Notes under the pieces: generated by a model
Databases searched by the model: none
The model's input: only the letters and a program-made list of their open reading frames with translations
What the model was told of the DNA's origin: nothing
DNA from: an uncultured Saprospiraceae bacterium
GTDB lineage: Bacteria; Bacteroidota; Bacteroidia; Chitinophagales; Saprospiraceae
Direction of reading: 5' to 3'
Assembly (NCBI GenBank): GCA_938045585.1
Contig: CALIAU010000020.1
Coordinates: forward strand, 122,767-186,766
DNA length: 64,000 nt
Shown: in pieces, positions 1 through 64,000 of the stretch
How the letters are laid out: each line of letters opens with the position of its first letter
Numbering within the stretch: position 1 is the first letter of the stretch
Translations under genes and position numbers: made by a program

Positions 1-750
1 TGCCCTGCCATTTTCCAAATACTTAAGTCCTTGGTCAAATTTGTTTTCTTTTATTGCAAGTTTGGATTCTATAAACGATAATAAGTATTGTCCTTTGTGG
101 AAATTGAGGTCGTTCCACACATCTTTTGTCTTATTTATAAAGTCTTTAGTTTTTTCTCTATTATCCCTTTTGAGATGTAGAAAAGCTAAATTCTGGTATA
201 TGTAACCTATATCTGTACTGTCTAAGACTGCTGTAGCAATTGCCTTATTATAGTAAGTTTCCGCTTCATTTAATTCTCCAATATGTATTTTTATCAATCC
301 AAGGTTTTGGAAAACAGCTGCTTGAATCCGTTTATTTTTACCTCTGTTCGCATAATCTTCAGCTTTCATTAGATAATACATAGCTGATTCATAATCTTTT
401 TCCACTATTAGAATTAAAGCAATGTACATTTGGTTGAGTGCGAAGTGCTCTGGTACAGTCTCTTTTTCGAAAAATTCTTTTTCGCCTTTGACCAAATATT
501 CTCTGGCTTTCTGAAAATTTGAGTTTTCGTATTCAGCAACTCCTAGTAGGTTGTATGCTAATAAGAAGTCTGCACAGGTTAAGGATGTATATTCTTTATA
601 AAGTTTTTCTGCCTCTTCTACTGAAATCCCAGCTCTGGTTAGTGATTCGATTTTACCTTCTAAATGACTACAAAGATCTTGGGTATAGATAGATATAGAT
701 ACAAGCGTAAAGACAGAAAACAGCATGGTCTTTTTTAATGAGTATGTCAT
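1..750 (-). CDS. TPR-repeat protein, partial (runs off the left edge)
   Basis: My minus-strand translation from ATG at 750 gives MTYSLKKTMLFSVFTLVSISIYTQDLCSHLEGKIESLTRAGISVEEAEKLYKEY..., open to the window start; TPR-like repeats. Not in the ORF track because it is truncated. Confidence 0.75.
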   Translation of the reverse strand, partial: MTYSLKKTMLFSVFTLVSISIYTQDLCSHLEGKIESLTRAGISVEEAEKLYKEYTSLTCADFLLAYNLLGVAEYENSNFQKAREYLVKGEKEFFEKETVPEHFALNQMYIALILIVEKDYESAMYYLMKAEDYANRGKNKRIQAAVFQNLGLIKIHIGELNEAETYYNKAIATAVLDSTDIGYIYQNLAFLHLKRDNREKTKDFINKTKDVWNDLNFHKGQYLLSFIESKLAIKENKFDQGLKYLENGRA

Positions 751-1158
751 TGGTGTATCTTTGCAATAGATCTAGCTGAAGCTAATAAACTATTCTTTTG
801 AATATATCATTACTTTTTATCTAAGATAAGAACAATTCAAATATCAGAATTCTACTAAGCAATTGTATTTTAATGTATTGGGTGCATCTTCTGTACGTCT
901 AATTAAAAGCATGCTTGGCTAATCGCCGACAAAAGAATGTAAGATTCATAGATTGTGTTGCATGTGCTAGGCCAACTACTTTTCCTTTCTGTTCTAAGTA
1001 AAGAAAGCAAATTACTTAGTGCATCATTAAGATGATTCAGGATGTACGTTTACTAAAATAAGTATAACATATACTCAATGTGCAAGGCCTCCTTTCTCAA
1101 AAAAAGGGAACTTTAACTTATGATAATATGCAAAGAGGCTTATCTAATGTGATAGTCT

Positions 1159-1260
1159 CGCGTGAGCTTGCCTGGAGGGTTTTAAGTCCGCTAGGACCAA
1201 GCGAGCAGCGCGCCCGGAAGGGAACGACCCAGCTCTTATAGAGCTGTGGGCACGCCCAAA
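1159..1260 (-). repeat. Dispersed structured intergenic repeat, copy A
   Basis: Reverse complement TTTGGGCGTGCCCACAGCTCTATAAGAGCTGGGTCGTTCCCTTCCGGGCGCGCTGCTCGCTTGGTCCTAGCGGACTTAAAACCCTCCAGGCAAGCTCACGCG; near-identical core at 33428 and 41784. Confidence 0.93.
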
Positions 1261-1413
1261 CTAGCAAGAAAAGCTATATATATCAGTTAAAAACATATAG
1301 TATTAATCTATAATATGTTATTTTTGACCAATATTTCTAGCAATTACGCGTATTAATAGGAGGAATTAGAACAGGAGGGTTTAGTAAATTTTTAAAGACA
1401 AGTTACATATACG

Positions 1414-3930
1414 ATGAGCGAAAAAGGGAGTTCATTTTTTAAATGGTTATGGATTTTAATAATCGTAGGGACAATTTGCGTGATAGGGGTTTTTGTATTA
1501 GTCTCCTTTACAAAGATGCCTGATACGGAGGAGTTAGAAAATCCAAAATATGAGCAGGCTTCTATAATTTATTCACGTGAGAAGGAAGAGATAGGAAGGT
1601 GGTTCCGTTTTAATAGAGAGTCTGTGGATCATCATGAGCTCAACAAAAATTTGCAAGAAGCACTTATCGCTACTGAGGACGTGCGTTATTATAGTCATAC
1701 TGGAGTAGATGTGCGCGGTACTGCTAGAGCGTTTGCTTATCTAGGGAAACGGGGAGGTGCAAGTACGATAACACAGCAGTTAGCGAAATTGTTTTTTACT
1801 GAACGACCAGGCAATAGTCTCAAGCGTGTGTGGCAAAAGATGAAAGAGTGGGTTATCGCAATTGAATTTGAAAAGCGATATACGAAGGAAGAGATTATGG
1901 CGATGTATCTTAACAAGACAGATTTTGTGAATGACTCGCATGGTATTGCCGCAGCTGCGAACACATATTTTGGTAAGGACCAAAAGGACTTGAACATTGC
2001 TGAAGCGGCTACTCTCGTGGGTATGCTAAAAGGGCCTTCTCGTTATAATCCGATCTCAAATCCTGAGGCGGCAATTCAGCGGAGAAATGTGGTTCTGGGA
2101 CAGATGTTAAAGTATGATAAGTTAACGCAAGAAGAGTTTGATGCCTTGACAAAGGAGCCCATTGATAATTCTAGATATAAACGTACCATGCATTATGATG
2201 GCGTTGCTCCTTATTTTAGGGCTTCGCTTTCAAAGTATGTCAATGCCATTTTGCGTGATAATAAAATTACTAAACCGGACGGTACTTCTTATAATATTTA
2301 TCGAGATGGTATCAAGGTCTACACTACGATAGATTTAAAAATGCAAAAGCATGCCGAGGCTGCGGCAAACGCGCATATGGCTAAATTGCAGAAACGTTTT
2401 TTTACTGTGTGGGATGGATTAGATCCATGGACTTACGATGCTACGGATGAACAAAAACAAATTAGAAAGGATGGTCTTAATCAGGGGATTCGGGATTCTG
2501 AGCGCTATGCTAATCTGCGCAAGCGATATATGTCTGGGGCCTTCTCTGCTGTTTTAAAAGAAACACCCTCTGCCAAATTGCGTGACATAGATATTATCCG
2601 TATGATTAAGGAGGATAATGATGCGGGTTATCTGGTAAAACTGAATAGAAAGAAGACGATAAGCAAGGAGCAAATCAAGGTCTACAAAAAGATAATGAAT
2701 GGTTCGCATTTTGGAGAATTAAAAGATGCTTGGAATAGTCTGAATAAAGCGACGAGGAAGGCATTTAACAAAAAGACGAACATGAAGATCTTTGCCTATA
2801 ATGAGGCCGGCGAACGATCAGCAAATATGACTCCTCTGGATTCTATCAAGTATCATAGAAAGCATATGCAGATAGGTTCTATTTCTATAGAACCCGAGAC
2901 TGGTTTTGTACGTACTTGGTTGGGAGGCATCGGTAATAAGTATTTCAAATTTGACCATATCAATGCAAACAGACAGGTGGGTTCCACGTTTAAGCCCTTT
3001 GTCTACGGTACTGCTATCCAACAAGGAACATCACCATGTATGCGTATCAAAGATGCACGTTATACGATACCCGCAAATGACCCCAATTTTGGCTTGTTAA
3101 AAACCTGGGCGCCAGAGAACTCTTCTGGAAAATTTACGAATCAACCCGTAACCCTGTTAGAAGCTCTCAAGAAATCGCTCAACTCTATTTCCGTTAAGTT
3201 GATGATAGAACTGGGTACGCCTGAACCTGTGCGTCAAATGGCAGAAATGATGGGTGTAGATAAAAATAAAATTCCTAAGTTTCCTTCTATTGCCTTGGGT
3301 ACTCCTGAGCTTAACGTCTTGGAGCTTACCGCAGCATATGCCACCTTTGCAAATAATGGTGTCTATATTAAACCCACTTTTATAGAACGCATAGAAGATA
3401 AGGATGGTAAGTTGTTGTATAGATCTGTTCCAGAAAAACGAACAGCAATCAAGCCGAGGTATAATCATGCCATGGTCGAGATGTTGAAGTATGCTGCAAG
3501 CTTTGTGCACGATCGATTAGACGTAGAGTTTGGTGGAAAAACAGGTACTACCAATGATTATGTAGATGGGTGGTTTATGGGAATTACTCCTGAGCTTGTT
3601 ACTGGCACCTGGGTAGGTGGAGAGGACAACTGGATACGTTTCTTATCTCTGGCAGATGGTCAGGGAGGCGTCATGGCCAGACCTTACTTTATAGACTTTA
3701 TGCAACGCGTTGAAGGAGATTCTGATATCGATTTTGATTCCAACGCGACCTTTACTGTTCCGGAAGGAGAACTTGTCCATATGGACTGTACGGAATACGA
3801 TAAATTACGTCAGCAGAATCCTACAACTAAGGTGAAGGTTATTTCAAAGAAGAAGGGAGTCTTTGACGATGATGATGAGGAAGAAGAGGAGGAATTTGAA
3901 GAGGAGGAAGAAGAAGAGGGAGAGGAATAA
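1414..3930 (+). CDS. Penicillin-binding protein 1A (transglycosylase/transpeptidase) with polyacidic C-terminus
   Basis: GT51 motifs (EDVRYYSHTGVD, GGASTITQQLAK) and transpeptidase motifs (GSTFKPFVYGTAI, SLNS, GKTGTTNDYVDGWF). Confidence 0.95.
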   Translation: MSEKGSSFFKWLWILIIVGTICVIGVFVLVSFTKMPDTEELENPKYEQASIIYSREKEEIGRWFRFNRESVDHHELNKNLQEALIATEDVRYYSHTGVDVRGTARAFAYLGKRGGASTITQQLAKLFFTERPGNSLKRVWQKMKEWVIAIEFEKRYTKEEIMAMYLNKTDFVNDSHGIAAAANTYFGKDQKDLNIAEAATLVGMLKGPSRYNPISNPEAAIQRRNVVLGQMLKYDKLTQEEFDALTKEPIDNSRYKRTMHYDGVAPYFRASLSKYVNAILRDNKITKPDGTSYNIYRDGIKVYTTIDLKMQKHAEAAANAHMAKLQKRFFTVWDGLDPWTYDATDEQKQIRKDGLNQGIRDSERYANLRKRYMSGAFSAVLKETPSAKLRDIDIIRMIKEDNDAGYLVKLNRKKTISKEQIKVYKKIMNGSHFGELKDAWNSLNKATRKAFNKKTNMKIFAYNEAGERSANMTPLDSIKYHRKHMQIGSISIEPETGFVRTWLGGIGNKYFKFDHINANRQVGSTFKPFVYGTAIQQGTSPCMRIKDARYTIPANDPNFGLLKTWAPENSSGKFTNQPVTLLEALKKSLNSISVKLMIELGTPEPVRQMAEMMGVDKNKIPKFPSIALGTPELNVLELTAAYATFANNGVYIKPTFIERIEDKDGKLLYRSVPEKRTAIKPRYNHAMVEMLKYAASFVHDRLDVEFGGKTGTTNDYVDGWFMGITPELVTGTWVGGEDNWIRFLSLADGQGGVMARPYFIDFMQRVEGDSDIDFDSNATFTVPEGELVHMDCTEYDKLRQQNPTTKVKVISKKKGVFDDDDEEEEEEFEEEEEEEGEE

Positions 3931-3992
3931 TTATTGCCTTCTTAGGAATCGTTTTGTCTATTTCCACGTTATACTATCAAACCCGGCTATCC

Positions 3993-4508
3993 ATGCGTGT
4001 ATTTCGCTCTATCTTCCTATTATTTTTTCTCAGCATGCAATTTGCATTGCTCGCACAAAAAGATAGTATCACGGTTTATTATTTTCTGACGGAAGAATGT
4101 GTTGTATGCCAACAGTACACCCCTACTATGAATCGTTTGTACGAGTCTTTTAACTCCAGAAACCTATCCTTCGTAGGTCTATTTCCGAATCGCTTTTCTA
4201 GAGAAGAAAGCATCCAAGCTTTCAAAGAAAAATATAAGCTTCCTTTTGAACTAAAGCGGGAATATTATCAAAGTAAGACGAAGCGGTTTGGAGTAGAAAT
4301 TACTCCAGAAGTCGTTGTCTATAATGAAAGCAAGGAGTATATTGTTTATAAGGGAAGAATTGATAACTTATTTATGCGTGTAGGAAAACGTAGACGTGTG
4401 GTGACTAAGAAGGAGTTAGAAAACGTTTTGCTTGCATTACAAAACAATGAGGATGTTACCATAGAGAACACAAGCCCTGTAGGTTGCTATATTAATCTAA
4501 TCAAGTAA
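3993..4508 (+). CDS. Secreted thioredoxin/redoxin-like protein
   Basis: Signal peptide, CVVC redox motif, thioredoxin-like pattern including EITPEVVVYN and C-terminal PVGC. The track start is 3954; the Met at 3993 fits the signal peptide better. Confidence 0.75.
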   Translation: MRVFRSIFLLFFLSMQFALLAQKDSITVYYFLTEECVVCQQYTPTMNRLYESFNSRNLSFVGLFPNRFSREESIQAFKEKYKLPFELKREYYQSKTKRFGVEITPEVVVYNESKEYIVYKGRIDNLFMRVGKRRRVVTKKELENVLLALQNNEDVTIENTSPVGCYINLIK

Positions 4509-4517
4509 GCTATAACT

Positions 4518-6128
4518 CTAGAGTTTTATAATTTTTTGTGTGTACATTTTCTTTTCGTCTCTGACGTGAAGAATGTAAATTCCGGGAATTAAATGCGAAC
4601 AAGCTACGGTGTTAATTCCCTGACTGAGCTGCGCTTGTTGTATTAAGACGCCTGTTTGATTAAAAAGCTCTAGATGTAAGCCACCGTAGTCAGAAAAAAT
4701 ACGCAGATTTTCTTCAACAGGATTATTGAGTACTGTCAGGAGTTGCTCATCTACATTGTCTGTAGCTGTCATATTATCAAAGATCTGACAATTACTATCT
4801 AAAGGAAGTAGTTCGATAGGGTTTCCAGGTGTAAGATCTTTCCCTATAAAGGCGGGATAATCCGCTGGATAGCGGATAATTTTAAAGACGTCATTGAGAC
4901 TTGGAGTAATTCCTTGTTCGACTGGTCCTTCAATAATATCTACCGGATTCAGGTAATCCCATACTATTTTTCCGTCCACATTCACTTCGAAAAAATGTCC
5001 AGAGGTTCCCTCACAGATAAGAGCATTTTTATTAGGTAGGATTTGCACACTTGAAATACGTCCTGAGAAAAATTGTGGATCTGTATACTCCCAAATTGGG
5101 TTATCTGGTCCAAAGGCTTGTCCTTCTTCTAAGAAGTAATTATAATTCTCTATAGGTGCTATCCAACGTTCAACCCTGGATCTGTTCGGCTGCCAGTTAT
5201 TATTAAACACAGATAACTCGCCTGGTAGTCCTCCCTTAACCCATTCTACATTATGTTGGCCAGCAAATATTTTATCTCCCTGGTTGCCTCTAGCATAGAC
5301 CTGAGGGTTTCCGTAACGATATAGTATATCTCCCCCCATACCGGAATTTCCTCCAGTGGAGCCTTGCGCTTCTTCCGTAGTCGTACTTTTATCAATAATC
5401 CATATCTCACTAAAGTTTCTAGAACTGATTGCAATTTGATCTAATTCAGGGTTGTAATCTATTCCATTGCAATGCGCCCAATCTTGTCCAGAAGTAATTC
5501 CGAAATTAAAATTCATTCTTTCTGGATGATCTGCGATAACTCCAAAGTTTAGTTTGCTTGCGTCAAAGTCTTGAACCAGATGATCAAGCATACTCCACTC
5601 CCAGACAATGTTAGCTTCTGAGCTACCCACCATTTCTATCTCTATTACTTTTTCAATCCATACTCCCTCGTCGCTATTTCTACCATTTGCCTCTACTTCT
5701 TCGGCAGAGATCTTTGTCCAAACCATAGCGAGAAAATTTCCATTTGGGAGTGGTTCAATGTCGTGGTGAGAAAGATTATTTTCGTCTGCTATTGTATAGC
5801 TCCATAAGATGTCCCCATCCCAAGAATATAATTCAAACAAGCCACCACCACCGCCACCACTAAATGGACTTCCTATTCTTCCAGTACGTAATAGATTGCC
5901 ATTTTCAAGAAGGTATACACTTGCTCCTGGAAGCGTGTTGCTTTCCCAGGTGTTAATTACAAAGCCGCAATTATCTATGAGGTAGGTAGTTCTATTATTG
6001 GAAAATAAAGTATATCCATTATACGCTTCTTCTGTGTTTACGAACAAGCCAACTGTTTGCGTTTGTGTAAAGCCTAATTGCGGTATCATCACGCAAAGAA
6101 TGAAAACTAAGAATCTTAATTGCTGCAT
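4518..6128 (-). CDS. Arylsulfotransferase (ASST)-like secreted protein with T9SS C-terminal sorting domain
   Basis: N-terminal signal; NGYTLFSNNRTTYLIDNCGFVINTWES, SHHDIEPLPNGNFLAM; C-terminal QTGVLIQQAQLSQGINTVACSHLIPGIYILHVRDEKKMYTQKIIKL typical of type A sorting domains. Confidence 0.82.
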   Translation of the reverse strand: MQQLRFLVFILCVMIPQLGFTQTQTVGLFVNTEEAYNGYTLFSNNRTTYLIDNCGFVINTWESNTLPGASVYLLENGNLLRTGRIGSPFSGGGGGGLFELYSWDGDILWSYTIADENNLSHHDIEPLPNGNFLAMVWTKISAEEVEANGRNSDEGVWIEKVIEIEMVGSSEANIVWEWSMLDHLVQDFDASKLNFGVIADHPERMNFNFGITSGQDWAHCNGIDYNPELDQIAISSRNFSEIWIIDKSTTTEEAQGSTGGNSGMGGDILYRYGNPQVYARGNQGDKIFAGQHNVEWVKGGLPGELSVFNNNWQPNRSRVERWIAPIENYNYFLEEGQAFGPDNPIWEYTDPQFFSGRISSVQILPNKNALICEGTSGHFFEVNVDGKIVWDYLNPVDIIEGPVEQGITPSLNDVFKIIRYPADYPAFIGKDLTPGNPIELLPLDSNCQIFDNMTATDNVDEQLLTVLNNPVEENLRIFSDYGGLHLELFNQTGVLIQQAQLSQGINTVACSHLIPGIYILHVRDEKKMYTQKIIKL

Positions 6129-6306
6129 ACGGTATATTAAGTTCCGTAAAGATAGCTAAAACTAGACTTTGCTTGGTTGTTGTTTTGGTTGCGCATGTAG
6201 TATACGGGACAATACAGATGAAGATCCTGCCTGCCTGTGCAAGCAGGTAGGATGAAAGGATGAGGTTTTAAGTGCTCGAAAATAGATATTTTATTTTCTA
6301 AAGAGA

Positions 6307-7509
6307 TTAATAGTCTATAAATCCTAACTCGACCTGTTTCGTTTGTAGTTGATCTAAAAAACTATAGTACAATCTATTTCCAATTAATTCAATTTGTGGA
6401 AAACCGGTATCTCTTGCATTGGTATTTCTAGCAATTGATTGTGTTTCTACAATTCCTTTATCTATGTGCACTCGCGAAATCTTTACATCAGAAAATTCTT
6501 CATCGGCATCCATATATACTATGAGGGCCTCTTGCGTATTGAGTATTTTTACGTCCACTCTGCCGAGCGTCTTCCCTTCAGAAATAGTAAAGCGTTTTAT
6601 TTCCTTACGTAAGTTTGTATCGTAAAATGCTAGATTTACTTGTGGGTATTCATTGCTTGCCGTGTACCAGGCTGAGACAAGAAGATTGTTTTTAGTATCG
6701 ACACTGGGTCCGTTCACAGGACAGCCTGCGATCTTCCAATGGTCATTAGAAAACGGAATCGCTTGTGACCATTCCTTATCAAAAATCAACAAAGAAATAT
6801 CGCGATACTCGTCATCGCTCCTGTCTCTATATTGCACAAATAATTTTTCTCCGTCTGCACAAATAGTAGTTTGACAACAGTCACAGACCTTATCATCTAA
6901 AAGAACAGAGGCAGTCATCTCACCTGTTGATTTTAGGAAGCGTGTTCGCAATTGCATGACTCCGCCTCCATGGCTATGTTCTTCTTTAGTTTCAGCATGC
7001 CCTTTAGAATTTCTTCCGTCCAGCCAAACGAGTTGAATACCATCTTTATATGGAACACTGCTTACAAAACCATATTCACCCTTTACTTCTGAATCATTTA
7101 GTTTGTAGGTCTCCGAAATAGCTTTGTCTGCGATGGAATATATTTTAAATCGTATATCATAGTCATAAACACCCTCCCCGCTTTTTTCTAACCAATGCAA
7201 AAACAAATGTTGATCATCAGGAAACACCTGAACGGAAGGAAAGTCAGCCCAATTCACAAACCAGTCATCTCCCGAGACGATGCTCTGCTTTTCGCTCAAA
7301 TTTTTTCCTTGAATTTTGCTAAAGCCCAAATAGTTACTACTATCTCGAAATTCCACTTCACTTAGATATAGATTTCCCTTTCCGTCTTTTGCAAAATTTG
7401 GCAATTGACTCTGGACAAGACCAGTTCTAGAAAATCGAAATGTGCTTACAGGTTCGGAACAAGCAAGGAAGCCGCAAAGGCAAAGCATGAGATACGGAAG
7501 ACGCTTCAT
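6307..7509 (-). CDS. Lipoprotein, sialidase/neuraminidase-like beta-propeller
   Basis: Lipobox LCGFLACS; repeated propeller-like blades (WLDGRNSKG, NDHWKIAGCPVNGPSV). Confidence 0.6.
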   Translation of the reverse strand: MKRLPYLMLCLCGFLACSEPVSTFRFSRTGLVQSQLPNFAKDGKGNLYLSEVEFRDSSNYLGFSKIQGKNLSEKQSIVSGDDWFVNWADFPSVQVFPDDQHLFLHWLEKSGEGVYDYDIRFKIYSIADKAISETYKLNDSEVKGEYGFVSSVPYKDGIQLVWLDGRNSKGHAETKEEHSHGGGVMQLRTRFLKSTGEMTASVLLDDKVCDCCQTTICADGEKLFVQYRDRSDDEYRDISLLIFDKEWSQAIPFSNDHWKIAGCPVNGPSVDTKNNLLVSAWYTASNEYPQVNLAFYDTNLRKEIKRFTISEGKTLGRVDVKILNTQEALIVYMDADEEFSDVKISRVHIDKGIVETQSIARNTNARDTGFPQIELIGNRLYYSFLDQLQTKQVELGFIDY

Positions 7510-7542
7510 GAGTCAAAGAAACAAAATATCAATACGAATTTT

Positions 7543-8505
7543 TTAATTCCTAAGAAAAAATGGGCTTGGTACTCCTTTTGTGTTCAGGTCTATTTTAAAA
7601 ATGGATCCTGCATCTGGAAACTCTTGTAATTCCTCTTCGCTCATGTCTACTCGAGCGGAAGTAATGTAAAGAGTAGAAAGATTCTCTCCGCCAAAGGCAC
7701 AGGAGGTAACATTATGTGCTGGTACTTCTAGTTTTCGTAGAACCTGTCCTGTTAGGGGATCAAATTGAATGACTGCATTTCCATTCCACATCGCTACCCA
7801 AAGCTTATCGTTTTCATCTATTGCCATACCATCGGGAAAACCTAAGGAGTTGGGCACACGGACAGCAATGCGTTCGTTCGAAATATCTCCACTTGCCTTA
7901 TCATAATCAAAGGCTCGAATGTTCGATGTGGGTGTATCTATGTAGTACATCGTTTTTGCATCTTTAGTCCAGACAATTCCATTTGATATCGTGATCTTAT
8001 CTAAGCGTTCTTTATAAGAACCATCTGCTTCAATACTATATAGTTTTGCGGCAGCTTCGGTTTCGTCCATGCGCATGGTGCCTGCCCATAGTCTCCCTGC
8101 TGGATCACACTTACCATCATTGAATCTGTTCGTAGGAATATCTTTTTCTATGGCAGAAAACAGTTCTATTTTTTTTGTTTTAAGATTCAAGGAATAAATA
8201 CCATCTTCTAAGGCAAGGAGAGCGTTCCCTTCAGAAGTGGGCACTACTGTTCCTATCCTGGAAGGCAGGTCAAATGTTGTATTTGAATTATCTGCAGGTG
8301 TATAAATATGAAACTGTTTTCCTTCAATATCGATCCAATATAATGCATTTGTTTTGTGATTCCAGAATGCTCCCTCTCCAAGCTTTGCTTCCATTTTTAG
8401 TGTACGTTCTACTTTAGCAATAGGTCCAATAAAAATATTTGTTAGGTTTTTGTCTTTAGTTTGGGTGCAAGAATAGAAGAATAAGAATACAAGTAAAAAT
8501 CGCAT
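7543..8505 (-). CDS. SMP-30/gluconolactonase/LRE family protein
   Basis: LGEGAFWNHKTNALYWIDIEGK, FNDGKCDPAGRLWAGTMRMDE, ISNGIVWTKD, FPDGMAIDENDKLWVAMW are SMP-30 hallmarks. Confidence 0.9.
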   Translation of the reverse strand: MRFLLVFLFFYSCTQTKDKNLTNIFIGPIAKVERTLKMEAKLGEGAFWNHKTNALYWIDIEGKQFHIYTPADNSNTTFDLPSRIGTVVPTSEGNALLALEDGIYSLNLKTKKIELFSAIEKDIPTNRFNDGKCDPAGRLWAGTMRMDETEAAAKLYSIEADGSYKERLDKITISNGIVWTKDAKTMYYIDTPTSNIRAFDYDKASGDISNERIAVRVPNSLGFPDGMAIDENDKLWVAMWNGNAVIQFDPLTGQVLRKLEVPAHNVTSCAFGGENLSTLYITSARVDMSEEELQEFPDAGSIFKIDLNTKGVPSPFFLRN

Positions 8506-8699
8506 GCGTGTAGGTAGTGTTGTACGTCTCGAAGGTAGAAAATTCTATGTAAGCTAAGCTTAGTTAAATAAAATACTCCTTCATTTTATTGTAATCGTTT
8601 ACAGAGTCTAAAAGGCCTCCCAATTATATTTCATATTTAAAACAAGGTTGTGCATGAATTTCTCTGCTCATTTGTATATTACTTGTTCAAGAATCTTGT

Positions 8700-11600
8700 A
8701 TGAAAAATTTTAAATATATTTTGCTTTTTGTTTTTGTCGCTTTCTTATTTGCCTGCCAAAAAGATGGGGACAAGTCAGGCAATACCGACTTAGATAGGCC
8801 CTTCGTTTTTAGATCTGTCCTTGATGGGAAACCAAGGATGTTGAGCATAGGATTAAGCCCAGATAAGTTTATTGCATATAGCACTGTGGATGGTTCTATG
8901 TACAAGGCTTGGAAGGGATTAATTAATATGGATGGTGCGGTATTCACAGGTGCACATGGACCACAGCCAACGACTGTTGGTGACATGTATGTTGTTAATA
9001 AGCATGACCAGCCTTGGACTCTTATGAAGGAGGGCAAAATGCAGGCAAGCAGTTATCAATATCGAGGGCATAAATTTGTGGACGGTGCAGCTGTTCTCAT
9101 GCATTCATTACAAGAGCAGGGTACACAAAACATTTTTCATATTGATGAACGGGTAAGTTTAGAAAACACAGAAAAAGGTGAAGAATTAAAACGCAGTTTT
9201 TCTACAGAGAATCTAAAGGATGGATATTCTCTCTTGCTAAAAACAAACGCTTCTTCTATTGTGGATAAAGCTCAGTGGTATTCGGATGGAAATCTAAGGA
9301 TAAATGGAGAAAAAGATGTAGAATTTGAAGGAAGAAGTTTTATGGATCTAAGTGGTACACTTGAAATAAGTCAAACACCTGTCTCTTTGAGTATGCGTCT
9401 ACTAGATGCTACAATAGAAGACCCAAATTTAGATGACGGCTTTGACAGAAATGACAGCAACCTTCCTTTAGGAGCACAGTTGATTGCAAAAAACGATTGT
9501 AAGACCTGTCATAATAAAAGCAAAAACACAGTAGGTCCAGCCTATATAGCTATTGCAAAAAAATATGAACATAATGATGGTAATATCGTCTCTCTTGCCA
9601 ACAAGATAAAAAGCGGTGGTTCTGGAATCTGGGGCCAACAAGAAATGACGCCGCATCCAGAGATTCCAGATGAGGATATTAAAGAAATGATGAAATACAT
9701 TTTTAGTTTAGCAGACTTTGATGGTGTTGCTAGTTCCTCTGTAAACGAGGTAGAAATGATGTCTCCATCTACAACTGTAAATTCTGATGACCTAGGGCCT
9801 GGTGCTGTGACACGTATTTATGAAATTGCAAGCACCCAGGGTACTGTTCCAAAAAACATGGAGAGTAAAAAAGCCATTCAAGGAGGCATCCTTCCTAACT
9901 GGGACAATTTAGAGGGAAATGATTTTAAAGATCTTACTGATAATTTTGCACTATTGTCTGAGGGTTATATAGAAATAAAAGAGGATGGTATATATGGAAT
10001 GCGCCTATGGAGTGACGACGGTTCTGTTCTATATTTAAACGGTAAAAAAATCATTGATAATGACGGTTTGCATGGCACAGAAATGCGTGAAGCACAGGTA
10101 GGTTTAAAAAAAGGATTTCATGCATTCCGTCTTGAGTTCTTCCAAGGTGGAGGAGGTAAGATGTTATCATGGAATATCAAACCACCGGGTGCACCTGCAT
10201 GGAGGGTTGTTCCGACAGAAATGGTATCGCATGATAGAAAAAAACAAAGCGATTTGCTGGGACTGCAGTTACCAATGTCTATAATGTCTCTGACACCGGG
10301 GGATAAATCGCCTCTTGCCGGAGTACATCCTTCTTTTACATTAACGCAGGCACGTCCAGATGACTTTATGCCGAAGGTTGGAGGTCTAGACTTTCTTCCT
10401 GATGGTAGAGCAGTAGTAAGCACCTGGGATACGGACGGTGCAGTGTATATCGTAGACGGGGTAAGCAGTGGTGATCCGTCGAAAATGTCAACTAAGAAAA
10501 TTGCATCCGGGCTCGCGGAACCATTGGGAGTAAAAGTGATTGGTGATGACATCTATGTGATGCAGAAACAAGAAATGACTAAACTAATAGATACAGATGG
10601 AGATGATATTATCGATGAATTCAGAGCCTTATCAAATGACTGGGGTGTGTCTGCAAATTTTCATGAATTTGGGTTTGGTTTAGAAGAACAGGATGGTTAT
10701 TTGTATGCAAATCTTGCTACCGGCATTATGCCGGGAGGTGCTGGTATGGTGAACCAACATAAGGATAGAGGATCAGTGATTCGCGTTAATATAGCAGATG
10801 GAAGTCTTGAAAAAGTAGCCAATGGATTGCGTACTCCAAATGGAATTGGGAAGGGATATAATGGTGAATTATTTATAGCTGATAATCAGGGTGACTGGTT
10901 ACCTGCAAGTAAGATAGTCCATGTGCAAGAAGGCAGTTGGTATGGTTCCAGAGCTGTTGACTTTGAGGGAACAGCCAATTTAAAAGAAGACAAACCGGTA
11001 GTATGGTTACCGCAGGATGAAATTGGAAATTCGCCTTCAACACCTGGCCCTTTAAATGTAGGTCCTTACAAAAACCAAATGATCCATGGTGAGGTAACGC
11101 ACGGTGGTATCAAGCGTGTGTTTGTGGAAGAGGTAAATGGAAAACTGCAGGGCTGTTTATTTCGCTTTACGCAGGGATTAGAAGCTGGGGTAAATAGGAT
11201 TTCATGGGCTCCAGATGGTGCTCTTCTTGTTGGTGGTATTGGTAATCCAGGTAACTGGCAGCATAATGGTAAAAACTGGTACGGTTTGCAACGATTAGAA
11301 TATAATGGGGAATCTACCTTTGAAATATTAGCTGTTCGAGCAAAGTCGAATGGAGTCGAATTAGAATTTACGGAGGCTCTCCGTGCAGGTGATGGATGGA
11401 ATCCAGAAGATTATGAAGTACGCCAATGGCAATATGTACCCACTGCTGCTTATGGTGGCCCTAAGGTAGGTGATAAACAATTGCAAGTAAAATCAGCGCA
11501 TGTTTCAGAGGATAGAAAAAAGGTGTTTCTAGAGCTTGCGGGTATGCAAGAAGATCGTGTTGTCTATGTGCGCCTTATAGAGAAGTTTGTAAGTGAAGAA

Positions 11601-12341
11601 TCACATTCACTCTGGTCTTCTGAAGCCTGGTATACTATGAATTCTATACCCAGAGGTCAAAATGGCTTCGTAGGAAAAAACAGACCTGAAAAAGGAAGGT
11701 CTAATAGTCTTACTGTAGCAGAAAAAGCGGCGGGATGGACACTTTTATTTGATGGAAATTCTTTGGACAGTTGGAGGACGTATAAGGGCGGTCCTATTAG
11801 TAATAGATGGTCAGCTACTGATGGTACTTTACATTTTAATCCAACAATTGAGGGTCCTGGTGGAGATATCATGACTAAGGAAACGTATCAAGACTTTGAA
11901 CTTGCCTTAGAGTGGAAAATTCAAAACTGTGGGAATAGTGGGATTTTCTATAATGTTGTTGTTGATGATGCATACGATAATGTTTGGGAAACGGGGCCAG
12001 AAATGCAGGTTCTCGATAATATTTGTCATCCAGATACGAAGTATGTAACGCACCGGGCAGGAGACTTGTATGATATGATCGAATGTACGTTCTCTACGGT
12101 TAAGCCTGCAGGATCTTGGAATAAGATTATGATAAAATCAAATAAAGGAGAAGTAGAGTTTTGGATGAATGGGTATAAGGTTGTGGCGTTTACCATGCAC
12201 AATGACAAATGGAAAGAAATGATTGCCAATAGTAAGTTTAAAGACATGCCAGGTTTTGGATTAGCAAAGGCAGGTCACATAGCTTTACAAGATCATGGGG
12301 ATAAGGTGTGGTTTAGAAATATAAAAATCAAAAAACTGTAG
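8700..12341 (+). CDS. Multidomain lipoprotein: cytochrome c + PA14 + beta-propeller + DUF1080 (3-keto-disaccharide hydrolase-like)
   Basis: Lipobox FLFACQ; haem motif CKTCH; PA14-like YGMRLWSDDGSVLYLNGKKIIDNDG; propeller GGLDFLPDGRAVVSTWDTDGAVY; C-terminal WTLLFDGNSLDSWRTYKGG...GNSGIFYNVV (DUF1080). Confidence 0.9.
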   Translation: MKNFKYILLFVFVAFLFACQKDGDKSGNTDLDRPFVFRSVLDGKPRMLSIGLSPDKFIAYSTVDGSMYKAWKGLINMDGAVFTGAHGPQPTTVGDMYVVNKHDQPWTLMKEGKMQASSYQYRGHKFVDGAAVLMHSLQEQGTQNIFHIDERVSLENTEKGEELKRSFSTENLKDGYSLLLKTNASSIVDKAQWYSDGNLRINGEKDVEFEGRSFMDLSGTLEISQTPVSLSMRLLDATIEDPNLDDGFDRNDSNLPLGAQLIAKNDCKTCHNKSKNTVGPAYIAIAKKYEHNDGNIVSLANKIKSGGSGIWGQQEMTPHPEIPDEDIKEMMKYIFSLADFDGVASSSVNEVEMMSPSTTVNSDDLGPGAVTRIYEIASTQGTVPKNMESKKAIQGGILPNWDNLEGNDFKDLTDNFALLSEGYIEIKEDGIYGMRLWSDDGSVLYLNGKKIIDNDGLHGTEMREAQVGLKKGFHAFRLEFFQGGGGKMLSWNIKPPGAPAWRVVPTEMVSHDRKKQSDLLGLQLPMSIMSLTPGDKSPLAGVHPSFTLTQARPDDFMPKVGGLDFLPDGRAVVSTWDTDGAVYIVDGVSSGDPSKMSTKKIASGLAEPLGVKVIGDDIYVMQKQEMTKLIDTDGDDIIDEFRALSNDWGVSANFHEFGFGLEEQDGYLYANLATGIMPGGAGMVNQHKDRGSVIRVNIADGSLEKVANGLRTPNGIGKGYNGELFIADNQGDWLPASKIVHVQEGSWYGSRAVDFEGTANLKEDKPVVWLPQDEIGNSPSTPGPLNVGPYKNQMIHGEVTHGGIKRVFVEEVNGKLQGCLFRFTQGLEAGVNRISWAPDGALLVGGIGNPGNWQHNGKNWYGLQRLEYNGESTFEILAVRAKSNGVELEFTEALRAGDGWNPEDYEVRQWQYVPTAAYGGPKVGDKQLQVKSAHVSEDRKKVFLELAGMQEDRVVYVRLIEKFVSEESHSLWSSEAWYTMNSIPRGQNGFVGKNRPEKGRSNSLTVAEKAAGWTLLFDGNSLDSWRTYKGGPISNRWSATDGTLHFNPTIEGPGGDIMTKETYQDFELALEWKIQNCGNSGIFYNVVVDDAYDNVWETGPEMQVLDNICHPDTKYVTHRAGDLYDMIECTFSTVKPAGSWNKIMIKSNKGEVEFWMNGYKVVAFTMHNDKWKEMIANSKFKDMPGFGLAKAGHIALQDHGDKVWFRNIKIKKL

Positions 12342-12380
12342 GCATTTATTATTTTGTAAAAGACAATCAAAACAAAAGCT

Positions 12381-13586
12381 ATGGAAAACAATTCAAGATT
12401 ATTTAATGCGAGCTGTATTGCCCTGACAGTAACTGCAATGACCTTTGCCATTCGTGCAGGGATACTTAACCAACTCAATGTAGATTTTGATCTAAACAAC
12501 ACACAATTAGGTTGGGTTAACTCTATGGCATTTCTTGGTTTTCCCATAGCAATGATTATTGGGGGCCTTTTATATAATTCTGTAGGACCAAGAAAGTTAA
12601 TGTGGTTAGCCTTTATTGGACATTTATTGGGACTGATACTTACTATTTTTGCCTCTGGCTTTTGGACGCTTATTATTTCTACCTTCTTTATTGGATTTGC
12701 AAATGGATCTGTGGAGGCGGCATGTAATCCTATGATTGCAGATATGTATCCAGAAAAGAAAACCGCAATGCTAAATAAGTTTCATGTTTGGTTTCCTGGC
12801 GGTATTGTAGTCGGTGCCCTTGTTTCCAAGTTTATGACGGGTGCGGATCTAGGCTGGCAAATGCAGATTGCTGTGATGCTTATTCCTACATTTATCTATG
12901 CCTTTTTGATATTCGGGCAGAAATTTCCTGAAACAAAAGAATTGGAATCGGATACTGGTGAAAACATAAAAGGACTTTTCACTCCCCTATTTTTCTTTAT
13001 AGCCATATGTATGACCATTACTGCAACCTCCGAATTAGGAACACAGCAATGGGTTGAGAAAATCTTAGCCAATCAGGGTGCGAGTCCGATGTTGGTACTG
13101 GCATTATGGGCTGGCGTTATGGCCCTGGGTCGGTTTTTTGCAGGACCTGTTATACACAAATTAAATCCAGTAGGTGTATTATTTGCTTCAGCAATTATTT
13201 CTACGCTCGGAATTTTTCTCTTATTAAACACCACGGGATCCATGACCTATCTAGCAACGATAGTATTTGCTATGGGTCTTACCTACTTCTGGCCAACGAT
13301 GATTGGATTTACTGGAGAGTATCTTCCTAAGACGGGAGCACTTGGTATGTCCTTGGTTGGAGGAGCTGGTATGTTTGCACTTACTATATGGAACCCAATT
13401 ATTGGGGGATGGTTAGATGATGCGAAAGAGACTGCACTCGCTTCTGGTTTATCTGGCGATGCTGCAGACTTGGCAGCTGGACAGGCGACCTTAGATAATC
13501 TAGCTTGGTTTCCGTTTGTATTGATTATACTCTTTGGGCTCCTGTATTTTTATATGCGCAGTCGGGATTTTAAGCCTGTGGTATAA
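12381..13586 (+). CDS. MFS transporter
   Basis: ~12 hydrophobic segments with MFS organisation; directly downstream of the DUF1080 fusion. Confidence 0.9.
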   Translation: MENNSRLFNASCIALTVTAMTFAIRAGILNQLNVDFDLNNTQLGWVNSMAFLGFPIAMIIGGLLYNSVGPRKLMWLAFIGHLLGLILTIFASGFWTLIISTFFIGFANGSVEAACNPMIADMYPEKKTAMLNKFHVWFPGGIVVGALVSKFMTGADLGWQMQIAVMLIPTFIYAFLIFGQKFPETKELESDTGENIKGLFTPLFFFIAICMTITATSELGTQQWVEKILANQGASPMLVLALWAGVMALGRFFAGPVIHKLNPVGVLFASAIISTLGIFLLLNTTGSMTYLATIVFAMGLTYFWPTMIGFTGEYLPKTGALGMSLVGGAGMFALTIWNPIIGGWLDDAKETALASGLSGDAADLAAGQATLDNLAWFPFVLIILFGLLYFYMRSRDFKPVV

Positions 13587-13715
13587 GTATTTTGATTTAA
13601 GAAGTATTTTTATAAAAATAACTGCTTACTCTTGGTTACCTTTTCTTCTTTGCCGTTATTCATTATTGTCTAGAACAAGGAAAGCGTAATCCATCAAAAA
13701 ATAATTAAATCAATA

Positions 13716-14180
13716 ATGGCCATGCAAATCAAGTATATATTAAGCTGTACTCTAGTCATTTTTCTTAGTCTTAGAGTTAGTGCTCAAGAAATTTCAACAT
13801 TCAACGGACTTTGGGGTGCCGAATTTTATCAAGACAATCAAGAGATCTCTAAATCTGAATTGGAGAGTTTATTAAAAACAAATCCAGAAGCATATAGTAT
13901 GTGGAACAAGCACAAAAGGTATACAGGCTTCGGCATAATATCAGCTGGGGTACAAATTGGATTTGGGGCTTGGTATATCATGCGTCGGAAAGATGATGAA
14001 AGCATAGCTGTTCCATTTATTGGTTTCGCTGCCGCAACTGCAACTACTATTGTCTTTATCATTTCTGCAGATAGTCATAAGAAAAATGCTTTTTTAAATT
14101 ATAATCAGGGCTTAGATGAGGGTGTAAGTTTAAAACTAGGACCCACGTATAATGGATATGGTTTTGTGTATAGTTTTTAA
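13716..14180 (+). CDS. Hypothetical small membrane protein
   Basis: Signal peptide plus two TM-like segments; no family recognised. Confidence 0.6.
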   Translation: MAMQIKYILSCTLVIFLSLRVSAQEISTFNGLWGAEFYQDNQEISKSELESLLKTNPEAYSMWNKHKRYTGFGIISAGVQIGFGAWYIMRRKDDESIAVPFIGFAAATATTIVFIISADSHKKNAFLNYNQGLDEGVSLKLGPTYNGYGFVYSF

Positions 14181-14294
14181 AGACGCAATGAGTAAGCTAT
14201 TCTAGACTTTCAAGTGTTACGCAACGAGACTTGCTAAGTAATATACTGACCGAATCTAAAATTTTAACAGAAATCTAATAAATCGTGTCTTGCT

Positions 14295-14319
14295 AATATT
14301 ACCAAAAATTGGTAATATT
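14295..14319. promoter_or_regulatory. Perfect inverted repeat upstream of parD (probable autoregulatory operator)
   Basis: AATATTACCAA-AAA-TTGGTAATATT, 11-bp perfect arms, 16 bp upstream of the GTG start. Confidence 0.75.
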
Positions 14320-14335
14320 GATAAAAATATAAATT

Positions 14336-14578
14336 GTGAGTAAAAACACATCGGTAGCCTTAGGCAATCACTTCAATGATTTCGTAAAAAATAGAGTTAA
14401 TGAAGGACGTTACAAAAATGCTAGTGAAGTTATAAGAGCAGGTTTAAGATTGTTAGAAGAGGAGGAACAAAAATTCTATGCTTTGAGATCTGCCATTGAA
14501 GCAGGAATTGAAAGTGGAGTAGCGCTAAACTTTGATCCGGACAAACATCTTGAAAAGCTAAAAAGATTGAAGAAGTAA
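14336..14578 (+). CDS. parD: ParD/CopG-type antitoxin
   Basis: FVKNRVNEGRYKNASEVIRAGLRLLEEEE typical of ParD; GTG start; adjacent to the ParE ORF. Confidence 0.92.
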   Translation: MSKNTSVALGNHFNDFVKNRVNEGRYKNASEVIRAGLRLLEEEEQKFYALRSAIEAGIESGVALNFDPDKHLEKLKRLKK

Positions 14579-14878
14579 ATGGCTAAATTTGATCTTACCA
14601 AGACAGCATTAAAGGATCTTTCTGGAATTTGGGAATATACCTTTGATACTTGGTCGGAAAAGCAAGCCGATACATACTACAGACAAATCCTCTCTGAATG
14701 CAAACGACTTTCAAAAAGGCCTGAAGATGGAAAATCTTATCAAGGATTAGTCGAATCTTTAAGAGGGAAAAAAATAAACAAGCATATAATTTTCTATAGA
14801 GTTCTTGGTAAACAACATATTGAAGTCGCTAGAATACTCCACGAGCGAATGGATTTGAAAAGCAGAATTGCTGAATGA
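14579..14878 (+). CDS. parE: ParE/RelE-type toxin
   Basis: LTKTALKDLSGIWEYTFDTWSEKQADTYYRQI...HIIFYRVLGKQHIEVARILHERMDL; starts right after the parD stop. Confidence 0.92.
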   Translation: MAKFDLTKTALKDLSGIWEYTFDTWSEKQADTYYRQILSECKRLSKRPEDGKSYQGLVESLRGKKINKHIIFYRVLGKQHIEVARILHERMDLKSRIAE

Positions 14879-15181
14879 AATTCAAAGTAAATTGTTTTAT
14901 TTGAATAGAGCGTCTTAGTAAGGATGCCAGCTCCCCATAACAATACCTAGATGAGGTCAAATTCTTTTGTTTGTTTTAAGAAGGGAAGAGTTCAGCATTG
15001 GCATTAATTTCTTAATATTTTTAATGGTGAGCATGAGCAAGAAGACGGCGCATTGAAAAATCACTAAATACCAGACACTAGACTTTTTTGTAAGTCAAAT
15101 AAGAAATATTCCTATATGTCCTGCCCTATTTCCTCAGATAAAATTTAGCTTTGCACTTTGTAATCTAAATCTGAATCCGCA

Positions 15182-18100
15182 ATGATCCTATTCTTCAGAA
15201 AGGACCCCTCAACTTTATTTGCATTACAAAGTTCAGCGCCCCTTAGCACCGAAAATATTTCTAAACTCTCTTGGTTGTTTGCTGGAGCCAAAGCTCTAGA
15301 TACTGATGAGGTTCAGGGCAGTTTCATTGGGCCACGAGCCGCTATGATAAGTCCCTGGTCAACAAATGCCGTTGAGATAACTCAGAATATGGATATTCAA
15401 GGCATTATCCGAATTGAAAAATATCTAGATATTCAGGATGGGCCTGCGGATTATGATCCTATGCTTTCCCAAAAATTTAATGTTTTGGATCAGAAACTAT
15501 TTGAGATTGATGTAGAGCCTGAAGCTATTTTGAAAATAGATGATATAGCAAGGTATAATGCAGAAGAGGGATTAGCACTCAATGAAGAAGAAATAGAATA
15601 TCTCAATGCACTTTCCACAAGACTAGGACGAAAATTAACGGACTCCGAAGTTTTTGGTTTTTCACAGGTAAACAGTGAACACTGTAGACACAAGATATTT
15701 AATGGCAGTTTTATCATAGATGGTGAAGAAAAACCTAGCTCCCTATTTAAGCTGATCAAAGAAACATCTAAGGTTAATCCAAATGGAATTGTTTCAGCAT
15801 ATAAGGATAATGTAGCCTTTGTAAAAGGACCACGCGTTGAGCAGTTTGCTCCTGAACAGGCAGAACTACCCACGTATTATAAGGTCACTGAATTTGACTC
15901 TGTGCTTTCACTAAAAGCAGAAACACATAACTTCCCTACTACTGTAGAACCCTTTAACGGAGCAGCAACTGGTTCAGGTGGAGAAATACGCGACAGGCTA
16001 GCAGGTGGGCAGGGTTCCTTGCCCTTAGCAGGTACTGCTGTATATATGACCTCCTATTCAAGAATAAAAGAAGATAGACCCTGGGAAAAGGCGATGGATG
16101 CCCGTGATTGGTTGTACCAAACACCAATGGACATACTCATCAAAGCCTCCAATGGTGCTTCCGACTTTGGAAATAAATTTGGTCAGCCACTTATCACTGG
16201 TTCCTTACTCACCTTTGAGCATTCTGAGAATGGAAAGAAGATTGGATTCGATAAGGTAATTATGCAGGCGGGAGGAATTGGCTATGGTAAGGCATCCCAG
16301 GCACAAAAAGCGAAACCTAAGGCAGGAGATAAGATTGTCATCTTAGGAGGGGATAATTATAGGATAGGTATGGGTGGAGCGGCAGTATCTTCTGCGGACA
16401 CGGGTGAGTTCTCGACAGGCATAGAACTAAATGCTGTTCAGCGATCCAATCCTGAAATGCAAAAACGTGCTGCCAATACCATTCGCGGTATGGTAGAAAA
16501 CGCAAGCAACCCAATTGTGTCCATTCACGATCACGGTGCAGGAGGTCATTTAAATTGTTTGTCTGAACTTGTAGAAGAAACAGGAGGAAAAATTGATCTC
16601 AATGCCTTACCAATTGGAGACCCTACCCTTTCAGCAAAAGAAATCATTGGAAACGAATCACAAGAACGTATGGGTTTGGTGATAGATCCTAAAGACTATC
16701 CTATTCTTAAACAGGTGGCAGAGCGTGAGCGGTCCCCTATCTATATGGTCGGTGAGGTAACAGGTGATAATACGTTTAGTTTTGAAGGAAAGGGAGAAAG
16801 TCCCATGCACCTAGCCCTAAGTGATATGTTTGGTTCCAGTCCTAAAACGGTGATGCAAGACAGCACTCAAACTGCAAAATTTTCTGCACTAGAATATTCA
16901 GAAGATAAGATCCAAGAATACATCCGTGCTGTTTTAAAACTAGAAGCAGTTGCATGTAAGGATTGGTTGACAAATAAGGTAGATCGTTGTGTTGGAGGAA
17001 GGGTAGCCAAGCAACAATGTGTGGGTCCTTTACAATTACCACTTAATAATTGTGGTGTCATGGCCCTGGACTACGGAAGCACAGATGGCGTTGCGACCTC
17101 CATTGGACATGCACCTATAAGCGGTCTAATCGATCCAAAGGCAGGAGCAATGAATGCAATAGCTGAGGCCTTGACAAATTTAGTGTGGGCACCCTTAAAA
17201 GAAAACTTAAAATCCGTTTCCCTATCAGCCAATTGGATGTGGCCTTGTAAAAACCCAGGGGAGGATGCTCGATTATATGCGGCAGTAGAAGCGGTATCAG
17301 AATTTGCTATTGCACTGGGTATAAATGTTCCCACAGGAAAGGACTCGCTTTCTATGGCACAAAAGTATAAGAATGAAACAGTGCTTGCTCCTGGGACGGT
17401 GGTCATCTCTAGCGTAGGGCATTGCAGCGATATCAATAAAATAGTAGAACCTGTCTTGAAAAAAGATGGTGGGGATATAATCTACATAAACATGTCGGCG
17501 GATGCTTTGCAGTTGGGGGGTTCTTCTTTTGCACAAACATTAAACAAACTGGGCGATGTTGCACCAAGCATTAAAGACCAAGAAGGCTTTGCAAAAACCT
17601 TTGACGTGGTACAGATGGCGATCAAAGAAGACATGGTGGCAGCTGGTCACGATATTTCCGCAGGAGGTCTACTGACCTGTTTGCTTGAAATGTGTTTTGC
17701 TGATCCGAGTATAGGTGCAAGCATTGACCTCAGTAGTATTCAGGAAGAAGATCTTGTAAAGATACTCTTCGCAGAAAACGCGGGCATTCTTATACAGGCG
17801 AAGGATGCAGGTCTACCAAACTTATTAGCTAAACACAAGATTGAATATCATACGATAGGAAAGGCATCTTTTATTCCCAGCCTACAATTAAAACATAAGG
17901 GTGCACAGCATACATTTAATATTGCGGAATTGCGTGATGCATGGTTTGAGACCTCTTTCTTATTAGATGATAAGCAGACTGCTCATGGACTAGCCAAGAA
18001 GCGTTTTGCAAATTATAAGAATCAATCCTTACGCTTTTCATTTCCATCCCACTTTACTGGAGAATTACCAGAATTAAGTAAGCTAAGAAACAAACCTAAG

Positions 18101-18835
18101 GCTGGTGTGCTTAGAGAGAAAGGGAGTAATTCCGAACGAGAGTTAGCCAATTCTTTATATAGGGCAGGTTTTGAGGTGAAGGATATCCACATGACAGATC
18201 TTGTGCACGGAAGGGAGGATTTAAGTGAGATACAATTTTTAGGCGCCGTTGGCGGATTTTCAAATAGTGATGTCTTAGGTTCCGCCAAAGGATGGGCAGG
18301 TGCATTTAAGTATAATGATTTGGCGCGGGAAGCCTTAGAGAAGTTTTTTGCACGCGAGGATACACTTTCTATAGGTATCTGTAATGGCTGCCAATTGTTT
18401 TTAGAGCTGGATTTAATAAATCCAGATCACAAACAATTATCAAAGATGACTTTTAACGATTCTCATAAGCATGAAAGCAATTTTACTTCTGTAGTCATAC
18501 AGAAGAATAATTCTGTCATGATGCGGAACTTGGAGGGTGCCACTCTGGGTGTATGGATTTCACATGGTGAAGGAAAATTTAGCTTACCTCAAAAAGAAGA
18601 ATCCTATAATATTGTTGCCAAGTATGGCTACGCCGACTATCCTGCCAATCCGAATGGCAGCGATTACAATACAGCCATGTTAGCAAGTGATGATGGCAGA
18701 CACCTGGCAACCATGCCACATATCGAACGTTCCTTTTATCCTTGGAATTGGGCACACTATCCAGAAGGAAGAACAGATGCGGTAAGTCCTTGGGTGCAGG
18801 CCTTTGTGAATGCTAGGAAGTGGTTACTAAGGTAG
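15182..18835 (+). CDS. purL: Phosphoribosylformylglycinamidine synthase (single-chain form)
   Basis: KAETHNFPTTVEPFNGAATGSGGEIRDR, DHGAGGHLNCLSELVEETGG, C-terminal amidotransferase SIGICNGCQLFLEL. Confidence 0.97.
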   Translation: MILFFRKDPSTLFALQSSAPLSTENISKLSWLFAGAKALDTDEVQGSFIGPRAAMISPWSTNAVEITQNMDIQGIIRIEKYLDIQDGPADYDPMLSQKFNVLDQKLFEIDVEPEAILKIDDIARYNAEEGLALNEEEIEYLNALSTRLGRKLTDSEVFGFSQVNSEHCRHKIFNGSFIIDGEEKPSSLFKLIKETSKVNPNGIVSAYKDNVAFVKGPRVEQFAPEQAELPTYYKVTEFDSVLSLKAETHNFPTTVEPFNGAATGSGGEIRDRLAGGQGSLPLAGTAVYMTSYSRIKEDRPWEKAMDARDWLYQTPMDILIKASNGASDFGNKFGQPLITGSLLTFEHSENGKKIGFDKVIMQAGGIGYGKASQAQKAKPKAGDKIVILGGDNYRIGMGGAAVSSADTGEFSTGIELNAVQRSNPEMQKRAANTIRGMVENASNPIVSIHDHGAGGHLNCLSELVEETGGKIDLNALPIGDPTLSAKEIIGNESQERMGLVIDPKDYPILKQVAERERSPIYMVGEVTGDNTFSFEGKGESPMHLALSDMFGSSPKTVMQDSTQTAKFSALEYSEDKIQEYIRAVLKLEAVACKDWLTNKVDRCVGGRVAKQQCVGPLQLPLNNCGVMALDYGSTDGVATSIGHAPISGLIDPKAGAMNAIAEALTNLVWAPLKENLKSVSLSANWMWPCKNPGEDARLYAAVEAVSEFAIALGINVPTGKDSLSMAQKYKNETVLAPGTVVISSVGHCSDINKIVEPVLKKDGGDIIYINMSADALQLGGSSFAQTLNKLGDVAPSIKDQEGFAKTFDVVQMAIKEDMVAAGHDISAGGLLTCLLEMCFADPSIGASIDLSSIQEEDLVKILFAENAGILIQAKDAGLPNLLAKHKIEYHTIGKASFIPSLQLKHKGAQHTFNIAELRDAWFETSFLLDDKQTAHGLAKKRFANYKNQSLRFSFPSHFTGELPELSKLRNKPKAGVLREKGSNSERELANSLYRAGFEVKDIHMTDLVHGREDLSEIQFLGAVGGFSNSDVLGSAKGWAGAFKYNDLAREALEKFFAREDTLSIGICNGCQLFLELDLINPDHKQLSKMTFNDSHKHESNFTSVVIQKNNSVMMRNLEGATLGVWISHGEGKFSLPQKEESYNIVAKYGYADYPANPNGSDYNTAMLASDDGRHLATMPHIERSFYPWNWAHYPEGRTDAVSPWVQAFVNARKWLLR

Positions 18836-18874
18836 CGACCAGAGCTCGCAGGGTTTCCGCTGCGCTGGTGTCAT

Positions 18875-18945
18875 GGCCTGCCTGCGTTCCTTGGAAGGCA
18901 GGTTTCACGACCTACCTGCTTACGCACGTAGGCGGGTTTCATGAT
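18875..18945. repeat. GCCTGCCTGC hairpin repeat, tandem pair
   Basis: tcatGGCCTGCCTGCGTTCCTTGGAAGGCAGGTttcacgACCTACCTGCTTACGCACGTAGGCGGGTttcatg; first unit almost identical at 37191. Confidence 0.8.
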
Positions 18946-18998
18946 TTTAATCTTAAATGAAAAGCCAGTTTGCAAGTTCATCTTACAAACTGGGATAT

Positions 18999-19026
18999 AA
19001 AAAAAGCGAGAAATTGCTTTCTCGCT
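18999..19026 (-). terminator. Rho-independent terminator (minus strand)
   Basis: Minus strand AGCGAGAAA-GCAA-TTTCTCGCT-TTTTTT. A second stem, CCAGTTTGTAAG-ATGAA-CTTGCAAACTGG, lies at about 18965-18993. Confidence 0.85.
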
Positions 19027-19035
19027 GGTAATGCT

Positions 19036-19215
19036 TAATAAGGGTGTTTCTAAAAATAAAGGTGTGGTTTTAAAAAACTATTATCTCTTCTCGAGATCTA
19101 ATAAGGGTGTTTGTGTAAAGGGTGTAAAACAAAAGGGTGTAAAAAAGGGTGTAATTTAAAATCAGTAAGAGGCTGTGTTAGGGGTGTTTAAGTGTCTAGT
19201 TTAAGGTGTTTAAGT
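19036..19215. repeat. GGGTGT-rich array (ACACCC on minus strand)
   Basis: Eight GGTGT cores, six of them GGGTGT, in ~180 bp separated by A/T tracts: aagggtgtttc, aaggtgtgg, aagggtgtttgtg, aagggtgtaaaac, aagggtgtaaaaaa, gggtgtaattt, ggggtgtttaag, aaggtgtttaag. Confidence 0.85.
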
Positions 19216-19406
19216 TTCATTCTCATTACACTTATAAGACGCGGAGCTGAGATTAAGCCACATGCCTGTCTAAAGCTTTGAATGCTAGCAGACAAATATT
19301 TTATACTTGACAGATGCAAACTAGTATACAATACGATTTAGGAACTAAGTAAAACAAGGGCTTTGCACATCAAATATTTTAATGGAATACATATTTTTTA
19401 TATTTG

Positions 19407-20516
19407 TTATTGCAACGTTAATGCTATCTTCTTTCCAATTTCCATTAGGTAATTCCTAGAATTATGCATTGCATCCTTTTCATTCTCCGCACTAAATATT
19501 ATTGCATGACTAAATACGAAGCGTGATCTATATTCTTTCATGTCCTCTATTATTCCACCAACAAGACCACAGGGTGTATTATAGGTATTACATAATGCTA
19601 ACACATTCCCCACTACCTTTCCTTGAAACGAAGTAGGGTCTATTTTTCCTTCTCCTGTAATCACAAGGTCTGCAGCCTCAATATGCTTTTCGAGTTGTGT
19701 TAGATCTGCCAGCATTTGGAAACCGTTCTTAAGCTGAGCCCCCATGATACCATATAGAGATGCGCCTACTGCTCCTGCTGCCCCCATGCCCGGCATAGTC
19801 GCTAGTTCCATATCGTATTCTTTCTTTAGTACCTGCGCATAATTTACCAAGCCTTTTTCTAATTCTAAAATTTCTTCAGAATTTGCGCCCTTTTGTTTAG
19901 CGTAGGTGTGTGCTGCACCTAAGGGACCAAACATGGGGTTAGTAACATCACAAAGTGCATTGATCTCTAGTTCCTCGAAATTATAGTGCTGATGATTTTT
20001 AATCGATCGTATTTTACTAAGATTTGCTCCTATCGGCTCTAAACGCTTTCCTTGTTCATCCAAAAAATCATACCCCAGAGCCTGTGCCATTCCAATACCC
20101 GCGTCATTTGTTGCACTTCCACCTATGAACAGATAGATTTTCTTAAAGCCATTTTCTATTGCATCTTTTATCTCTAATCCCGTTCCTCTCGTAGACGTAT
20201 ACATAGGGTTTCTATCCTCTTCTTGTAAAAGCACTAAACCACTGGCACTCGCCAACTCAATAAACGCCGTATCACCTGAAACAGAATAACTAGATTGTAT
20301 TTCTCTACCCAGTGGATCAACTGTTTTCACCGGCGACGGAACTAACTCCATTAAAGACTTCATTATTTCAATTGAGCCATCGCCACCATCAGCCATGGGG
20401 ATGGTTGTTATCTTAGTATCAGGATATGTAGTCAAAATTCCAGAGCGGAGTGCATCACACACTGCTTGTGCAGTCAGGGAACCTTTAAATTTATCGGGAC
20501 AAATAAGTATTTTCAA
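19407..20516 (-). CDS. Glycerate kinase (GlxK/GarK family)
   Basis: MKILICPDKFKGSLTAQAVCDALRSGI, IPMADGGDGSIEIM, IGGSATNDAGIGMAQALG, DLVITGEGKIDPTSFQGKVVGNV. Confidence 0.95.
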   Translation of the reverse strand: MKILICPDKFKGSLTAQAVCDALRSGILTTYPDTKITTIPMADGGDGSIEIMKSLMELVPSPVKTVDPLGREIQSSYSVSGDTAFIELASASGLVLLQEEDRNPMYTSTRGTGLEIKDAIENGFKKIYLFIGGSATNDAGIGMAQALGYDFLDEQGKRLEPIGANLSKIRSIKNHQHYNFEELEINALCDVTNPMFGPLGAAHTYAKQKGANSEEILELEKGLVNYAQVLKKEYDMELATMPGMGAAGAVGASLYGIMGAQLKNGFQMLADLTQLEKHIEAADLVITGEGKIDPTSFQGKVVGNVLALCNTYNTPCGLVGGIIEDMKEYRSRFVFSHAIIFSAENEKDAMHNSRNYLMEIGKKIALTLQ

Positions 20517-22157
20517 TCAGCTTAATATTTGTGGTAGATAGGCACAGAGTACCAATATCAAAATGAAATATCCGAATAATATATAACTCTCCTTACAAAA
20601 GAAATCATTCCAAGTAAACTGTGGTCGCTCTAATAGGTTCTCATCTTTTTTTATTCCTGGAGAAATAAGACTCACTAGATAGGCAACAGCTACTGCTATA
20701 AAAAATCCTGTAAAATTAAGCCAGATCCAAAAAACCGAAACGCCTGGGTCAAATCCAATAATGCCTTGCATTGTTTTTGAGAATATAAGATTGATCAATA
20801 CAGAAACTATAATCCCAACTTTCATTCCCCCTGCACTTATCTTTCTGGAAAAAATAGCCAATACAAAGGTGGCTAAAACAGGGCCATAAAAAACTGAACC
20901 GATTGCATTTATTATCTCAATCACGGGGTTTTGACTGCCTCCAAATAAAAAGGCTGCACCTATGCATACCACTCCCCAGAAGACAACCATGTATTTTGAG
21001 TAGCGCATATAGTTCTCTTCATTCACTATGCCTTGTCTTTTTAGAATGTCCTCCATGGTCACGGCAGATAGCGAATTAATAGTAGAGCTCAGTGAAGACA
21101 TTGCCGCTGACATAATCCCTATCATCAAAAGACCAATTAGACCATGTGGAAGATAGTTCATGATAAACACTGGCATCATTAAATCTGCTTTGATCCCATT
21201 GGATGCAAACTCTTTTGGAAAATGTTTCTCGGTGAGATTTTGAATATCTGACAGAAACTCTGGCGTGCTCATTACTAACTCTCCAATAATCAATCCCATA
21301 ATACAGTAAATCAACACAACTGGAAATCGCAAAAGACCATTTGCCAATAATAACTTTTTTATAGTCCCCTCGTTCTTTGCTGATAACATTCGCTGCGCCT
21401 GTGTTTGGTCACAGCCATAATAGGATATGTATAGAAACAAGCCGCCAATGATCATTGGGAACAAACCATACTCCTCTCCTTCTCCAATGCCCCAATTCAT
21501 ATCCATTACCTGAAGACGACTTGGGTCAAATTGTATTGCCTCTCCTGTTTGTGTTAAATGTATCCAGCCATATATCAGGCAAACCACCAGACCGACAAAT
21601 AAAATAATCATCTGCACTGCATCTCCCCACACCACTGCCTTCATGCCACCCTGCCAAGAGTATATGATGGTAATAACACTTATGATGAGTATGGTAACAC
21701 TAAAGTCTAGATCTAATACTGCTTGCAGTATAAAAGCAATAGCGTACACCATTACGCCAGTACTTAGGGCTCTGTTAATTTGGAATACAATACTTAGGAT
21801 CATACGGGTTGAATAATCAAATCGCCGTTCTGCATATTCGTAAATACTCACTATGCCCGACCTAAATAATGGTGGTATTACAACTAACATAATAAACAGC
21901 ATGGCAATAGGCACTGCCATTTCAAAGGTGAGCCATTTTAAGCCACCATTCATTTTTAATCCTACAAAGGCTGGCGCGGATATAAAACTAATGGCGGAAA
22001 GCTGTGTCGCCATGGTAGAGAGGCTTAGGGGAAACCAACCTAGGGAATTTCCACCGAGAAAATAGTCTTTCGATGTTTCGTTCTTTTTGAACATAAACCC
22101 CAAAAGAACAAATCCTATTAGGTAGGCTAAAACAATTCCATAGTCTAATATATTCAC
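20517..22157 (-). CDS. Sodium:solute symporter (SSS family)
   Basis: LGWFPLSLSTMATQLSAISFISAPAF, many TM segments, SAAMSSLSSTINSLSAVTMEDI. Confidence 0.93.
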   Translation of the reverse strand: MNILDYGIVLAYLIGFVLLGFMFKKNETSKDYFLGGNSLGWFPLSLSTMATQLSAISFISAPAFVGLKMNGGLKWLTFEMAVPIAMLFIMLVVIPPLFRSGIVSIYEYAERRFDYSTRMILSIVFQINRALSTGVMVYAIAFILQAVLDLDFSVTILIISVITIIYSWQGGMKAVVWGDAVQMIILFVGLVVCLIYGWIHLTQTGEAIQFDPSRLQVMDMNWGIGEGEEYGLFPMIIGGLFLYISYYGCDQTQAQRMLSAKNEGTIKKLLLANGLLRFPVVLIYCIMGLIIGELVMSTPEFLSDIQNLTEKHFPKEFASNGIKADLMMPVFIMNYLPHGLIGLLMIGIMSAAMSSLSSTINSLSAVTMEDILKRQGIVNEENYMRYSKYMVVFWGVVCIGAAFLFGGSQNPVIEIINAIGSVFYGPVLATFVLAIFSRKISAGGMKVGIIVSVLINLIFSKTMQGIIGFDPGVSVFWIWLNFTGFFIAVAVAYLVSLISPGIKKDENLLERPQFTWNDFFCKESYILFGYFILILVLCAYLPQILS

Positions 22158-23530
22158 AGGCCCGAATTTAAATGAATGTAACTAGAGGCTGTCCATGAGA
22201 AATTATCACCACCATAGCCCTTTTCTAATGTTTCTACTACTTCCTTCCGCGCTTCAAAATACTCAAAAAAGCCTAGCTTATGAATCAGCGTAATAAGATC
22301 AGATTTAACTAGCTCTGCTGTCTCTTTAAAGGAATAATTTAGTAAGCCATGGTAGACCATCCAATTCATCTGTGGCCATATAGGGCCTCTCCAATATCTC
22401 TTAGATTCAAAATGTGGACTGTCTACATCAAAGCTTGGACAGAGGTAAAAACCTCTCTTAGATATGTCTTCAAGATAGGTGTTGATTTTACTAGCCTTTG
22501 TCTCATCAGGAATGTTTGCAAATAAGGGAACAATGCCACCGATCTCACGATGCAGAACTTGTTTTTCGTTTCTTAAATCATAGGCTACATACATTCCTAA
22601 TTCTTCATTCCAAAATTTATGATCATAGTTTGATCTGCTGAGTGCTTGCCACTCCATTACTTCTCCCGCATCTAGCTGTAGGTCTTTGGCAATCTGAATT
22701 AGACTTGCATTGGATTTAATGAGTATAGCATTCATCATATTGTCCTGCATCAAGAACGGACTTTCTTCTGCTATTTCTTTTCCGTCGTATTGATACTTCT
22801 TTCCTAATTCTAAAAGATATACATAGCGATCGTATTTGTCTTGCGTTGGCCTTTGGTCCTCTTCAGAAATGGACGTATCTCTTCTTTGGTACGGAGGAAT
22901 AGATCCGGGTAGTATTTCTATGCTTCGCATTGCCTCGTCCCAGAGTGGCGAATTATCTCTCCCTGATTCCCAAGGATGATAAATAAAAAATAAACCTTCT
23001 CTATTGGGATCTCTATACGTGTAAAGGAACCGATGGTAGTGCACAACTTTAGGGAAAATATGCCTAACAAAGTCTCTTACCTCTTGATTCTTCCAATGGT
23101 TTTTTAAAATATCTTCCAAGATAAAACCAAACACTGCTGGCTGGGTAATCCCAGAAGATTTAGGGGAGCTGGGTGCTCCTGCATTCACTGCAGAATTCCA
23201 AAAGTCAAAATTAGGAAAATACGTTTTCTCGTTTTCGCTATGGAATAAGATATGAGGTATCATTCCGTTTTCCCATTGTCCAGAAAACATCTTCTTAATT
23301 TCCTGGAGAGACATCTTTATATTATACGTAGATGTTCCCAAGGACACAAATCCAGAATCCCACATCCACTGAAAAGGATATAATTTAGATGTTGGAATAG
23401 TAAAACCATCTCTCCAGTTATTCTCTAAAATTTGCTTTGCTTTGTCTAGATCTCTCAAGGTGTCCAAGTCTGTTTTATAATAATCCCAGCTGCTTTTAAA
23501 TATAAACAATAAGACCATAAAATATAGCAA
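22154..23530 (-). CDS. MGH1-like glycoside hydrolase (GH63-related; candidate mannosyl-/glucosylglycerate hydrolase)
   Basis: LYPFQWMWDSGFVSLG, HPWESGRDNSPLWDEAM, YWRGPIWPQMNWMVYHGL, DNFSWTASSYIHL; 4-bp overlap with the symporter gene. Confidence 0.8.
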   Translation of the reverse strand: MLYFMVLLFIFKSSWDYYKTDLDTLRDLDKAKQILENNWRDGFTIPTSKLYPFQWMWDSGFVSLGTSTYNIKMSLQEIKKMFSGQWENGMIPHILFHSENEKTYFPNFDFWNSAVNAGAPSSPKSSGITQPAVFGFILEDILKNHWKNQEVRDFVRHIFPKVVHYHRFLYTYRDPNREGLFFIYHPWESGRDNSPLWDEAMRSIEILPGSIPPYQRRDTSISEEDQRPTQDKYDRYVYLLELGKKYQYDGKEIAEESPFLMQDNMMNAILIKSNASLIQIAKDLQLDAGEVMEWQALSRSNYDHKFWNEELGMYVAYDLRNEKQVLHREIGGIVPLFANIPDETKASKINTYLEDISKRGFYLCPSFDVDSPHFESKRYWRGPIWPQMNWMVYHGLLNYSFKETAELVKSDLITLIHKLGFFEYFEARKEVVETLEKGYGGDNFSWTASSYIHLNSGL

Positions 23531-23547
23531 ACTAATCCGCCTCCAAC

Positions 23548-23582
23548 AAAAAAGGCGAGAACTTCAGTGAAATTCTCGCCCT
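23548..23582 (-). terminator. Rho-independent terminator (minus strand)
   Basis: Minus strand GGCGAGAA...TTCTCGCC followed by TTTTTT, downstream of the 23605-24249 lipoprotein. Confidence 0.85.
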
Positions 23583-23604
23583 TGTGCAATACTAATAATT
23601 AATT

Positions 23605-24249
23605 TTACTCACAATCATCTTTAAGTGCAATGAGCTCCTCCTTAGAGTTCACTGTAACTATGCTGCCATCTTCTTTCATTTCTACGTCTACTGGAAACTC
23701 CAAGCTAGGACGTTCTTCTGCATCTGGATTGTTTATTCTCCATTCTCGTAAGGCAGTTTTTAATGCAAATCTATCTTCAACTTCTACATTTGAACCATCC
23801 GGAAAAGCAATGGAAACAGGATAGACTAGTCTGAAACAATGTCGGCCTTTTTTATTTTCAAATCTTTCTCTTCGGCATTCTTTAATGACTTCTCTTAGGT
23901 CTGTTCTAGACTCAATAGAAATCAAGGAACCGTCTTCTTGAATAAGTTCAATTGGGTAGGCTAAACTAGGTCTTCCTTCCACATCGGGATTGTTTTCTTT
24001 CCATAGGCGAGCCGCTTCTTTAGCCTCTTCCATAGAATTTGCGCTAGCAAAGGTTCCATCTGGAAACTCTATACTAATTGGGTATACAATTTCAAAACAT
24101 CCTGTAGGTCCTGAGCGTGTTTCTACAGAAATATTCTCAACTAAATTTTCTGAAAAGAGTTCGGCCTCTTCGATGTTATCACTACCACAGGCAGTAAGAC
24201 ATAGGGCTGTCACTAAAAATAAAAAAGCATTTTTCAACATAGCAATCAT
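23605..24249 (-). CDS. Lipoprotein with two internal ~90-aa repeats
   Basis: Lipobox LTACGS; CFEIVYPISIEFPDGTFASANSMEEAKEAARLWKENNPDVEGRPSLAYPIEL versus CFRLVYPVSIAFPDGSNVEVEDRFALKTALREWRINNPDAEERPSLEFPVDV. Confidence 0.85.
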   Translation of the reverse strand: MIAMLKNAFLFLVTALCLTACGSDNIEEAELFSENLVENISVETRSGPTGCFEIVYPISIEFPDGTFASANSMEEAKEAARLWKENNPDVEGRPSLAYPIELIQEDGSLISIESRTDLREVIKECRRERFENKKGRHCFRLVYPVSIAFPDGSNVEVEDRFALKTALREWRINNPDAEERPSLEFPVDVEMKEDGSIVTVNSKEELIALKDDCE

Positions 24250-24337
24250 TTTTTAAGATGAATAATATTGGTTACGCTTACTGAGACTTATGTAACTTTG
24301 AAAAGTTTAATGCTAAATCCAATAAAATTAAAGATTC

Positions 24338-24853
24338 ATGAAATTTTTAGAGTCAGAACGATTGTATTTACGGAAGATGATAAGAGAGGACTTTCCTCTT
24401 TTCTTTCATTTAGAGACTGATCCTACTGTTATGCGCTACATAGGACCTGCAAGAACAGAAGAAGCTGCGCGCGCACGTATGGAAAAGAGTTTTGTGCAAT
24501 ATGAAAACACCAATGACTTTGGAAAATGGATGGCTGTGGAAAAAGCATCTGACAAGGCAATCGGATGGTTTGTATTGACGCCTTTAGATGGAACAGAACA
24601 AATTGAAATTGGTTATCGCTTGAAAGAGGAGTTCTGGGGTAAGGGATATGCAACTGAAATGTCTCGGGTTATTTTAGAATATGGATTTAATATTGTAGGG
24701 CTTGACCGTATTGTGGGAGTCACACATCTAGAAAATGAAGCTTCTGGTAATGTTCTTAAAAAGATTGGCTTGCAGTATATAGGTCAGGAGCATTATTATA
24801 ATACAGATGTGCATTTTTACGAATTAAGAAAAGAGGATTATCTTACAGTTTAA
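24338..24853 (+). CDS. GNAT family N-acetyltransferase (RimJ/RimL-like)
   Basis: ESERLYLRKMIREDFPLFFHLETDPTVMRYIG, EIGYRLKEEFWGKGYATEM, NEASGNVLKKIGL. Confidence 0.92.
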   Translation: MKFLESERLYLRKMIREDFPLFFHLETDPTVMRYIGPARTEEAARARMEKSFVQYENTNDFGKWMAVEKASDKAIGWFVLTPLDGTEQIEIGYRLKEEFWGKGYATEMSRVILEYGFNIVGLDRIVGVTHLENEASGNVLKKIGLQYIGQEHYYNTDVHFYELRKEDYLTV

Positions 24854-24865
24854 GTCAAAGATTGC

Positions 24866-26407
24866 ATGATGCGCGATTATTTCAACAAGCTTGTTCAAAA
24901 ATACATGGAGCACAGATATCCCTCTGTAGATCGGATGCGCACCGACCCGAACAGTTATCAGCAAAAGATGTTTGCATCTCTATTGCCTGACTTAACAGCG
25001 ACTGAGTATGGCTATAGGCATTTTGCAAAAGAAATAAAGAACTACTCTGATTTTAAAGCTGCCCTTCCTCTTATCCAGTACGAAGACATTGCATCTGATA
25101 TTCATCGTATGATGCTGGGTGAAAAAAGAATTTTATGTAAAAGCAATGTGCGTCATTTTGCCAAGTCTAGTGGTACCACCAATGATCGATCAAAGTACAT
25201 ACCTCTAACTAAGCGCTATCTTTTTCAAAATCACATCCGTGGCAATTGGGACGCAGTCACCTTTGTCCACCACAGCAATGCAGATAGTAAAATATTTTCC
25301 AGAAAGAACCTTCTTATGGGTGGCAGTTTAGAGCCCTTTGCGGAGAACAAAAATGTGATCGTTGGAGATATTTCTGCTATAATGGTTAACAATATACCAC
25401 CTGTAGGTCGGCCATTTTATACACCTGATTTCCAAACTGCTCTTATTGCTGATTGGGAAAAGAAGATAGACTTGATGGCTGAGATTTGTACTAAGGAGAG
25501 TGTGCATATTTTGGCGGGGGTTCCTACCTGGTCGATGGTATTGTTTGATAAAATATTAGAAAAGACAGGCAAAGATCATATGTTAGAAGTATGGCCTGAA
25601 GCGATCGCCTATTTCCATGGTGGCGTCAGTTTTGAGCCTTATCGAAATCAGTTCTCAAAGTATTTTCCTGGTGATAATATAGATTATTACGAAGTCTACA
25701 ATGCCTCAGAAGGCTTTTTTGGCTTACAAGATATACCAGGAAGAGACGACATGCTCTTATTGAGTAATAACGAAAACTTCTTCGAGTTTAATCCTCTAGA
25801 AGACCATCTACAAAATATAGATAACTGTGTAAGAATTGATGAGGTAGAGCAAGGGCGTACCTATGTTCTTGTTGTAAGCAATAGGAGTGGTTTGTGGCGT
25901 TATGTCAACGGTGACACCATACAGTTTACAAGCATCACTCCACCTAGAATTAAAATTGTTGGTCGGACTTCCCAGTACATAAATGTTTTTGGTGAAGAGC
26001 TTATGGTTTCTAATACTGAAAAAGCCTTGCAGTTCTGTTGTAAGCAATTGCACTGTAGTATAAAAGAATATACGGTTGCACCTAGTTATTTAGAGAAAGG
26101 AAAGCGCGGCTACCATGATTGGCTAATTGAATTTAATACTGCTCCAATAGATCTGTATGTCTTCGCATCTATGTTAGATAGACAATTACAAGAACTTAAT
26201 TCGGATTATGCTGCCAAACGGTTTAAGGATCTAGCCTTAGAAAATTTAAAACTTATATCTCTACCTAAAGGCACATTTGATCATTGGTTCAGAAGCAGAG
26301 GAAAGTACGGAGGACAGAATAAAGTGCCTAGGCTTTCTAACGATCGGAAACTCTATGAGGAAATTCTGCGTTTTAATACAAAAGAAACAGCAAGTCTTTG
26401 GAAATAA
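24866..26407 (+). CDS. GH3 auxin-responsive promoter family protein (acyl-adenylase-like)
   Basis: FAKSSGTTNDRSKYIPLT, YNASEGFFGLQD, YRYVNGDTIQF-like LWRYVNGDTIQFT, GRTSQYINVFGEEL. Confidence 0.9.
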   Translation: MMRDYFNKLVQKYMEHRYPSVDRMRTDPNSYQQKMFASLLPDLTATEYGYRHFAKEIKNYSDFKAALPLIQYEDIASDIHRMMLGEKRILCKSNVRHFAKSSGTTNDRSKYIPLTKRYLFQNHIRGNWDAVTFVHHSNADSKIFSRKNLLMGGSLEPFAENKNVIVGDISAIMVNNIPPVGRPFYTPDFQTALIADWEKKIDLMAEICTKESVHILAGVPTWSMVLFDKILEKTGKDHMLEVWPEAIAYFHGGVSFEPYRNQFSKYFPGDNIDYYEVYNASEGFFGLQDIPGRDDMLLLSNNENFFEFNPLEDHLQNIDNCVRIDEVEQGRTYVLVVSNRSGLWRYVNGDTIQFTSITPPRIKIVGRTSQYINVFGEELMVSNTEKALQFCCKQLHCSIKEYTVAPSYLEKGKRGYHDWLIEFNTAPIDLYVFASMLDRQLQELNSDYAAKRFKDLALENLKLISLPKGTFDHWFRSRGKYGGQNKVPRLSNDRKLYEEILRFNTKETASLWK

Positions 26408-26697
26408 AGAAAATCATAGAAGAGTTAGGTGCCACTGAAAAAGAAGCCAGTGACGAACTGATGATCGAAGAGATCTCAGTGCGTGTCGCTGATATGATGG
26501 ATGACAATATCGATTTACTTATGAGCTATCTATATCGTCTAGACATCGAAGAATCAAAAATCAATCATGCCCTCCGTACGTCTAATGTTATCTTAGCACC
26601 CAAGGCGCTTGCAGAACTTATCTGGGAACGCCAAAAACAACGTCTGGCTACTAAAAAGAAGTACAAGCAAGATCCTATAGAAGGATGGGAGTTCTAA
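26398..26697 (+). CDS. Hypothetical protein (TTG start overlapping the GH3 gene)
   Basis: 99-aa ORF, TTG start, 10-bp overlap with the upstream gene suggests translational coupling. Confidence 0.6.
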   Translation: MEIKKIIEELGATEKEASDELMIEEISVRVADMMDDNIDLLMSYLYRLDIEESKINHALRTSNVILAPKALAELIWERQKQRLATKKKYKQDPIEGWEF

Positions 26698-26764
26698 TAG
26701 GCTTTGTAGTCACATCCTTAGATCATATCGTATATTCGCGTTTGCAAAATTGACGCTGCATTCT

Positions 26765-27481
26765 ATGCTTGTAAAAACCAAGGGTATTGTTCTTAAAAGT
26801 ATGAAGTATAGTGAAACCTCACTGATACTAGACATCTATACAGAAGAAAAGGGTTTGCGATCGTGCATAGTGAGTGGAGTCAGAAAAGTGAAAAGTAAAA
26901 CTGCTAGTTTATATCAGGTTTTACAGATTCTCGATCTTATTATCTACGATAAGGATGCCCAAAAATTAAATCGCATTAAAGAAGCTTCTTCTGCCTACCT
27001 GTATCGTTCTATCACCTTAGATATTCATAAAACAAATTTGGCAATCTTCCTCATTGATATTGCCTCTCATACAATCAAAGAACATGAAGCAAACGCTGAA
27101 TTGTTTTCTTTTCTAGAAATGTATCTGCGTTACCTTGACAACACCACAGACAGTATTGCCCTCCTCTCTTTAAAATTTATGTTGGACCTTTCCTCCTTTT
27201 TGGGTTTTGAACCATTAGACAATTATGGTCTACAGGATATATGTTTTGATTTAGAAGAAGGTAAATATGTTCCTGAAGATAGTAGAGGTAATTACATTCT
27301 GAATGCAGAACTCAGTCAGCATATAAGGACTATTCATAAAATGGAAATGCAAGATGTGCAGAGTTATAAAATTCCCAAAGCAGAGCGTACTGTTTTAGTA
27401 GACAAACTTGTATTGTATTATAAGTTGCATATGGAGGGCTTTAAGGATCCTAAGTCCTTAGAGATATTTAGAGGGTTGTGA
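26765..27481 (+). CDS. recO: DNA repair protein RecO
   Basis: KTKGIVLKSMKYSETSLILDIYTEEKGLRSCIVSGVRKVKSK; C-terminal pattern fits. ORF track starts at TTG 26750; ATG at 26765 preferred. Confidence 0.93.
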   Translation: MLVKTKGIVLKSMKYSETSLILDIYTEEKGLRSCIVSGVRKVKSKTASLYQVLQILDLIIYDKDAQKLNRIKEASSAYLYRSITLDIHKTNLAIFLIDIASHTIKEHEANAELFSFLEMYLRYLDNTTDSIALLSLKFMLDLSSFLGFEPLDNYGLQDICFDLEEGKYVPEDSRGNYILNAELSQHIRTIHKMEMQDVQSYKIPKAERTVLVDKLVLYYKLHMEGFKDPKSLEIFRGL

Positions 27482-27525
27482 GGGTGGTGTGGTTTAGTCG
27501 TTTCGTGAAAATTAAATTCCTTATA

Positions 27526-28092
27526 TCAAAAATGAAAATTGACCTGTACCTGTCCAATATTTCGCAAGCTTAATTCTGTCCATGCCTCGTTCTCATCGGG
27601 GTTAAAGGAATTAGGATTATGTATTGTATTCCGTTCAAACACAAAACTAGGTTCTGTAGATAGAGAAAAGTGTTTGCCTATTTTAAACATGAAGCCTGCT
27701 AATAGTTCTACACTATATTTTCTTGTCGTTCTATCATTACTGTTCAAGACTCCCTGGGCATAGCCTAAGTCAAAGCCAGAATAAAATCTCCAATTATTGC
27801 TTATAAGAAAATGCTTATCCAAGCCTAGTCTAATTGCCGCATCCGATATTGCATTTTCATCCGAACTATAATCCAAGCTCACTGCTGAACGAAGACTATA
27901 GCTTTCATCCATGGAATAACGATAACTCACATCCAAGTTGTTTGCTTCTTCATTGAAGAAAAAAATAAACTTGGAGGCATTTAGTCCAATCTGATGTTTA
28001 GTTATTCCTTCTTGGGAATAACTAATAGTACTAAGGAGGAACCCTAGCACTATTAGCATATTATGTTTCTTAATTAAAATCAAAGAATTCAT
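27526..28092 (-). CDS. Outer membrane beta-barrel-like protein
   Basis: Signal peptide, alternating beta-strand pattern, terminal aromatic (QVQVNFHF). Confidence 0.65.
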   Translation of the reverse strand: MNSLILIKKHNMLIVLGFLLSTISYSQEGITKHQIGLNASKFIFFFNEEANNLDVSYRYSMDESYSLRSAVSLDYSSDENAISDAAIRLGLDKHFLISNNWRFYSGFDLGYAQGVLNSNDRTTRKYSVELLAGFMFKIGKHFSLSTEPSFVFERNTIHNPNSFNPDENEAWTELSLRNIGQVQVNFHF

Positions 28093-29212
28093 CCCATAGG
28101 TCTTCTAAGTCTTCCATAAATGGTCTCCAATATGATTCTGCATTTTCTGACGAGCTATCCTTATAGTAGAGAACCAGTGCTTCTAGTTCTGTGTCTATTT
28201 CCAAATCTGCAATTTTTACTTCATTAAAAAGAACTCTAAGGTCCAAGAGTGAATTTATTTGATTGTCAGTAGGATTATCAATTGCAAGTAGTTCTGCAAT
28301 TCCTGCAAGTGATTCCACAGTAATATCTCCTACTATTACTTTCGCCTCTACTTTTTTGAAAGAACTGTTGCTCAGATTTTCTATATCATCATCTAATAAT
28401 TCAAAATCAACTTCCACAGCTACACTACATTTGTCTCCATCAAGAAAGCTCGCGTCAAAATCAAATTCGGTTGATGAGATTCTGTTTAAGCTAGTATTTA
28501 TTGTAACAGGCGTAAGAAAAACTGAGACATCCCAGGCTACAGGAATTTCAAAATCTGCATTATCGTCATATACCACATTATTCCAATCTACTTCTACGAT
28601 TCTTTCATTATCAACTCTTACAAGGCCATGCATTTGTACTGGCAAATACCAGGTCTCATTGTCAATAACTACCTCTTGGTCTGTATATGCGTCAATAATA
28701 ATTTCACTATCGTTTGTTGTTTCTAAAGGTTCAGACGGAAAGTGGAATTCTATCCTATCGGATGCACTTGCTTTGTCCCAAAGATTTGTTACATGATTAA
28801 ATGTATAGATACCCGAGTGAAAGGCAAAATCTATTCTATTATTTTCTTCAATGCGTTCAAAGTCAAAGACCTCGTTTAAGGTAGAGGACATATCTTCAAC
28901 CCAATCCTCGTTAAATACTTCACCATCAGACATTTTTAAAAAGTCTCTGAATAAGACATCTACCCCTTTTGACTCTTTAATGTTTCTGATACAAAGAAGC
29001 ATGTCATCAAAGGTTTTTTGGATATTCTCTTTGTCTTCTTCTACTGTCGTCGCACAGGGAGGACAGTCTCCCCCACAGTCGATGCCTGTTTCTGTACCGT
29101 TCTGGATACCATCAGTACAACTTGGTGCCAGAGGTTCTGACTCACAGGAGACTAGGAATAAGCTTGCTAAAAAGAATGCACTGAGTAATGGCTTTACTGC
29201 TTGTAAATTCAT
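28070..29212 (-). CDS. Lipoprotein with Cys-rich DGIQNGTETGIDCGGDCPPC motif
   Basis: Lipobox LFLVSCES; SCTDGIQNGTETGIDCGGDCPPC motif seen in Bacteroidetes surface lipoproteins. Confidence 0.75.
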   Translation of the reverse strand: MNLQAVKPLLSAFFLASLFLVSCESEPLAPSCTDGIQNGTETGIDCGGDCPPCATTVEEDKENIQKTFDDMLLCIRNIKESKGVDVLFRDFLKMSDGEVFNEDWVEDMSSTLNEVFDFERIEENNRIDFAFHSGIYTFNHVTNLWDKASASDRIEFHFPSEPLETTNDSEIIIDAYTDQEVVIDNETWYLPVQMHGLVRVDNERIVEVDWNNVVYDDNADFEIPVAWDVSVFLTPVTINTSLNRISSTEFDFDASFLDGDKCSVAVEVDFELLDDDIENLSNSSFKKVEAKVIVGDITVESLAGIAELLAIDNPTDNQINSLLDLRVLFNEVKIADLEIDTELEALVLYYKDSSSENAESYWRPFMEDLEDLWDEFFDFN

Positions 29213-29510
29213 TTTGTTTGGTTTGGTTAGTAAAATATAAAGAAGTTATTCTTCCTTCTTGAATGCAATTAAAACTAATAAAAACATTGCTAAGGTAATC
29301 TTAAGTTTATTATATAATACTGTTAAAGCGTGCATGTGACAAGAAGTATTGCTGAAGGGCCATATTTAATTCTTCCCAACTGAAGTCTGAAAATTAAAGC
29401 TCCCATCTACCCCCTCATTAAAATCTTCTACTAAAACTGGTGGTTGTGCTAACACAAAATGCATGTATAGAAAAAAAATACAGCTAAGGAAGGAGGATGG
29501 TTTTATATAG

Positions 29511-30887
29511 CTAATTCAACACTTTAATAAAAGATACCTTAGCAAGAAGATGATTCCTTTTATCACTAAACCTTTCTATACTGCTTAAATCTGAAACGTT
29601 TCTTTTCATTGCTAAGCCTAACTCCGTTCTATAGCCTGCTCCCAATTCTTTTGTTAATCCAATATTGAACAGGCCAGAAAACAATCCTCCTGTTCTATAC
29701 CCAAGTTCTCCTAGTCTTCCATATTCTTGGTTTGATTCTTCAGAATATGCTACTCCTGTTGCGCTATTAAATATGCTATATTCCATTCCTCCAGAAAGTA
29801 TAAGGCCAAGAGAATTCCTTAATTGAATTTTATGCCCAAATGCAGCATGCAGATCTAGCTGTCTGTAATTTTGATAAAATCTAGAATCTCTAGTTATAGT
29901 CATTGTTTCTATTCCAGCGCCATAAATTAGAACTTCTGTTCCATCAGGATAGGTATGTCTTTCTGTCAAAGTATTATCCAACTCTGTCTGTTCGTTTCTG
30001 ATGCTTTGGTCTTGAAACAAAAAACTGGTTTGCATAAACCCTGCTCCTAATTCAATAAACTGGTTTTGAAAAATATTACGTCGCATGAATATATTTATTG
30101 CAAGGGCATCTAAAGCACTCTCTTGCGCATTTCTAGAAGAAATAAATTCAGACTGTTCACCACTACGATCTTTCAGAGACCGTGCATGTATTCCATACCC
30201 TAAGCTAAGGCCAAGATCATAGCTTGCTCCTTCCTTTACTGGCTGTGTAAGCTCAACAATCTTAGGAAGCAATCGATTCCTAGTTGTTTTAATTCTTGTC
30301 AATGGTCTTTTTGCAATTAAATACGACTTAGTTATTTGTGCTCTCTTTTCTTTTTGTTCAAGTACTTTTTGTGTCCCTGCTAAGGTGGCGTCTGATGCGT
30401 ATTGAAGTTTTGGTGATAGGGTACTGAAATTCTCTGTTTGTATATTTACATTTAACTTTGAAGGGCTAAGTGATGCGATGGTGCTATTTGTGTGTTTGGC
30501 CTCTAATGTTATTCTTTCATCTGTACCTCTTTTGGTGTTGTATTCTATTCTATGAGGAGCTATTTCCTTGCTATTTGAGATTTTCTTTATTTCTTTTTCT
30601 CTATTAAGTTTTGGGTCTCTATTTTCTATTTGATGATTTTCTTCTATCTCCATTTCTTGGTTCGCAACTTGCTTCTCTTCCATTGACATTCGATTAAAGT
30701 TCCAATACAAGCTAATAGCAATCAATACGACACCCAAGCCAAAAACCCAATACAAAACTCTTCGTTTATCTTCCTTGGGATTTCTACGTCTCTCCAAATC
30801 ATTCCAAGCTTGATCTAGGTCCAATTGTGGATCAAAATCATTAAACCTGTTTTTGAGTTTATCTTTAAGCCAATCTTCTCTCTTCAT
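29511..30887 (-). CDS. Anti-sigma-like N-terminus + single TM + predicted beta-barrel domain
   Basis: Cytoplasmic-type MKREDWLKDKLKNRFNDFDPQLDLDQAWNDLERRR, TM VLYWVFGLGVVLIAISLYW, C-terminal barrel-like strands; overlaps the ECF sigma gene. Confidence 0.7.
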   Translation of the reverse strand: MKREDWLKDKLKNRFNDFDPQLDLDQAWNDLERRRNPKEDKRRVLYWVFGLGVVLIAISLYWNFNRMSMEEKQVANQEMEIEENHQIENRDPKLNREKEIKKISNSKEIAPHRIEYNTKRGTDERITLEAKHTNSTIASLSPSKLNVNIQTENFSTLSPKLQYASDATLAGTQKVLEQKEKRAQITKSYLIAKRPLTRIKTTRNRLLPKIVELTQPVKEGASYDLGLSLGYGIHARSLKDRSGEQSEFISSRNAQESALDALAINIFMRRNIFQNQFIELGAGFMQTSFLFQDQSIRNEQTELDNTLTERHTYPDGTEVLIYGAGIETMTITRDSRFYQNYRQLDLHAAFGHKIQLRNSLGLILSGGMEYSIFNSATGVAYSEESNQEYGRLGELGYRTGGLFSGLFNIGLTKELGAGYRTELGLAMKRNVSDLSSIERFSDKRNHLLAKVSFIKVLN

Positions 30888-31434
30888 TGTTAATCTTGTT
30901 TGCTATTTTTTTTTCCAAATTCGCTTTTAATAATTTCTTTGCTCTTCCATATTGTGATCGAGATGTCGCTGCGCTAATACCAAGGCAATCTCCAATTTCC
31001 GTATGCTTCAAACCTTCAAACACATATAAGTTTAATACCTGTCTATACCCTTCTGGAAGTGCTTGGATAGTTTCTAGTAGAGTTTGATTTGAAACATGTT
31101 CTAAAGCTTCTTCAAATGCTTCTTCTGGTTTCTCTGGTAGGTATTCAGGATATGAAATGTTGATAGTATGTTTTTTCTTTCTCAGTTTTTTCAAGACCAC
31201 ATTTGTGCAGACTCTAAACATCCACCCTTCAAATTCTCCTTTGTTCTCATCGTATTTTGATAGATTATCGAAAAGAGTAATAAAACATTCTTGCATAAGA
31301 TCTTTTGCCTCTTCTTTCTGTTTACAGTATCTGAGACATATTGTGTACACTCTGTTTGCATAGCGCATAAACAAACGGTTCTCCGCTTCTTTATTTCCTT
31401 CTAAACAAAATTGTATAATCTCTCGTGTTTCCAA
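30865..31434 (-). CDS. RNA polymerase ECF-type sigma factor
   Basis: YCKQKEEAKDLMQECFITLFDNLSKYDENKGEFEGWMFRVCTNVVL (sigma2), LPEGYRQVLNLYVFEGLKHTEIGDCLGISAATSRSQYGRAKKLL (sigma4). Confidence 0.95.
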   Translation of the reverse strand: METREIIQFCLEGNKEAENRLFMRYANRVYTICLRYCKQKEEAKDLMQECFITLFDNLSKYDENKGEFEGWMFRVCTNVVLKKLRKKKHTINISYPEYLPEKPEEAFEEALEHVSNQTLLETIQALPEGYRQVLNLYVFEGLKHTEIGDCLGISAATSRSQYGRAKKLLKANLEKKIANKINNEERRLA

Positions 31435-31499
31435 AAATGTCTTATTTCCTTATATATCCTATATAATATACTCTGCTGTTTTTTAAATAATTGCCTGGG

Positions 31500-33269
31500 T
31501 TATAATATTAAAGCCTTTATCTCTAAATCGGCTCCATCCAAGACCTCCCCTGTTAATATATTCTCTGCACTTACTTTTCCAACAAAATGAAAGGTGTCGC
31601 CTGACTCTCTACTGTTCTCTAATATTTGCAAACTAATAGGTGCTCCTAATTCAAAATCAAAAATTATTTCTGGGTTTCCTTGAATGATTGTTTGGTTTGA
31701 TTGAAAAGCAATAGAAGTCCAACTCAAAGGAGTATCTATAAAAGAAGTGATGTAAAGGAGATAAATTACAGTTCCATTCTCTTGTGGATGCACTAGGCTT
31801 ATATCATATCGTTCTTTTGTGGAAGAAATATTTACAATGTTCATCGTACATGGTCTTCCAACTATAGAGTCTCCCTGCAGAGAGAGAGAAAACTGTCCTG
31901 CTAATTCATCGCAAGCATTTAATAGTTCTACATTTATATCCATGTCCAGTGTAGCAAAAAACACTGGGCTACTTTTTAAGTTGTCCAAATCTACACCCAC
32001 TATTGCTACATCCTTGTCTATGCATTCCGGAAATACTTCTGCAAAGTTTCCTTCGTCATTTACAAAGATGATTCTATTTTGATTTGCATAGTTTACAGAT
32101 ACATATCCATTTGTTACTGGGGTGTTCTGACAATCTAAAAGCTTCCCTGAAATCAAAAACCAATTCTCAGGAGGAGTCGATACGGTAATTGCAGGCAGAA
32201 CAGTGTCTTCTTCAAAAGCACCTATGTTTGTTGTAAATACTGGGTCATTACAGGTGTTTAAAATTTCTAGAAGAAACACTTCTCCTTTTGGAACGAAGCC
32301 AGAAAAAGATCCTTGTTGAGATACTGTTGCAATCGCACTTGCGCCTGTTGACACAACCGTGAGTCTTACGACGTGATCCCAATACGAACCTCGAATAGGG
32401 TTAATCGTCCCTTCTAAGAAAATTACTTCTGCTGGTATATCGCAATTCCACCAGGTGAAGTGTGCTACCTCTCCCACATATTTATTTTCTTCCAAGAGTG
32501 CTTCTCCTTCTTCTTTCCAAAGATCAGCTTCCAAGTCATAGTACCACAGTGGAATATTAGTAGGTGCATTTGTGCTAAGAGAGCTTGGCACAGGAAAGCT
32601 GAGTTTTGCTGGTTTAGAAAGTTGAAGAGGCCTTCCTTGAGGGTCTTCTAATTCCACATTGAGCATGGCAAAGCTTTGTAAGACCTGTAATTGGCGGTCT
32701 GCATTTTGTGCTAGTAAGTTACCGGGCATTATTTCTTGTAAATCGTCTCTACTTGGGTCAAGATAATATGCATACACATTTACCTCTCCCGAATAAGAAG
32801 AGCCATCTTCGTTTTCAAATCCATCTTGTGCAAATGTTATCTCCGCTCCTCCATTTGTTTGTATAGTGGTAGTTTCTTGCGATGCAATTGCTTCTGTGAG
32901 TTCCCGTTGAATAAGTTTAACCTTGGTTGTGGTATTCTCTTTTTCATAGGTCTGTAAAACCTGTCTAGCTATAAAGTACCCTTCTTTAGAAATATCCAGC
33001 CGGGCTTGTTTTTGTTTTACTGTTCCTGCGATTATAAACACTCCATTCTCGTCTGTGTTTACGGTATTTTCTCCCCAGCGTACAAATGCATCCGATACTG
33101 CATTATTGTTTTGGTCAACGACCACTCCTTGGACTTTGGCCTCTACAAAATTTACGTCAATAACTATAGGTGGATTTGTGGTAAAGGTCTCTGTATAACT
33201 ATCCTTACGGCATGAAGAGAAGGCAAGTAGTATACAGCTAACAATTAAAAGATATATTGATTTTTGCAT
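31500..33269 (-). CDS. Lipoprotein with carboxypeptidase-regulatory-like domains
   Basis: Lipobox AFSSCRK; KVQGVVVDQNNNAVSDAFVRWGENTVNTDENGVFIIAGTV. Confidence 0.8.
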   Translation of the reverse strand: MQKSIYLLIVSCILLAFSSCRKDSYTETFTTNPPIVIDVNFVEAKVQGVVVDQNNNAVSDAFVRWGENTVNTDENGVFIIAGTVKQKQARLDISKEGYFIARQVLQTYEKENTTTKVKLIQRELTEAIASQETTTIQTNGGAEITFAQDGFENEDGSSYSGEVNVYAYYLDPSRDDLQEIMPGNLLAQNADRQLQVLQSFAMLNVELEDPQGRPLQLSKPAKLSFPVPSSLSTNAPTNIPLWYYDLEADLWKEEGEALLEENKYVGEVAHFTWWNCDIPAEVIFLEGTINPIRGSYWDHVVRLTVVSTGASAIATVSQQGSFSGFVPKGEVFLLEILNTCNDPVFTTNIGAFEEDTVLPAITVSTPPENWFLISGKLLDCQNTPVTNGYVSVNYANQNRIIFVNDEGNFAEVFPECIDKDVAIVGVDLDNLKSSPVFFATLDMDINVELLNACDELAGQFSLSLQGDSIVGRPCTMNIVNISSTKERYDISLVHPQENGTVIYLLYITSFIDTPLSWTSIAFQSNQTIIQGNPEIIFDFELGAPISLQILENSRESGDTFHFVGKVSAENILTGEVLDGADLEIKALIL

Positions 33270-33427
33270 TTTATTATAATTTCTTTCACCTAATAAAAGG
33301 TGCTAAATAAACTTTCAGCATGCTTTACAATATCAACTATCCTTAATTTACACAAACGTTGCACCACTTCATCAGAAATATTTAAACTAAAATTTATAGC
33401 ATCTAATAGTAGGGGCAGAAAAGCGCC

Positions 33428-33532
33428 CGCGTGAGTTGCCTGCAGGGTTTTAGTCCGCAAGGACCAAGCGAACAGCGCGCCCGGAAGGGAGCGACCTAGT
33501 TTCTGAAACTCAGAAACTGGGGCACGCCCAAA
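33428..33532 (-). repeat. Dispersed structured intergenic repeat, copy B
   Basis: Reverse complement TTGGGCGTGCCCCAGTTTCTGAGTTTCAGAAACTAGGTCGCTCCCTTCCGGGCGCGCTGTTCGCTTGGTCCTTGCGGACTAAAACCCTGCAGGCAACTCACGCG. Confidence 0.93.
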
Positions 33533-33549
33533 TACATATTATTTTTTTC

Positions 33550-36204
33550 TTAACCCATATTAGGAATGTCTTCCTTGCTAAACTCATAGAGTTTGTCTGC
33601 CTCTTTTTCCTTGTAGTCCATCACCTGCTTGAGGGCGTCTGGAACTACATCGCTACACATGACAATCAGGCTACCGGGCTTCGCATTTTCGATGGCAAAG
33701 CTGATCGCTTCTTTTTCTGATTTAAATATTTTAATCTCCTTATTGGGATCATGTTCTTTTATCCCCTTGGTCAGCATGCCTATCAATTCTTCTTCTGTCT
33801 TACCTCTAAGATTTTTGTCTTGACGAATGATTACCTCGTCAAACATTTCTGCTGCGAGTTTGCCCATCGCTACATTATCTTCTTCACGTCTATCCCCTAT
33901 TCCGGCAATAATACCAACCTTGGGTTTGCCGTCTAGTTTCTCAATAAACTTATGTAAGGCCTGCATGCCTGCCGCATTGTGCGCATAGTCCAATAAGACA
34001 TTAAAGTTTTTGAACTCAAATAAATTTAGGCGTCCTGGTGTTTGTGATGGGGATGGAATAAAGGATTCCAAGGCCATCTTTATATCACGTAAATCAAAGC
34101 CTCGTATATATCCCGTCAGTGCGGCTGGCAATACATTTTGTATCATAAACCGAGCTTTACCACCAAACGTGAGCGGCACATTGACAGCATTTACAACACG
34201 CATTTTCCATGTACCTTTACAGATGGTTATGAAGCCATTTTCATAGATAGCGTACAAGCCATTTCTCTTTGCGTGTCGTTTTATGTTTTCATTATTTTCG
34301 TCCATAGAAAAGAGCGCAATGTTACACTTCAAATTCTCGCGCATGTTATAGACGAGTTCGTCATCTGCATTCAGAATAGCGTAGCCATCAGGCAGTACTG
34401 TTTCTGGTACCACTCCTTTCAATCGTGCCATCTGTTCGACTGTATTAATGCCTCGTATGCCCAAATGATCTGGTGCAACATTTGTCACAACTGCAATGTC
34501 GCAATTATGGAAACCCAATCCTGCGCGCAAGAGTCCGCCTCTCGCCGTTTCTAAAACTGCAAAGTCAATCGTGGGATCTTTGATTACAAACTCGGCACTC
34601 ACTGGACCTGTACAATCGCCTACATCTAACATATGGTTCTGTATATAGATACCATCTGAGGTAGTGTAACCCACCTTGTGCCCCATCATCTTTACCATGT
34701 GTGCAATGAGTCGTGTCGTTGTGGTCTTCCCATTTGTTCCGGTAACGGCAACAATAGGAATGCGCGAACTGGTTCCTGGTGGGTAGAGCATATCTACCAC
34801 GCTTGCTGCAACATTTCTCGGCATACCCTCTGTAGGAGCGAGGTGCATTCTAAAACCTGGACCTGCATTTACTTCTAAGACGGCACCCCCTGTTTCAGAA
34901 ACAGGTTTGGAAATATCTGTTGTCATCAAATCAATGCCGCAAATATTCAAACCGATCACTCTAGAAATCCGTTCTGCCATAAATATATTTTCTGGGTGCA
35001 CGATATCTGTTACATCTGTAGCCGTTCCTCCAGTAGATAGATTTGCTGTTTCTTTGAGATAGAGCACTTCGCCGTCCGTTAATACCGTTTCGGTTGTGTA
35101 GCCCTTGGACTTCAAAATATTTTCTGTCATCTCATTCACGGAGATCATAGTGAGTACTTTCTCATGGCCATAGCCTCGACGGGGGTCTTTATTTACCTCA
35201 TCAATGAGTTCTTGAATTGTATGTTTACCATTTCCTACAACATGTGCAGGTGTACGCTTTGCTGCAGCAACCAATTTGTAGTTTATCACTAGAAGTCTAT
35301 AATCATCTCCTGTTATAAATTTTTCTACAATAACTGAACGTGAAATTTCTTTGGCAGCCTTAAAGCCTGCGAGGGCTTCTTCCCAGTTTTGAATATTGAT
35401 GGTGATGCCTCTTCCGTGGTTTCCGTTAATAGGTTTTATTACTAAGGGATATTTGACATATTCCACTGCCTCACGCAGTCCTCGTTCTGAGCGCACGATG
35501 TCTCCTTTCGCTACAGCTATATTTGCTTGTTCTAAAAGGTGCTTAGTATCTTCCTTATCACAGGCAACTTCTACTCCTATACTACTCGTATCACTGGAGA
35601 CGGTAGCTTGAATTCTTTTTTGGTTTACACCATAGCCTAGTTGGCAAAGAGAATATTTATTAAGACGTACCCAGGGTATGCCCCTACTCACTGCTTCTTC
35701 AATAATAGATCCTGTGCTAGGTCCTAATCGCTCTCTTTCTCTTATTTCTCGCATCTCTTGAATATCCTCTTCTAAATCGTACTCTGTTCCTTCCGTCAGC
35801 GCCACTGCTATTCTAACAGCAGCTCGAGCAGCATACTTTCCTGCCTTTTCTTCCAGATAGGCAAAGACAACCGAGTAGACGCCTTCTTCTCCAAAGCCCC
35901 TCGTTCTTCCAAAGCCTACTTCCATGCCAGCGAGGGATTGGATTTCTAAGGCAATATGTTCTATCACATGTCCCATCCAAGTGCCATCTATTACGCGTTC
36001 AAAAAAGCCGCCGGGTGTACCTACAGAACATCTATGTTCGTACATACCTGGGAACATTTCTTTTAGACGTTCATAAAAACCATCAATCTTATTAGTGGGC
36101 ATTTCTTCGTACTCCTCTAGGTCAAGAGTCATTACTATAAGTTTGTGTCTACGTATGGACCAATAGTTAGGGCCACGCATTGCTCTTATTTCTCGTATCC
36201 GCAT
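33550..36204 (-). CDS. cphA: Cyanophycin synthetase
   Basis: MRIREIRAMRGPNYWSIRRHKLIVMTLDLEEYEEMPTNKI, ATP-grasp region, Mur-ligase VAVTGTNGKTTTTRLIAHM. ORF start 36324 is likely too early; ATG at 36204 fits CphA. Confidence 0.95.
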   Translation of the reverse strand: MRIREIRAMRGPNYWSIRRHKLIVMTLDLEEYEEMPTNKIDGFYERLKEMFPGMYEHRCSVGTPGGFFERVIDGTWMGHVIEHIALEIQSLAGMEVGFGRTRGFGEEGVYSVVFAYLEEKAGKYAARAAVRIAVALTEGTEYDLEEDIQEMREIRERERLGPSTGSIIEEAVSRGIPWVRLNKYSLCQLGYGVNQKRIQATVSSDTSSIGVEVACDKEDTKHLLEQANIAVAKGDIVRSERGLREAVEYVKYPLVIKPINGNHGRGITINIQNWEEALAGFKAAKEISRSVIVEKFITGDDYRLLVINYKLVAAAKRTPAHVVGNGKHTIQELIDEVNKDPRRGYGHEKVLTMISVNEMTENILKSKGYTTETVLTDGEVLYLKETANLSTGGTATDVTDIVHPENIFMAERISRVIGLNICGIDLMTTDISKPVSETGGAVLEVNAGPGFRMHLAPTEGMPRNVAASVVDMLYPPGTSSRIPIVAVTGTNGKTTTTRLIAHMVKMMGHKVGYTTSDGIYIQNHMLDVGDCTGPVSAEFVIKDPTIDFAVLETARGGLLRAGLGFHNCDIAVVTNVAPDHLGIRGINTVEQMARLKGVVPETVLPDGYAILNADDELVYNMRENLKCNIALFSMDENNENIKRHAKRNGLYAIYENGFITICKGTWKMRVVNAVNVPLTFGGKARFMIQNVLPAALTGYIRGFDLRDIKMALESFIPSPSQTPGRLNLFEFKNFNVLLDYAHNAAGMQALHKFIEKLDGKPKVGIIAGIGDRREEDNVAMGKLAAEMFDEVIIRQDKNLRGKTEEELIGMLTKGIKEHDPNKEIKIFKSEKEAISFAIENAKPGSLIVMCSDVVPDALKQVMDYKEKEADKLYEFSKEDIPNMG

Positions 36205-36317
36205 AGTTGTCTTATTTGCTAAAAATTTACAAAAATCTAGGCGACTAAATATATACAAAGGGTAGAAATTCACATTTATATTGATTTTCTTTGCAACTGC
36301 ATTTAAATAAGAAGAAC

Positions 36318-37172
36318 ATGGCATTTAAAGGAACATTAATACCAATCGGGGGGAACGAGGATAAAGGAGCTGGTGATCATGACGGGGGAATGGACTTTTT
36401 AAGTGAGGGAATATTAAGTAGAGTTGTAAAGGAAAGCGGTGGCATACATGCTAAGATTGTTGTAATCACAACGGCTTCTCAGATTCCTGTAGAAGTGGGC
36501 GAGATGTATACGAATGCCTTTACACGCCTAGGTTGTACAGATGTACAAATCTTAGATTTCCGCGAACGCGACCAGGCAGAGGATCCAGAAGCAATAAAAA
36601 TTATACAAAATGCAGACTGTATTATGATGTCCGGCGGTGACCAATCCCGTCTTTCTGACATCATAGGTGAAACAGCTGTTCATAAAATGATGAAGCATCG
36701 ATTCCAAAACGAAGCAATCGTTATTGCAGGTACAAGTGCGGGCGCTATGGCTATGTCTAGCGAAATGGTTTCTGGAGGTAGTAGTTCTGAAGCGCTCAAC
36801 AAAGGCTCCGTGCGTATGCGTGAGGGTATGGGCTTCATCCCTGGTCTTATTATTGATTCTCATTTTATCCAACGGGGTAGATTTGGAAGATTAGCGGAAG
36901 CGGTTGCTTTGCATCCACATTTACTCGGAATAGGTTTAGCGGAAGATACGGGTATGATTATACGTAATTGTAATGATTGTACTATAATAGGTTCAGGCAT
37001 GGTTATCATTTTTGATCCTGCAAGCCTCGATCATAATAATGTAGAAATTTTACCGGAAGGAACACCAATGACGATGTCTAATCTGACAGTACATGTTTTG
37101 GCAAATAGTGATATGTTTTCAATCGATGAAAAAAAAATTGCAGTTTTGCCAATTGATGCGGAATTTGAGTAA
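36318..37172 (+). CDS. cphB: Cyanophycinase
   Basis: GTLIPIGGNEDKG, IMMSGGDQSRLSDIIG, IVIAGTSAGAMAMSSEMV (Ser nucleophile), IDSHFIQRGRFGRL. Confidence 0.95.
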   Translation: MAFKGTLIPIGGNEDKGAGDHDGGMDFLSEGILSRVVKESGGIHAKIVVITTASQIPVEVGEMYTNAFTRLGCTDVQILDFRERDQAEDPEAIKIIQNADCIMMSGGDQSRLSDIIGETAVHKMMKHRFQNEAIVIAGTSAGAMAMSSEMVSGGSSSEALNKGSVRMREGMGFIPGLIIDSHFIQRGRFGRLAEAVALHPHLLGIGLAEDTGMIIRNCNDCTIIGSGMVIIFDPASLDHNNVEILPEGTPMTMSNLTVHVLANSDMFSIDEKKIAVLPIDAEFE

Positions 37173-37190
37173 AGCGGTTTCATGTATCAC

Positions 37191-37219
37191 GGCCTGTCTG
37201 CGTTCCTTGGAAGGCAGGT
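37191..37219. repeat. GCCTGCCTGC hairpin repeat
   Basis: GGCCTGTCTGCGTTCCTTGGAAGGCAGGT, near-identical to 18875-18903. Confidence 0.8.
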
Positions 37220-37465
37220 ATCATGGTTTTTGTATTTAACAAAATCTGTAATTCTCGGTCAAGTCCAGAAAGAACCTGCCAAAGTTTAAGACCGCACAAA
37301 ATCCTGTCTAATCCTCAAATCCTGTAAATCCTGGTATCTGTTGTTTGAATAGAAAAGTACTTAAGAAATAATCAGAATTGATTATACGAATAGCAAACCG
37401 TTGCACCAGGAAACCAGCACGACGTGCGGAAACCATGAAACCGTGACACACTGTGTCACCCCGGC

Positions 37466-38398
37466 TCACCCATAAATACTAACCTCTCTCCTTTCTTGGT
37501 TCCGCATCCCCCTATACATCCCATCACAATTAAAGGGCATGGATATATTCCCTTGGGCATCTATTGCAATGACACCTCCATCCCCCCCAAGATCTAGAAG
37601 TCGTTTCATTACAGATTCATTTGCAGCCTCATCAAGACTGAGTCCCTTGTATTCCATAAGACAGGAAATATCATAGGCCGTAACTCCACGCATAATATAT
37701 TCTCCACTCCCTGTGCAAGAGACCGCGCAGGTTTTGTTATTCGCATAATTTCCTAAGCCTATCAAAGGACTATCACCTATCCGTCCAAATTTTTTATTCG
37801 TCATGCCTCCTGTAGAGGTGGCGGCAGCTAGATTACCATCCATGTCCAGAGCAACTGCTCCTACTGTGCCTAAGTATTTTTTATCCTCCTTCGCATGATC
37901 CAATTGAAAACTATCACTTCCCTTTATCTTTTGCCACTGTGCGTATCTATGATCTACATGAAAATATTCATCAGACTCCATGTCTAACGCATAGGGTTTT
38001 GCAAACTCCATTGCACCCTCTCCCATTAACAACACATGATCAGAGTGTAATAAAACTTTGTGCGCTAATGTAATAGGATTTTTAAAATTACGCACAGCAG
38101 CAACTGCTCCTGCATGTAGAGTCTTACCATCCATAATACTCGCATCCATTTCATGTTCGCCTTTTGCATTGAAGACAGAACCCCTACCTGCATTAAAGAG
38201 GGGACAATTTTCTAATTTTATCACAGCACATTCTACCGCTGCTAAAGATGTTCCTCCCTTCGCAAGAACCGCATAGCCAGCATCCAAAGCTATTTCTAAT
38301 GCTGATCGGTACGCCTGCTCTTTCTCTGCTGTCATCTTTGAGCGCAGTATCGTCCCTGCTCCGCCATGTATTGCTATACCGAATTTTTCTTTGGACAT
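37466..38398 (-). CDS. Isoaspartyl peptidase/L-asparaginase (Ntn hydrolase)
   Basis: IAIHGGAGTILR, FNAGRGSVFNAKGEHEMDASIMDG, LGTVGAVALDMDGNLAAATSTGGMTNKKFGRIGDSPLIGLGNYA. Confidence 0.95.
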   Translation of the reverse strand: MSKEKFGIAIHGGAGTILRSKMTAEKEQAYRSALEIALDAGYAVLAKGGTSLAAVECAVIKLENCPLFNAGRGSVFNAKGEHEMDASIMDGKTLHAGAVAAVRNFKNPITLAHKVLLHSDHVLLMGEGAMEFAKPYALDMESDEYFHVDHRYAQWQKIKGSDSFQLDHAKEDKKYLGTVGAVALDMDGNLAAATSTGGMTNKKFGRIGDSPLIGLGNYANNKTCAVSCTGSGEYIMRGVTAYDISCLMEYKGLSLDEAANESVMKRLLDLGGDGGVIAIDAQGNISMPFNCDGMYRGMRNQERREVSIYG

Positions 38399-38399
38399 G

Positions 38400-41300
38400 T
38401 TAAACTTTTTCTATTACAATTTTCACGCTGAGTGCACTGTCTATCTCCAAGGCCTCTGCACTCAGACCTTCTTGTATAATCACATCATCCGCTAATACCT
38501 CATTGCAGATATATTCCTTGTGCGCTAGAGCTGCAGCATTCACTTCTTCGCCTCCATCTAGCCTAACTAGTATTCTATCTACCACATCCAGACCAGAATC
38601 TTTTCTGATGTTCTGAATTCTATTTACCAACTCACGCGCTATCCATTCTGATCGTAAGTCTGGAGAGATATTCACATCAAGAGCAACCGTTATTTCTTTA
38701 TCCTGCGCTACCTGCCATCCCGGAATCTCCTCAGCTAATATTTCAAAATCTTCTAGGCTGAGTTCTACAGGACCATCATCAAATTGCAAAGTATACTTCC
38801 CGTCCTTTTCTATCTGTGCGATATCTTCTTGACCCAGTCCTGCTATCATTCCAGCACCTGCCTTCATGTTTTTACCTAGGCGCTTTCCAAGGGTCTTGAA
38901 ATTGGGTTTAATCTTTTTCTTAAACACCCCTGTTGTATCCGCGATATAGTCAATCTCTTTGACATTCACCTCATGCAGAATAAGTCCCTCTACCCTGCGC
39001 ACATCTTCTTCAAATTTTGAGTCAAGTACGGGTAACATAATTTTCTGTAAGGGTTGACGCACTCTCAACTTATCATTACGTCTCAGAGAAAGTACTAAGG
39101 ATGAGATGCGCTGCGCATAACTCATGCGTCTTTCTAGGTCCTTGTCTATGAGACTTGCATTGGACTTTGGAAAATGTGCTAGGTGCACAGACACATGGTC
39201 TTCGTTTTCTGAAACTCTATTTAGATTTTTATACAACCAGTCAGAAAAGAACGGTGAAATCGGCGCCATTAATTTTGCTACTGTTTTCATACAGGTGTAC
39301 AAGGTTTGATAGGCAGAAATTTTATCCTCACTATAATCTCCTTTCCAGAAACGTCGTCTACACAATCGCACATACCAGTTACTCAAATTATCTTCTACAA
39401 AGCTTTGGATTTTCCGTCCCGCACGTGTAGGTTCATATTCCGCATAATCAAGTTCTACCTCTTGCACTAATGAATTCAATAAGGACAATATCCATCTATC
39501 TATCTCAGGTCGCTTCTCTAAATCAATCTCTTCTTCTGCGTAAGCAAATCCATCAATGTTCGCATAGAGTGCATAGAAGGAATAGGTATTATAAAGGGTG
39601 CCAAAAAACTTACGTCGCACTTCTTCAATACCGTCCACATCAAATTTTAGATTATCCCAGGGGTTGGAATTGGTCATCATGTACCAGCGTGTCGCATCTG
39701 CTCCATACTTTTCCAGTGTTTCAAATGGATCCACACCATTCCCTAAACGCTTAGACATTTTATGTCCATTTTTATCGAGTACCAATCCAGTAGATACCAC
39801 ATTCTTAAAAGCAACACTCTCTTTTACCATAGAGGAGATGGCATGCAGGGTATAAAACCACCCTCTAGTCTGATCCACTCCCTCACTAATAAAGTCTGCA
39901 GGATAGAATGTACCCTCGTCTACCAATTCCTTATTTTCAAATGGATAATGCAACTGCGCAAAGGGCATAGAACCTGAGTCAAACCATACATCGATTAGGT
40001 CTAGTTCTCTCTTCATTTCCTGCCCTGTTTCTGAGACAAGTATTACCTTGTCTATATAAGGCCTATGTAAATCTTCTGGAACTGTTTGGTCTAAACCTAA
40101 CTTTGCATTTGCTTCAGCAATCTCTTTTCCTAATTCTTCTATGGAACCTATACACTTTTCTGCACCGTCTTCTGATCTCCATATCGGCAAAGGAATTCCC
40201 CAGTATCTTGATCGCGATAAATTCCAGTCCAATACATTTTCTAACCAGTTTCCAAATCTTCCTTCTCCCGTAGATTTTGGCTTCCAGTTAATTGTTTTAT
40301 TCAGATCCACCATCTTCTCCTTCACCTCTCTTGCACGTACAAACCAACTATCCAGTGGGTAATACAATATGGGTTTATCCGTACGCCAGCAGTGTGGATA
40401 GTTGTGGCTATACTTCTGCACATTGAACGCCTTGTTCTCCGTCTTCAGTTTGATAGCAATATCAATATCTGTATTTCTGTATTCCTCTCCCTGGTTTTTA
40501 TAATCCTTCACATAGCGTCCTGAAAATTCGCCCACCCCATCTACAAACTTTCCCTGCTTATCTACCAGCGTTAATGCACCCACATTATATCTCTGGGCAA
40601 TACGCATATCATCAGAACCAAACGAAGGTGCACAGTGTACAATTCCTGTTCCATCAGAGGTCGATACAAAATCTCCTAGGCCTACAATAAATGCTTCCCC
40701 CTCTTCAGGCTGCTGATAATCGAGTAGTTGTTCGTACTGGATACGTTCAAACTGCGCTCCCTTATATTCTCCTGTAATCGCGTAGGGTATTTTTTTATCC
40801 TCTGGGGTAAACGCATCAAAATCCAGTTCCGCCTGCTCCGGTTTAAACCACTTCCCTACTAACTCTTTTGCAAGAATTAAATTGACTGGCAATTTCGTGT
40901 AAGGGTTAAATGTTTTTACCCGCACATAATCAATCTTAGCACCCATTGCCAACATCGTATTTGAAGGCAACGTCCATGGTGTTGTCGTCCATGCTATGAT
41001 ATGCACATCTTCCTCACCGATTCCCTCGTATAAGAAATTTGATGTTTCGTTTTTAATCACTTTAAATTGTGCGACCGCAGAAGTATCACTCACATCTTTA
41101 TACGCACCTGGCATATTTAATTCATGCGAACTTAATCCAGTACCTGCCGCAGGTGAGTAAGGCTGTACTGTGTACCCCTTATAAATAAGTCCTTTGTCAT
41201 AGAGGTTTTTTAACAACCACCAGACCGACTCTATATATTCATTTTCAAATGTGATATACGGATTATCCAGATCCACCCAGTAACCCATCTTCACCGTAAT

Positions 41301-41702
41301 ATCATCCCATAGGTTTTTATAACGCATCACCGTTTCCCTACACTTCTTATTATACTCCTCGATACTAATCGTCTTCCCTATGTCCTCCTTGGTAATGCCC
41401 AGCTCTTTTTCCACACTCAACTCTATCGGAAGTCCATGGGTATCCCAGCCGCCTTTTCTCTCTACACGTTTTCCCTGCATCGTCTGAAACCGACAGAAAA
41501 TATCCTTAATCGCACGAGCCATCACATGGTGAATTCCCGGCTTCCCATTCGCAGAAGGCGGTCCCTCATAAAAGACAAAACTATTGTCCTTGGGTCTCTG
41601 ATCCACACTCTTGTTAAACACATCATTATCAGCCCACATTTGCAAGATCTCCTTGTCAATCGCCGGCAGGTCTAGTCCCTTTATTGTTTGATACTTCTTC
41701 AT
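38400..41702 (-). CDS. ileS: Isoleucyl-tRNA synthetase
   Basis: FYEGPPSANGKPGIHHVMARAIKDIFCRFQTM (HIGH region), GHKMSKRLGN (KMSKS), 1100 aa. Confidence 0.97.
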   Translation of the reverse strand: MKKYQTIKGLDLPAIDKEILQMWADNDVFNKSVDQRPKDNSFVFYEGPPSANGKPGIHHVMARAIKDIFCRFQTMQGKRVERKGGWDTHGLPIELSVEKELGITKEDIGKTISIEEYNKKCRETVMRYKNLWDDITVKMGYWVDLDNPYITFENEYIESVWWLLKNLYDKGLIYKGYTVQPYSPAAGTGLSSHELNMPGAYKDVSDTSAVAQFKVIKNETSNFLYEGIGEEDVHIIAWTTTPWTLPSNTMLAMGAKIDYVRVKTFNPYTKLPVNLILAKELVGKWFKPEQAELDFDAFTPEDKKIPYAITGEYKGAQFERIQYEQLLDYQQPEEGEAFIVGLGDFVSTSDGTGIVHCAPSFGSDDMRIAQRYNVGALTLVDKQGKFVDGVGEFSGRYVKDYKNQGEEYRNTDIDIAIKLKTENKAFNVQKYSHNYPHCWRTDKPILYYPLDSWFVRAREVKEKMVDLNKTINWKPKSTGEGRFGNWLENVLDWNLSRSRYWGIPLPIWRSEDGAEKCIGSIEELGKEIAEANAKLGLDQTVPEDLHRPYIDKVILVSETGQEMKRELDLIDVWFDSGSMPFAQLHYPFENKELVDEGTFYPADFISEGVDQTRGWFYTLHAISSMVKESVAFKNVVSTGLVLDKNGHKMSKRLGNGVDPFETLEKYGADATRWYMMTNSNPWDNLKFDVDGIEEVRRKFFGTLYNTYSFYALYANIDGFAYAEEEIDLEKRPEIDRWILSLLNSLVQEVELDYAEYEPTRAGRKIQSFVEDNLSNWYVRLCRRRFWKGDYSEDKISAYQTLYTCMKTVAKLMAPISPFFSDWLYKNLNRVSENEDHVSVHLAHFPKSNASLIDKDLERRMSYAQRISSLVLSLRRNDKLRVRQPLQKIMLPVLDSKFEEDVRRVEGLILHEVNVKEIDYIADTTGVFKKKIKPNFKTLGKRLGKNMKAGAGMIAGLGQEDIAQIEKDGKYTLQFDDGPVELSLEDFEILAEEIPGWQVAQDKEITVALDVNISPDLRSEWIARELVNRIQNIRKDSGLDVVDRILVRLDGGEEVNAAALAHKEYICNEVLADDVIIQEGLSAEALEIDSALSVKIVIEKV

Positions 41703-41783
41703 TGCTATTTTACTGGCTGTGAAAATACAGTTTTTTGTCGATTGGGCGAAGGAGTCGGTAGGAAGAGTCAGGAATGAAAGGAC

Positions 41784-41881
41784 TTGGGCGTGCCCCAGCT
41801 ACTCCGTATCTGGGTCGGTCCCTTCCGGGCGCGCTGCTCGCTTGGTCCTAGCGGACTAAAACCCTCCAGGCACCTCACGCG
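41784..41881 (+). repeat. Dispersed structured intergenic repeat, copy C
   Basis: TTGGGCGTGCCCCAGCTACTCCGTATCTGGGTCGGTCCCTTCCGGGCGCGCTGCTCGCTTGGTCCTAGCGGACTAAAACCCTCCAGGCACCTCACGCG. Confidence 0.93.
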
Positions 41882-41976
41882 GGACTTGGAGTAAGCACCT
41901 AGCGATTCATTTCTATTTTTTGGTTACATTTAAACACTAGGCTGATAAATCCTTCGCTTAGAAAATTAGATTACGT

Positions 41977-42198
41977 ATGTCGAACACAATACCAGAATAC
42001 AGAGTAGTCCCTTTCCGCCCTATACTGACGAAAGACTCTACCTATGGTGATATTGCCGTGCAGGTGCATGAGATAATAAGCCAGTACGTGGCTCAGGGAT
42101 GGGAGTACCTTAGCATTGAAAAAGTAGAGGCTACCATCCAGAATAAAATCACTGGTGATGAACAAACAAATGTACAAGTAATGATTTTCAAAAAGTAA
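41977..42198 (+). CDS. DUF4177-like small protein
   Basis: YRVVPFRPILTKDSTYGDIAVQVHEIISQYVAQGWEYLSIEKVEA resembles DUF4177 sequences. Confidence 0.65.
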   Translation: MSNTIPEYRVVPFRPILTKDSTYGDIAVQVHEIISQYVAQGWEYLSIEKVEATIQNKITGDEQTNVQVMIFKK

Positions 42199-42226
42199 AT
42201 GTTTAAGCAATAAACACAGTTTAATT

Positions 42227-42946
42227 ATGGTGCATAAATGGCAAGATATAACAAGCGACTTATACAATAAGATTAAGCCATTAGGTGGTGATATCTATAG
42301 TCGGGTTAGCCGAGACTATATCAGAAATAAGAGGATAGAAGATATCTGGGTAGAGTTTGACATGAATGACTTTATCTACGAGGATCCCTTTTATGGAGAA
42401 CAAAAGTCAACAGCACCTTTTCGGATGAATTTCAGTCTATGGGATTTACTAGGTGATGTGCGTTTAGGTTCTGTTTTACAACTAGAACATAAAACATTTC
42501 ATGGAGGCTCAGAAGCTAAGATTGGTTCATTTTCTAATTCCCTACACTTCACCATCCCTGAAGTTACATTTGGGAAATTAAGCCCAGAGAAAACCATTGC
42601 AATAACACTGACTTACAGTTTAACGAATAGTGATAGTTATGGTATGATGGACGGATCACTTAAAGAGCATATCCAAACATCGGGTAGCTTCAGTACTGTA
42701 TTGAAATGTAAAGAATTACTGGTTCGAAAACCGGATTCTAAAAATATTGATAGTCTTTTAAAAGCAATAGACAAAAAACACTATGATGTAAGTAGAATGT
42801 ATGAGGCCACCGATTTATATTGGTCAAGTCAAAACAATACAAGCTACTATATACCTTTTGCATCAGCAAGCAAGAACTCGCACTCACATACATCCAATGG
42901 TACGAAAAATAAGAAAAGCTGGTGGTCTACGTTTTTCGGAAAATAA
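42227..42946 (+). CDS. Hypothetical protein
   Basis: 239-aa ORF just downstream of 41977-42198, same strand; no family recognised. Confidence 0.65.
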   Translation: MVHKWQDITSDLYNKIKPLGGDIYSRVSRDYIRNKRIEDIWVEFDMNDFIYEDPFYGEQKSTAPFRMNFSLWDLLGDVRLGSVLQLEHKTFHGGSEAKIGSFSNSLHFTIPEVTFGKLSPEKTIAITLTYSLTNSDSYGMMDGSLKEHIQTSGSFSTVLKCKELLVRKPDSKNIDSLLKAIDKKHYDVSRMYEATDLYWSSQNNTSYYIPFASASKNSHSHTSNGTKNKKSWWSTFFGK

Positions 42947-42951
42947 ATCTG

Positions 42952-43545
42952 CTACTTCCTAATTTCTTTAATAAGAGCTAAGGCGTCAGAAACTTTTTCT
43001 TTCAAGAGGTCAAATCTTTTTTCTTGTACAATCTCCTTAGTAAATAATTTTGAGCCCATACCTACACAAGTTACACCTGCCCCGAACCAAGCAACTAAAT
43101 TTTCTTCTGTTGGCGACACGCCTCCAGTAGGCATTATTTTAGTCCACGGCTGAGGACCACGGATTGCTTTTACAAAACCTGGTCCATAGATACCACCTGG
43201 GAATAGCTTTACTATCTCACAGCCCAATTCTTCTGCTCTACATATTTCACTTAGCGTACCACAGCCAGGTGACCATAGTACTTTTTTTCGATTGCAGGCT
43301 AGGGCGATGTCTTCTCTAAGAACTGGGGTTACTACAAAGTTAGCGCCCATTTGCATATATAAGGCTGCCGTCCCCGCATCTGTAACAGAGCCTACTCCTA
43401 GGATCATTCCTGGAAGCTCCGCTAAGGCATATTTATTTAGATCATTAAAAATCTCGTGTGCAAAATCTCCTCTGTTCGTAAATTCTAACAAACGCGATCC
43501 GCCATCATAACATGCCTTTAATAATTGTTTTGCAAGAGTCCCAGG
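42952..43545 (-). pseudogene. KDPG/KHG aldolase, 5'-truncated
   Basis: AKQLLKACYDGGSRLLEFTNRGDFAHEIF...GVGSVTDAGTAALYMQMGANFVVTP...LFPGGIYGPGFVKAIRGPQPWTKIMPTGGVSPTEENL. The first ~30 residues are absent; the ORF-track start (43614) reads MFS-derived DNA out of frame. Confidence 0.85.
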
Positions 43546-43892
43546 ATTGACCGAAATATTCCAAAACTTACTACACCTCTTGCTGCAGCATGTGCTACGG
43601 TGGCTAGAGACCATACACCTATCGATAAGGCAAAGCCTAATCGCGTACCTATCCAGTCAAAGATCTTACCGAAGATCGCCTGTCCAAATGCATAGGAAAG
43701 CAAAAACACAATAGAAATGTTTGTGTATAGCTGTTTGTGTCCATCCAAATCAATTTCTGGATATAACTCTTTAAAAATATCTGGCCATAAAATATTGAAC
43801 GAGGTTCTGTCAATATAATTGATGACTGTAGCCAATGCTATAAGAGCTATTACCCACCATCGTAGACCTTTGATTTGTTTATTTGCTCCCAT
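43536..43892 (-). pseudogene. MFS hexuronate-transporter-like, 3'-truncated
   Basis: LRWWVIALIALATVINYIDRTSFNILWPDIFKEL...LSYAFGQAIFGKIFDWIGTRLGFALSIGVWSLATVAHAAARGVVSFGIFRSILGL, then stops after ~119 residues. Confidence 0.85.
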
Positions 43893-44269
43893 TATAGATC
43901 AAGCATTTCATGTCCTAAAAAATCTTCTCGCGCAGGGCTAAATACATCAATCAGAATTCCTGGTTTGCGACAAACGCATCCATGCATCTCATTAGGAGGA
44001 ATATAATACGAGTCGCCTTCTTTGATAATGCGTACATCATCACCAATTGTCATTTCAAACTCGCCACTTGCTACATAGGTTACTTGCGAATGATAATGTT
44101 TATGTAATGTTCCTACAGCCCCCATATCAAATTTTGCTTTCACGAGCATAATCTTTCCATCGTATCCCATAATTTGTCTAGAGAGCCCCTCTGCTACTTG
44201 CTCCCAAGGAGTTTCTGTGTCTATCCAATATTCTTTAGTGGGTTTCATCGCGTCATGTAATTCACTCAT
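43892..44269 (-). CDS. Cupin-domain protein (KdgF-like, uronate metabolism)
   Basis: WEQVAEGLSRQIMGYDGKIMLVKAKFDMGAVGTLHKHYHSQVTYVASGEFEMTIGDD...YIPPNEMHGCVCRKPGILIDVFSPAREDFL. Confidence 0.85.
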   Translation of the reverse strand: MSELHDAMKPTKEYWIDTETPWEQVAEGLSRQIMGYDGKIMLVKAKFDMGAVGTLHKHYHSQVTYVASGEFEMTIGDDVRIIKEGDSYYIPPNEMHGCVCRKPGILIDVFSPAREDFLGHEMLDL

Positions 44270-44647
44270 ATTTTTGATTTTTGTTTTTAATTATATATAG
44301 ACCTTCCCAGTCCAAGCTCTTATTATTTATATTAAGTAAATGCTTTTTTGATGTATCTGCGTCTGCATTTGCAATCGCAATTAAGCAAGAATTTTTCTTT
44401 TTATCATGTAATTCCAGAACAGAATAATTTTCATCATTTATGCACAACATTAAGCTCTTGATAATTGAAATGATATTTGTTAGCGTTTCAGTAACTGGGT
44501 GGTAACTTTCATGGGTTCTATCACTTAAGCAAACAAGAGCTCCCATGCTTGCTTTGTTCTATGAATAAATACTGGGTCATTAGGTAAATTAAAATTGGAT
44601 TCATTTGCTTCACTTCTTCCAAAAACAAATACATCCAAATTTTCAGT
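44262..44647 (-). pseudogene. Frame-broken C-terminal remnant of an unidentified protein upstream of the cupin gene
   Basis: Minus frame TENLDVFVFGRSEANESNFNLPNDPVFIHRTKQAWELLFA* (44525-44647), continuing in another frame as ...CLSDRTHESYHPVTETLTNIISIIKSLMLCINDENYSVLELHDKKKNSCLIAIANADADTSKKHLLNINNKSLDWEGLYIIKNKNQKYE* (44262-44546). Confidence 0.5.
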
Positions 44648-44792
44648 TGCACATGTTTAGTACAAAGGTTTATTTTCTTTTAAATGTCATCTGCTTCCTT
44701 TCTGATCAACATATACAAAGCGTGCCGCAACGTTGTCTTTGATAACTCTTCCAGTCGCCTACAGTACCCAAGAGACATTCCTTTGATTACTT

Positions 44793-44816
44793 AGCATAGC
44801 ACAGCACAGCACAGCA
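44793..44816. repeat. Short AGCAC microsatellite
   Basis: agcatagcacagcacagcacagca beside the palindromic operator. Confidence 0.8.
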
Positions 44817-44853
44817 TATATTTGGTTGACCAATTATTGGTTAACCAAATATA
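44817..44853. promoter_or_regulatory. 37-bp near-perfect palindromic operator (candidate GntR/FCD-type site)
   Basis: TATATTTGGTTGACCAAT-T-ATTGGTTAACCAAATATA, 17 of 18 arm positions complementary; contains TATATTTG (TAnnTTTG -7-like) on both strands. Confidence 0.85.
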
Positions 44854-45099
44854 GTTAAGAATTCTATAAATCCTAGTAACAATCCACTGAATTTCACATT
44901 CAGTTAGAAATATAATTTTGAGCTTTTAGAGCTAAAAAACACAAAATAATATGAAAAAACGCTAAAATATTTGCCTTTGTAACACATTCACTATCAGATT
45001 ATTGACCTCCCTTTGTCAAATATCCGTCATTTTTTAAAGCTGTTTTTAGAAAATAATTTTAACATTTTATGTGGTTCAGTCAAACCCCAACGTAATATA

Positions 45100-45236
45100 G
45101 ATGTAGTTGTGATTGCAAATGTGCATACAATTACAACCCCAAAAGTCCCTACTAGCGTCTGGACTTAAGAATTATAAAATTTAAGGGTGTTTATGTATTA
45201 AGCTTGAAGGTGTGGTGTCTTCAGGCTTTTTTTTGT
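45100..45236 (+). ncRNA. Candidate structured small RNA (5' end unknown)
   Basis: Consecutive stems GTTGTGATTG/CAATTACAAC (45106-45137), AAGTCC/GGACTT (45143-45166), AGCTTGAAG/CTTCAGGCT + T8 (45201-45234); no + strand ORF ends here. Confidence 0.5.
45201..45234 (+). terminator. Rho-independent terminator (plus strand)
   Basis: AGCTTGAAG-GTGTGGTGT-CTTCAGGC-TTTTTTTT, 9-bp stem with one G.T wobble. Confidence 0.85.
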
Positions 45237-45270
45237 CTATTGCCGAAAGCTCCGCGGAAGAATTTCTCAA

Positions 45271-46665
45271 TCAGATTTTTACTTGTTTCCATTTGCCCTG
45301 CTTAAACTTCCAGTACAAGAGAAGGGTTAATACAACCGAACTTAGGTTGATTGCCATGTACACACCCTGTGACCCAAAGTCAAGAACCTTTGCTAATACA
45401 TAGGCTGCTGGAATCTGAAATAACCAGAGCGCAATGAAATTCATGAGACTTGGTGTATAGGTGTCTCCTGCTCCATTGAATGCTTGACCTAGAACCATTT
45501 GGTACGCATAAAAGATATATCCAAGGACTACAAAACGCAAACAGGTAATTCCGTGCTGTACTGTTTCTGGGTCTTGTGTGAAGAAGGAAATAATCGGTCT
45601 TGGAAAAATCACACAGATTAGGGTAATTACAAACAATAATATAACGTTATATTTTCCTGCTAGCCAAACTGTTTTTTCTGCTCTCTCTGCATTTCCTGCA
45701 CCCAGATTTTGTCCCACTAACGTGGCAGTAGCATTTGACATTCCCCATGAAGGTAGGATGGTGAAAATAATGACGCGAATGCCTATAGTATATCCTGCTA
45801 GTACAGCGCTACCAAATTCTGCTAATATTTTTACTAGAAATATCCAACTTGCAGTACTAATTAAAAACTGTCCTGCTCCGCCTATAGAAACACGCGCTAA
45901 ATTTTTTAATATTTGAAAGTTAGGTTTTAAATACGATAGCTTTGTTCGAATTATAGATGATCCTTTTACTAAAACATAGATTTGAAACAAGACACCAATG
46001 CCTCTACCTATTACACTCGCAATAGCTGCTCCTTCCAATCCCATTTTAGGAAAGAAAAAGTACCCATGTATAAGACAAGGATCAAGTATTATATTAATTC
46101 CATTTGCCAAATACAGCGTATTCATTGCTATGGCAGCATTTCCTGCTCCTCTGAAAATACCATTAAATAAAAAGAGGAGCATGAGCACTATATTAAATCC
46201 CAAAATAATCTGGGTGTAACGTGTTCCCTTTGCTACTAAAGTTTCTGAACCTCCCATCATACGTAAGATATCATCTGCATAGTGATAGGACAGAACACCT
46301 AAAACTATAGCAACGAGAGTTCCCAGAAGCAGGGATTGCATAGCTGCACGGGATGCGCCCTCTGCATCTTTTTCTCCTATACGTCTTGCTACTACTGCTG
46401 TTGCTGCCATTGCTATTCCTATAGCAACCGACTCCATTATCATTAATACACTTTCTGTGAGACCCACTGTTGCAACAGCGTCTACATCATCTAATTTGCT
46501 TACAAAATAAATGTCAACGACAGCAAACAATGACTCCATCACCATTTCCATAATCATGGGAATGGACAATAAGACAAGTGCGCGCTTAATAGAACCCTTT
46601 GTATAGTCTTGCTCTTTGCCGCGCAGAGCGTCTGTAATGATTGCTATGTATTCTTTCAGTTTCAA
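45271..46665 (-). CDS. MATE family efflux transporter
   Basis: KRALVLLSIPMIMEMVMESLFAVVDIYFVSKL, VARRIGEKDAEGASRAAMQS, LGQAFNGAGDTYTPSLMNF. Confidence 0.95.
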   Translation of the reverse strand: MKLKEYIAIITDALRGKEQDYTKGSIKRALVLLSIPMIMEMVMESLFAVVDIYFVSKLDDVDAVATVGLTESVLMIMESVAIGIAMAATAVVARRIGEKDAEGASRAAMQSLLLGTLVAIVLGVLSYHYADDILRMMGGSETLVAKGTRYTQIILGFNIVLMLLFLFNGIFRGAGNAAIAMNTLYLANGINIILDPCLIHGYFFFPKMGLEGAAIASVIGRGIGVLFQIYVLVKGSSIIRTKLSYLKPNFQILKNLARVSIGGAGQFLISTASWIFLVKILAEFGSAVLAGYTIGIRVIIFTILPSWGMSNATATLVGQNLGAGNAERAEKTVWLAGKYNVILLFVITLICVIFPRPIISFFTQDPETVQHGITCLRFVVLGYIFYAYQMVLGQAFNGAGDTYTPSLMNFIALWLFQIPAAYVLAKVLDFGSQGVYMAINLSSVVLTLLLYWKFKQGKWKQVKI

Positions 46666-46877
46666 TTCTCTAAAGGATTACAAAGATAGTCTTTAGTAAA
46701 ATATATTGTCAATTACAATTTCTCTCTATACACTCTGTAGCGTTAAATTGTAACTATCTATTATCTAGTTTTAAATTTTAACCTAAACTTGACATGGGTT
46801 ACTCAAGAAGAAAATCTTATTTTGGAAACTCTTTAAAGGATGGCTTAATGGCTCCTTTAGGAGATAACTTATAAAAA

Positions 46878-47507
46878 ATGCTAAAAACACAGAAGTTAAG
46901 TCATAGATATCATAAGGAAGAAATGATTCATTTTCCTGACATTCAATGTGCAGAGGGTGAGTCTTTGTTGATTCTGGGTCAATCTGGTGTGGGAAAAACA
47001 ACCCTATTACATATTCTAGCAGGTCTTTTGAAACCAAATGAAGGAGATGTATTTCTTAACGAACAAAGTTTGTATAGCTTGTCTAAAAGTAGTATTGATA
47101 ATTTTCGTGGTGACAACATAGGTATTGTTTTCCAGCAAGCACACTTTGTGGGAGCCTTAACAGTGCTAGAAAATATTTTGCTCACGCAAAAGATGGGTAG
47201 AGGGCAAGAAGACAAAGCTAGGGTAATGTCAGTTTTAGAGCAGCTACAGGTCGAGCATAAAAGCAATGCCTATCCCCGAAACTTAAGTCAGGGAGAAAAG
47301 CAACGTGTGAGTATTGCCCGCGCGATTATCAATAGTCCAAAACTCATACTTGCAGACGAACCCACTTCCGCACTGGATGATAAGACCTGCAACGAATCAA
47401 TTAAGCTATTAGAAAACCAATCAAAGGCATTAGGGGCTGCCTTAGTAATCGTAACGCATGATGGTAGGTTAAAAGATTTCATCAACAATAAAATCATTTT
47501 AGAATGA
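46878..47507 (+). CDS. ABC transporter ATP-binding protein (LolD/MacB-like)
   Basis: Walker A GQSGVGKTTLL, signature LSQGEKQRVSIARAI, Walker B LILADEPTSALD. Confidence 0.95.
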   Translation: MLKTQKLSHRYHKEEMIHFPDIQCAEGESLLILGQSGVGKTTLLHILAGLLKPNEGDVFLNEQSLYSLSKSSIDNFRGDNIGIVFQQAHFVGALTVLENILLTQKMGRGQEDKARVMSVLEQLQVEHKSNAYPRNLSQGEKQRVSIARAIINSPKLILADEPTSALDDKTCNESIKLLENQSKALGAALVIVTHDGRLKDFINNKIILE

Positions 47508-48895
47508 GTCTTTTAAAACTAGCTTGGAAAAATATAATTCATAACCCGCTCAACTTACTCTTAGTTGTTTTGCTCTTTGCCCTAGGTGTCGGATTGATAA
47601 ATTTTCTTCTTACGGTGAATGAACAGATGAAGGATAAGTTTGATAAAAACTTAGCAGGCATTGACATGGTTGTAGGTGCCAAGGGTTCGCCCCTTCAAAT
47701 GATACTCTGCAACATGTATCATATTGATAATCCAACAGGAAATATTACGGTAAAAGAAGCAAGACCTTTTCTTAACCCAAAGCATCCACTCATTAAAAAA
47801 GCCGTGCCCCTGTCTTTGGGTGATAGCTATGAGGGGTTTAGAATTGTGGGAACTGATTATAGTATTCTTGAGATTTATGCAGCTGAAATAGAAACGGGCG
47901 CACTTTGGAAACGAAATTTAGAAGTCAGTATTGGAAAAGCTGTTGCTGATAAAACGGGTTTGCAAATAGGTGATAGCTTCTTGAGTTCACATGGTTTTGT
48001 ACAAGATGACGATTTCGCACATGACCATGCTGCATTTAAGGTAGTGGGTATTCTGAAAGAAACGGGTAGTGTAGTGGATCAACTTATTCTATGCAATACT
48101 GCAACAGTCTGGGAGGTACATGATCATGAAGAGGGTGCAGAAGATCATGACGAAGACGAAGGGCATGACCATGATGGACACGATCATGATGGACACGATC
48201 ATGCTGGACACGATCATGCTGGACATGATCACGACGACCATACAGGACATGACCATGGCGATCATGCGCACCACGACCATGCAGGGCACAATCACGAAGC
48301 ACATGCACAAGAGGAAGTACCCTTTAATCTAATGGATCATCCAGATAAAGAGATCACCTCGGTGCTTGTTCAGTTTAAGTCCAGATCAAATTTTCAGGCC
48401 TTGAACATGCCTAGAAATATAAATCAAAACACAGATCTAATGGCAGCATCTCCTGCTATTGAAATAAACCGTTTGTACGATATGATTGGAGTAGGTTCGC
48501 GCGCCTTACAAATGCTTGCTTTCCTTATCTCACTTGTTTCAGCTATTAGTATATTCATCTCTTTATTTAATTCTCTTAAAAGCAGAAAATATGAGCTTGC
48601 CCTTATTCGGGTTATGGGCGCTAAACCCGTAAAGCTTTTTACCCTAATTATACTTGAAGGAATTATACTTGCTCTTATTTCATTTGTAGTAGGAATACTA
48701 CTGAGTCATATCGCGCTTTGGTTTATGGCAGAGAATATGTCTGAGTCTTATAAGTATAGCTTTAGTTCATGGTCATTCGGTAAACGTGAATTCTATCTAT
48801 TGTTATTCTCCTTATTAATAGGTTTTCTAGCTTCGGTAATTCCTGCATGGCGGGCGTATCGTACCGATATACATGAGACATTGAGTAAGATATAG
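47504..48895 (+). CDS. FtsX-like ABC permease with His/Asp-rich insertion
   Basis: MacB/FtsX topology; long (HDHxGHD)n insertion at ~48114-48320; 4-bp overlap with the ATPase gene. Confidence 0.93.
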   Translation: MSLLKLAWKNIIHNPLNLLLVVLLFALGVGLINFLLTVNEQMKDKFDKNLAGIDMVVGAKGSPLQMILCNMYHIDNPTGNITVKEARPFLNPKHPLIKKAVPLSLGDSYEGFRIVGTDYSILEIYAAEIETGALWKRNLEVSIGKAVADKTGLQIGDSFLSSHGFVQDDDFAHDHAAFKVVGILKETGSVVDQLILCNTATVWEVHDHEEGAEDHDEDEGHDHDGHDHDGHDHAGHDHAGHDHDDHTGHDHGDHAHHDHAGHNHEAHAQEEVPFNLMDHPDKEITSVLVQFKSRSNFQALNMPRNINQNTDLMAASPAIEINRLYDMIGVGSRALQMLAFLISLVSAISIFISLFNSLKSRKYELALIRVMGAKPVKLFTLIILEGIILALISFVVGILLSHIALWFMAENMSESYKYSFSSWSFGKREFYLLLFSLLIGFLASVIPAWRAYRTDIHETLSKI

Positions 48896-48962
48896 CCAGA
48901 GACGGAGTGATGACAAAAAAACTGAAATCTAATGTCTAGTATCTAGTATCTAGTGCCCCCCC

Positions 48963-49319
48963 TTACAACTTATAAATATCCGTTGGGCTTTCGCAGAAGA
49001 CTGCCTTGTCACCTTTTATGGCAATAGGTGCTTTCATAAGATGCGGATTGTTTTTGAGTAGCTTGACCCAACTACCTGTGCCTGCCTCCGTGCCTCTAAT
49101 TCTATTTTGATAATCAGGATGTGCCTTGTTTAAAAGTTCTTTTGGATGTTTGTCCAAAAGACTGAGTAGCTTGACCCAACTTGTATCAGAGATGGAAGCA
49201 TCTTCATAAGAGAAGGCTTTTACATGTGTAGAAATACTCTTGGCATATGCCATCGTTTTTTTGTCGGAAGAGGAGCTAGGATTATAGTATAGAAGAATTT
49301 CTCTCTGATGAATTTTCAT
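48963..49319 (-). CDS. ArsC/Spx-like thioredoxin-fold protein lacking the ArsC active-site Cys
   Basis: REILLYYNPSSSSDKKTMAYAKS at the ArsC NPxC position; KHPKELLNKAHPDYQNRI; LLKNNPHLMKAPIAIKGDKAVFCESP. Confidence 0.75.
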   Translation of the reverse strand: MKIHQREILLYYNPSSSSDKKTMAYAKSISTHVKAFSYEDASISDTSWVKLLSLLDKHPKELLNKAHPDYQNRIRGTEAGTGSWVKLLKNNPHLMKAPIAIKGDKAVFCESPTDIYKL

Positions 49320-49563
49320 AAACAGCTTTTTATAAAGCTAAGGCATATTTTGTCATAATCCTACTTTTCGAAACATTTATGTGTTTTTATGGCTAAAAGC
49401 CACTTAATAAATTGCTCAGTTATACTTTTTCAGTATATATAGCTGTTTGATTATAGTTTTTTATTGATTTCTTCCTAGTTGTAATCCTCCAGTCCTACTT
49501 TTTCTCAGGATAAATTGATAATATGCAGTTCTTGAAAACTCAAAACAGAGCCTTAACCCAAGC

Positions 49564-51855
49564 ATGAAACAGCGCCTTTTCTATATCCTTATCGCTTTGC
49601 TCTTAAGTATTGTCAGCTTTCCTGATTTAGTTTCTAACTATGACCTAACTATAGATCCACAGATTCATTGGGTATTTAATTGGCTGTTTGAAAACAACTT
49701 TGATCTAACTCAAAAAATAATTTTTCCACATGGTCCTCTCAGTTTTTTAGAATATCCGTTGGGTATTGGAAATAACATTTTACTAAGTAGTCTTTTTGTG
49801 TTTACACTGCATTTTCTTTTTGCTTATACTGCCTTGTTGTTGTTTTCTGGAGAAAAAAAATGGAGTTCCATTGTATATCTACTCTCCATCTATTTTTCTT
49901 TGCAGTACTTAGATTTTGAATTGACTCTCTGTGGTTTAGTTTTCTTACTTATAGGAAATCATTTGCAGAAAAAGAATATACTATTTTTAGTACTTGCGAT
50001 AATCGTCTCAGCTTTTGCCTTTTATATTAAGATTTCAATTGGCATTATTTCTGCCAGCATGCTTGCTTCTTACTTCATGTATTTGATTTTCTTTGGATTT
50101 ACATCTTCCAAGAAGGAGTTAGTAACTCTTGCAACATTTCCTCTTTTACTGATTGTAATTTGGCTTGGATTGTATCAAAATATAGATGGTTTTACTGAAT
50201 ACCTCATTGGTATTAAAGAACTAATTATTGGCAACTCTGATAGTGCTTCTTTATATCCAGATAATAACTGGATTTTACTATCTGCTTCGCTTCTTTCTCT
50301 TATAGTATTTCCCTTTATAGGCTTATCTAAGCAAAGCAAAATACTTTTTGGAATCAGCGTCCTTAGTTTGCTTGCAGTTTGGAAACACAGTATGGCAAGA
50401 GAAGATGCATGGCACATTATGAAATTTGGATATTGGATATTTTTTATAGGTCTTACCATACTGCTAAATGAAAAAAAGTGGCAGCTGTTTGCAAGTCTTG
50501 CCCTTAGTTTTTCATTGGGTTTCTTTTATCTAAATGCACGCAGTGTTACAGCAAGTAGTTTGATCTCTTTGAAACTACCTAAGCTAGAACACATGTATAA
50601 TAATTTGCTGAGCACTAAGGAAAAAAGACGATCTGAAGATAAGATAGTTGCAGAGGCAAATACTTGTTTATTATCAGATAAAGATCGCCTACTTATAGGA
50701 GATAGTTTTGTTGATTGTTATCCATATAATTACTGCTTTATTCAAGCAAATAATTTACAATGGGCACCCCGTCCTATTATACAATCCTATGCTGCTTACA
50801 CAACTCAGTTAGATTCAAAAAATGCGGAGCACTTTTTATCATATTCTGCACCAGATTATATTATTTGGGAAAGTGATATACTTAAACGAGATCGCTGGCA
50901 ATCTGATATGAGTAGTATAGATGGTAGGTATCTTATGCATGATGAACCTCAGACCATACAGAATATTTTTAGTTCTTATTACATTGTAAGTAAGGAGGAG
51001 AATTATGTGCTATGGGCAAAACGTAAGGAAGCGCTTGTTGTCAAAGAAAAGGAGTTAACTAGAAAGAAGGTAGACATTGGTTGGGGAACGTGGATTCCTG
51101 TTCCTAAACACAACACAGCAATTCAACTCAATGCACAATTAAACAATTCTTTATTGGCAAAACTTAAATCTGCTGTGTATAAAGGAGAGGCCGTCTTCTT
51201 AGAATTTAAAACTGCACAGGGTATAAGAAAACAAAGAGTAACGCAAAAACATTTAAGTCAAAATTTATTAATAAGCCCTCTTATTGAAAATTTAAACTCG
51301 AATAATGTTTTGCAAAAGGTAGAAGCAGTACGATTTACTACGCATACGCCTAAATTCTTTTCCAAAACATTTCCTGTTCGATTTACAGAATATGCTTTTT
51401 ATCAAAACGATACGCACATTTCACTCGAATCTATACTACAAAAATCAAGTCCAGATACTTCTTACCAATCAAACGCTATTCCTAATGTTTTTGAAGAAGA
51501 AGAAATCTTACAAAACATTTCTCCCGAAAAGTATTCCTCTACGTACCAGATTGTTGCTGATTCTATTTTACATTTTGGTATAGACACTGTTCTTCTTGTG
51601 TCTGCTCTTGACTTCAAAATGTCTTGTGCTGCTAAGGCAAAGCTTGTAATAGAAATACAAAACAAGTCTGATAAGAAATTATGGACATCGCGATCATTAG
51701 ACAAATTTATGCATCACTGCCATGCCTGGGAGCATATGTATGATGCAAGGAAGGTTCCACTAGAAAAGGGGGATGTCATCAAAGTATATGTTTGGAATAA
51801 CGCTGGAGAAGAATTGAGTATACGTGATTTTAAATTAAGTATACATTCTAGATAA
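49564..51855 (+). CDS. Hypothetical polytopic membrane protein (glycosyltransferase-like topology)
   Basis: Many N-terminal TM segments and a long soluble C-terminal domain; no family recognised with confidence. Confidence 0.75.
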   Translation: MKQRLFYILIALLLSIVSFPDLVSNYDLTIDPQIHWVFNWLFENNFDLTQKIIFPHGPLSFLEYPLGIGNNILLSSLFVFTLHFLFAYTALLLFSGEKKWSSIVYLLSIYFSLQYLDFELTLCGLVFLLIGNHLQKKNILFLVLAIIVSAFAFYIKISIGIISASMLASYFMYLIFFGFTSSKKELVTLATFPLLLIVIWLGLYQNIDGFTEYLIGIKELIIGNSDSASLYPDNNWILLSASLLSLIVFPFIGLSKQSKILFGISVLSLLAVWKHSMAREDAWHIMKFGYWIFFIGLTILLNEKKWQLFASLALSFSLGFFYLNARSVTASSLISLKLPKLEHMYNNLLSTKEKRRSEDKIVAEANTCLLSDKDRLLIGDSFVDCYPYNYCFIQANNLQWAPRPIIQSYAAYTTQLDSKNAEHFLSYSAPDYIIWESDILKRDRWQSDMSSIDGRYLMHDEPQTIQNIFSSYYIVSKEENYVLWAKRKEALVVKEKELTRKKVDIGWGTWIPVPKHNTAIQLNAQLNNSLLAKLKSAVYKGEAVFLEFKTAQGIRKQRVTQKHLSQNLLISPLIENLNSNNVLQKVEAVRFTTHTPKFFSKTFPVRFTEYAFYQNDTHISLESILQKSSPDTSYQSNAIPNVFEEEEILQNISPEKYSSTYQIVADSILHFGIDTVLLVSALDFKMSCAAKAKLVIEIQNKSDKKLWTSRSLDKFMHHCHAWEHMYDARKVPLEKGDVIKVYVWNNAGEELSIRDFKLSIHSR

Positions 51856-51942
51856 AGAAAACATGTGGGAAATATTGTATAACTAAACTACTTAAAAAGC
51901 TGACAAACGAATATGGCCACATCTAATTCTTCTTTGTCACGA

Positions 51943-53124
51943 TTATTTATTCTTGAATTTATCTCTGATTCTTGTAAATATATTTGATTTAAGATTAATT
52001 GCATTCGTCACGGCAATATTCACGACGAATTTAAGCTTTTTATCTTCAATACGTTTTATTCTAAAGAATGAGTTTCTTCCCCATTTGTCTTCTAAATAAG
52101 GGTCAAGATTGTTATCTAAAAGGTAATGTAATCTCTTTGTATACATATCATATGTTTCTTCTGATTTAATAGCTTTTACTATAAACCCGATTGTATCGTA
52201 AAAGTGAGATGATTGAGCAACTTTTTCGTTTATGTTATAGCCTTGTTGTAGAAGTTTATCCATAATATCAAATCTATCTTTTTTCAGTGCTTCCTTAAAT
52301 GCACCATATTTAAAATTCACATTTCGTTCAATCAAGTTTTCGACGAAATCTTCCTTTTCATGGAGAATTGATAATTCTAAAACTCTTGAACATATTGGCT
52401 CCTCTGGAAATAATTTGTCCTCTAATCCTAAGAGGAAATCACCCAATCTGTTTTCATGATAAAGTCCTAGCGGGTAATAATCATTTTGTTTTTTTTGCCA
52501 AGGCTTTAACTTTCCATATTTTTCATGCGGTTTTGTCAAAAAAACTTCTCTACGATTAAATTCTTTGACTGCTTTTTCGTGATAAGAATTGTAATCAATC
52601 CCTTTATGTTCACATACCTTTTTATCATCCCATTCTTCTCCGTGGTCAATGACTATATCTTTGTATAACGTAACTGTTATTCCGTGTTCATAATCTAAAC
52701 ATGAACTGCAATTAAAAATATAATAGGCGAAATCTTCATGTCCAATTCTTTTGATTACTATTCGATCTATGCCATATAATTTATTGAGGTCTTCTACTTT
52801 AGTGAGTTGGGGATAACATTCAGGATATTCACTTTCCCATATAAAAGTTTTGTAATGAGGATATATTATATCCCTACTGTATTTCCATAAACTTGTTAAT
52901 ACCTTCGATTGGTTGTCAGGATTTAAAAGAAAATTGATTGTATTGAGTTGGTAATTTTCAGGGTCTGGATTTGAATTGAATTCATCAAATATCTCAAAAT
53001 TAAATAAACCTTCACTTGGTTTTTCACTACCTCTTGTATACTCCGAATTATTTAATATTTTGAACTTTTCGAGTTTTAATTCGAGTTCCCAATCTCCTTT
53101 AAATTCGAGTGATGAATTTTTCAT
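51943..53124 (-). CDS. Ankyrin-like-repeat hypothetical protein
   Basis: C-terminal LEL...ENLIERNVNFKYGAFKEALKKDRFDIMDKLLQQGYNINEK, YLLDNNLDPYLEDKWGRN resemble ankyrin repeats. Confidence 0.6.
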   Translation of the reverse strand: MKNSSLEFKGDWELELKLEKFKILNNSEYTRGSEKPSEGLFNFEIFDEFNSNPDPENYQLNTINFLLNPDNQSKVLTSLWKYSRDIIYPHYKTFIWESEYPECYPQLTKVEDLNKLYGIDRIVIKRIGHEDFAYYIFNCSSCLDYEHGITVTLYKDIVIDHGEEWDDKKVCEHKGIDYNSYHEKAVKEFNRREVFLTKPHEKYGKLKPWQKKQNDYYPLGLYHENRLGDFLLGLEDKLFPEEPICSRVLELSILHEKEDFVENLIERNVNFKYGAFKEALKKDRFDIMDKLLQQGYNINEKVAQSSHFYDTIGFIVKAIKSEETYDMYTKRLHYLLDNNLDPYLEDKWGRNSFFRIKRIEDKKLKFVVNIAVTNAINLKSNIFTRIRDKFKNK

Positions 53125-53241
53125 TTTTACTAATTCTGACTAGTAAGTGAATATAACTAATATAAACAGTTTGATGTTGAAAGGTAATAGAATAGCAGAT
53201 GACAGTTCTATGTGTCCTCAGCTGTTCCCCCGCATCAGGGA

Positions 53242-53267
53242 CCTGCCTGCGTGCGCAAGCAGGCAGG
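53242..53267. repeat. GCCTGCCTGC hairpin repeat
   Basis: CCTGCCTGCGTGCGCAAGCAGGCAGG; inverted repeat CCTGCCTGC/GCAGGCAGG. Confidence 0.85.
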
Positions 53268-53312
53268 CGGAACTCCTGGAATAGCCCGGTCCTGCAAAGC
53301 AGGAGATGCCCT

Positions 53313-53351
53313 AAATAAAAGAAGGGAGAACAGTAAGCCCGCTCTCCCTTC
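53313..53351 (-). terminator. Rho-independent terminator (minus strand)
   Basis: GAAGGGAGA...TCTCCCTTC (9-bp stem) followed on the minus strand by TTTTATTT, downstream of 53374-57732. Confidence 0.8.
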
Positions 53352-53373
53352 AAAAATTGTTAAAACCCGTTTA

Positions 53374-56300
53374 TTATTCTACAAGAAGCATTTTCTTGCG
53401 TACTGTTTCGTTATCTGTTTGCAGTATGTAGGTATATATTCCTGATCCGGATAAATCAGAACTTGCAATCCGTATACTGTGCTTACCTGCTGTTACATTT
53501 TCAGTCTGTGTAAATGCCTGTCTTCCTTGAATATCAAACACTGTCAGTACCACCTTACTTGCCTGTGTCAGATTGTAATTAATCTCTGTATAGTCTGACC
53601 AAGGGTTTGGCTGATTTTGACTCACTGTAAGGCTTTGCACAATTGCTGCATTCGTTCTTGTTTCCAAGTCTAATGTACCTGCCTGACCATCAAGATATGT
53701 CTCTGCTGTCATTCCATCTTTAGCCAGTGTAAAGTTATTAGATCCAGCTCCTTCCATAAGGATATAAAATAATACTTCGTTCTTGTCAAAGTCGATAGCT
53801 TCCGCTGTATTCCAACTCAGGCTTACTGCAGAGCCATCTTTATGTATAGCATAATTACTGTTGTCCATATCAAGACCTGCTGCTTCAAGTCCAACAAAAT
53901 TTCCTTGTGCAGCTTCTAGTGATATAGTCGCTTGCAAACCTTCTAGAGATATAAATGCATCCGCATACACTGGGTGCTTAAATATCTTACCAGCTTGTTC
54001 TGCAACTTGGTCAACAATAAGAGATATGCCCTGCGTTCTAAGTTCTGTTTCTAAACCGGCTTGTAGGTTAGAAACTGCACTATTGTTTACATCTCCTACC
54101 TTATATCCTACAAAGGGAATATTTGCTGTTCCTTGTAAATTAGGAATCTCATACATATTCTCCATCTGCGATGACCAAGGATCTGTTACATCTATGAAGT
54201 GATGCGCAGCATTCAAGAAATTCCAACTTGAATTGTTAGGCAGTTCTGCATAAATTCCAAGAATGAGTTTTCTTAATTCCACGATATCTATGCTCGTCAC
54301 TGATTCTGAACCATTGACATCTGCTGCTAGAATTTTATACGGACTATCTAGGACATCTAAACCTAATACATGTCTCTGTATAAAGATAAGATCAAGCGTA
54401 GTTACTCCATTTAAGTAATCATCATCTTTGTCTGGGACTACCATATATGATCCTCCTGCTGGCATAGATCCAAAATCGTAGTGTCCATCTGAGTCTGTCA
54501 TTTCCATAGGTGTAGTAGATCCTTCCAAGCTCACCTGTACATCTGCAATCATATTATCATCAGATGTTCTGATTTCACCAATCACTGTTCCCATAAGGTT
54601 AGGAGGACAAATGTCATCCATATTGGAATCTTGGATATCTACAAAGGTTGTACAGAATGACTGTTGTCCGTTTGAATCTGTTACCCACATCTGTATTGGC
54701 TGAATACCTATATCGTCACAATCAAAAGTAACATTCGTATCATTTACATCCGCGCTAAAACTAAATGTGATGTCATACCCACATGGTGAGTAACTACTTG
54801 CATCAAAATCACTTGCCCATAACTCAACCACTTCGTTGTCTGGAATTCCATCGCCATCTGTATCTGATGCTGTTAATTCTGCTGCTAATCCATTAAAACA
54901 AACTGGCACTGGTGTCTTTGTGTTTTCTACAGAAAAATCCTGTGTATCTGTTGTAAAGTTTCCACAGCCATCTTGTACTGTCCACTCTATACAATGTTCT
55001 CCAATTGGATATTCTCCTGATGCATCATTAGTAGTTCCAAAAAGGTCATAGGTGCCATCACAGTTTGCATCTATTTTATAATTCCAAATAAGGAAGGCCG
55101 GATCAGTACAGTCATCTGTTGCACTTGCTGTAAGTGGAACAAAAGCAGCACTACAGTCTACGTCTGTTGATTCCACATCAACATCTGGAAGACTTCCAAG
55201 TTCTGGTCCTTCCGTGTTGTTAATCTTAATAATCTGATCCCATTCCCATCTCGGATGTACGCCATTTACTTTCTGACACCAATCAATAATTGTCCAGTGT
55301 CTTATAATTTTAAAGCAGGCATCTTGTCCGTTTGCAAATTGGAATATTTCATCATCGTAATCTTGACCAACAAGAGAACATTCATTGTCTCCTACTATCA
55401 CAGGTTCTTGTGAACCCGCTGGTAGATCTCCCGGATCCAAGTCTGCTAATGAACATAAATCATCCGCTGTATAATCTGCTGGCCAGGTAATTCCTGTTCC
55501 ATCAAATGGATCTGAATTTACAAAGGTGATGGTCTGTGTACAAACAGTTGGAGGGCCGTCTGTTGCTCCAAAGGCTGTAAAGGTTCTAGTAATAGATCCT
55601 GCTCCACAGTTATCAAAACTTGAAGTCGCACTTTCACTTACCATCTGCGAACAGTTTCCAATCACAGTAGGTACTCCAAATTGTGTGTCTAAATTATCTA
55701 TATCAAAGTCAACTGTACATTCTACTGTCACATCTGGTGGACAACTTAATAGTGCTGGTAATTTATTCTGAACACAGATTTCTACCATACACTGGTTAGA
55801 CCTTCCTCCCGCATCTGTCACTTGCATTGCTACCATATGACATCCTCCCGTTCCATCTGGATCAGGTAGGTCTTCACAACAAAATTCTACACAATCACCA
55901 AACACTAAATTTTCTGGCACACCACAATTATCATCCATCCTTGCAATCTGTATCGTTACAGGACCACAGGCATCAAAACTTCCTGCATCTATAGATTCTG
56001 CACATACCCATGCTTTCCCGTCTGAGTTAAGGCTTACTACCTCTTGGTCTTGGCATATTGCAATGGGGTCTGAGCCATCTACTATATATATTTCTCTAAA
56101 GCATTCGTTTTGGTTGTAGCAAGCATCTACTGCCGTATATCGTAACCAGACTCTACCTGCTGGTAAGCCTTCAATAATATAAGAGTCACCATCTGGTACA
56201 ACACCTACATTTGTATATGCTCCATTTACTGGAGGTTGACCATTTTCATCTGCAAGTAGATAGGAAACAGTCCAAGTAGGGTCATTACAATCTGTAAGAA

Positions 56301-57732
56301 TTAAAGGCGGTTCCACTGGATAGTCTGCTAAGCAATCTTGTCCAGTTACTGCCACAAAGTCTGGAGGATTGACATCTGGTGCACATACTAAAAATGGCGC
56401 TTGGTTGTCTATAATATCTATCGTCTGGGGTACTATCATTGTGCTTTCTCCATTACACCACCATTCTCTTACCTCCCAGGTTCTGACAATCTTCTTTTTA
56501 CATGGTGTATCAATCAATACAATATCTGTATATTCCACAAAGGTCATACACAATACCTGAGCAGGATATAATGAAAGTCCGTTTTGCGTAGGCACCCCTG
56601 TTATAGTTGGCGAAGGATTTCCATTCGCATCCATTGGTTGATTCTTAAAACAGTCTGTATTGTCATTATCCATAAAGACTGTATCTGATGGAAACTCAAT
56701 GCCTGTAAGATCAACTCTTTCTATAAATATTTCTTGTGTGCAAGTATCTCCCTGATTTCCTGATCCATCAATTGCTGTAAATGTTCTAGTGACCATAGAT
56801 GTATATAATGGATCACAAGGAAGAGCTTCTACGACTTCATTTAATAAAATGATATCTACAGTCCTACAGTCTGCTTCTGTTCCTGTTACCGTTACATCAT
56901 CAATGGCAAAAAAGTCTCCTGAGTCGTGTACTATCACATAGGCAATATCTGGAGCGCTTACAGTAAGAACAGCTGTAGTATTCAAATTTGCAGGTCCACT
57001 TGTTGATGTAAGTAATACATCCCCTGCATCATAGGCCTCCAAAAATAAGGTGGATATAGATGTATAGTTAAGAGATACTGTAGACCATGTTCCACTTGCT
57101 GCACTAATAGTAATACTAGGAGATAAGGGTGAAAACAATACATTTGATCCTGAAGAAGGAGGATAAGAGTCGCTTAAGCAATCGTCTGCAGATGCAATTT
57201 GCGCATTTTCAAAAATAAAACCTGGAATCTGCGTTGTTACTGGTGAAAAACAGAGATTGGGCTGATCTTCAAAATCTACAACTACAGTTCCTATTCCATC
57301 GAGCACCGTTGGCTCTATTGCCGTGCTCAATCCATTACAAGAAACTGTATCGTTTTCACAAATTACCCGAGGTGAAAGTTTGTCTTCTATCAAAGCGTAA
57401 CCCCAACACACAATCCCACAATCCGGAGCATTTAATTCTACCTTTAAGTTCATGCCTACCATTTCCTGATCGACAATATTAGAAGGCAGTACATTCCCCC
57501 ATGGGTCTGTTAGTACTACAAAGGCAGTCGTTAAACATGTAACTGGGTCTACGCCCGTTGCTATCATAGCTGGCGTAATTTCCGCTGTACAGTCTGTTCC
57601 TAAACTGATATTAATCTGCTCTATACACTGAGCAGACATCTTCGTATTGAAGGATAATAAAATGATAACTCCTAGAAAGAAATTTCCTAGAGCCTTTTGT
57701 GCACGTTGTAATGCATCCGTTCGTTTCCGCAT
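53374..57732 (-). CDS. Large secreted multidomain protein with dockerin-like module and T9SS sorting domain
   Basis: Signal peptide; HYR-like repeats (DNTDCFKNQPMDANGN, QAPFLVCAPDVNPPDF); NGVTTLDLIFIQRHVLGLDVLDSPYKILAADVNGSESVTSIDIVELRKLILGIY; C-terminal QNQPNPWSDYTEINYNLTQASKVVLTVFDIQGRQAF...KKMLLVE. Confidence 0.93.
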   Translation of the reverse strand: MRKRTDALQRAQKALGNFFLGVIILLSFNTKMSAQCIEQINISLGTDCTAEITPAMIATGVDPVTCLTTAFVVLTDPWGNVLPSNIVDQEMVGMNLKVELNAPDCGIVCWGYALIEDKLSPRVICENDTVSCNGLSTAIEPTVLDGIGTVVVDFEDQPNLCFSPVTTQIPGFIFENAQIASADDCLSDSYPPSSGSNVLFSPLSPSITISAASGTWSTVSLNYTSISTLFLEAYDAGDVLLTSTSGPANLNTTAVLTVSAPDIAYVIVHDSGDFFAIDDVTVTGTEADCRTVDIILLNEVVEALPCDPLYTSMVTRTFTAIDGSGNQGDTCTQEIFIERVDLTGIEFPSDTVFMDNDNTDCFKNQPMDANGNPSPTITGVPTQNGLSLYPAQVLCMTFVEYTDIVLIDTPCKKKIVRTWEVREWWCNGESTMIVPQTIDIIDNQAPFLVCAPDVNPPDFVAVTGQDCLADYPVEPPLILTDCNDPTWTVSYLLADENGQPPVNGAYTNVGVVPDGDSYIIEGLPAGRVWLRYTAVDACYNQNECFREIYIVDGSDPIAICQDQEVVSLNSDGKAWVCAESIDAGSFDACGPVTIQIARMDDNCGVPENLVFGDCVEFCCEDLPDPDGTGGCHMVAMQVTDAGGRSNQCMVEICVQNKLPALLSCPPDVTVECTVDFDIDNLDTQFGVPTVIGNCSQMVSESATSSFDNCGAGSITRTFTAFGATDGPPTVCTQTITFVNSDPFDGTGITWPADYTADDLCSLADLDPGDLPAGSQEPVIVGDNECSLVGQDYDDEIFQFANGQDACFKIIRHWTIIDWCQKVNGVHPRWEWDQIIKINNTEGPELGSLPDVDVESTDVDCSAAFVPLTASATDDCTDPAFLIWNYKIDANCDGTYDLFGTTNDASGEYPIGEHCIEWTVQDGCGNFTTDTQDFSVENTKTPVPVCFNGLAAELTASDTDGDGIPDNEVVELWASDFDASSYSPCGYDITFSFSADVNDTNVTFDCDDIGIQPIQMWVTDSNGQQSFCTTFVDIQDSNMDDICPPNLMGTVIGEIRTSDDNMIADVQVSLEGSTTPMEMTDSDGHYDFGSMPAGGSYMVVPDKDDDYLNGVTTLDLIFIQRHVLGLDVLDSPYKILAADVNGSESVTSIDIVELRKLILGIYAELPNNSSWNFLNAAHHFIDVTDPWSSQMENMYEIPNLQGTANIPFVGYKVGDVNNSAVSNLQAGLETELRTQGISLIVDQVAEQAGKIFKHPVYADAFISLEGLQATISLEAAQGNFVGLEAAGLDMDNSNYAIHKDGSAVSLSWNTAEAIDFDKNEVLFYILMEGAGSNNFTLAKDGMTAETYLDGQAGTLDLETRTNAAIVQSLTVSQNQPNPWSDYTEINYNLTQASKVVLTVFDIQGRQAFTQTENVTAGKHSIRIASSDLSGSGIYTYILQTDNETVRKKMLLVE

Positions 57733-58019
57733 CTTGAGATATTTAAAAAAAGTAAATTAAATCCTTAGTTAACTTACTGTCTTTATTGATGTAGTTTTCT
57801 TGCAGTTAACCGAACTGCGCAGAATCAAATACGGGATGATTGTAACCCTGCTAAGCATAGTTACATAGGTCAAATATATAAAAGATTTTAATATATATAG
57901 AATAGTTTTAATATATAATTACTTGGTCTTGTGATTGTAGTGTCAAAAGTACTGAGTGTCAACTAGCTTATATATATGCTTTTTTTAATATGATCGAAAA
58001 AAATATTTTTTGCTAGACT

Positions 58020-59018
58020 TTAAACAATAGTCCTACCAACAGCGGCTGCCACTGCAGACAACGAAGCATATAATTCCCTGAAGCTCGCATGGTCTAATTG
58101 CTGCGCTGCATCTGATTTCGCCTGCTTAGGAGTTGGGTGTACTTCAATAAGTAAACCATCTACCCCCATTGCAACACAGGCGCGCGTGAGATCAGGAATT
58201 CCATAGGCATGGCCCATCGCGTGTGAGGGATCTAATATGATGGGGAGATTACAGTGTTCTTTTAAATAGGAAACACCGCATAGATCTAAGGTAAACCTTG
58301 TCTTCGTTTCAAATGCACGAATACCTCGTTCACATAAAACAACTTGCTCATTTCCACCGGACAAAACAAATTCTGCGCATTGGACAAATTCCTGTAGGGT
58401 TGCACCAAAGCCTCTCTTAAGAAGTACCGGCTTGTTTATTTTAGCACAGGCTCTTAAGATTCCTTGATCATACATTGCTTTTGCCCCTACCTGTATCACA
58501 TCAGAATATTCTATTACCTTATCAATATGACTGGCATCTCTTGCTTCTGTGATAATGACCAATCCATGTTCTTTGCGCATGCGCTGTAACAACTTAAGCC
58601 CTTCTAATCCCAAACCCTGAAAACTGTAGGGAGAGGTTCTTGGTTTATAACAGCCTCCACGAAGAGTAGATAAACCAAGTTCTTTAAGAAGACTGGATGA
58701 TTCTTGAATTTGGCTTTCTGATTCTACAGAACAGGGTCCTGCTATCAATAGGGTATTTCCCGTACTCCCTCCAATTACTTTATCACCTATACGTACTTCT
58801 CTCGTTTGCTTCTGATACTTTCTAGAAGAAAGCTGCATGTCATTATCAAATACAAACTGTGCAGATATATCTTCCTCGTATTCCTTGGGCAGCTCTTTTA
58901 AAGAAGAAGAAGAAATCAGGACATACCTATCTTGTTCTTCTATCACAAATGCTTTTAAGGCATCCCCTATTTTCTGTGCTCGCTCTAAACCCTTTGTTTT
59001 TTCTATATGCAGAATCAT
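58020..59018 (-). CDS. 3-deoxy-7-phosphoheptulonate synthase (DAHP synthase)
   Basis: LIAGPCSVESESQI, LRGGCYKPRTSPYSFQGLGLEGL, ILDPSHAMGH, LLIEVHPTPKQAKSDAAQQL. Confidence 0.95.
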   Translation of the reverse strand: MILHIEKTKGLERAQKIGDALKAFVIEEQDRYVLISSSSLKELPKEYEEDISAQFVFDNDMQLSSRKYQKQTREVRIGDKVIGGSTGNTLLIAGPCSVESESQIQESSSLLKELGLSTLRGGCYKPRTSPYSFQGLGLEGLKLLQRMRKEHGLVIITEARDASHIDKVIEYSDVIQVGAKAMYDQGILRACAKINKPVLLKRGFGATLQEFVQCAEFVLSGGNEQVVLCERGIRAFETKTRFTLDLCGVSYLKEHCNLPIILDPSHAMGHAYGIPDLTRACVAMGVDGLLIEVHPTPKQAKSDAAQQLDHASFRELYASLSAVAAAVGRTIV

Positions 59019-59039
59019 AGTTCTATTGTATTTATGCGT

Positions 59040-59510
59040 CTAGGGTAATAAGAGTTCAAAAATGACATCTAATTCATCATAGGATTTTACACCAACTTTG
59101 GTTTCGTCTCCACCTCGCAAAATTAAGCCAAGCTCCATTCCTTGTTCGATTATAAACTGTATATCTTCCACCCCATCAAATCCATCAATAAATGCTCCTT
59201 TAGTAAAGCCGCCATCCGCAAAATTGATGATGGGAAATTCTTCCTTTCCATCCACTATTTTTTGTGCATCGCAAACAGCATCCAACTGCAGTACCTCCTC
59301 AAATAAATTTGCACCTGCCACATCAGTAAGCTGACCCAAGGTTTTTGGTCCTTCTACCCACTCCACAATTTCATTGATTTTGTCATAGCCCAAAAAATCC
59401 GACCCCTCTGGGTTTAAATCAAAGCCTAAGTAGTCCACACCATAGGCTGCGAAGTAACGCGCATCTGTCAAGTTATTAATGGAAAGTACAGCGATTTTAA
59501 GTCTTAGCAT
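59040..59510 (-). CDS. Divergent TrpF-like (phosphoribosylanthranilate isomerase-like) protein
   Basis: MLRLKIAVLSINNLTDARYFAAYGVDYLGFDLNPEGSDFL resembles TrpF N-termini but lacks the KICG motif; 156 aa. Confidence 0.6.
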   Translation of the reverse strand: MLRLKIAVLSINNLTDARYFAAYGVDYLGFDLNPEGSDFLGYDKINEIVEWVEGPKTLGQLTDVAGANLFEEVLQLDAVCDAQKIVDGKEEFPIINFADGGFTKGAFIDGFDGVEDIQFIIEQGMELGLILRGGDETKVGVKSYDELDVIFELLLP

Positions 59511-59616
59511 TTTCTCTATTCTAGTCGCACAAAGGTATAAGAATTGTTAAACTCATTTATCTTCGATCACAGTACTCTTTCCATTATTTATTGTTTTCCT
59601 TACATTCGCAAGAGAC

Positions 59617-59931
59617 ATGAGTTATTACGACAAAGTATATGAGGTCACACTGACCATTCCTCCTGGGCGGGTAAGCACCTATGGAGCTATCGCAGACTAT
59701 CTTGCCTTGGGTTCTGCTCGTATGGTAGGTTATGCCCTAAATAAATGCCATAGGTTTGAAGAACCTATTCCAGCACATCGTGTCGTGAATAGAAATGGAG
59801 AATTAACGGGCAGGAATATGTTTGCATCTCCTACCCGTATGCAGGAGCTCTTGGAAAGTGAAAACATAGAAGTAAAAAACAACAGAGTTGTTGATTTCAA
59901 AACTCTATTTTGGCATCCGCAAGACATGTAA
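59617..59931 (+). CDS. Alkyltransferase-like protein (MGMT family, PAHR instead of PCHR)
   Basis: IPPGRVSTYGAIADYLALGSARMVGYALNKC...IPAHRVVNRNGELTGR. Confidence 0.9.
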   Translation: MSYYDKVYEVTLTIPPGRVSTYGAIADYLALGSARMVGYALNKCHRFEEPIPAHRVVNRNGELTGRNMFASPTRMQELLESENIEVKNNRVVDFKTLFWHPQDM

Positions 59932-59933
59932 CT

Positions 59934-60656
59934 GTGACAAAACGCATTCACCTTATATCTGGCCCTAGAAACATATCCACCGCGCTGATGTATTCTTTTG
60001 GAAATAGAGAAGACTGTAGGGTTATAGACGAACCCATGTATGCCGTGTATCTTTCTAAGCATGCTGTAGAGCACCCAGGCAGAGAAGAAACACTTGCCTC
60101 GCTTTCTTCAGATATGAAAGAGGTAAAAAACAATGTCATCTTAGCTCCTTATAATTCAGAGCTTTTGTTTATCAAAAACATGGCCCACCATTTTATTGAT
60201 GTAGATCACAGTTTTATTTATACACTGGATAATGTATTTCTTATTCGAAACCCAAAACAACTCATAGCCTCCTTTGCACAGGTGATTTCTACACCAACCA
60301 TGCAAGACATAGGGCTAGAAAAAGAATACCAACTTTTCCAAGATATTGCAAGTAAGAATAATAAACCACCCATCGTACTAGATTCTGGTCTACTTTTACA
60401 AAACCCCAAAGCCGTTTTGCAAAGCCTTTGCGCTCAATTGGACATACCCTTTCATGACAGTATGTTGTCTTGGAAAGCAGGCCCTAGAAAGGAAGATGGT
60501 GTCTGGGCAAAGTACTGGTATGCCAATGTCCACAAGTCTACTGGATTCTCCCCACAGAAAACAAGTAGTCGAGATCTACCTACACATCTAGAAGAACTTT
60601 ATCTTAAAGCAAAAGTGTATTACGACAAACTGTATAAACACGCAATTAGAAATTAA
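59934..60656 (+). CDS. Sulfotransferase-like P-loop protein
   Basis: RIHLISGPRNISTALMYSFGNREDCRVIDEPMYAVYL; VFLIRNPKQLIASF. GTG at 59934 fits better than the track start at 59910. Confidence 0.75.
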   Translation: MTKRIHLISGPRNISTALMYSFGNREDCRVIDEPMYAVYLSKHAVEHPGREETLASLSSDMKEVKNNVILAPYNSELLFIKNMAHHFIDVDHSFIYTLDNVFLIRNPKQLIASFAQVISTPTMQDIGLEKEYQLFQDIASKNNKPPIVLDSGLLLQNPKAVLQSLCAQLDIPFHDSMLSWKAGPRKEDGVWAKYWYANVHKSTGFSPQKTSSRDLPTHLEELYLKAKVYYDKLYKHAIRN

Positions 60657-60658
60657 TT

Positions 60659-61576
60659 ATGCTACAAAAATTTAACCCAAAAAACGCAGACATCCAGATC
60701 TATGTTGGCGATGGTCTTTACCACAGAAACGAGGCAAAAATTTCAGTGTTTGACAGTGTTGTCCAAGGAGGCGATGCCGTATGGGAAGGACTGCGTATTT
60801 ATAAAGGATCTGTCTTTATGCTGGATAGACATCTCAACAGACTTCTTGAGTCTGCGCACGCTATGGCTTTTCAAAACATACCTACTAAGGAAGAAATTGC
60901 ACATACTCTCTATGCTACCCTGAATGCGAATAAGATGTATGACGATGTACATGTGCGCTTGACGCTTACACGCGGAGAAAAAATCACGAGTGGCATGGAC
61001 CCACGATTAAATTCTAAAGGTCTCAATCTCATTATCCTGCCAGAATGGAAGCCCCTGGTATATGATAATACAAATGGCATAAAAGTAATTACCTCAAGCA
61101 TACGTAGAAATTCGCCTAGCAATCTAGACTCTAAGATTCATCACAACAATCTTATAAATAATATACTCGCAAAAATTCAAGCAAACTTTGCGGATGTTGA
61201 CGCAGCACTTATGTTGGATTTAAATGGATTTGCAGCAGAACTGAACGGTTCTAATATTTTTATCGTTAAGAACAATGCATTGATCACTCCCTTTGCTGAT
61301 GCCTGTCTCCATGGAATAACCCGAGGCTTTGTTCTGGAGTTAGCAGAGCAGTCTAAAATACCTCACAAAGAAAAAAATATCTCATTGACAGAAATATATA
61401 ATGCGGATGAAGCGTTTGCTACAGGAACCTGGGGCGAACTCACTCCTATCAAAGAAATAGATGGCAGAGCTATTAGCAATAAAACTGGCTCTAATATCCT
61501 TTCTAAAATAAATGCAGCATTCGACGCAAACAAAGCACAGTTCTTAACTGAAATACCAAAGTCAATTAGCTTATGA
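60659..61576 (+). CDS. Class IV aminotransferase (branched-chain aminotransferase/D-amino acid transaminase-like)
   Basis: VFDSVVQGGDAVWEGLRIYKGSVFMLDRHLNRLLESA, DAALMLDLNGFAAELNGSNIFIVKN, GITRGFVLELA, ADEAFATGTWGELTPIKEIDGR. Confidence 0.92.
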   Translation: MLQKFNPKNADIQIYVGDGLYHRNEAKISVFDSVVQGGDAVWEGLRIYKGSVFMLDRHLNRLLESAHAMAFQNIPTKEEIAHTLYATLNANKMYDDVHVRLTLTRGEKITSGMDPRLNSKGLNLIILPEWKPLVYDNTNGIKVITSSIRRNSPSNLDSKIHHNNLINNILAKIQANFADVDAALMLDLNGFAAELNGSNIFIVKNNALITPFADACLHGITRGFVLELAEQSKIPHKEKNISLTEIYNADEAFATGTWGELTPIKEIDGRAISNKTGSNILSKINAAFDANKAQFLTEIPKSISL

Positions 61577-62004
61577 AAAATATAATCTCGTTTACAATAT
61601 GCATGTTCTTTCTTACATCTATAAGTTTGGCACAATCTGTCATAGGTGTATGGAAAAACGTAGATGATGAAGATGGTAAGGTAAAGTCCCACCTGGAAGT
61701 CTACGAAGAAGACGGAATGATCCACGCACGTGTTAAGAAGTTACTTGATAACGCTACCATTACCACTTGTATAAAATGCAAGGACGAAAGAAAGGACCAG
61801 GATATAGAAGGTATGGTAATTATGTGGGATATGAAGCCAGAAAAAAAGAAAAATAAGTACAAGGGTGGAAAAATTCTTGACCCTAAAAATGGTAAGACCT
61901 ACAGCTGCAAAATAGAGCTTAAAAGCCCCGATGTACTTAAGGTTAGAGGCTATATCAAGGCACCGCTTTTTGGACGTACACAGGAGTGGTTTCGACTCAA
62001 ATGA
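61573..62004 (+). CDS. DUF2147 family secreted protein
   Basis: SVIGVWKNVDDEDGKVKSHLEVYEEDGMIHARVKKLL...MVIMWDMKPEK...GGKILDPKNGKTYSCKIELKSPDVLKVRGYI. Confidence 0.92.
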   Translation: MKNIISFTICMFFLTSISLAQSVIGVWKNVDDEDGKVKSHLEVYEEDGMIHARVKKLLDNATITTCIKCKDERKDQDIEGMVIMWDMKPEKKKNKYKGGKILDPKNGKTYSCKIELKSPDVLKVRGYIKAPLFGRTQEWFRLK

Positions 62005-62082
62005 TTGTCTGAGAACACAATATTCCCTACTTCTTTTAAGTTATAATGGCGATATCTTATTAAATCATGCTTAATCCTATAT

Positions 62083-62316
62083 ATGGAGAAAACTTACACT
62101 GACCTTTCACTTATTAAATTTCTTTACAAAGACACTGGAATCGCAGAGTATTTCGAGACCCAAAACAGGATCGAAGAGGATGCTTCTGTATCAAAAAGAT
62201 TTAAAGAATTAAGAGCATCTATGAAGGCTCTTCCCGCTGTTAGTTTTAGCCCTAAATTGAGTTCTATGAATACAATTTTGGCGTACAGTAAAGGATTTTC
62301 GTTTAGCCTAAGCTAG
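62083..62316 (+). CDS. Hypothetical small protein
   Basis: 77-aa ORF followed by a strong + strand terminator. Confidence 0.55.
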   Translation: MEKTYTDLSLIKFLYKDTGIAEYFETQNRIEEDASVSKRFKELRASMKALPAVSFSPKLSSMNTILAYSKGFSFSLS

Positions 62317-62338
62317 ACCCCAAGTGACAAAAATTATC

Positions 62339-62373
62339 AAGGCTATTCGTGTAACGCGAGTAGCCTTTTTTTT
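62339..62373 (+). terminator. Rho-independent terminator (plus strand)
   Basis: AAGGCTATTCG...CGAGTAGCCTTTTTTTT. Confidence 0.85.
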
Positions 62374-62385
62374 ATTAAGAAAGTT

Positions 62386-62479
62386 TTGGGCGTGCCCTAC
62401 CTGTTTACACAGGCAGGTCGTGTCGTCCGCAGCTTGGTCCTTCGGACTCCCTACAGGGACTGCTACCACCACTCACGCG
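62386..62479 (+). repeat. Dispersed structured intergenic repeat, divergent copy D
   Basis: TTGGGCGTGCCCTACCTGTTTACACAGGCAGGTCG...GCTTGGTCCTTCGGACTCCCTACAGGGACTGCTACCACCACTCACGCG; ends and hairpins conserved, middle diverged. Confidence 0.75.
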
Positions 62480-62560
62480 TCGCAAATAGCCTTTGCTAAT
62501 TTGTTCGTTTTTCTATTGCGACCCTACGATTTATTAATGGATTTCTATTCTTCTCATGCA

Positions 62561-62595
62561 ATAAAAAAGGTCTCTAACGAAACCGCTAGAGACCC
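62561..62595 (-). terminator. Rho-independent terminator (minus strand)
   Basis: GGTCTCTA...TAGAGACC 8-bp stem followed on the minus strand by TTTTTT, downstream of 62623-64000. Confidence 0.85.
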
Positions 62596-62622
62596 TAAGA
62601 ATCCTTTTTGTTCTATATCAAT

Positions 62623-64000
62623 TTACTCAATCACTATCATTTTCTTTGTCGCAGTAAAATCTCCACTCTCTAACTGATAGTACATCACTCCTGATGTGCC
62701 TAACTGTCCTTTCGTCAACTCTATTACGTGAGACCCGCTTTCGTAGTCACCTGAAACAACTGTTAGTACTTTTCCTGTTACATCCATAACAGTTAAGGTA
62801 GCTTGACCAGCTTTTCCTAATGTGAATCCAATCTGCGTAGTTTCTCCAAATGGGTTTGGCTCATTCTGCGCAAGCGCAAACGCTGCAAGTTCTCCCTTGC
62901 CTCCTCGCATGCTTACTTCAGCCACCTCCAAGTGAGATCCTACATAGGCTTCTGCATCTGTTACTCCTGATACTAAGCTTAGCTCTGTTCCTCCCGCTAC
63001 TTCAAGAGTAAATAGAACGGTACCTTCAGCAAATGTATTTGCTTCTGTTCCTGAGAATGAAGTAGTAATTACTCCTCCTTTCAAGATTCCAAAGTTGCTA
63101 GCATCTACTTGTAATGCTCCTCTTCGCACGCCTTCAAGCATTCCGTTTAACTGCATTGTAAACTGGTAAGCATATACATCTGTAAAGTTCTCTCCTGCTC
63201 TTACTTCGATCAAGTTCTGACCTAAGGCCTCTACTTCGAAGCCTACTGTAGATCCGCTTCTTGTGTCTACATCCACATCGAGTAAGTTAGCTGTAACGCT
63301 TCCGTTTACATCTCCTATCTTAACGCCTACGAAATCCTCTTCCATCATGTCAGCCTCTAATCCTACAATATCTATTGCCTCAGTGAAAGGGAATGGATCC
63401 ATAGTCATTACTTGATTCGCTATTGGGAATCTCCAGCTATCATTCTGTGGTAACTCATCATAAATACCCAAGATTAATTTTCTTAGTTCTACGATATCTA
63501 TTCCACTTATACTTTCATCACTATTGATATCCGCTGCAATTAATTTGTACCCACTATCTAGGTTCTGTAGTTGTAAGATATGTCTCTGGATTAATACGAG
63601 ATCTAAAGTAGATACTCCGTTTAACCAGTCGCCTGTCTTATCTGCTGATACCTGATAGGTATTATAATGTAGGTTATCCATGAAGGCATAGTAACCATCT
63701 TCTACTGTATCATCAAATCTTGGATACTCTGGCTGTGTAGGACTCACCACTGTTACACCTACTCCTGCTACTGTCTCTCCTGATTCTGTTGCTATTGTTC
63801 CTGCTATATCAGACCTCGGAATAGCCACTCCTAAACATTGCTCTCCGTGAATGATTAGGGTTACCCAACAGAAATCTGTATTGAACTTCTCATCCCATAC
63901 ACTTACTCTGATATCATTCTCTCCACACCACTCTGTCCCTACGAACTTAGTTCCTGAAGATCCTGTTGCTGGATTCCATCTTTGTACTGGGAAACCATTC
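62623..64000 (-). CDS. Secreted protein with dockerin-like module and T9SS sorting domain, partial (5' end beyond window)
   Basis: NGVSTLDLVLIQRHILQLQNLDSGYKLIAADINSDESISGIDIVELRKLILGIY; C-terminal QNEPNPFGETTQIGFTLGKAGQATLTVMDVTGKVL...KKMIVIE. The reading frame stays open upstream of the track Met (63828): ...VWDEKFNTDFCWVTLIIHGEQCLGVAIPRSD. Confidence 0.93.
   Translation of the reverse strand, partial: NGFPVQRWNPATGSSGTKFVGTEWCGENDIRVSVWDEKFNTDFCWVTLIIHGEQCLGVAIPRSDIAGTIATESGETVAGVGVTVVSPTQPEYPRFDDTVEDGYYAFMDNLHYNTYQVSADKTGDWLNGVSTLDLVLIQRHILQLQNLDSGYKLIAADINSDESISGIDIVELRKLILGIYDELPQNDSWRFPIANQVMTMDPFPFTEAIDIVGLEADMMEEDFVGVKIGDVNGSVTANLLDVDVDTRSGSTVGFEVEALGQNLIEVRAGENFTDVYAYQFTMQLNGMLEGVRRGALQVDASNFGILKGGVITTSFSGTEANTFAEGTVLFTLEVAGGTELSLVSGVTDAEAYVGSHLEVAEVSMRGGKGELAAFALAQNEPNPFGETTQIGFTLGKAGQATLTVMDVTGKVLTVVSGDYESGSHVIELTKGQLGTSGVMYYQLESGDFTATKKMIVIE

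Follow-up and report, generated by a model that had tools for sequence, protein, structure and literature searches.

The window, which is the whole 64-kb stretch of DNA analyzed here, contains four copies of a short palindromic element, each with a variable hairpin (hairpin 1) near one end. The positions and covariance-model (CM) scores of the copies are as follows.

1160–1257, minus strand: element copy 1, GGGCG...CACGC, preceded by TTT at 1258–1260; CM match at 1157–1261, E 0.0072
1229–1250, minus strand: hypervariable hairpin 1 of copy 1, CCCACAGCTCTATAAGAGCTGG
33429–33529, minus strand: element copy 2, GGGCG...CACGC; CM match at 33426–33533, E 0.0072
33495–33522, minus strand: hairpin 1 of copy 2, CCCCAGTTTCTGAGTTTCAGAAACTAGG
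41786–41880, plus strand: element copy 3, GGGCG...CACGC; CM E 6.5e-6
41793–41814, plus strand: hairpin 1 of copy 3, CCCCAGCTACTCCGTATCTGGG
62388–62478, plus strand: element copy 4, second subtype with a GTCGTGTCGTCCGCAGC core; CM E 3.1e-7
62395–62417, plus strand: hairpin 1 of copy 4, CCCTACCTGTTTACACAGGCAGG

The sites and strands of the four copies are as the first-pass annotation had proposed. Copies 1–3 form one subtype and are 84–87% alike by BLAST. Copy 4 belongs to the other subtype, yet it is the best match to the family model among the four. All four have TTGGGCGTGCCC-hairpin-GGTCG...CTCACGCG in common. The copies had been described as intergenic and free of ORFs. The intergenic dispersal holds, whereas copy 4 overlaps a mechanical ORF of 117 amino acids (62324–62677), which is probably spurious. 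The surrounding genes are unrelated across about 60 loci, as had been noted for the window, and no neighbor gene recurs among them. No Rfam family reaches its threshold within the window.

The expectation of further copies is borne out by about 95 genome-wide. A two-gap end pattern is found at 12 sites in the source genome and a looser one at 19 sites, while the reversed patterns are found at none, so that chance does not explain the copies. A first strict pattern scan of the phylum gave only unrelated matches outside the source genome because the pattern was too narrow, and a covariance model corrected this. An exact-pattern scan of named genomes supplied family copies from many Bacteroidota, including Flavobacterium, Epilithonimonas, Aquimarina, Mangrovimonas, Segetibacter, Niabella, Ferruginibacter, Chitinophaga, Saprospiraceae, Tannerellaceae, Algoriphagus, and others. 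The covariance model R1, built from 28 such copies with none from the source genome, recovers the four copies of the window (E from 3e-7 to 0.007) and gives 95 matches at E ≤ 1 in the source genome. In the phylum sample, R1 has matches in 24 of 37 genomes from the same class, compared with 2 of 111 other genomes.

Outside the phylum, one copy occurs in a Fibrobacterales genome (L184, 71 bits). The remaining pattern matches beyond Bacteroidota mostly look like chance, and chance probably also accounts for those on a Pseudomonas (P. fragi) plasmid and an uncultured plasmid. On Bacteroides plasmids, the element takes a form with the ends GCGTT/AACGC, and in a search for empty sites, all well-covered Bacteroides plasmid records were found to carry it. 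Phages gave no BLAST match to the element, and three of six pattern matches on viral contigs fit the model. The densest cluster seen is in Bacteroidia bacterium SKYG108 (L154), where five model matches fall within one 8-kb stretch. Two inverted element pairs in the source genome (L250, C11:91660–92088, and L235, C9:11686–12186) are about 220–270 bp apart in a BIME-like arrangement, and the DNA between the paired elements is not common to both.

The element is about 70–165 nt long and folds as a three-way junction, in which hairpin 1 and a long arm branch from a closing stem (GCGTG/CACGC). The closing stem is followed by one unpaired C, hairpin 1 (CC...GG), TC, and then stem 2 (GGG C TA / TA T CCC), beyond which lie an internal loop with TCCGCT on both sides and a central hairpin. 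The TCCGCT segments are two direct copies flanking the central hairpin. In the subtype of the window, stem 2 is GNT/ANC and covaries as GGT/ACC, GTT/AAC, and GCT/AGC, with one defect in this stem in each of copies 1 and 2.

Several of these pairings had been anticipated by the first-pass annotation. The ends do pair as GCGTG/CACGC, and this closing stem covaries (GCATG/CATGC, GCGTT/AACGC, GCGTA/TACGC, GCGAG/CTCGC, and GTGTG/CACAC). The next stem in the window subtype is GNT/ANC instead of the local hairpins listed there, although GTCC/GGAC is retained. The suggested cloverleaf-like multibranch fold is a three-way junction and not generally a four-arm cloverleaf; some subtypes have an extra hairpin. 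In one copy of the source genome (L244, C11:46604–46705), the entire closing stem is GAGAT/ATCTC with the fold retained.

Covariation is strong and present in all four helices. In alignment A3, 95.3% of cells pair, and none of 500 shuffles reaches any of the measures; when the partners are slid, pairing falls to 30–58%. Both sides change in 16 of 20 pairs in alignment A4 (60 copies from three other genomes), a count reached by 0 of 500 shuffles, and in 19 of 20 pairs in the alignment of 56 source-genome copies, though both alignments were fitted to the model structure and the counts lean towards it accordingly.

Hairpin 1 is hypervariable: 50 copies in the source genome have 49 distinct hairpin 1 sequences, while their cores are up to 98% alike. 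For the 38 source-genome pairs whose cores are 93% or more alike, the median likeness of hairpin 1 is 57%, near the 50% of unrelated pairs. In the same 38 pairs, the least conserved 20-base stretch of the core still shows 90% likeness, and the closing-stem arm beyond hairpin 1 is unchanged. This bias is weaker in genome G126, and three related copies of G142 do not show it. Hairpin 1 also differs at sites orthologous between the source genome and a genome of the same genus (G396), and it is nearly unchanged between two Flavobacterium species at one orthologous site (L149/L168).

The arms of hairpin 1 nevertheless remain complementary. The outer mirror pairs comprise 376 Watson–Crick, 6 G.T, and 11 A.C pairs, compared with 206, 59, and 37, respectively, in shuffled sequences. 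A search for hairpin 1 sequences copied from the element's own flanks gave no signal. Hairpin 1 of copy 3 is the exact inverse of that in an otherwise near-identical copy (L003/L254), the cores being identical, and an exact hairpin inversion is the footprint expected of template switching (PMC8794818). Hairpin 1 may be rewritten by such hairpin-templated copying, which would keep its arms perfectly complementary during the turnover of its sequence.

Within a genome, the alignment of near-identical copies runs exactly from GGCGT to CACGC, and the flanks are unrelated, indicating that the element behaves as a discrete mobile unit. Copy 3 and two other copies in the source genome, for example, are 93–100% alike and lie at unrelated places with unrelated flanks. 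In the regions of G396 syntenic with copies 2 and 3, no element was found. The syntenic intergenic DNA of G396 does not align across the site, and no clean empty site with intact flanks was obtained. The left flank is TTT (73–83% T) and the right flank is a purine. T5 lies upstream of 87 of 218 copies, compared with 29 for A5, and T-runs are common on the left only. The element prefers sites 3′ of TTT. The left T and the right A show no covariation, and intrinsic terminators are not enriched as targets (4 versus 2 in the mirror control). Inspection of the flanks by eye gave no recurring duplication; the copy at 41786 has GGACTTGG on both sides. No half-element, orphan 5′ half, or gene-bearing version occurs in the DNA examined.

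The gaps that hold the element are biased in the orientation of the flanking genes. With genes called simply as the longest ORFs, convergent gaps are favored and divergent ones avoided (29 and 15 with the element versus 17 and 39 without; Fisher p 0.0006). In tandem gaps, the orientation of the element is random (27 with and 25 against the genes). Where two elements lie close together in other genomes, the genes between them are of the housekeeping kind, with no mobilizing gene. In a Flavobacteriales MAG (L135, 310–2517), two inverted copies bracket an ORF that resembles a P-loop ATPase (HerA/FtsK-like by eye), an arrangement that does not recur. A second palindromic repeat, CCTGCCTGC-N-GCAGGCAGG, is found in the window at 53242–53267 (C20:176008–176033) and has 60 copies in the genome versus 0 for the reversed pattern. 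About 15 of the approximately 48 sites listed for it fall within copies of the element, far above the element's share of the genome, as if the repeat inserted into, or served as, one element hairpin.

We consider it likely that the element is a non-autonomous mobile DNA repeat of Bacteroidota, similar to REP elements and MITEs, that acts in the form of a folded DNA single strand. The folded strand would be recognized by an enzyme supplied in trans, which would move the element with polarity beside T-tracts, probably while the DNA is single-stranded. Copies would then persist where they are harmless, mostly away from promoters. The surmise of the first-pass annotation, a family of structured repeats dispersed between the genes of Bacteroidetes and perhaps described before, is supported, the part already described being Flavo-1 (RF01705). 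A literature search by sequence fragments and repeat terms gave no paper on the repeat as such.

Flavo-1 is known as a computationally inferred RNA and putative sRNA (PMC2864571). The inner arms of relatives of the element match this family on the opposite strand, several of them above threshold: copies from Flavobacterium and some other copies score 58.7, 44.8, 58.1, and 46.2 bits against a gathering threshold of 42 bits. The source-genome copies tested, including all four in the window, give no match to RF01705 even at E ≤ 10. The family of Weinberg et al. 2010 (PMC2864571) shares with the element stem 2, the central hairpin, the conserved loops, and the occurrence in Bacteroidetes, on the reverse strand. 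The Rfam model differs in that it has neither the closing stem, nor hairpin 1, nor the TTT-side end, and in that it is filed as an sRNA. The element as delimited here is a new, larger, and strand-corrected version of the family partly known as Flavo-1.

The matches above the gathering score and the strong covariation would also be expected of a functional structured RNA, the Flavo-1 sRNA, transcribed from the opposite strand or from the strand described here, and some 5′ regions of F. psychrophilum overlap Flavo-1 matches (PMC9723704). We regard this explanation as unlikely. In the same study (PMC9723704), Flavo-1 matches show no preference for sense or antisense relative to transcripts, and many of them are not transcribed; both observations suit a DNA repeat. 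The random orientation of the element relative to genes, the large number of copies and their variation among related species, and the omission of the closing stem and hairpin 1 from the Rfam model also argue against an RNA.

The composition of the base pairs bears on the same question. Structured RNA normally tolerates many G.U pairs. In helices 1–3 of the three alignments (approximately 2900 cells), however, there are approximately 2860 Watson–Crick cells with 22 G.T and 33 A.C, so that G.U is nearly absent and no commoner than A.C. Template switching rather than selection on DNA structure could be the cause of this absence. One pair in helix 4 is conserved as T-G (45 of 60 copies in A4), which would suit an RNA and speak against the DNA reading, though it may be a bulge. 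Taken together, the evidence is more in keeping with a mobile DNA element than with an sRNA. More tentatively, and with the odds leaning slightly against so full a statement, we suggest that Flavo-1, which is listed as one of the more abundant sRNA families, is no RNA family and instead represents the inner arm of a mobile DNA element found phylum-wide, and that the first hairpin of this element is continually rewritten by hairpin copying, giving each copy its own perfectly paired tag.

As a mobile DNA repeat, the element resembles REP elements and REPtrons with TnpA-REP (RAYT) in being dispersed, intergenic, palindromic, and non-coding, in being probably moved in trans, and in having a conserved unpaired foot beside a stem. 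It differs in forming a three-way junction of about 70–165 nt instead of a hairpin of 20–40 nt, and in its foot, which is TTTGG instead of GTAG/CGTC, the conserved GTCG of the element being internal and not at the foot. Unlike in REPtrons (PMC6006769), no RAYT gene is bracketed by the element. With MITEs and elements derived from IS200-IS605, it shares a short gene-less mobile unit with defined ends and an oriented insertion beside a short target without evident duplication. Unlike them, it has no autonomous parent with the same ends in the DNA examined, and its 5-bp closing stem changes by compensation between copies. No IS or MITE with these ends, which had been considered as a possible match, was found.

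These resemblances invite a more specific explanation, in which the element is a REP-like partner mobilized by a Y1/HUH transposase, namely a RAYT, the TnpA-REP subclass 2.6 of Bacteroidetes, or an IS200-type enzyme. The folded-strand architecture, the insertion in one orientation 3′ of TTT with no evident duplication of the target, and the low-level dispersal through the genome are all reminiscent of REP and IS200 biology. Subclass 2.6 TnpA-REP genes, the best candidates from the literature, are bordered by "atypical secondary structures" of which further copies lie elsewhere in the genome (PMC6006769). Subclass-2.6-like genes occur in several element-bearing genomes, however, where the hairpins beside them are different ones and the element is absent within 1.5 kb. 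None of 30 Y1 loci in ten element-rich genomes is flanked by the element, one stray copy lying 1.3 kb away, and no Y1 gene is detectable in G408, which has 31 elements. The occurrence of RAYT genes does not follow that of the element (13/16 versus 33/45), and no transposase or recombinase gene is bracketed by the element in the DNA examined. For the genomes examined, we reject RAYT/IS200 as a partner in cis, and the Y1/HUH explanation as a whole appears quite improbable.

Some Y1 genes are flanked by palindromes of other kinds. Four loci (L064, L067, L056, and L061) carry subclass-2.6-like RAYT genes, each with a different flanking palindrome family of its own, and these palindromes may be unlisted REP types. 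At L028 in the source genome (C13:45506–45844), a Y1 transposase with the motif YIKEQEQHH (subclass 1.2 type) has repeated palindromes, TGCCCC..GGGGGCATG / TATAGACAGGGATATCATCCCTGTCTATA, on both sides. According to the literature, Y1 genes of subclass 1.2 are generally without terminal structures.

Enrichment between convergent genes and depletion between divergent ones, as seen for E. coli REP elements, could alternatively mean that the element is a domesticated cis element, such as a terminator, an mRNA 3′-end stabilizer, or a nucleoid-protein site, kept for its function at many loci. Avoidance of promoters alone would yield the same gap bias, however, and we find neither a fixed orientation, nor a common neighbor gene family, nor an association with terminator hairpins, which leaves a domesticated role with little probability. 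A SINE-like non-autonomous retroelement, whose opposite-strand RNA ending in ...GCCC-AAA would prime on T-tracts and be copied by a reverse transcriptase in trans, would account for the T-tract directly at one end only and for the polarity of insertion without covariation between the left T and the right A, but we see no link to a reverse transcriptase, no 5′ truncations, and no orphan 5′ halves in the DNA examined, and hold this origin to be highly improbable.

If the reading as a mobile DNA element is true, a widely used sRNA annotation, Flavo-1, would be corrected to a mobile DNA element with its full extent, strand, and fold, and a mobility system without a known enzyme would be exposed in one of the largest bacterial phyla. 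Hairpin 1 provides a natural record of turnover, with dozens of copies per genome that have near-identical cores and unrelated, perfectly paired hairpins. With this record, which includes one exact inversion, template-switch models of palindrome evolution (PMC8794818) can be put to a direct test.
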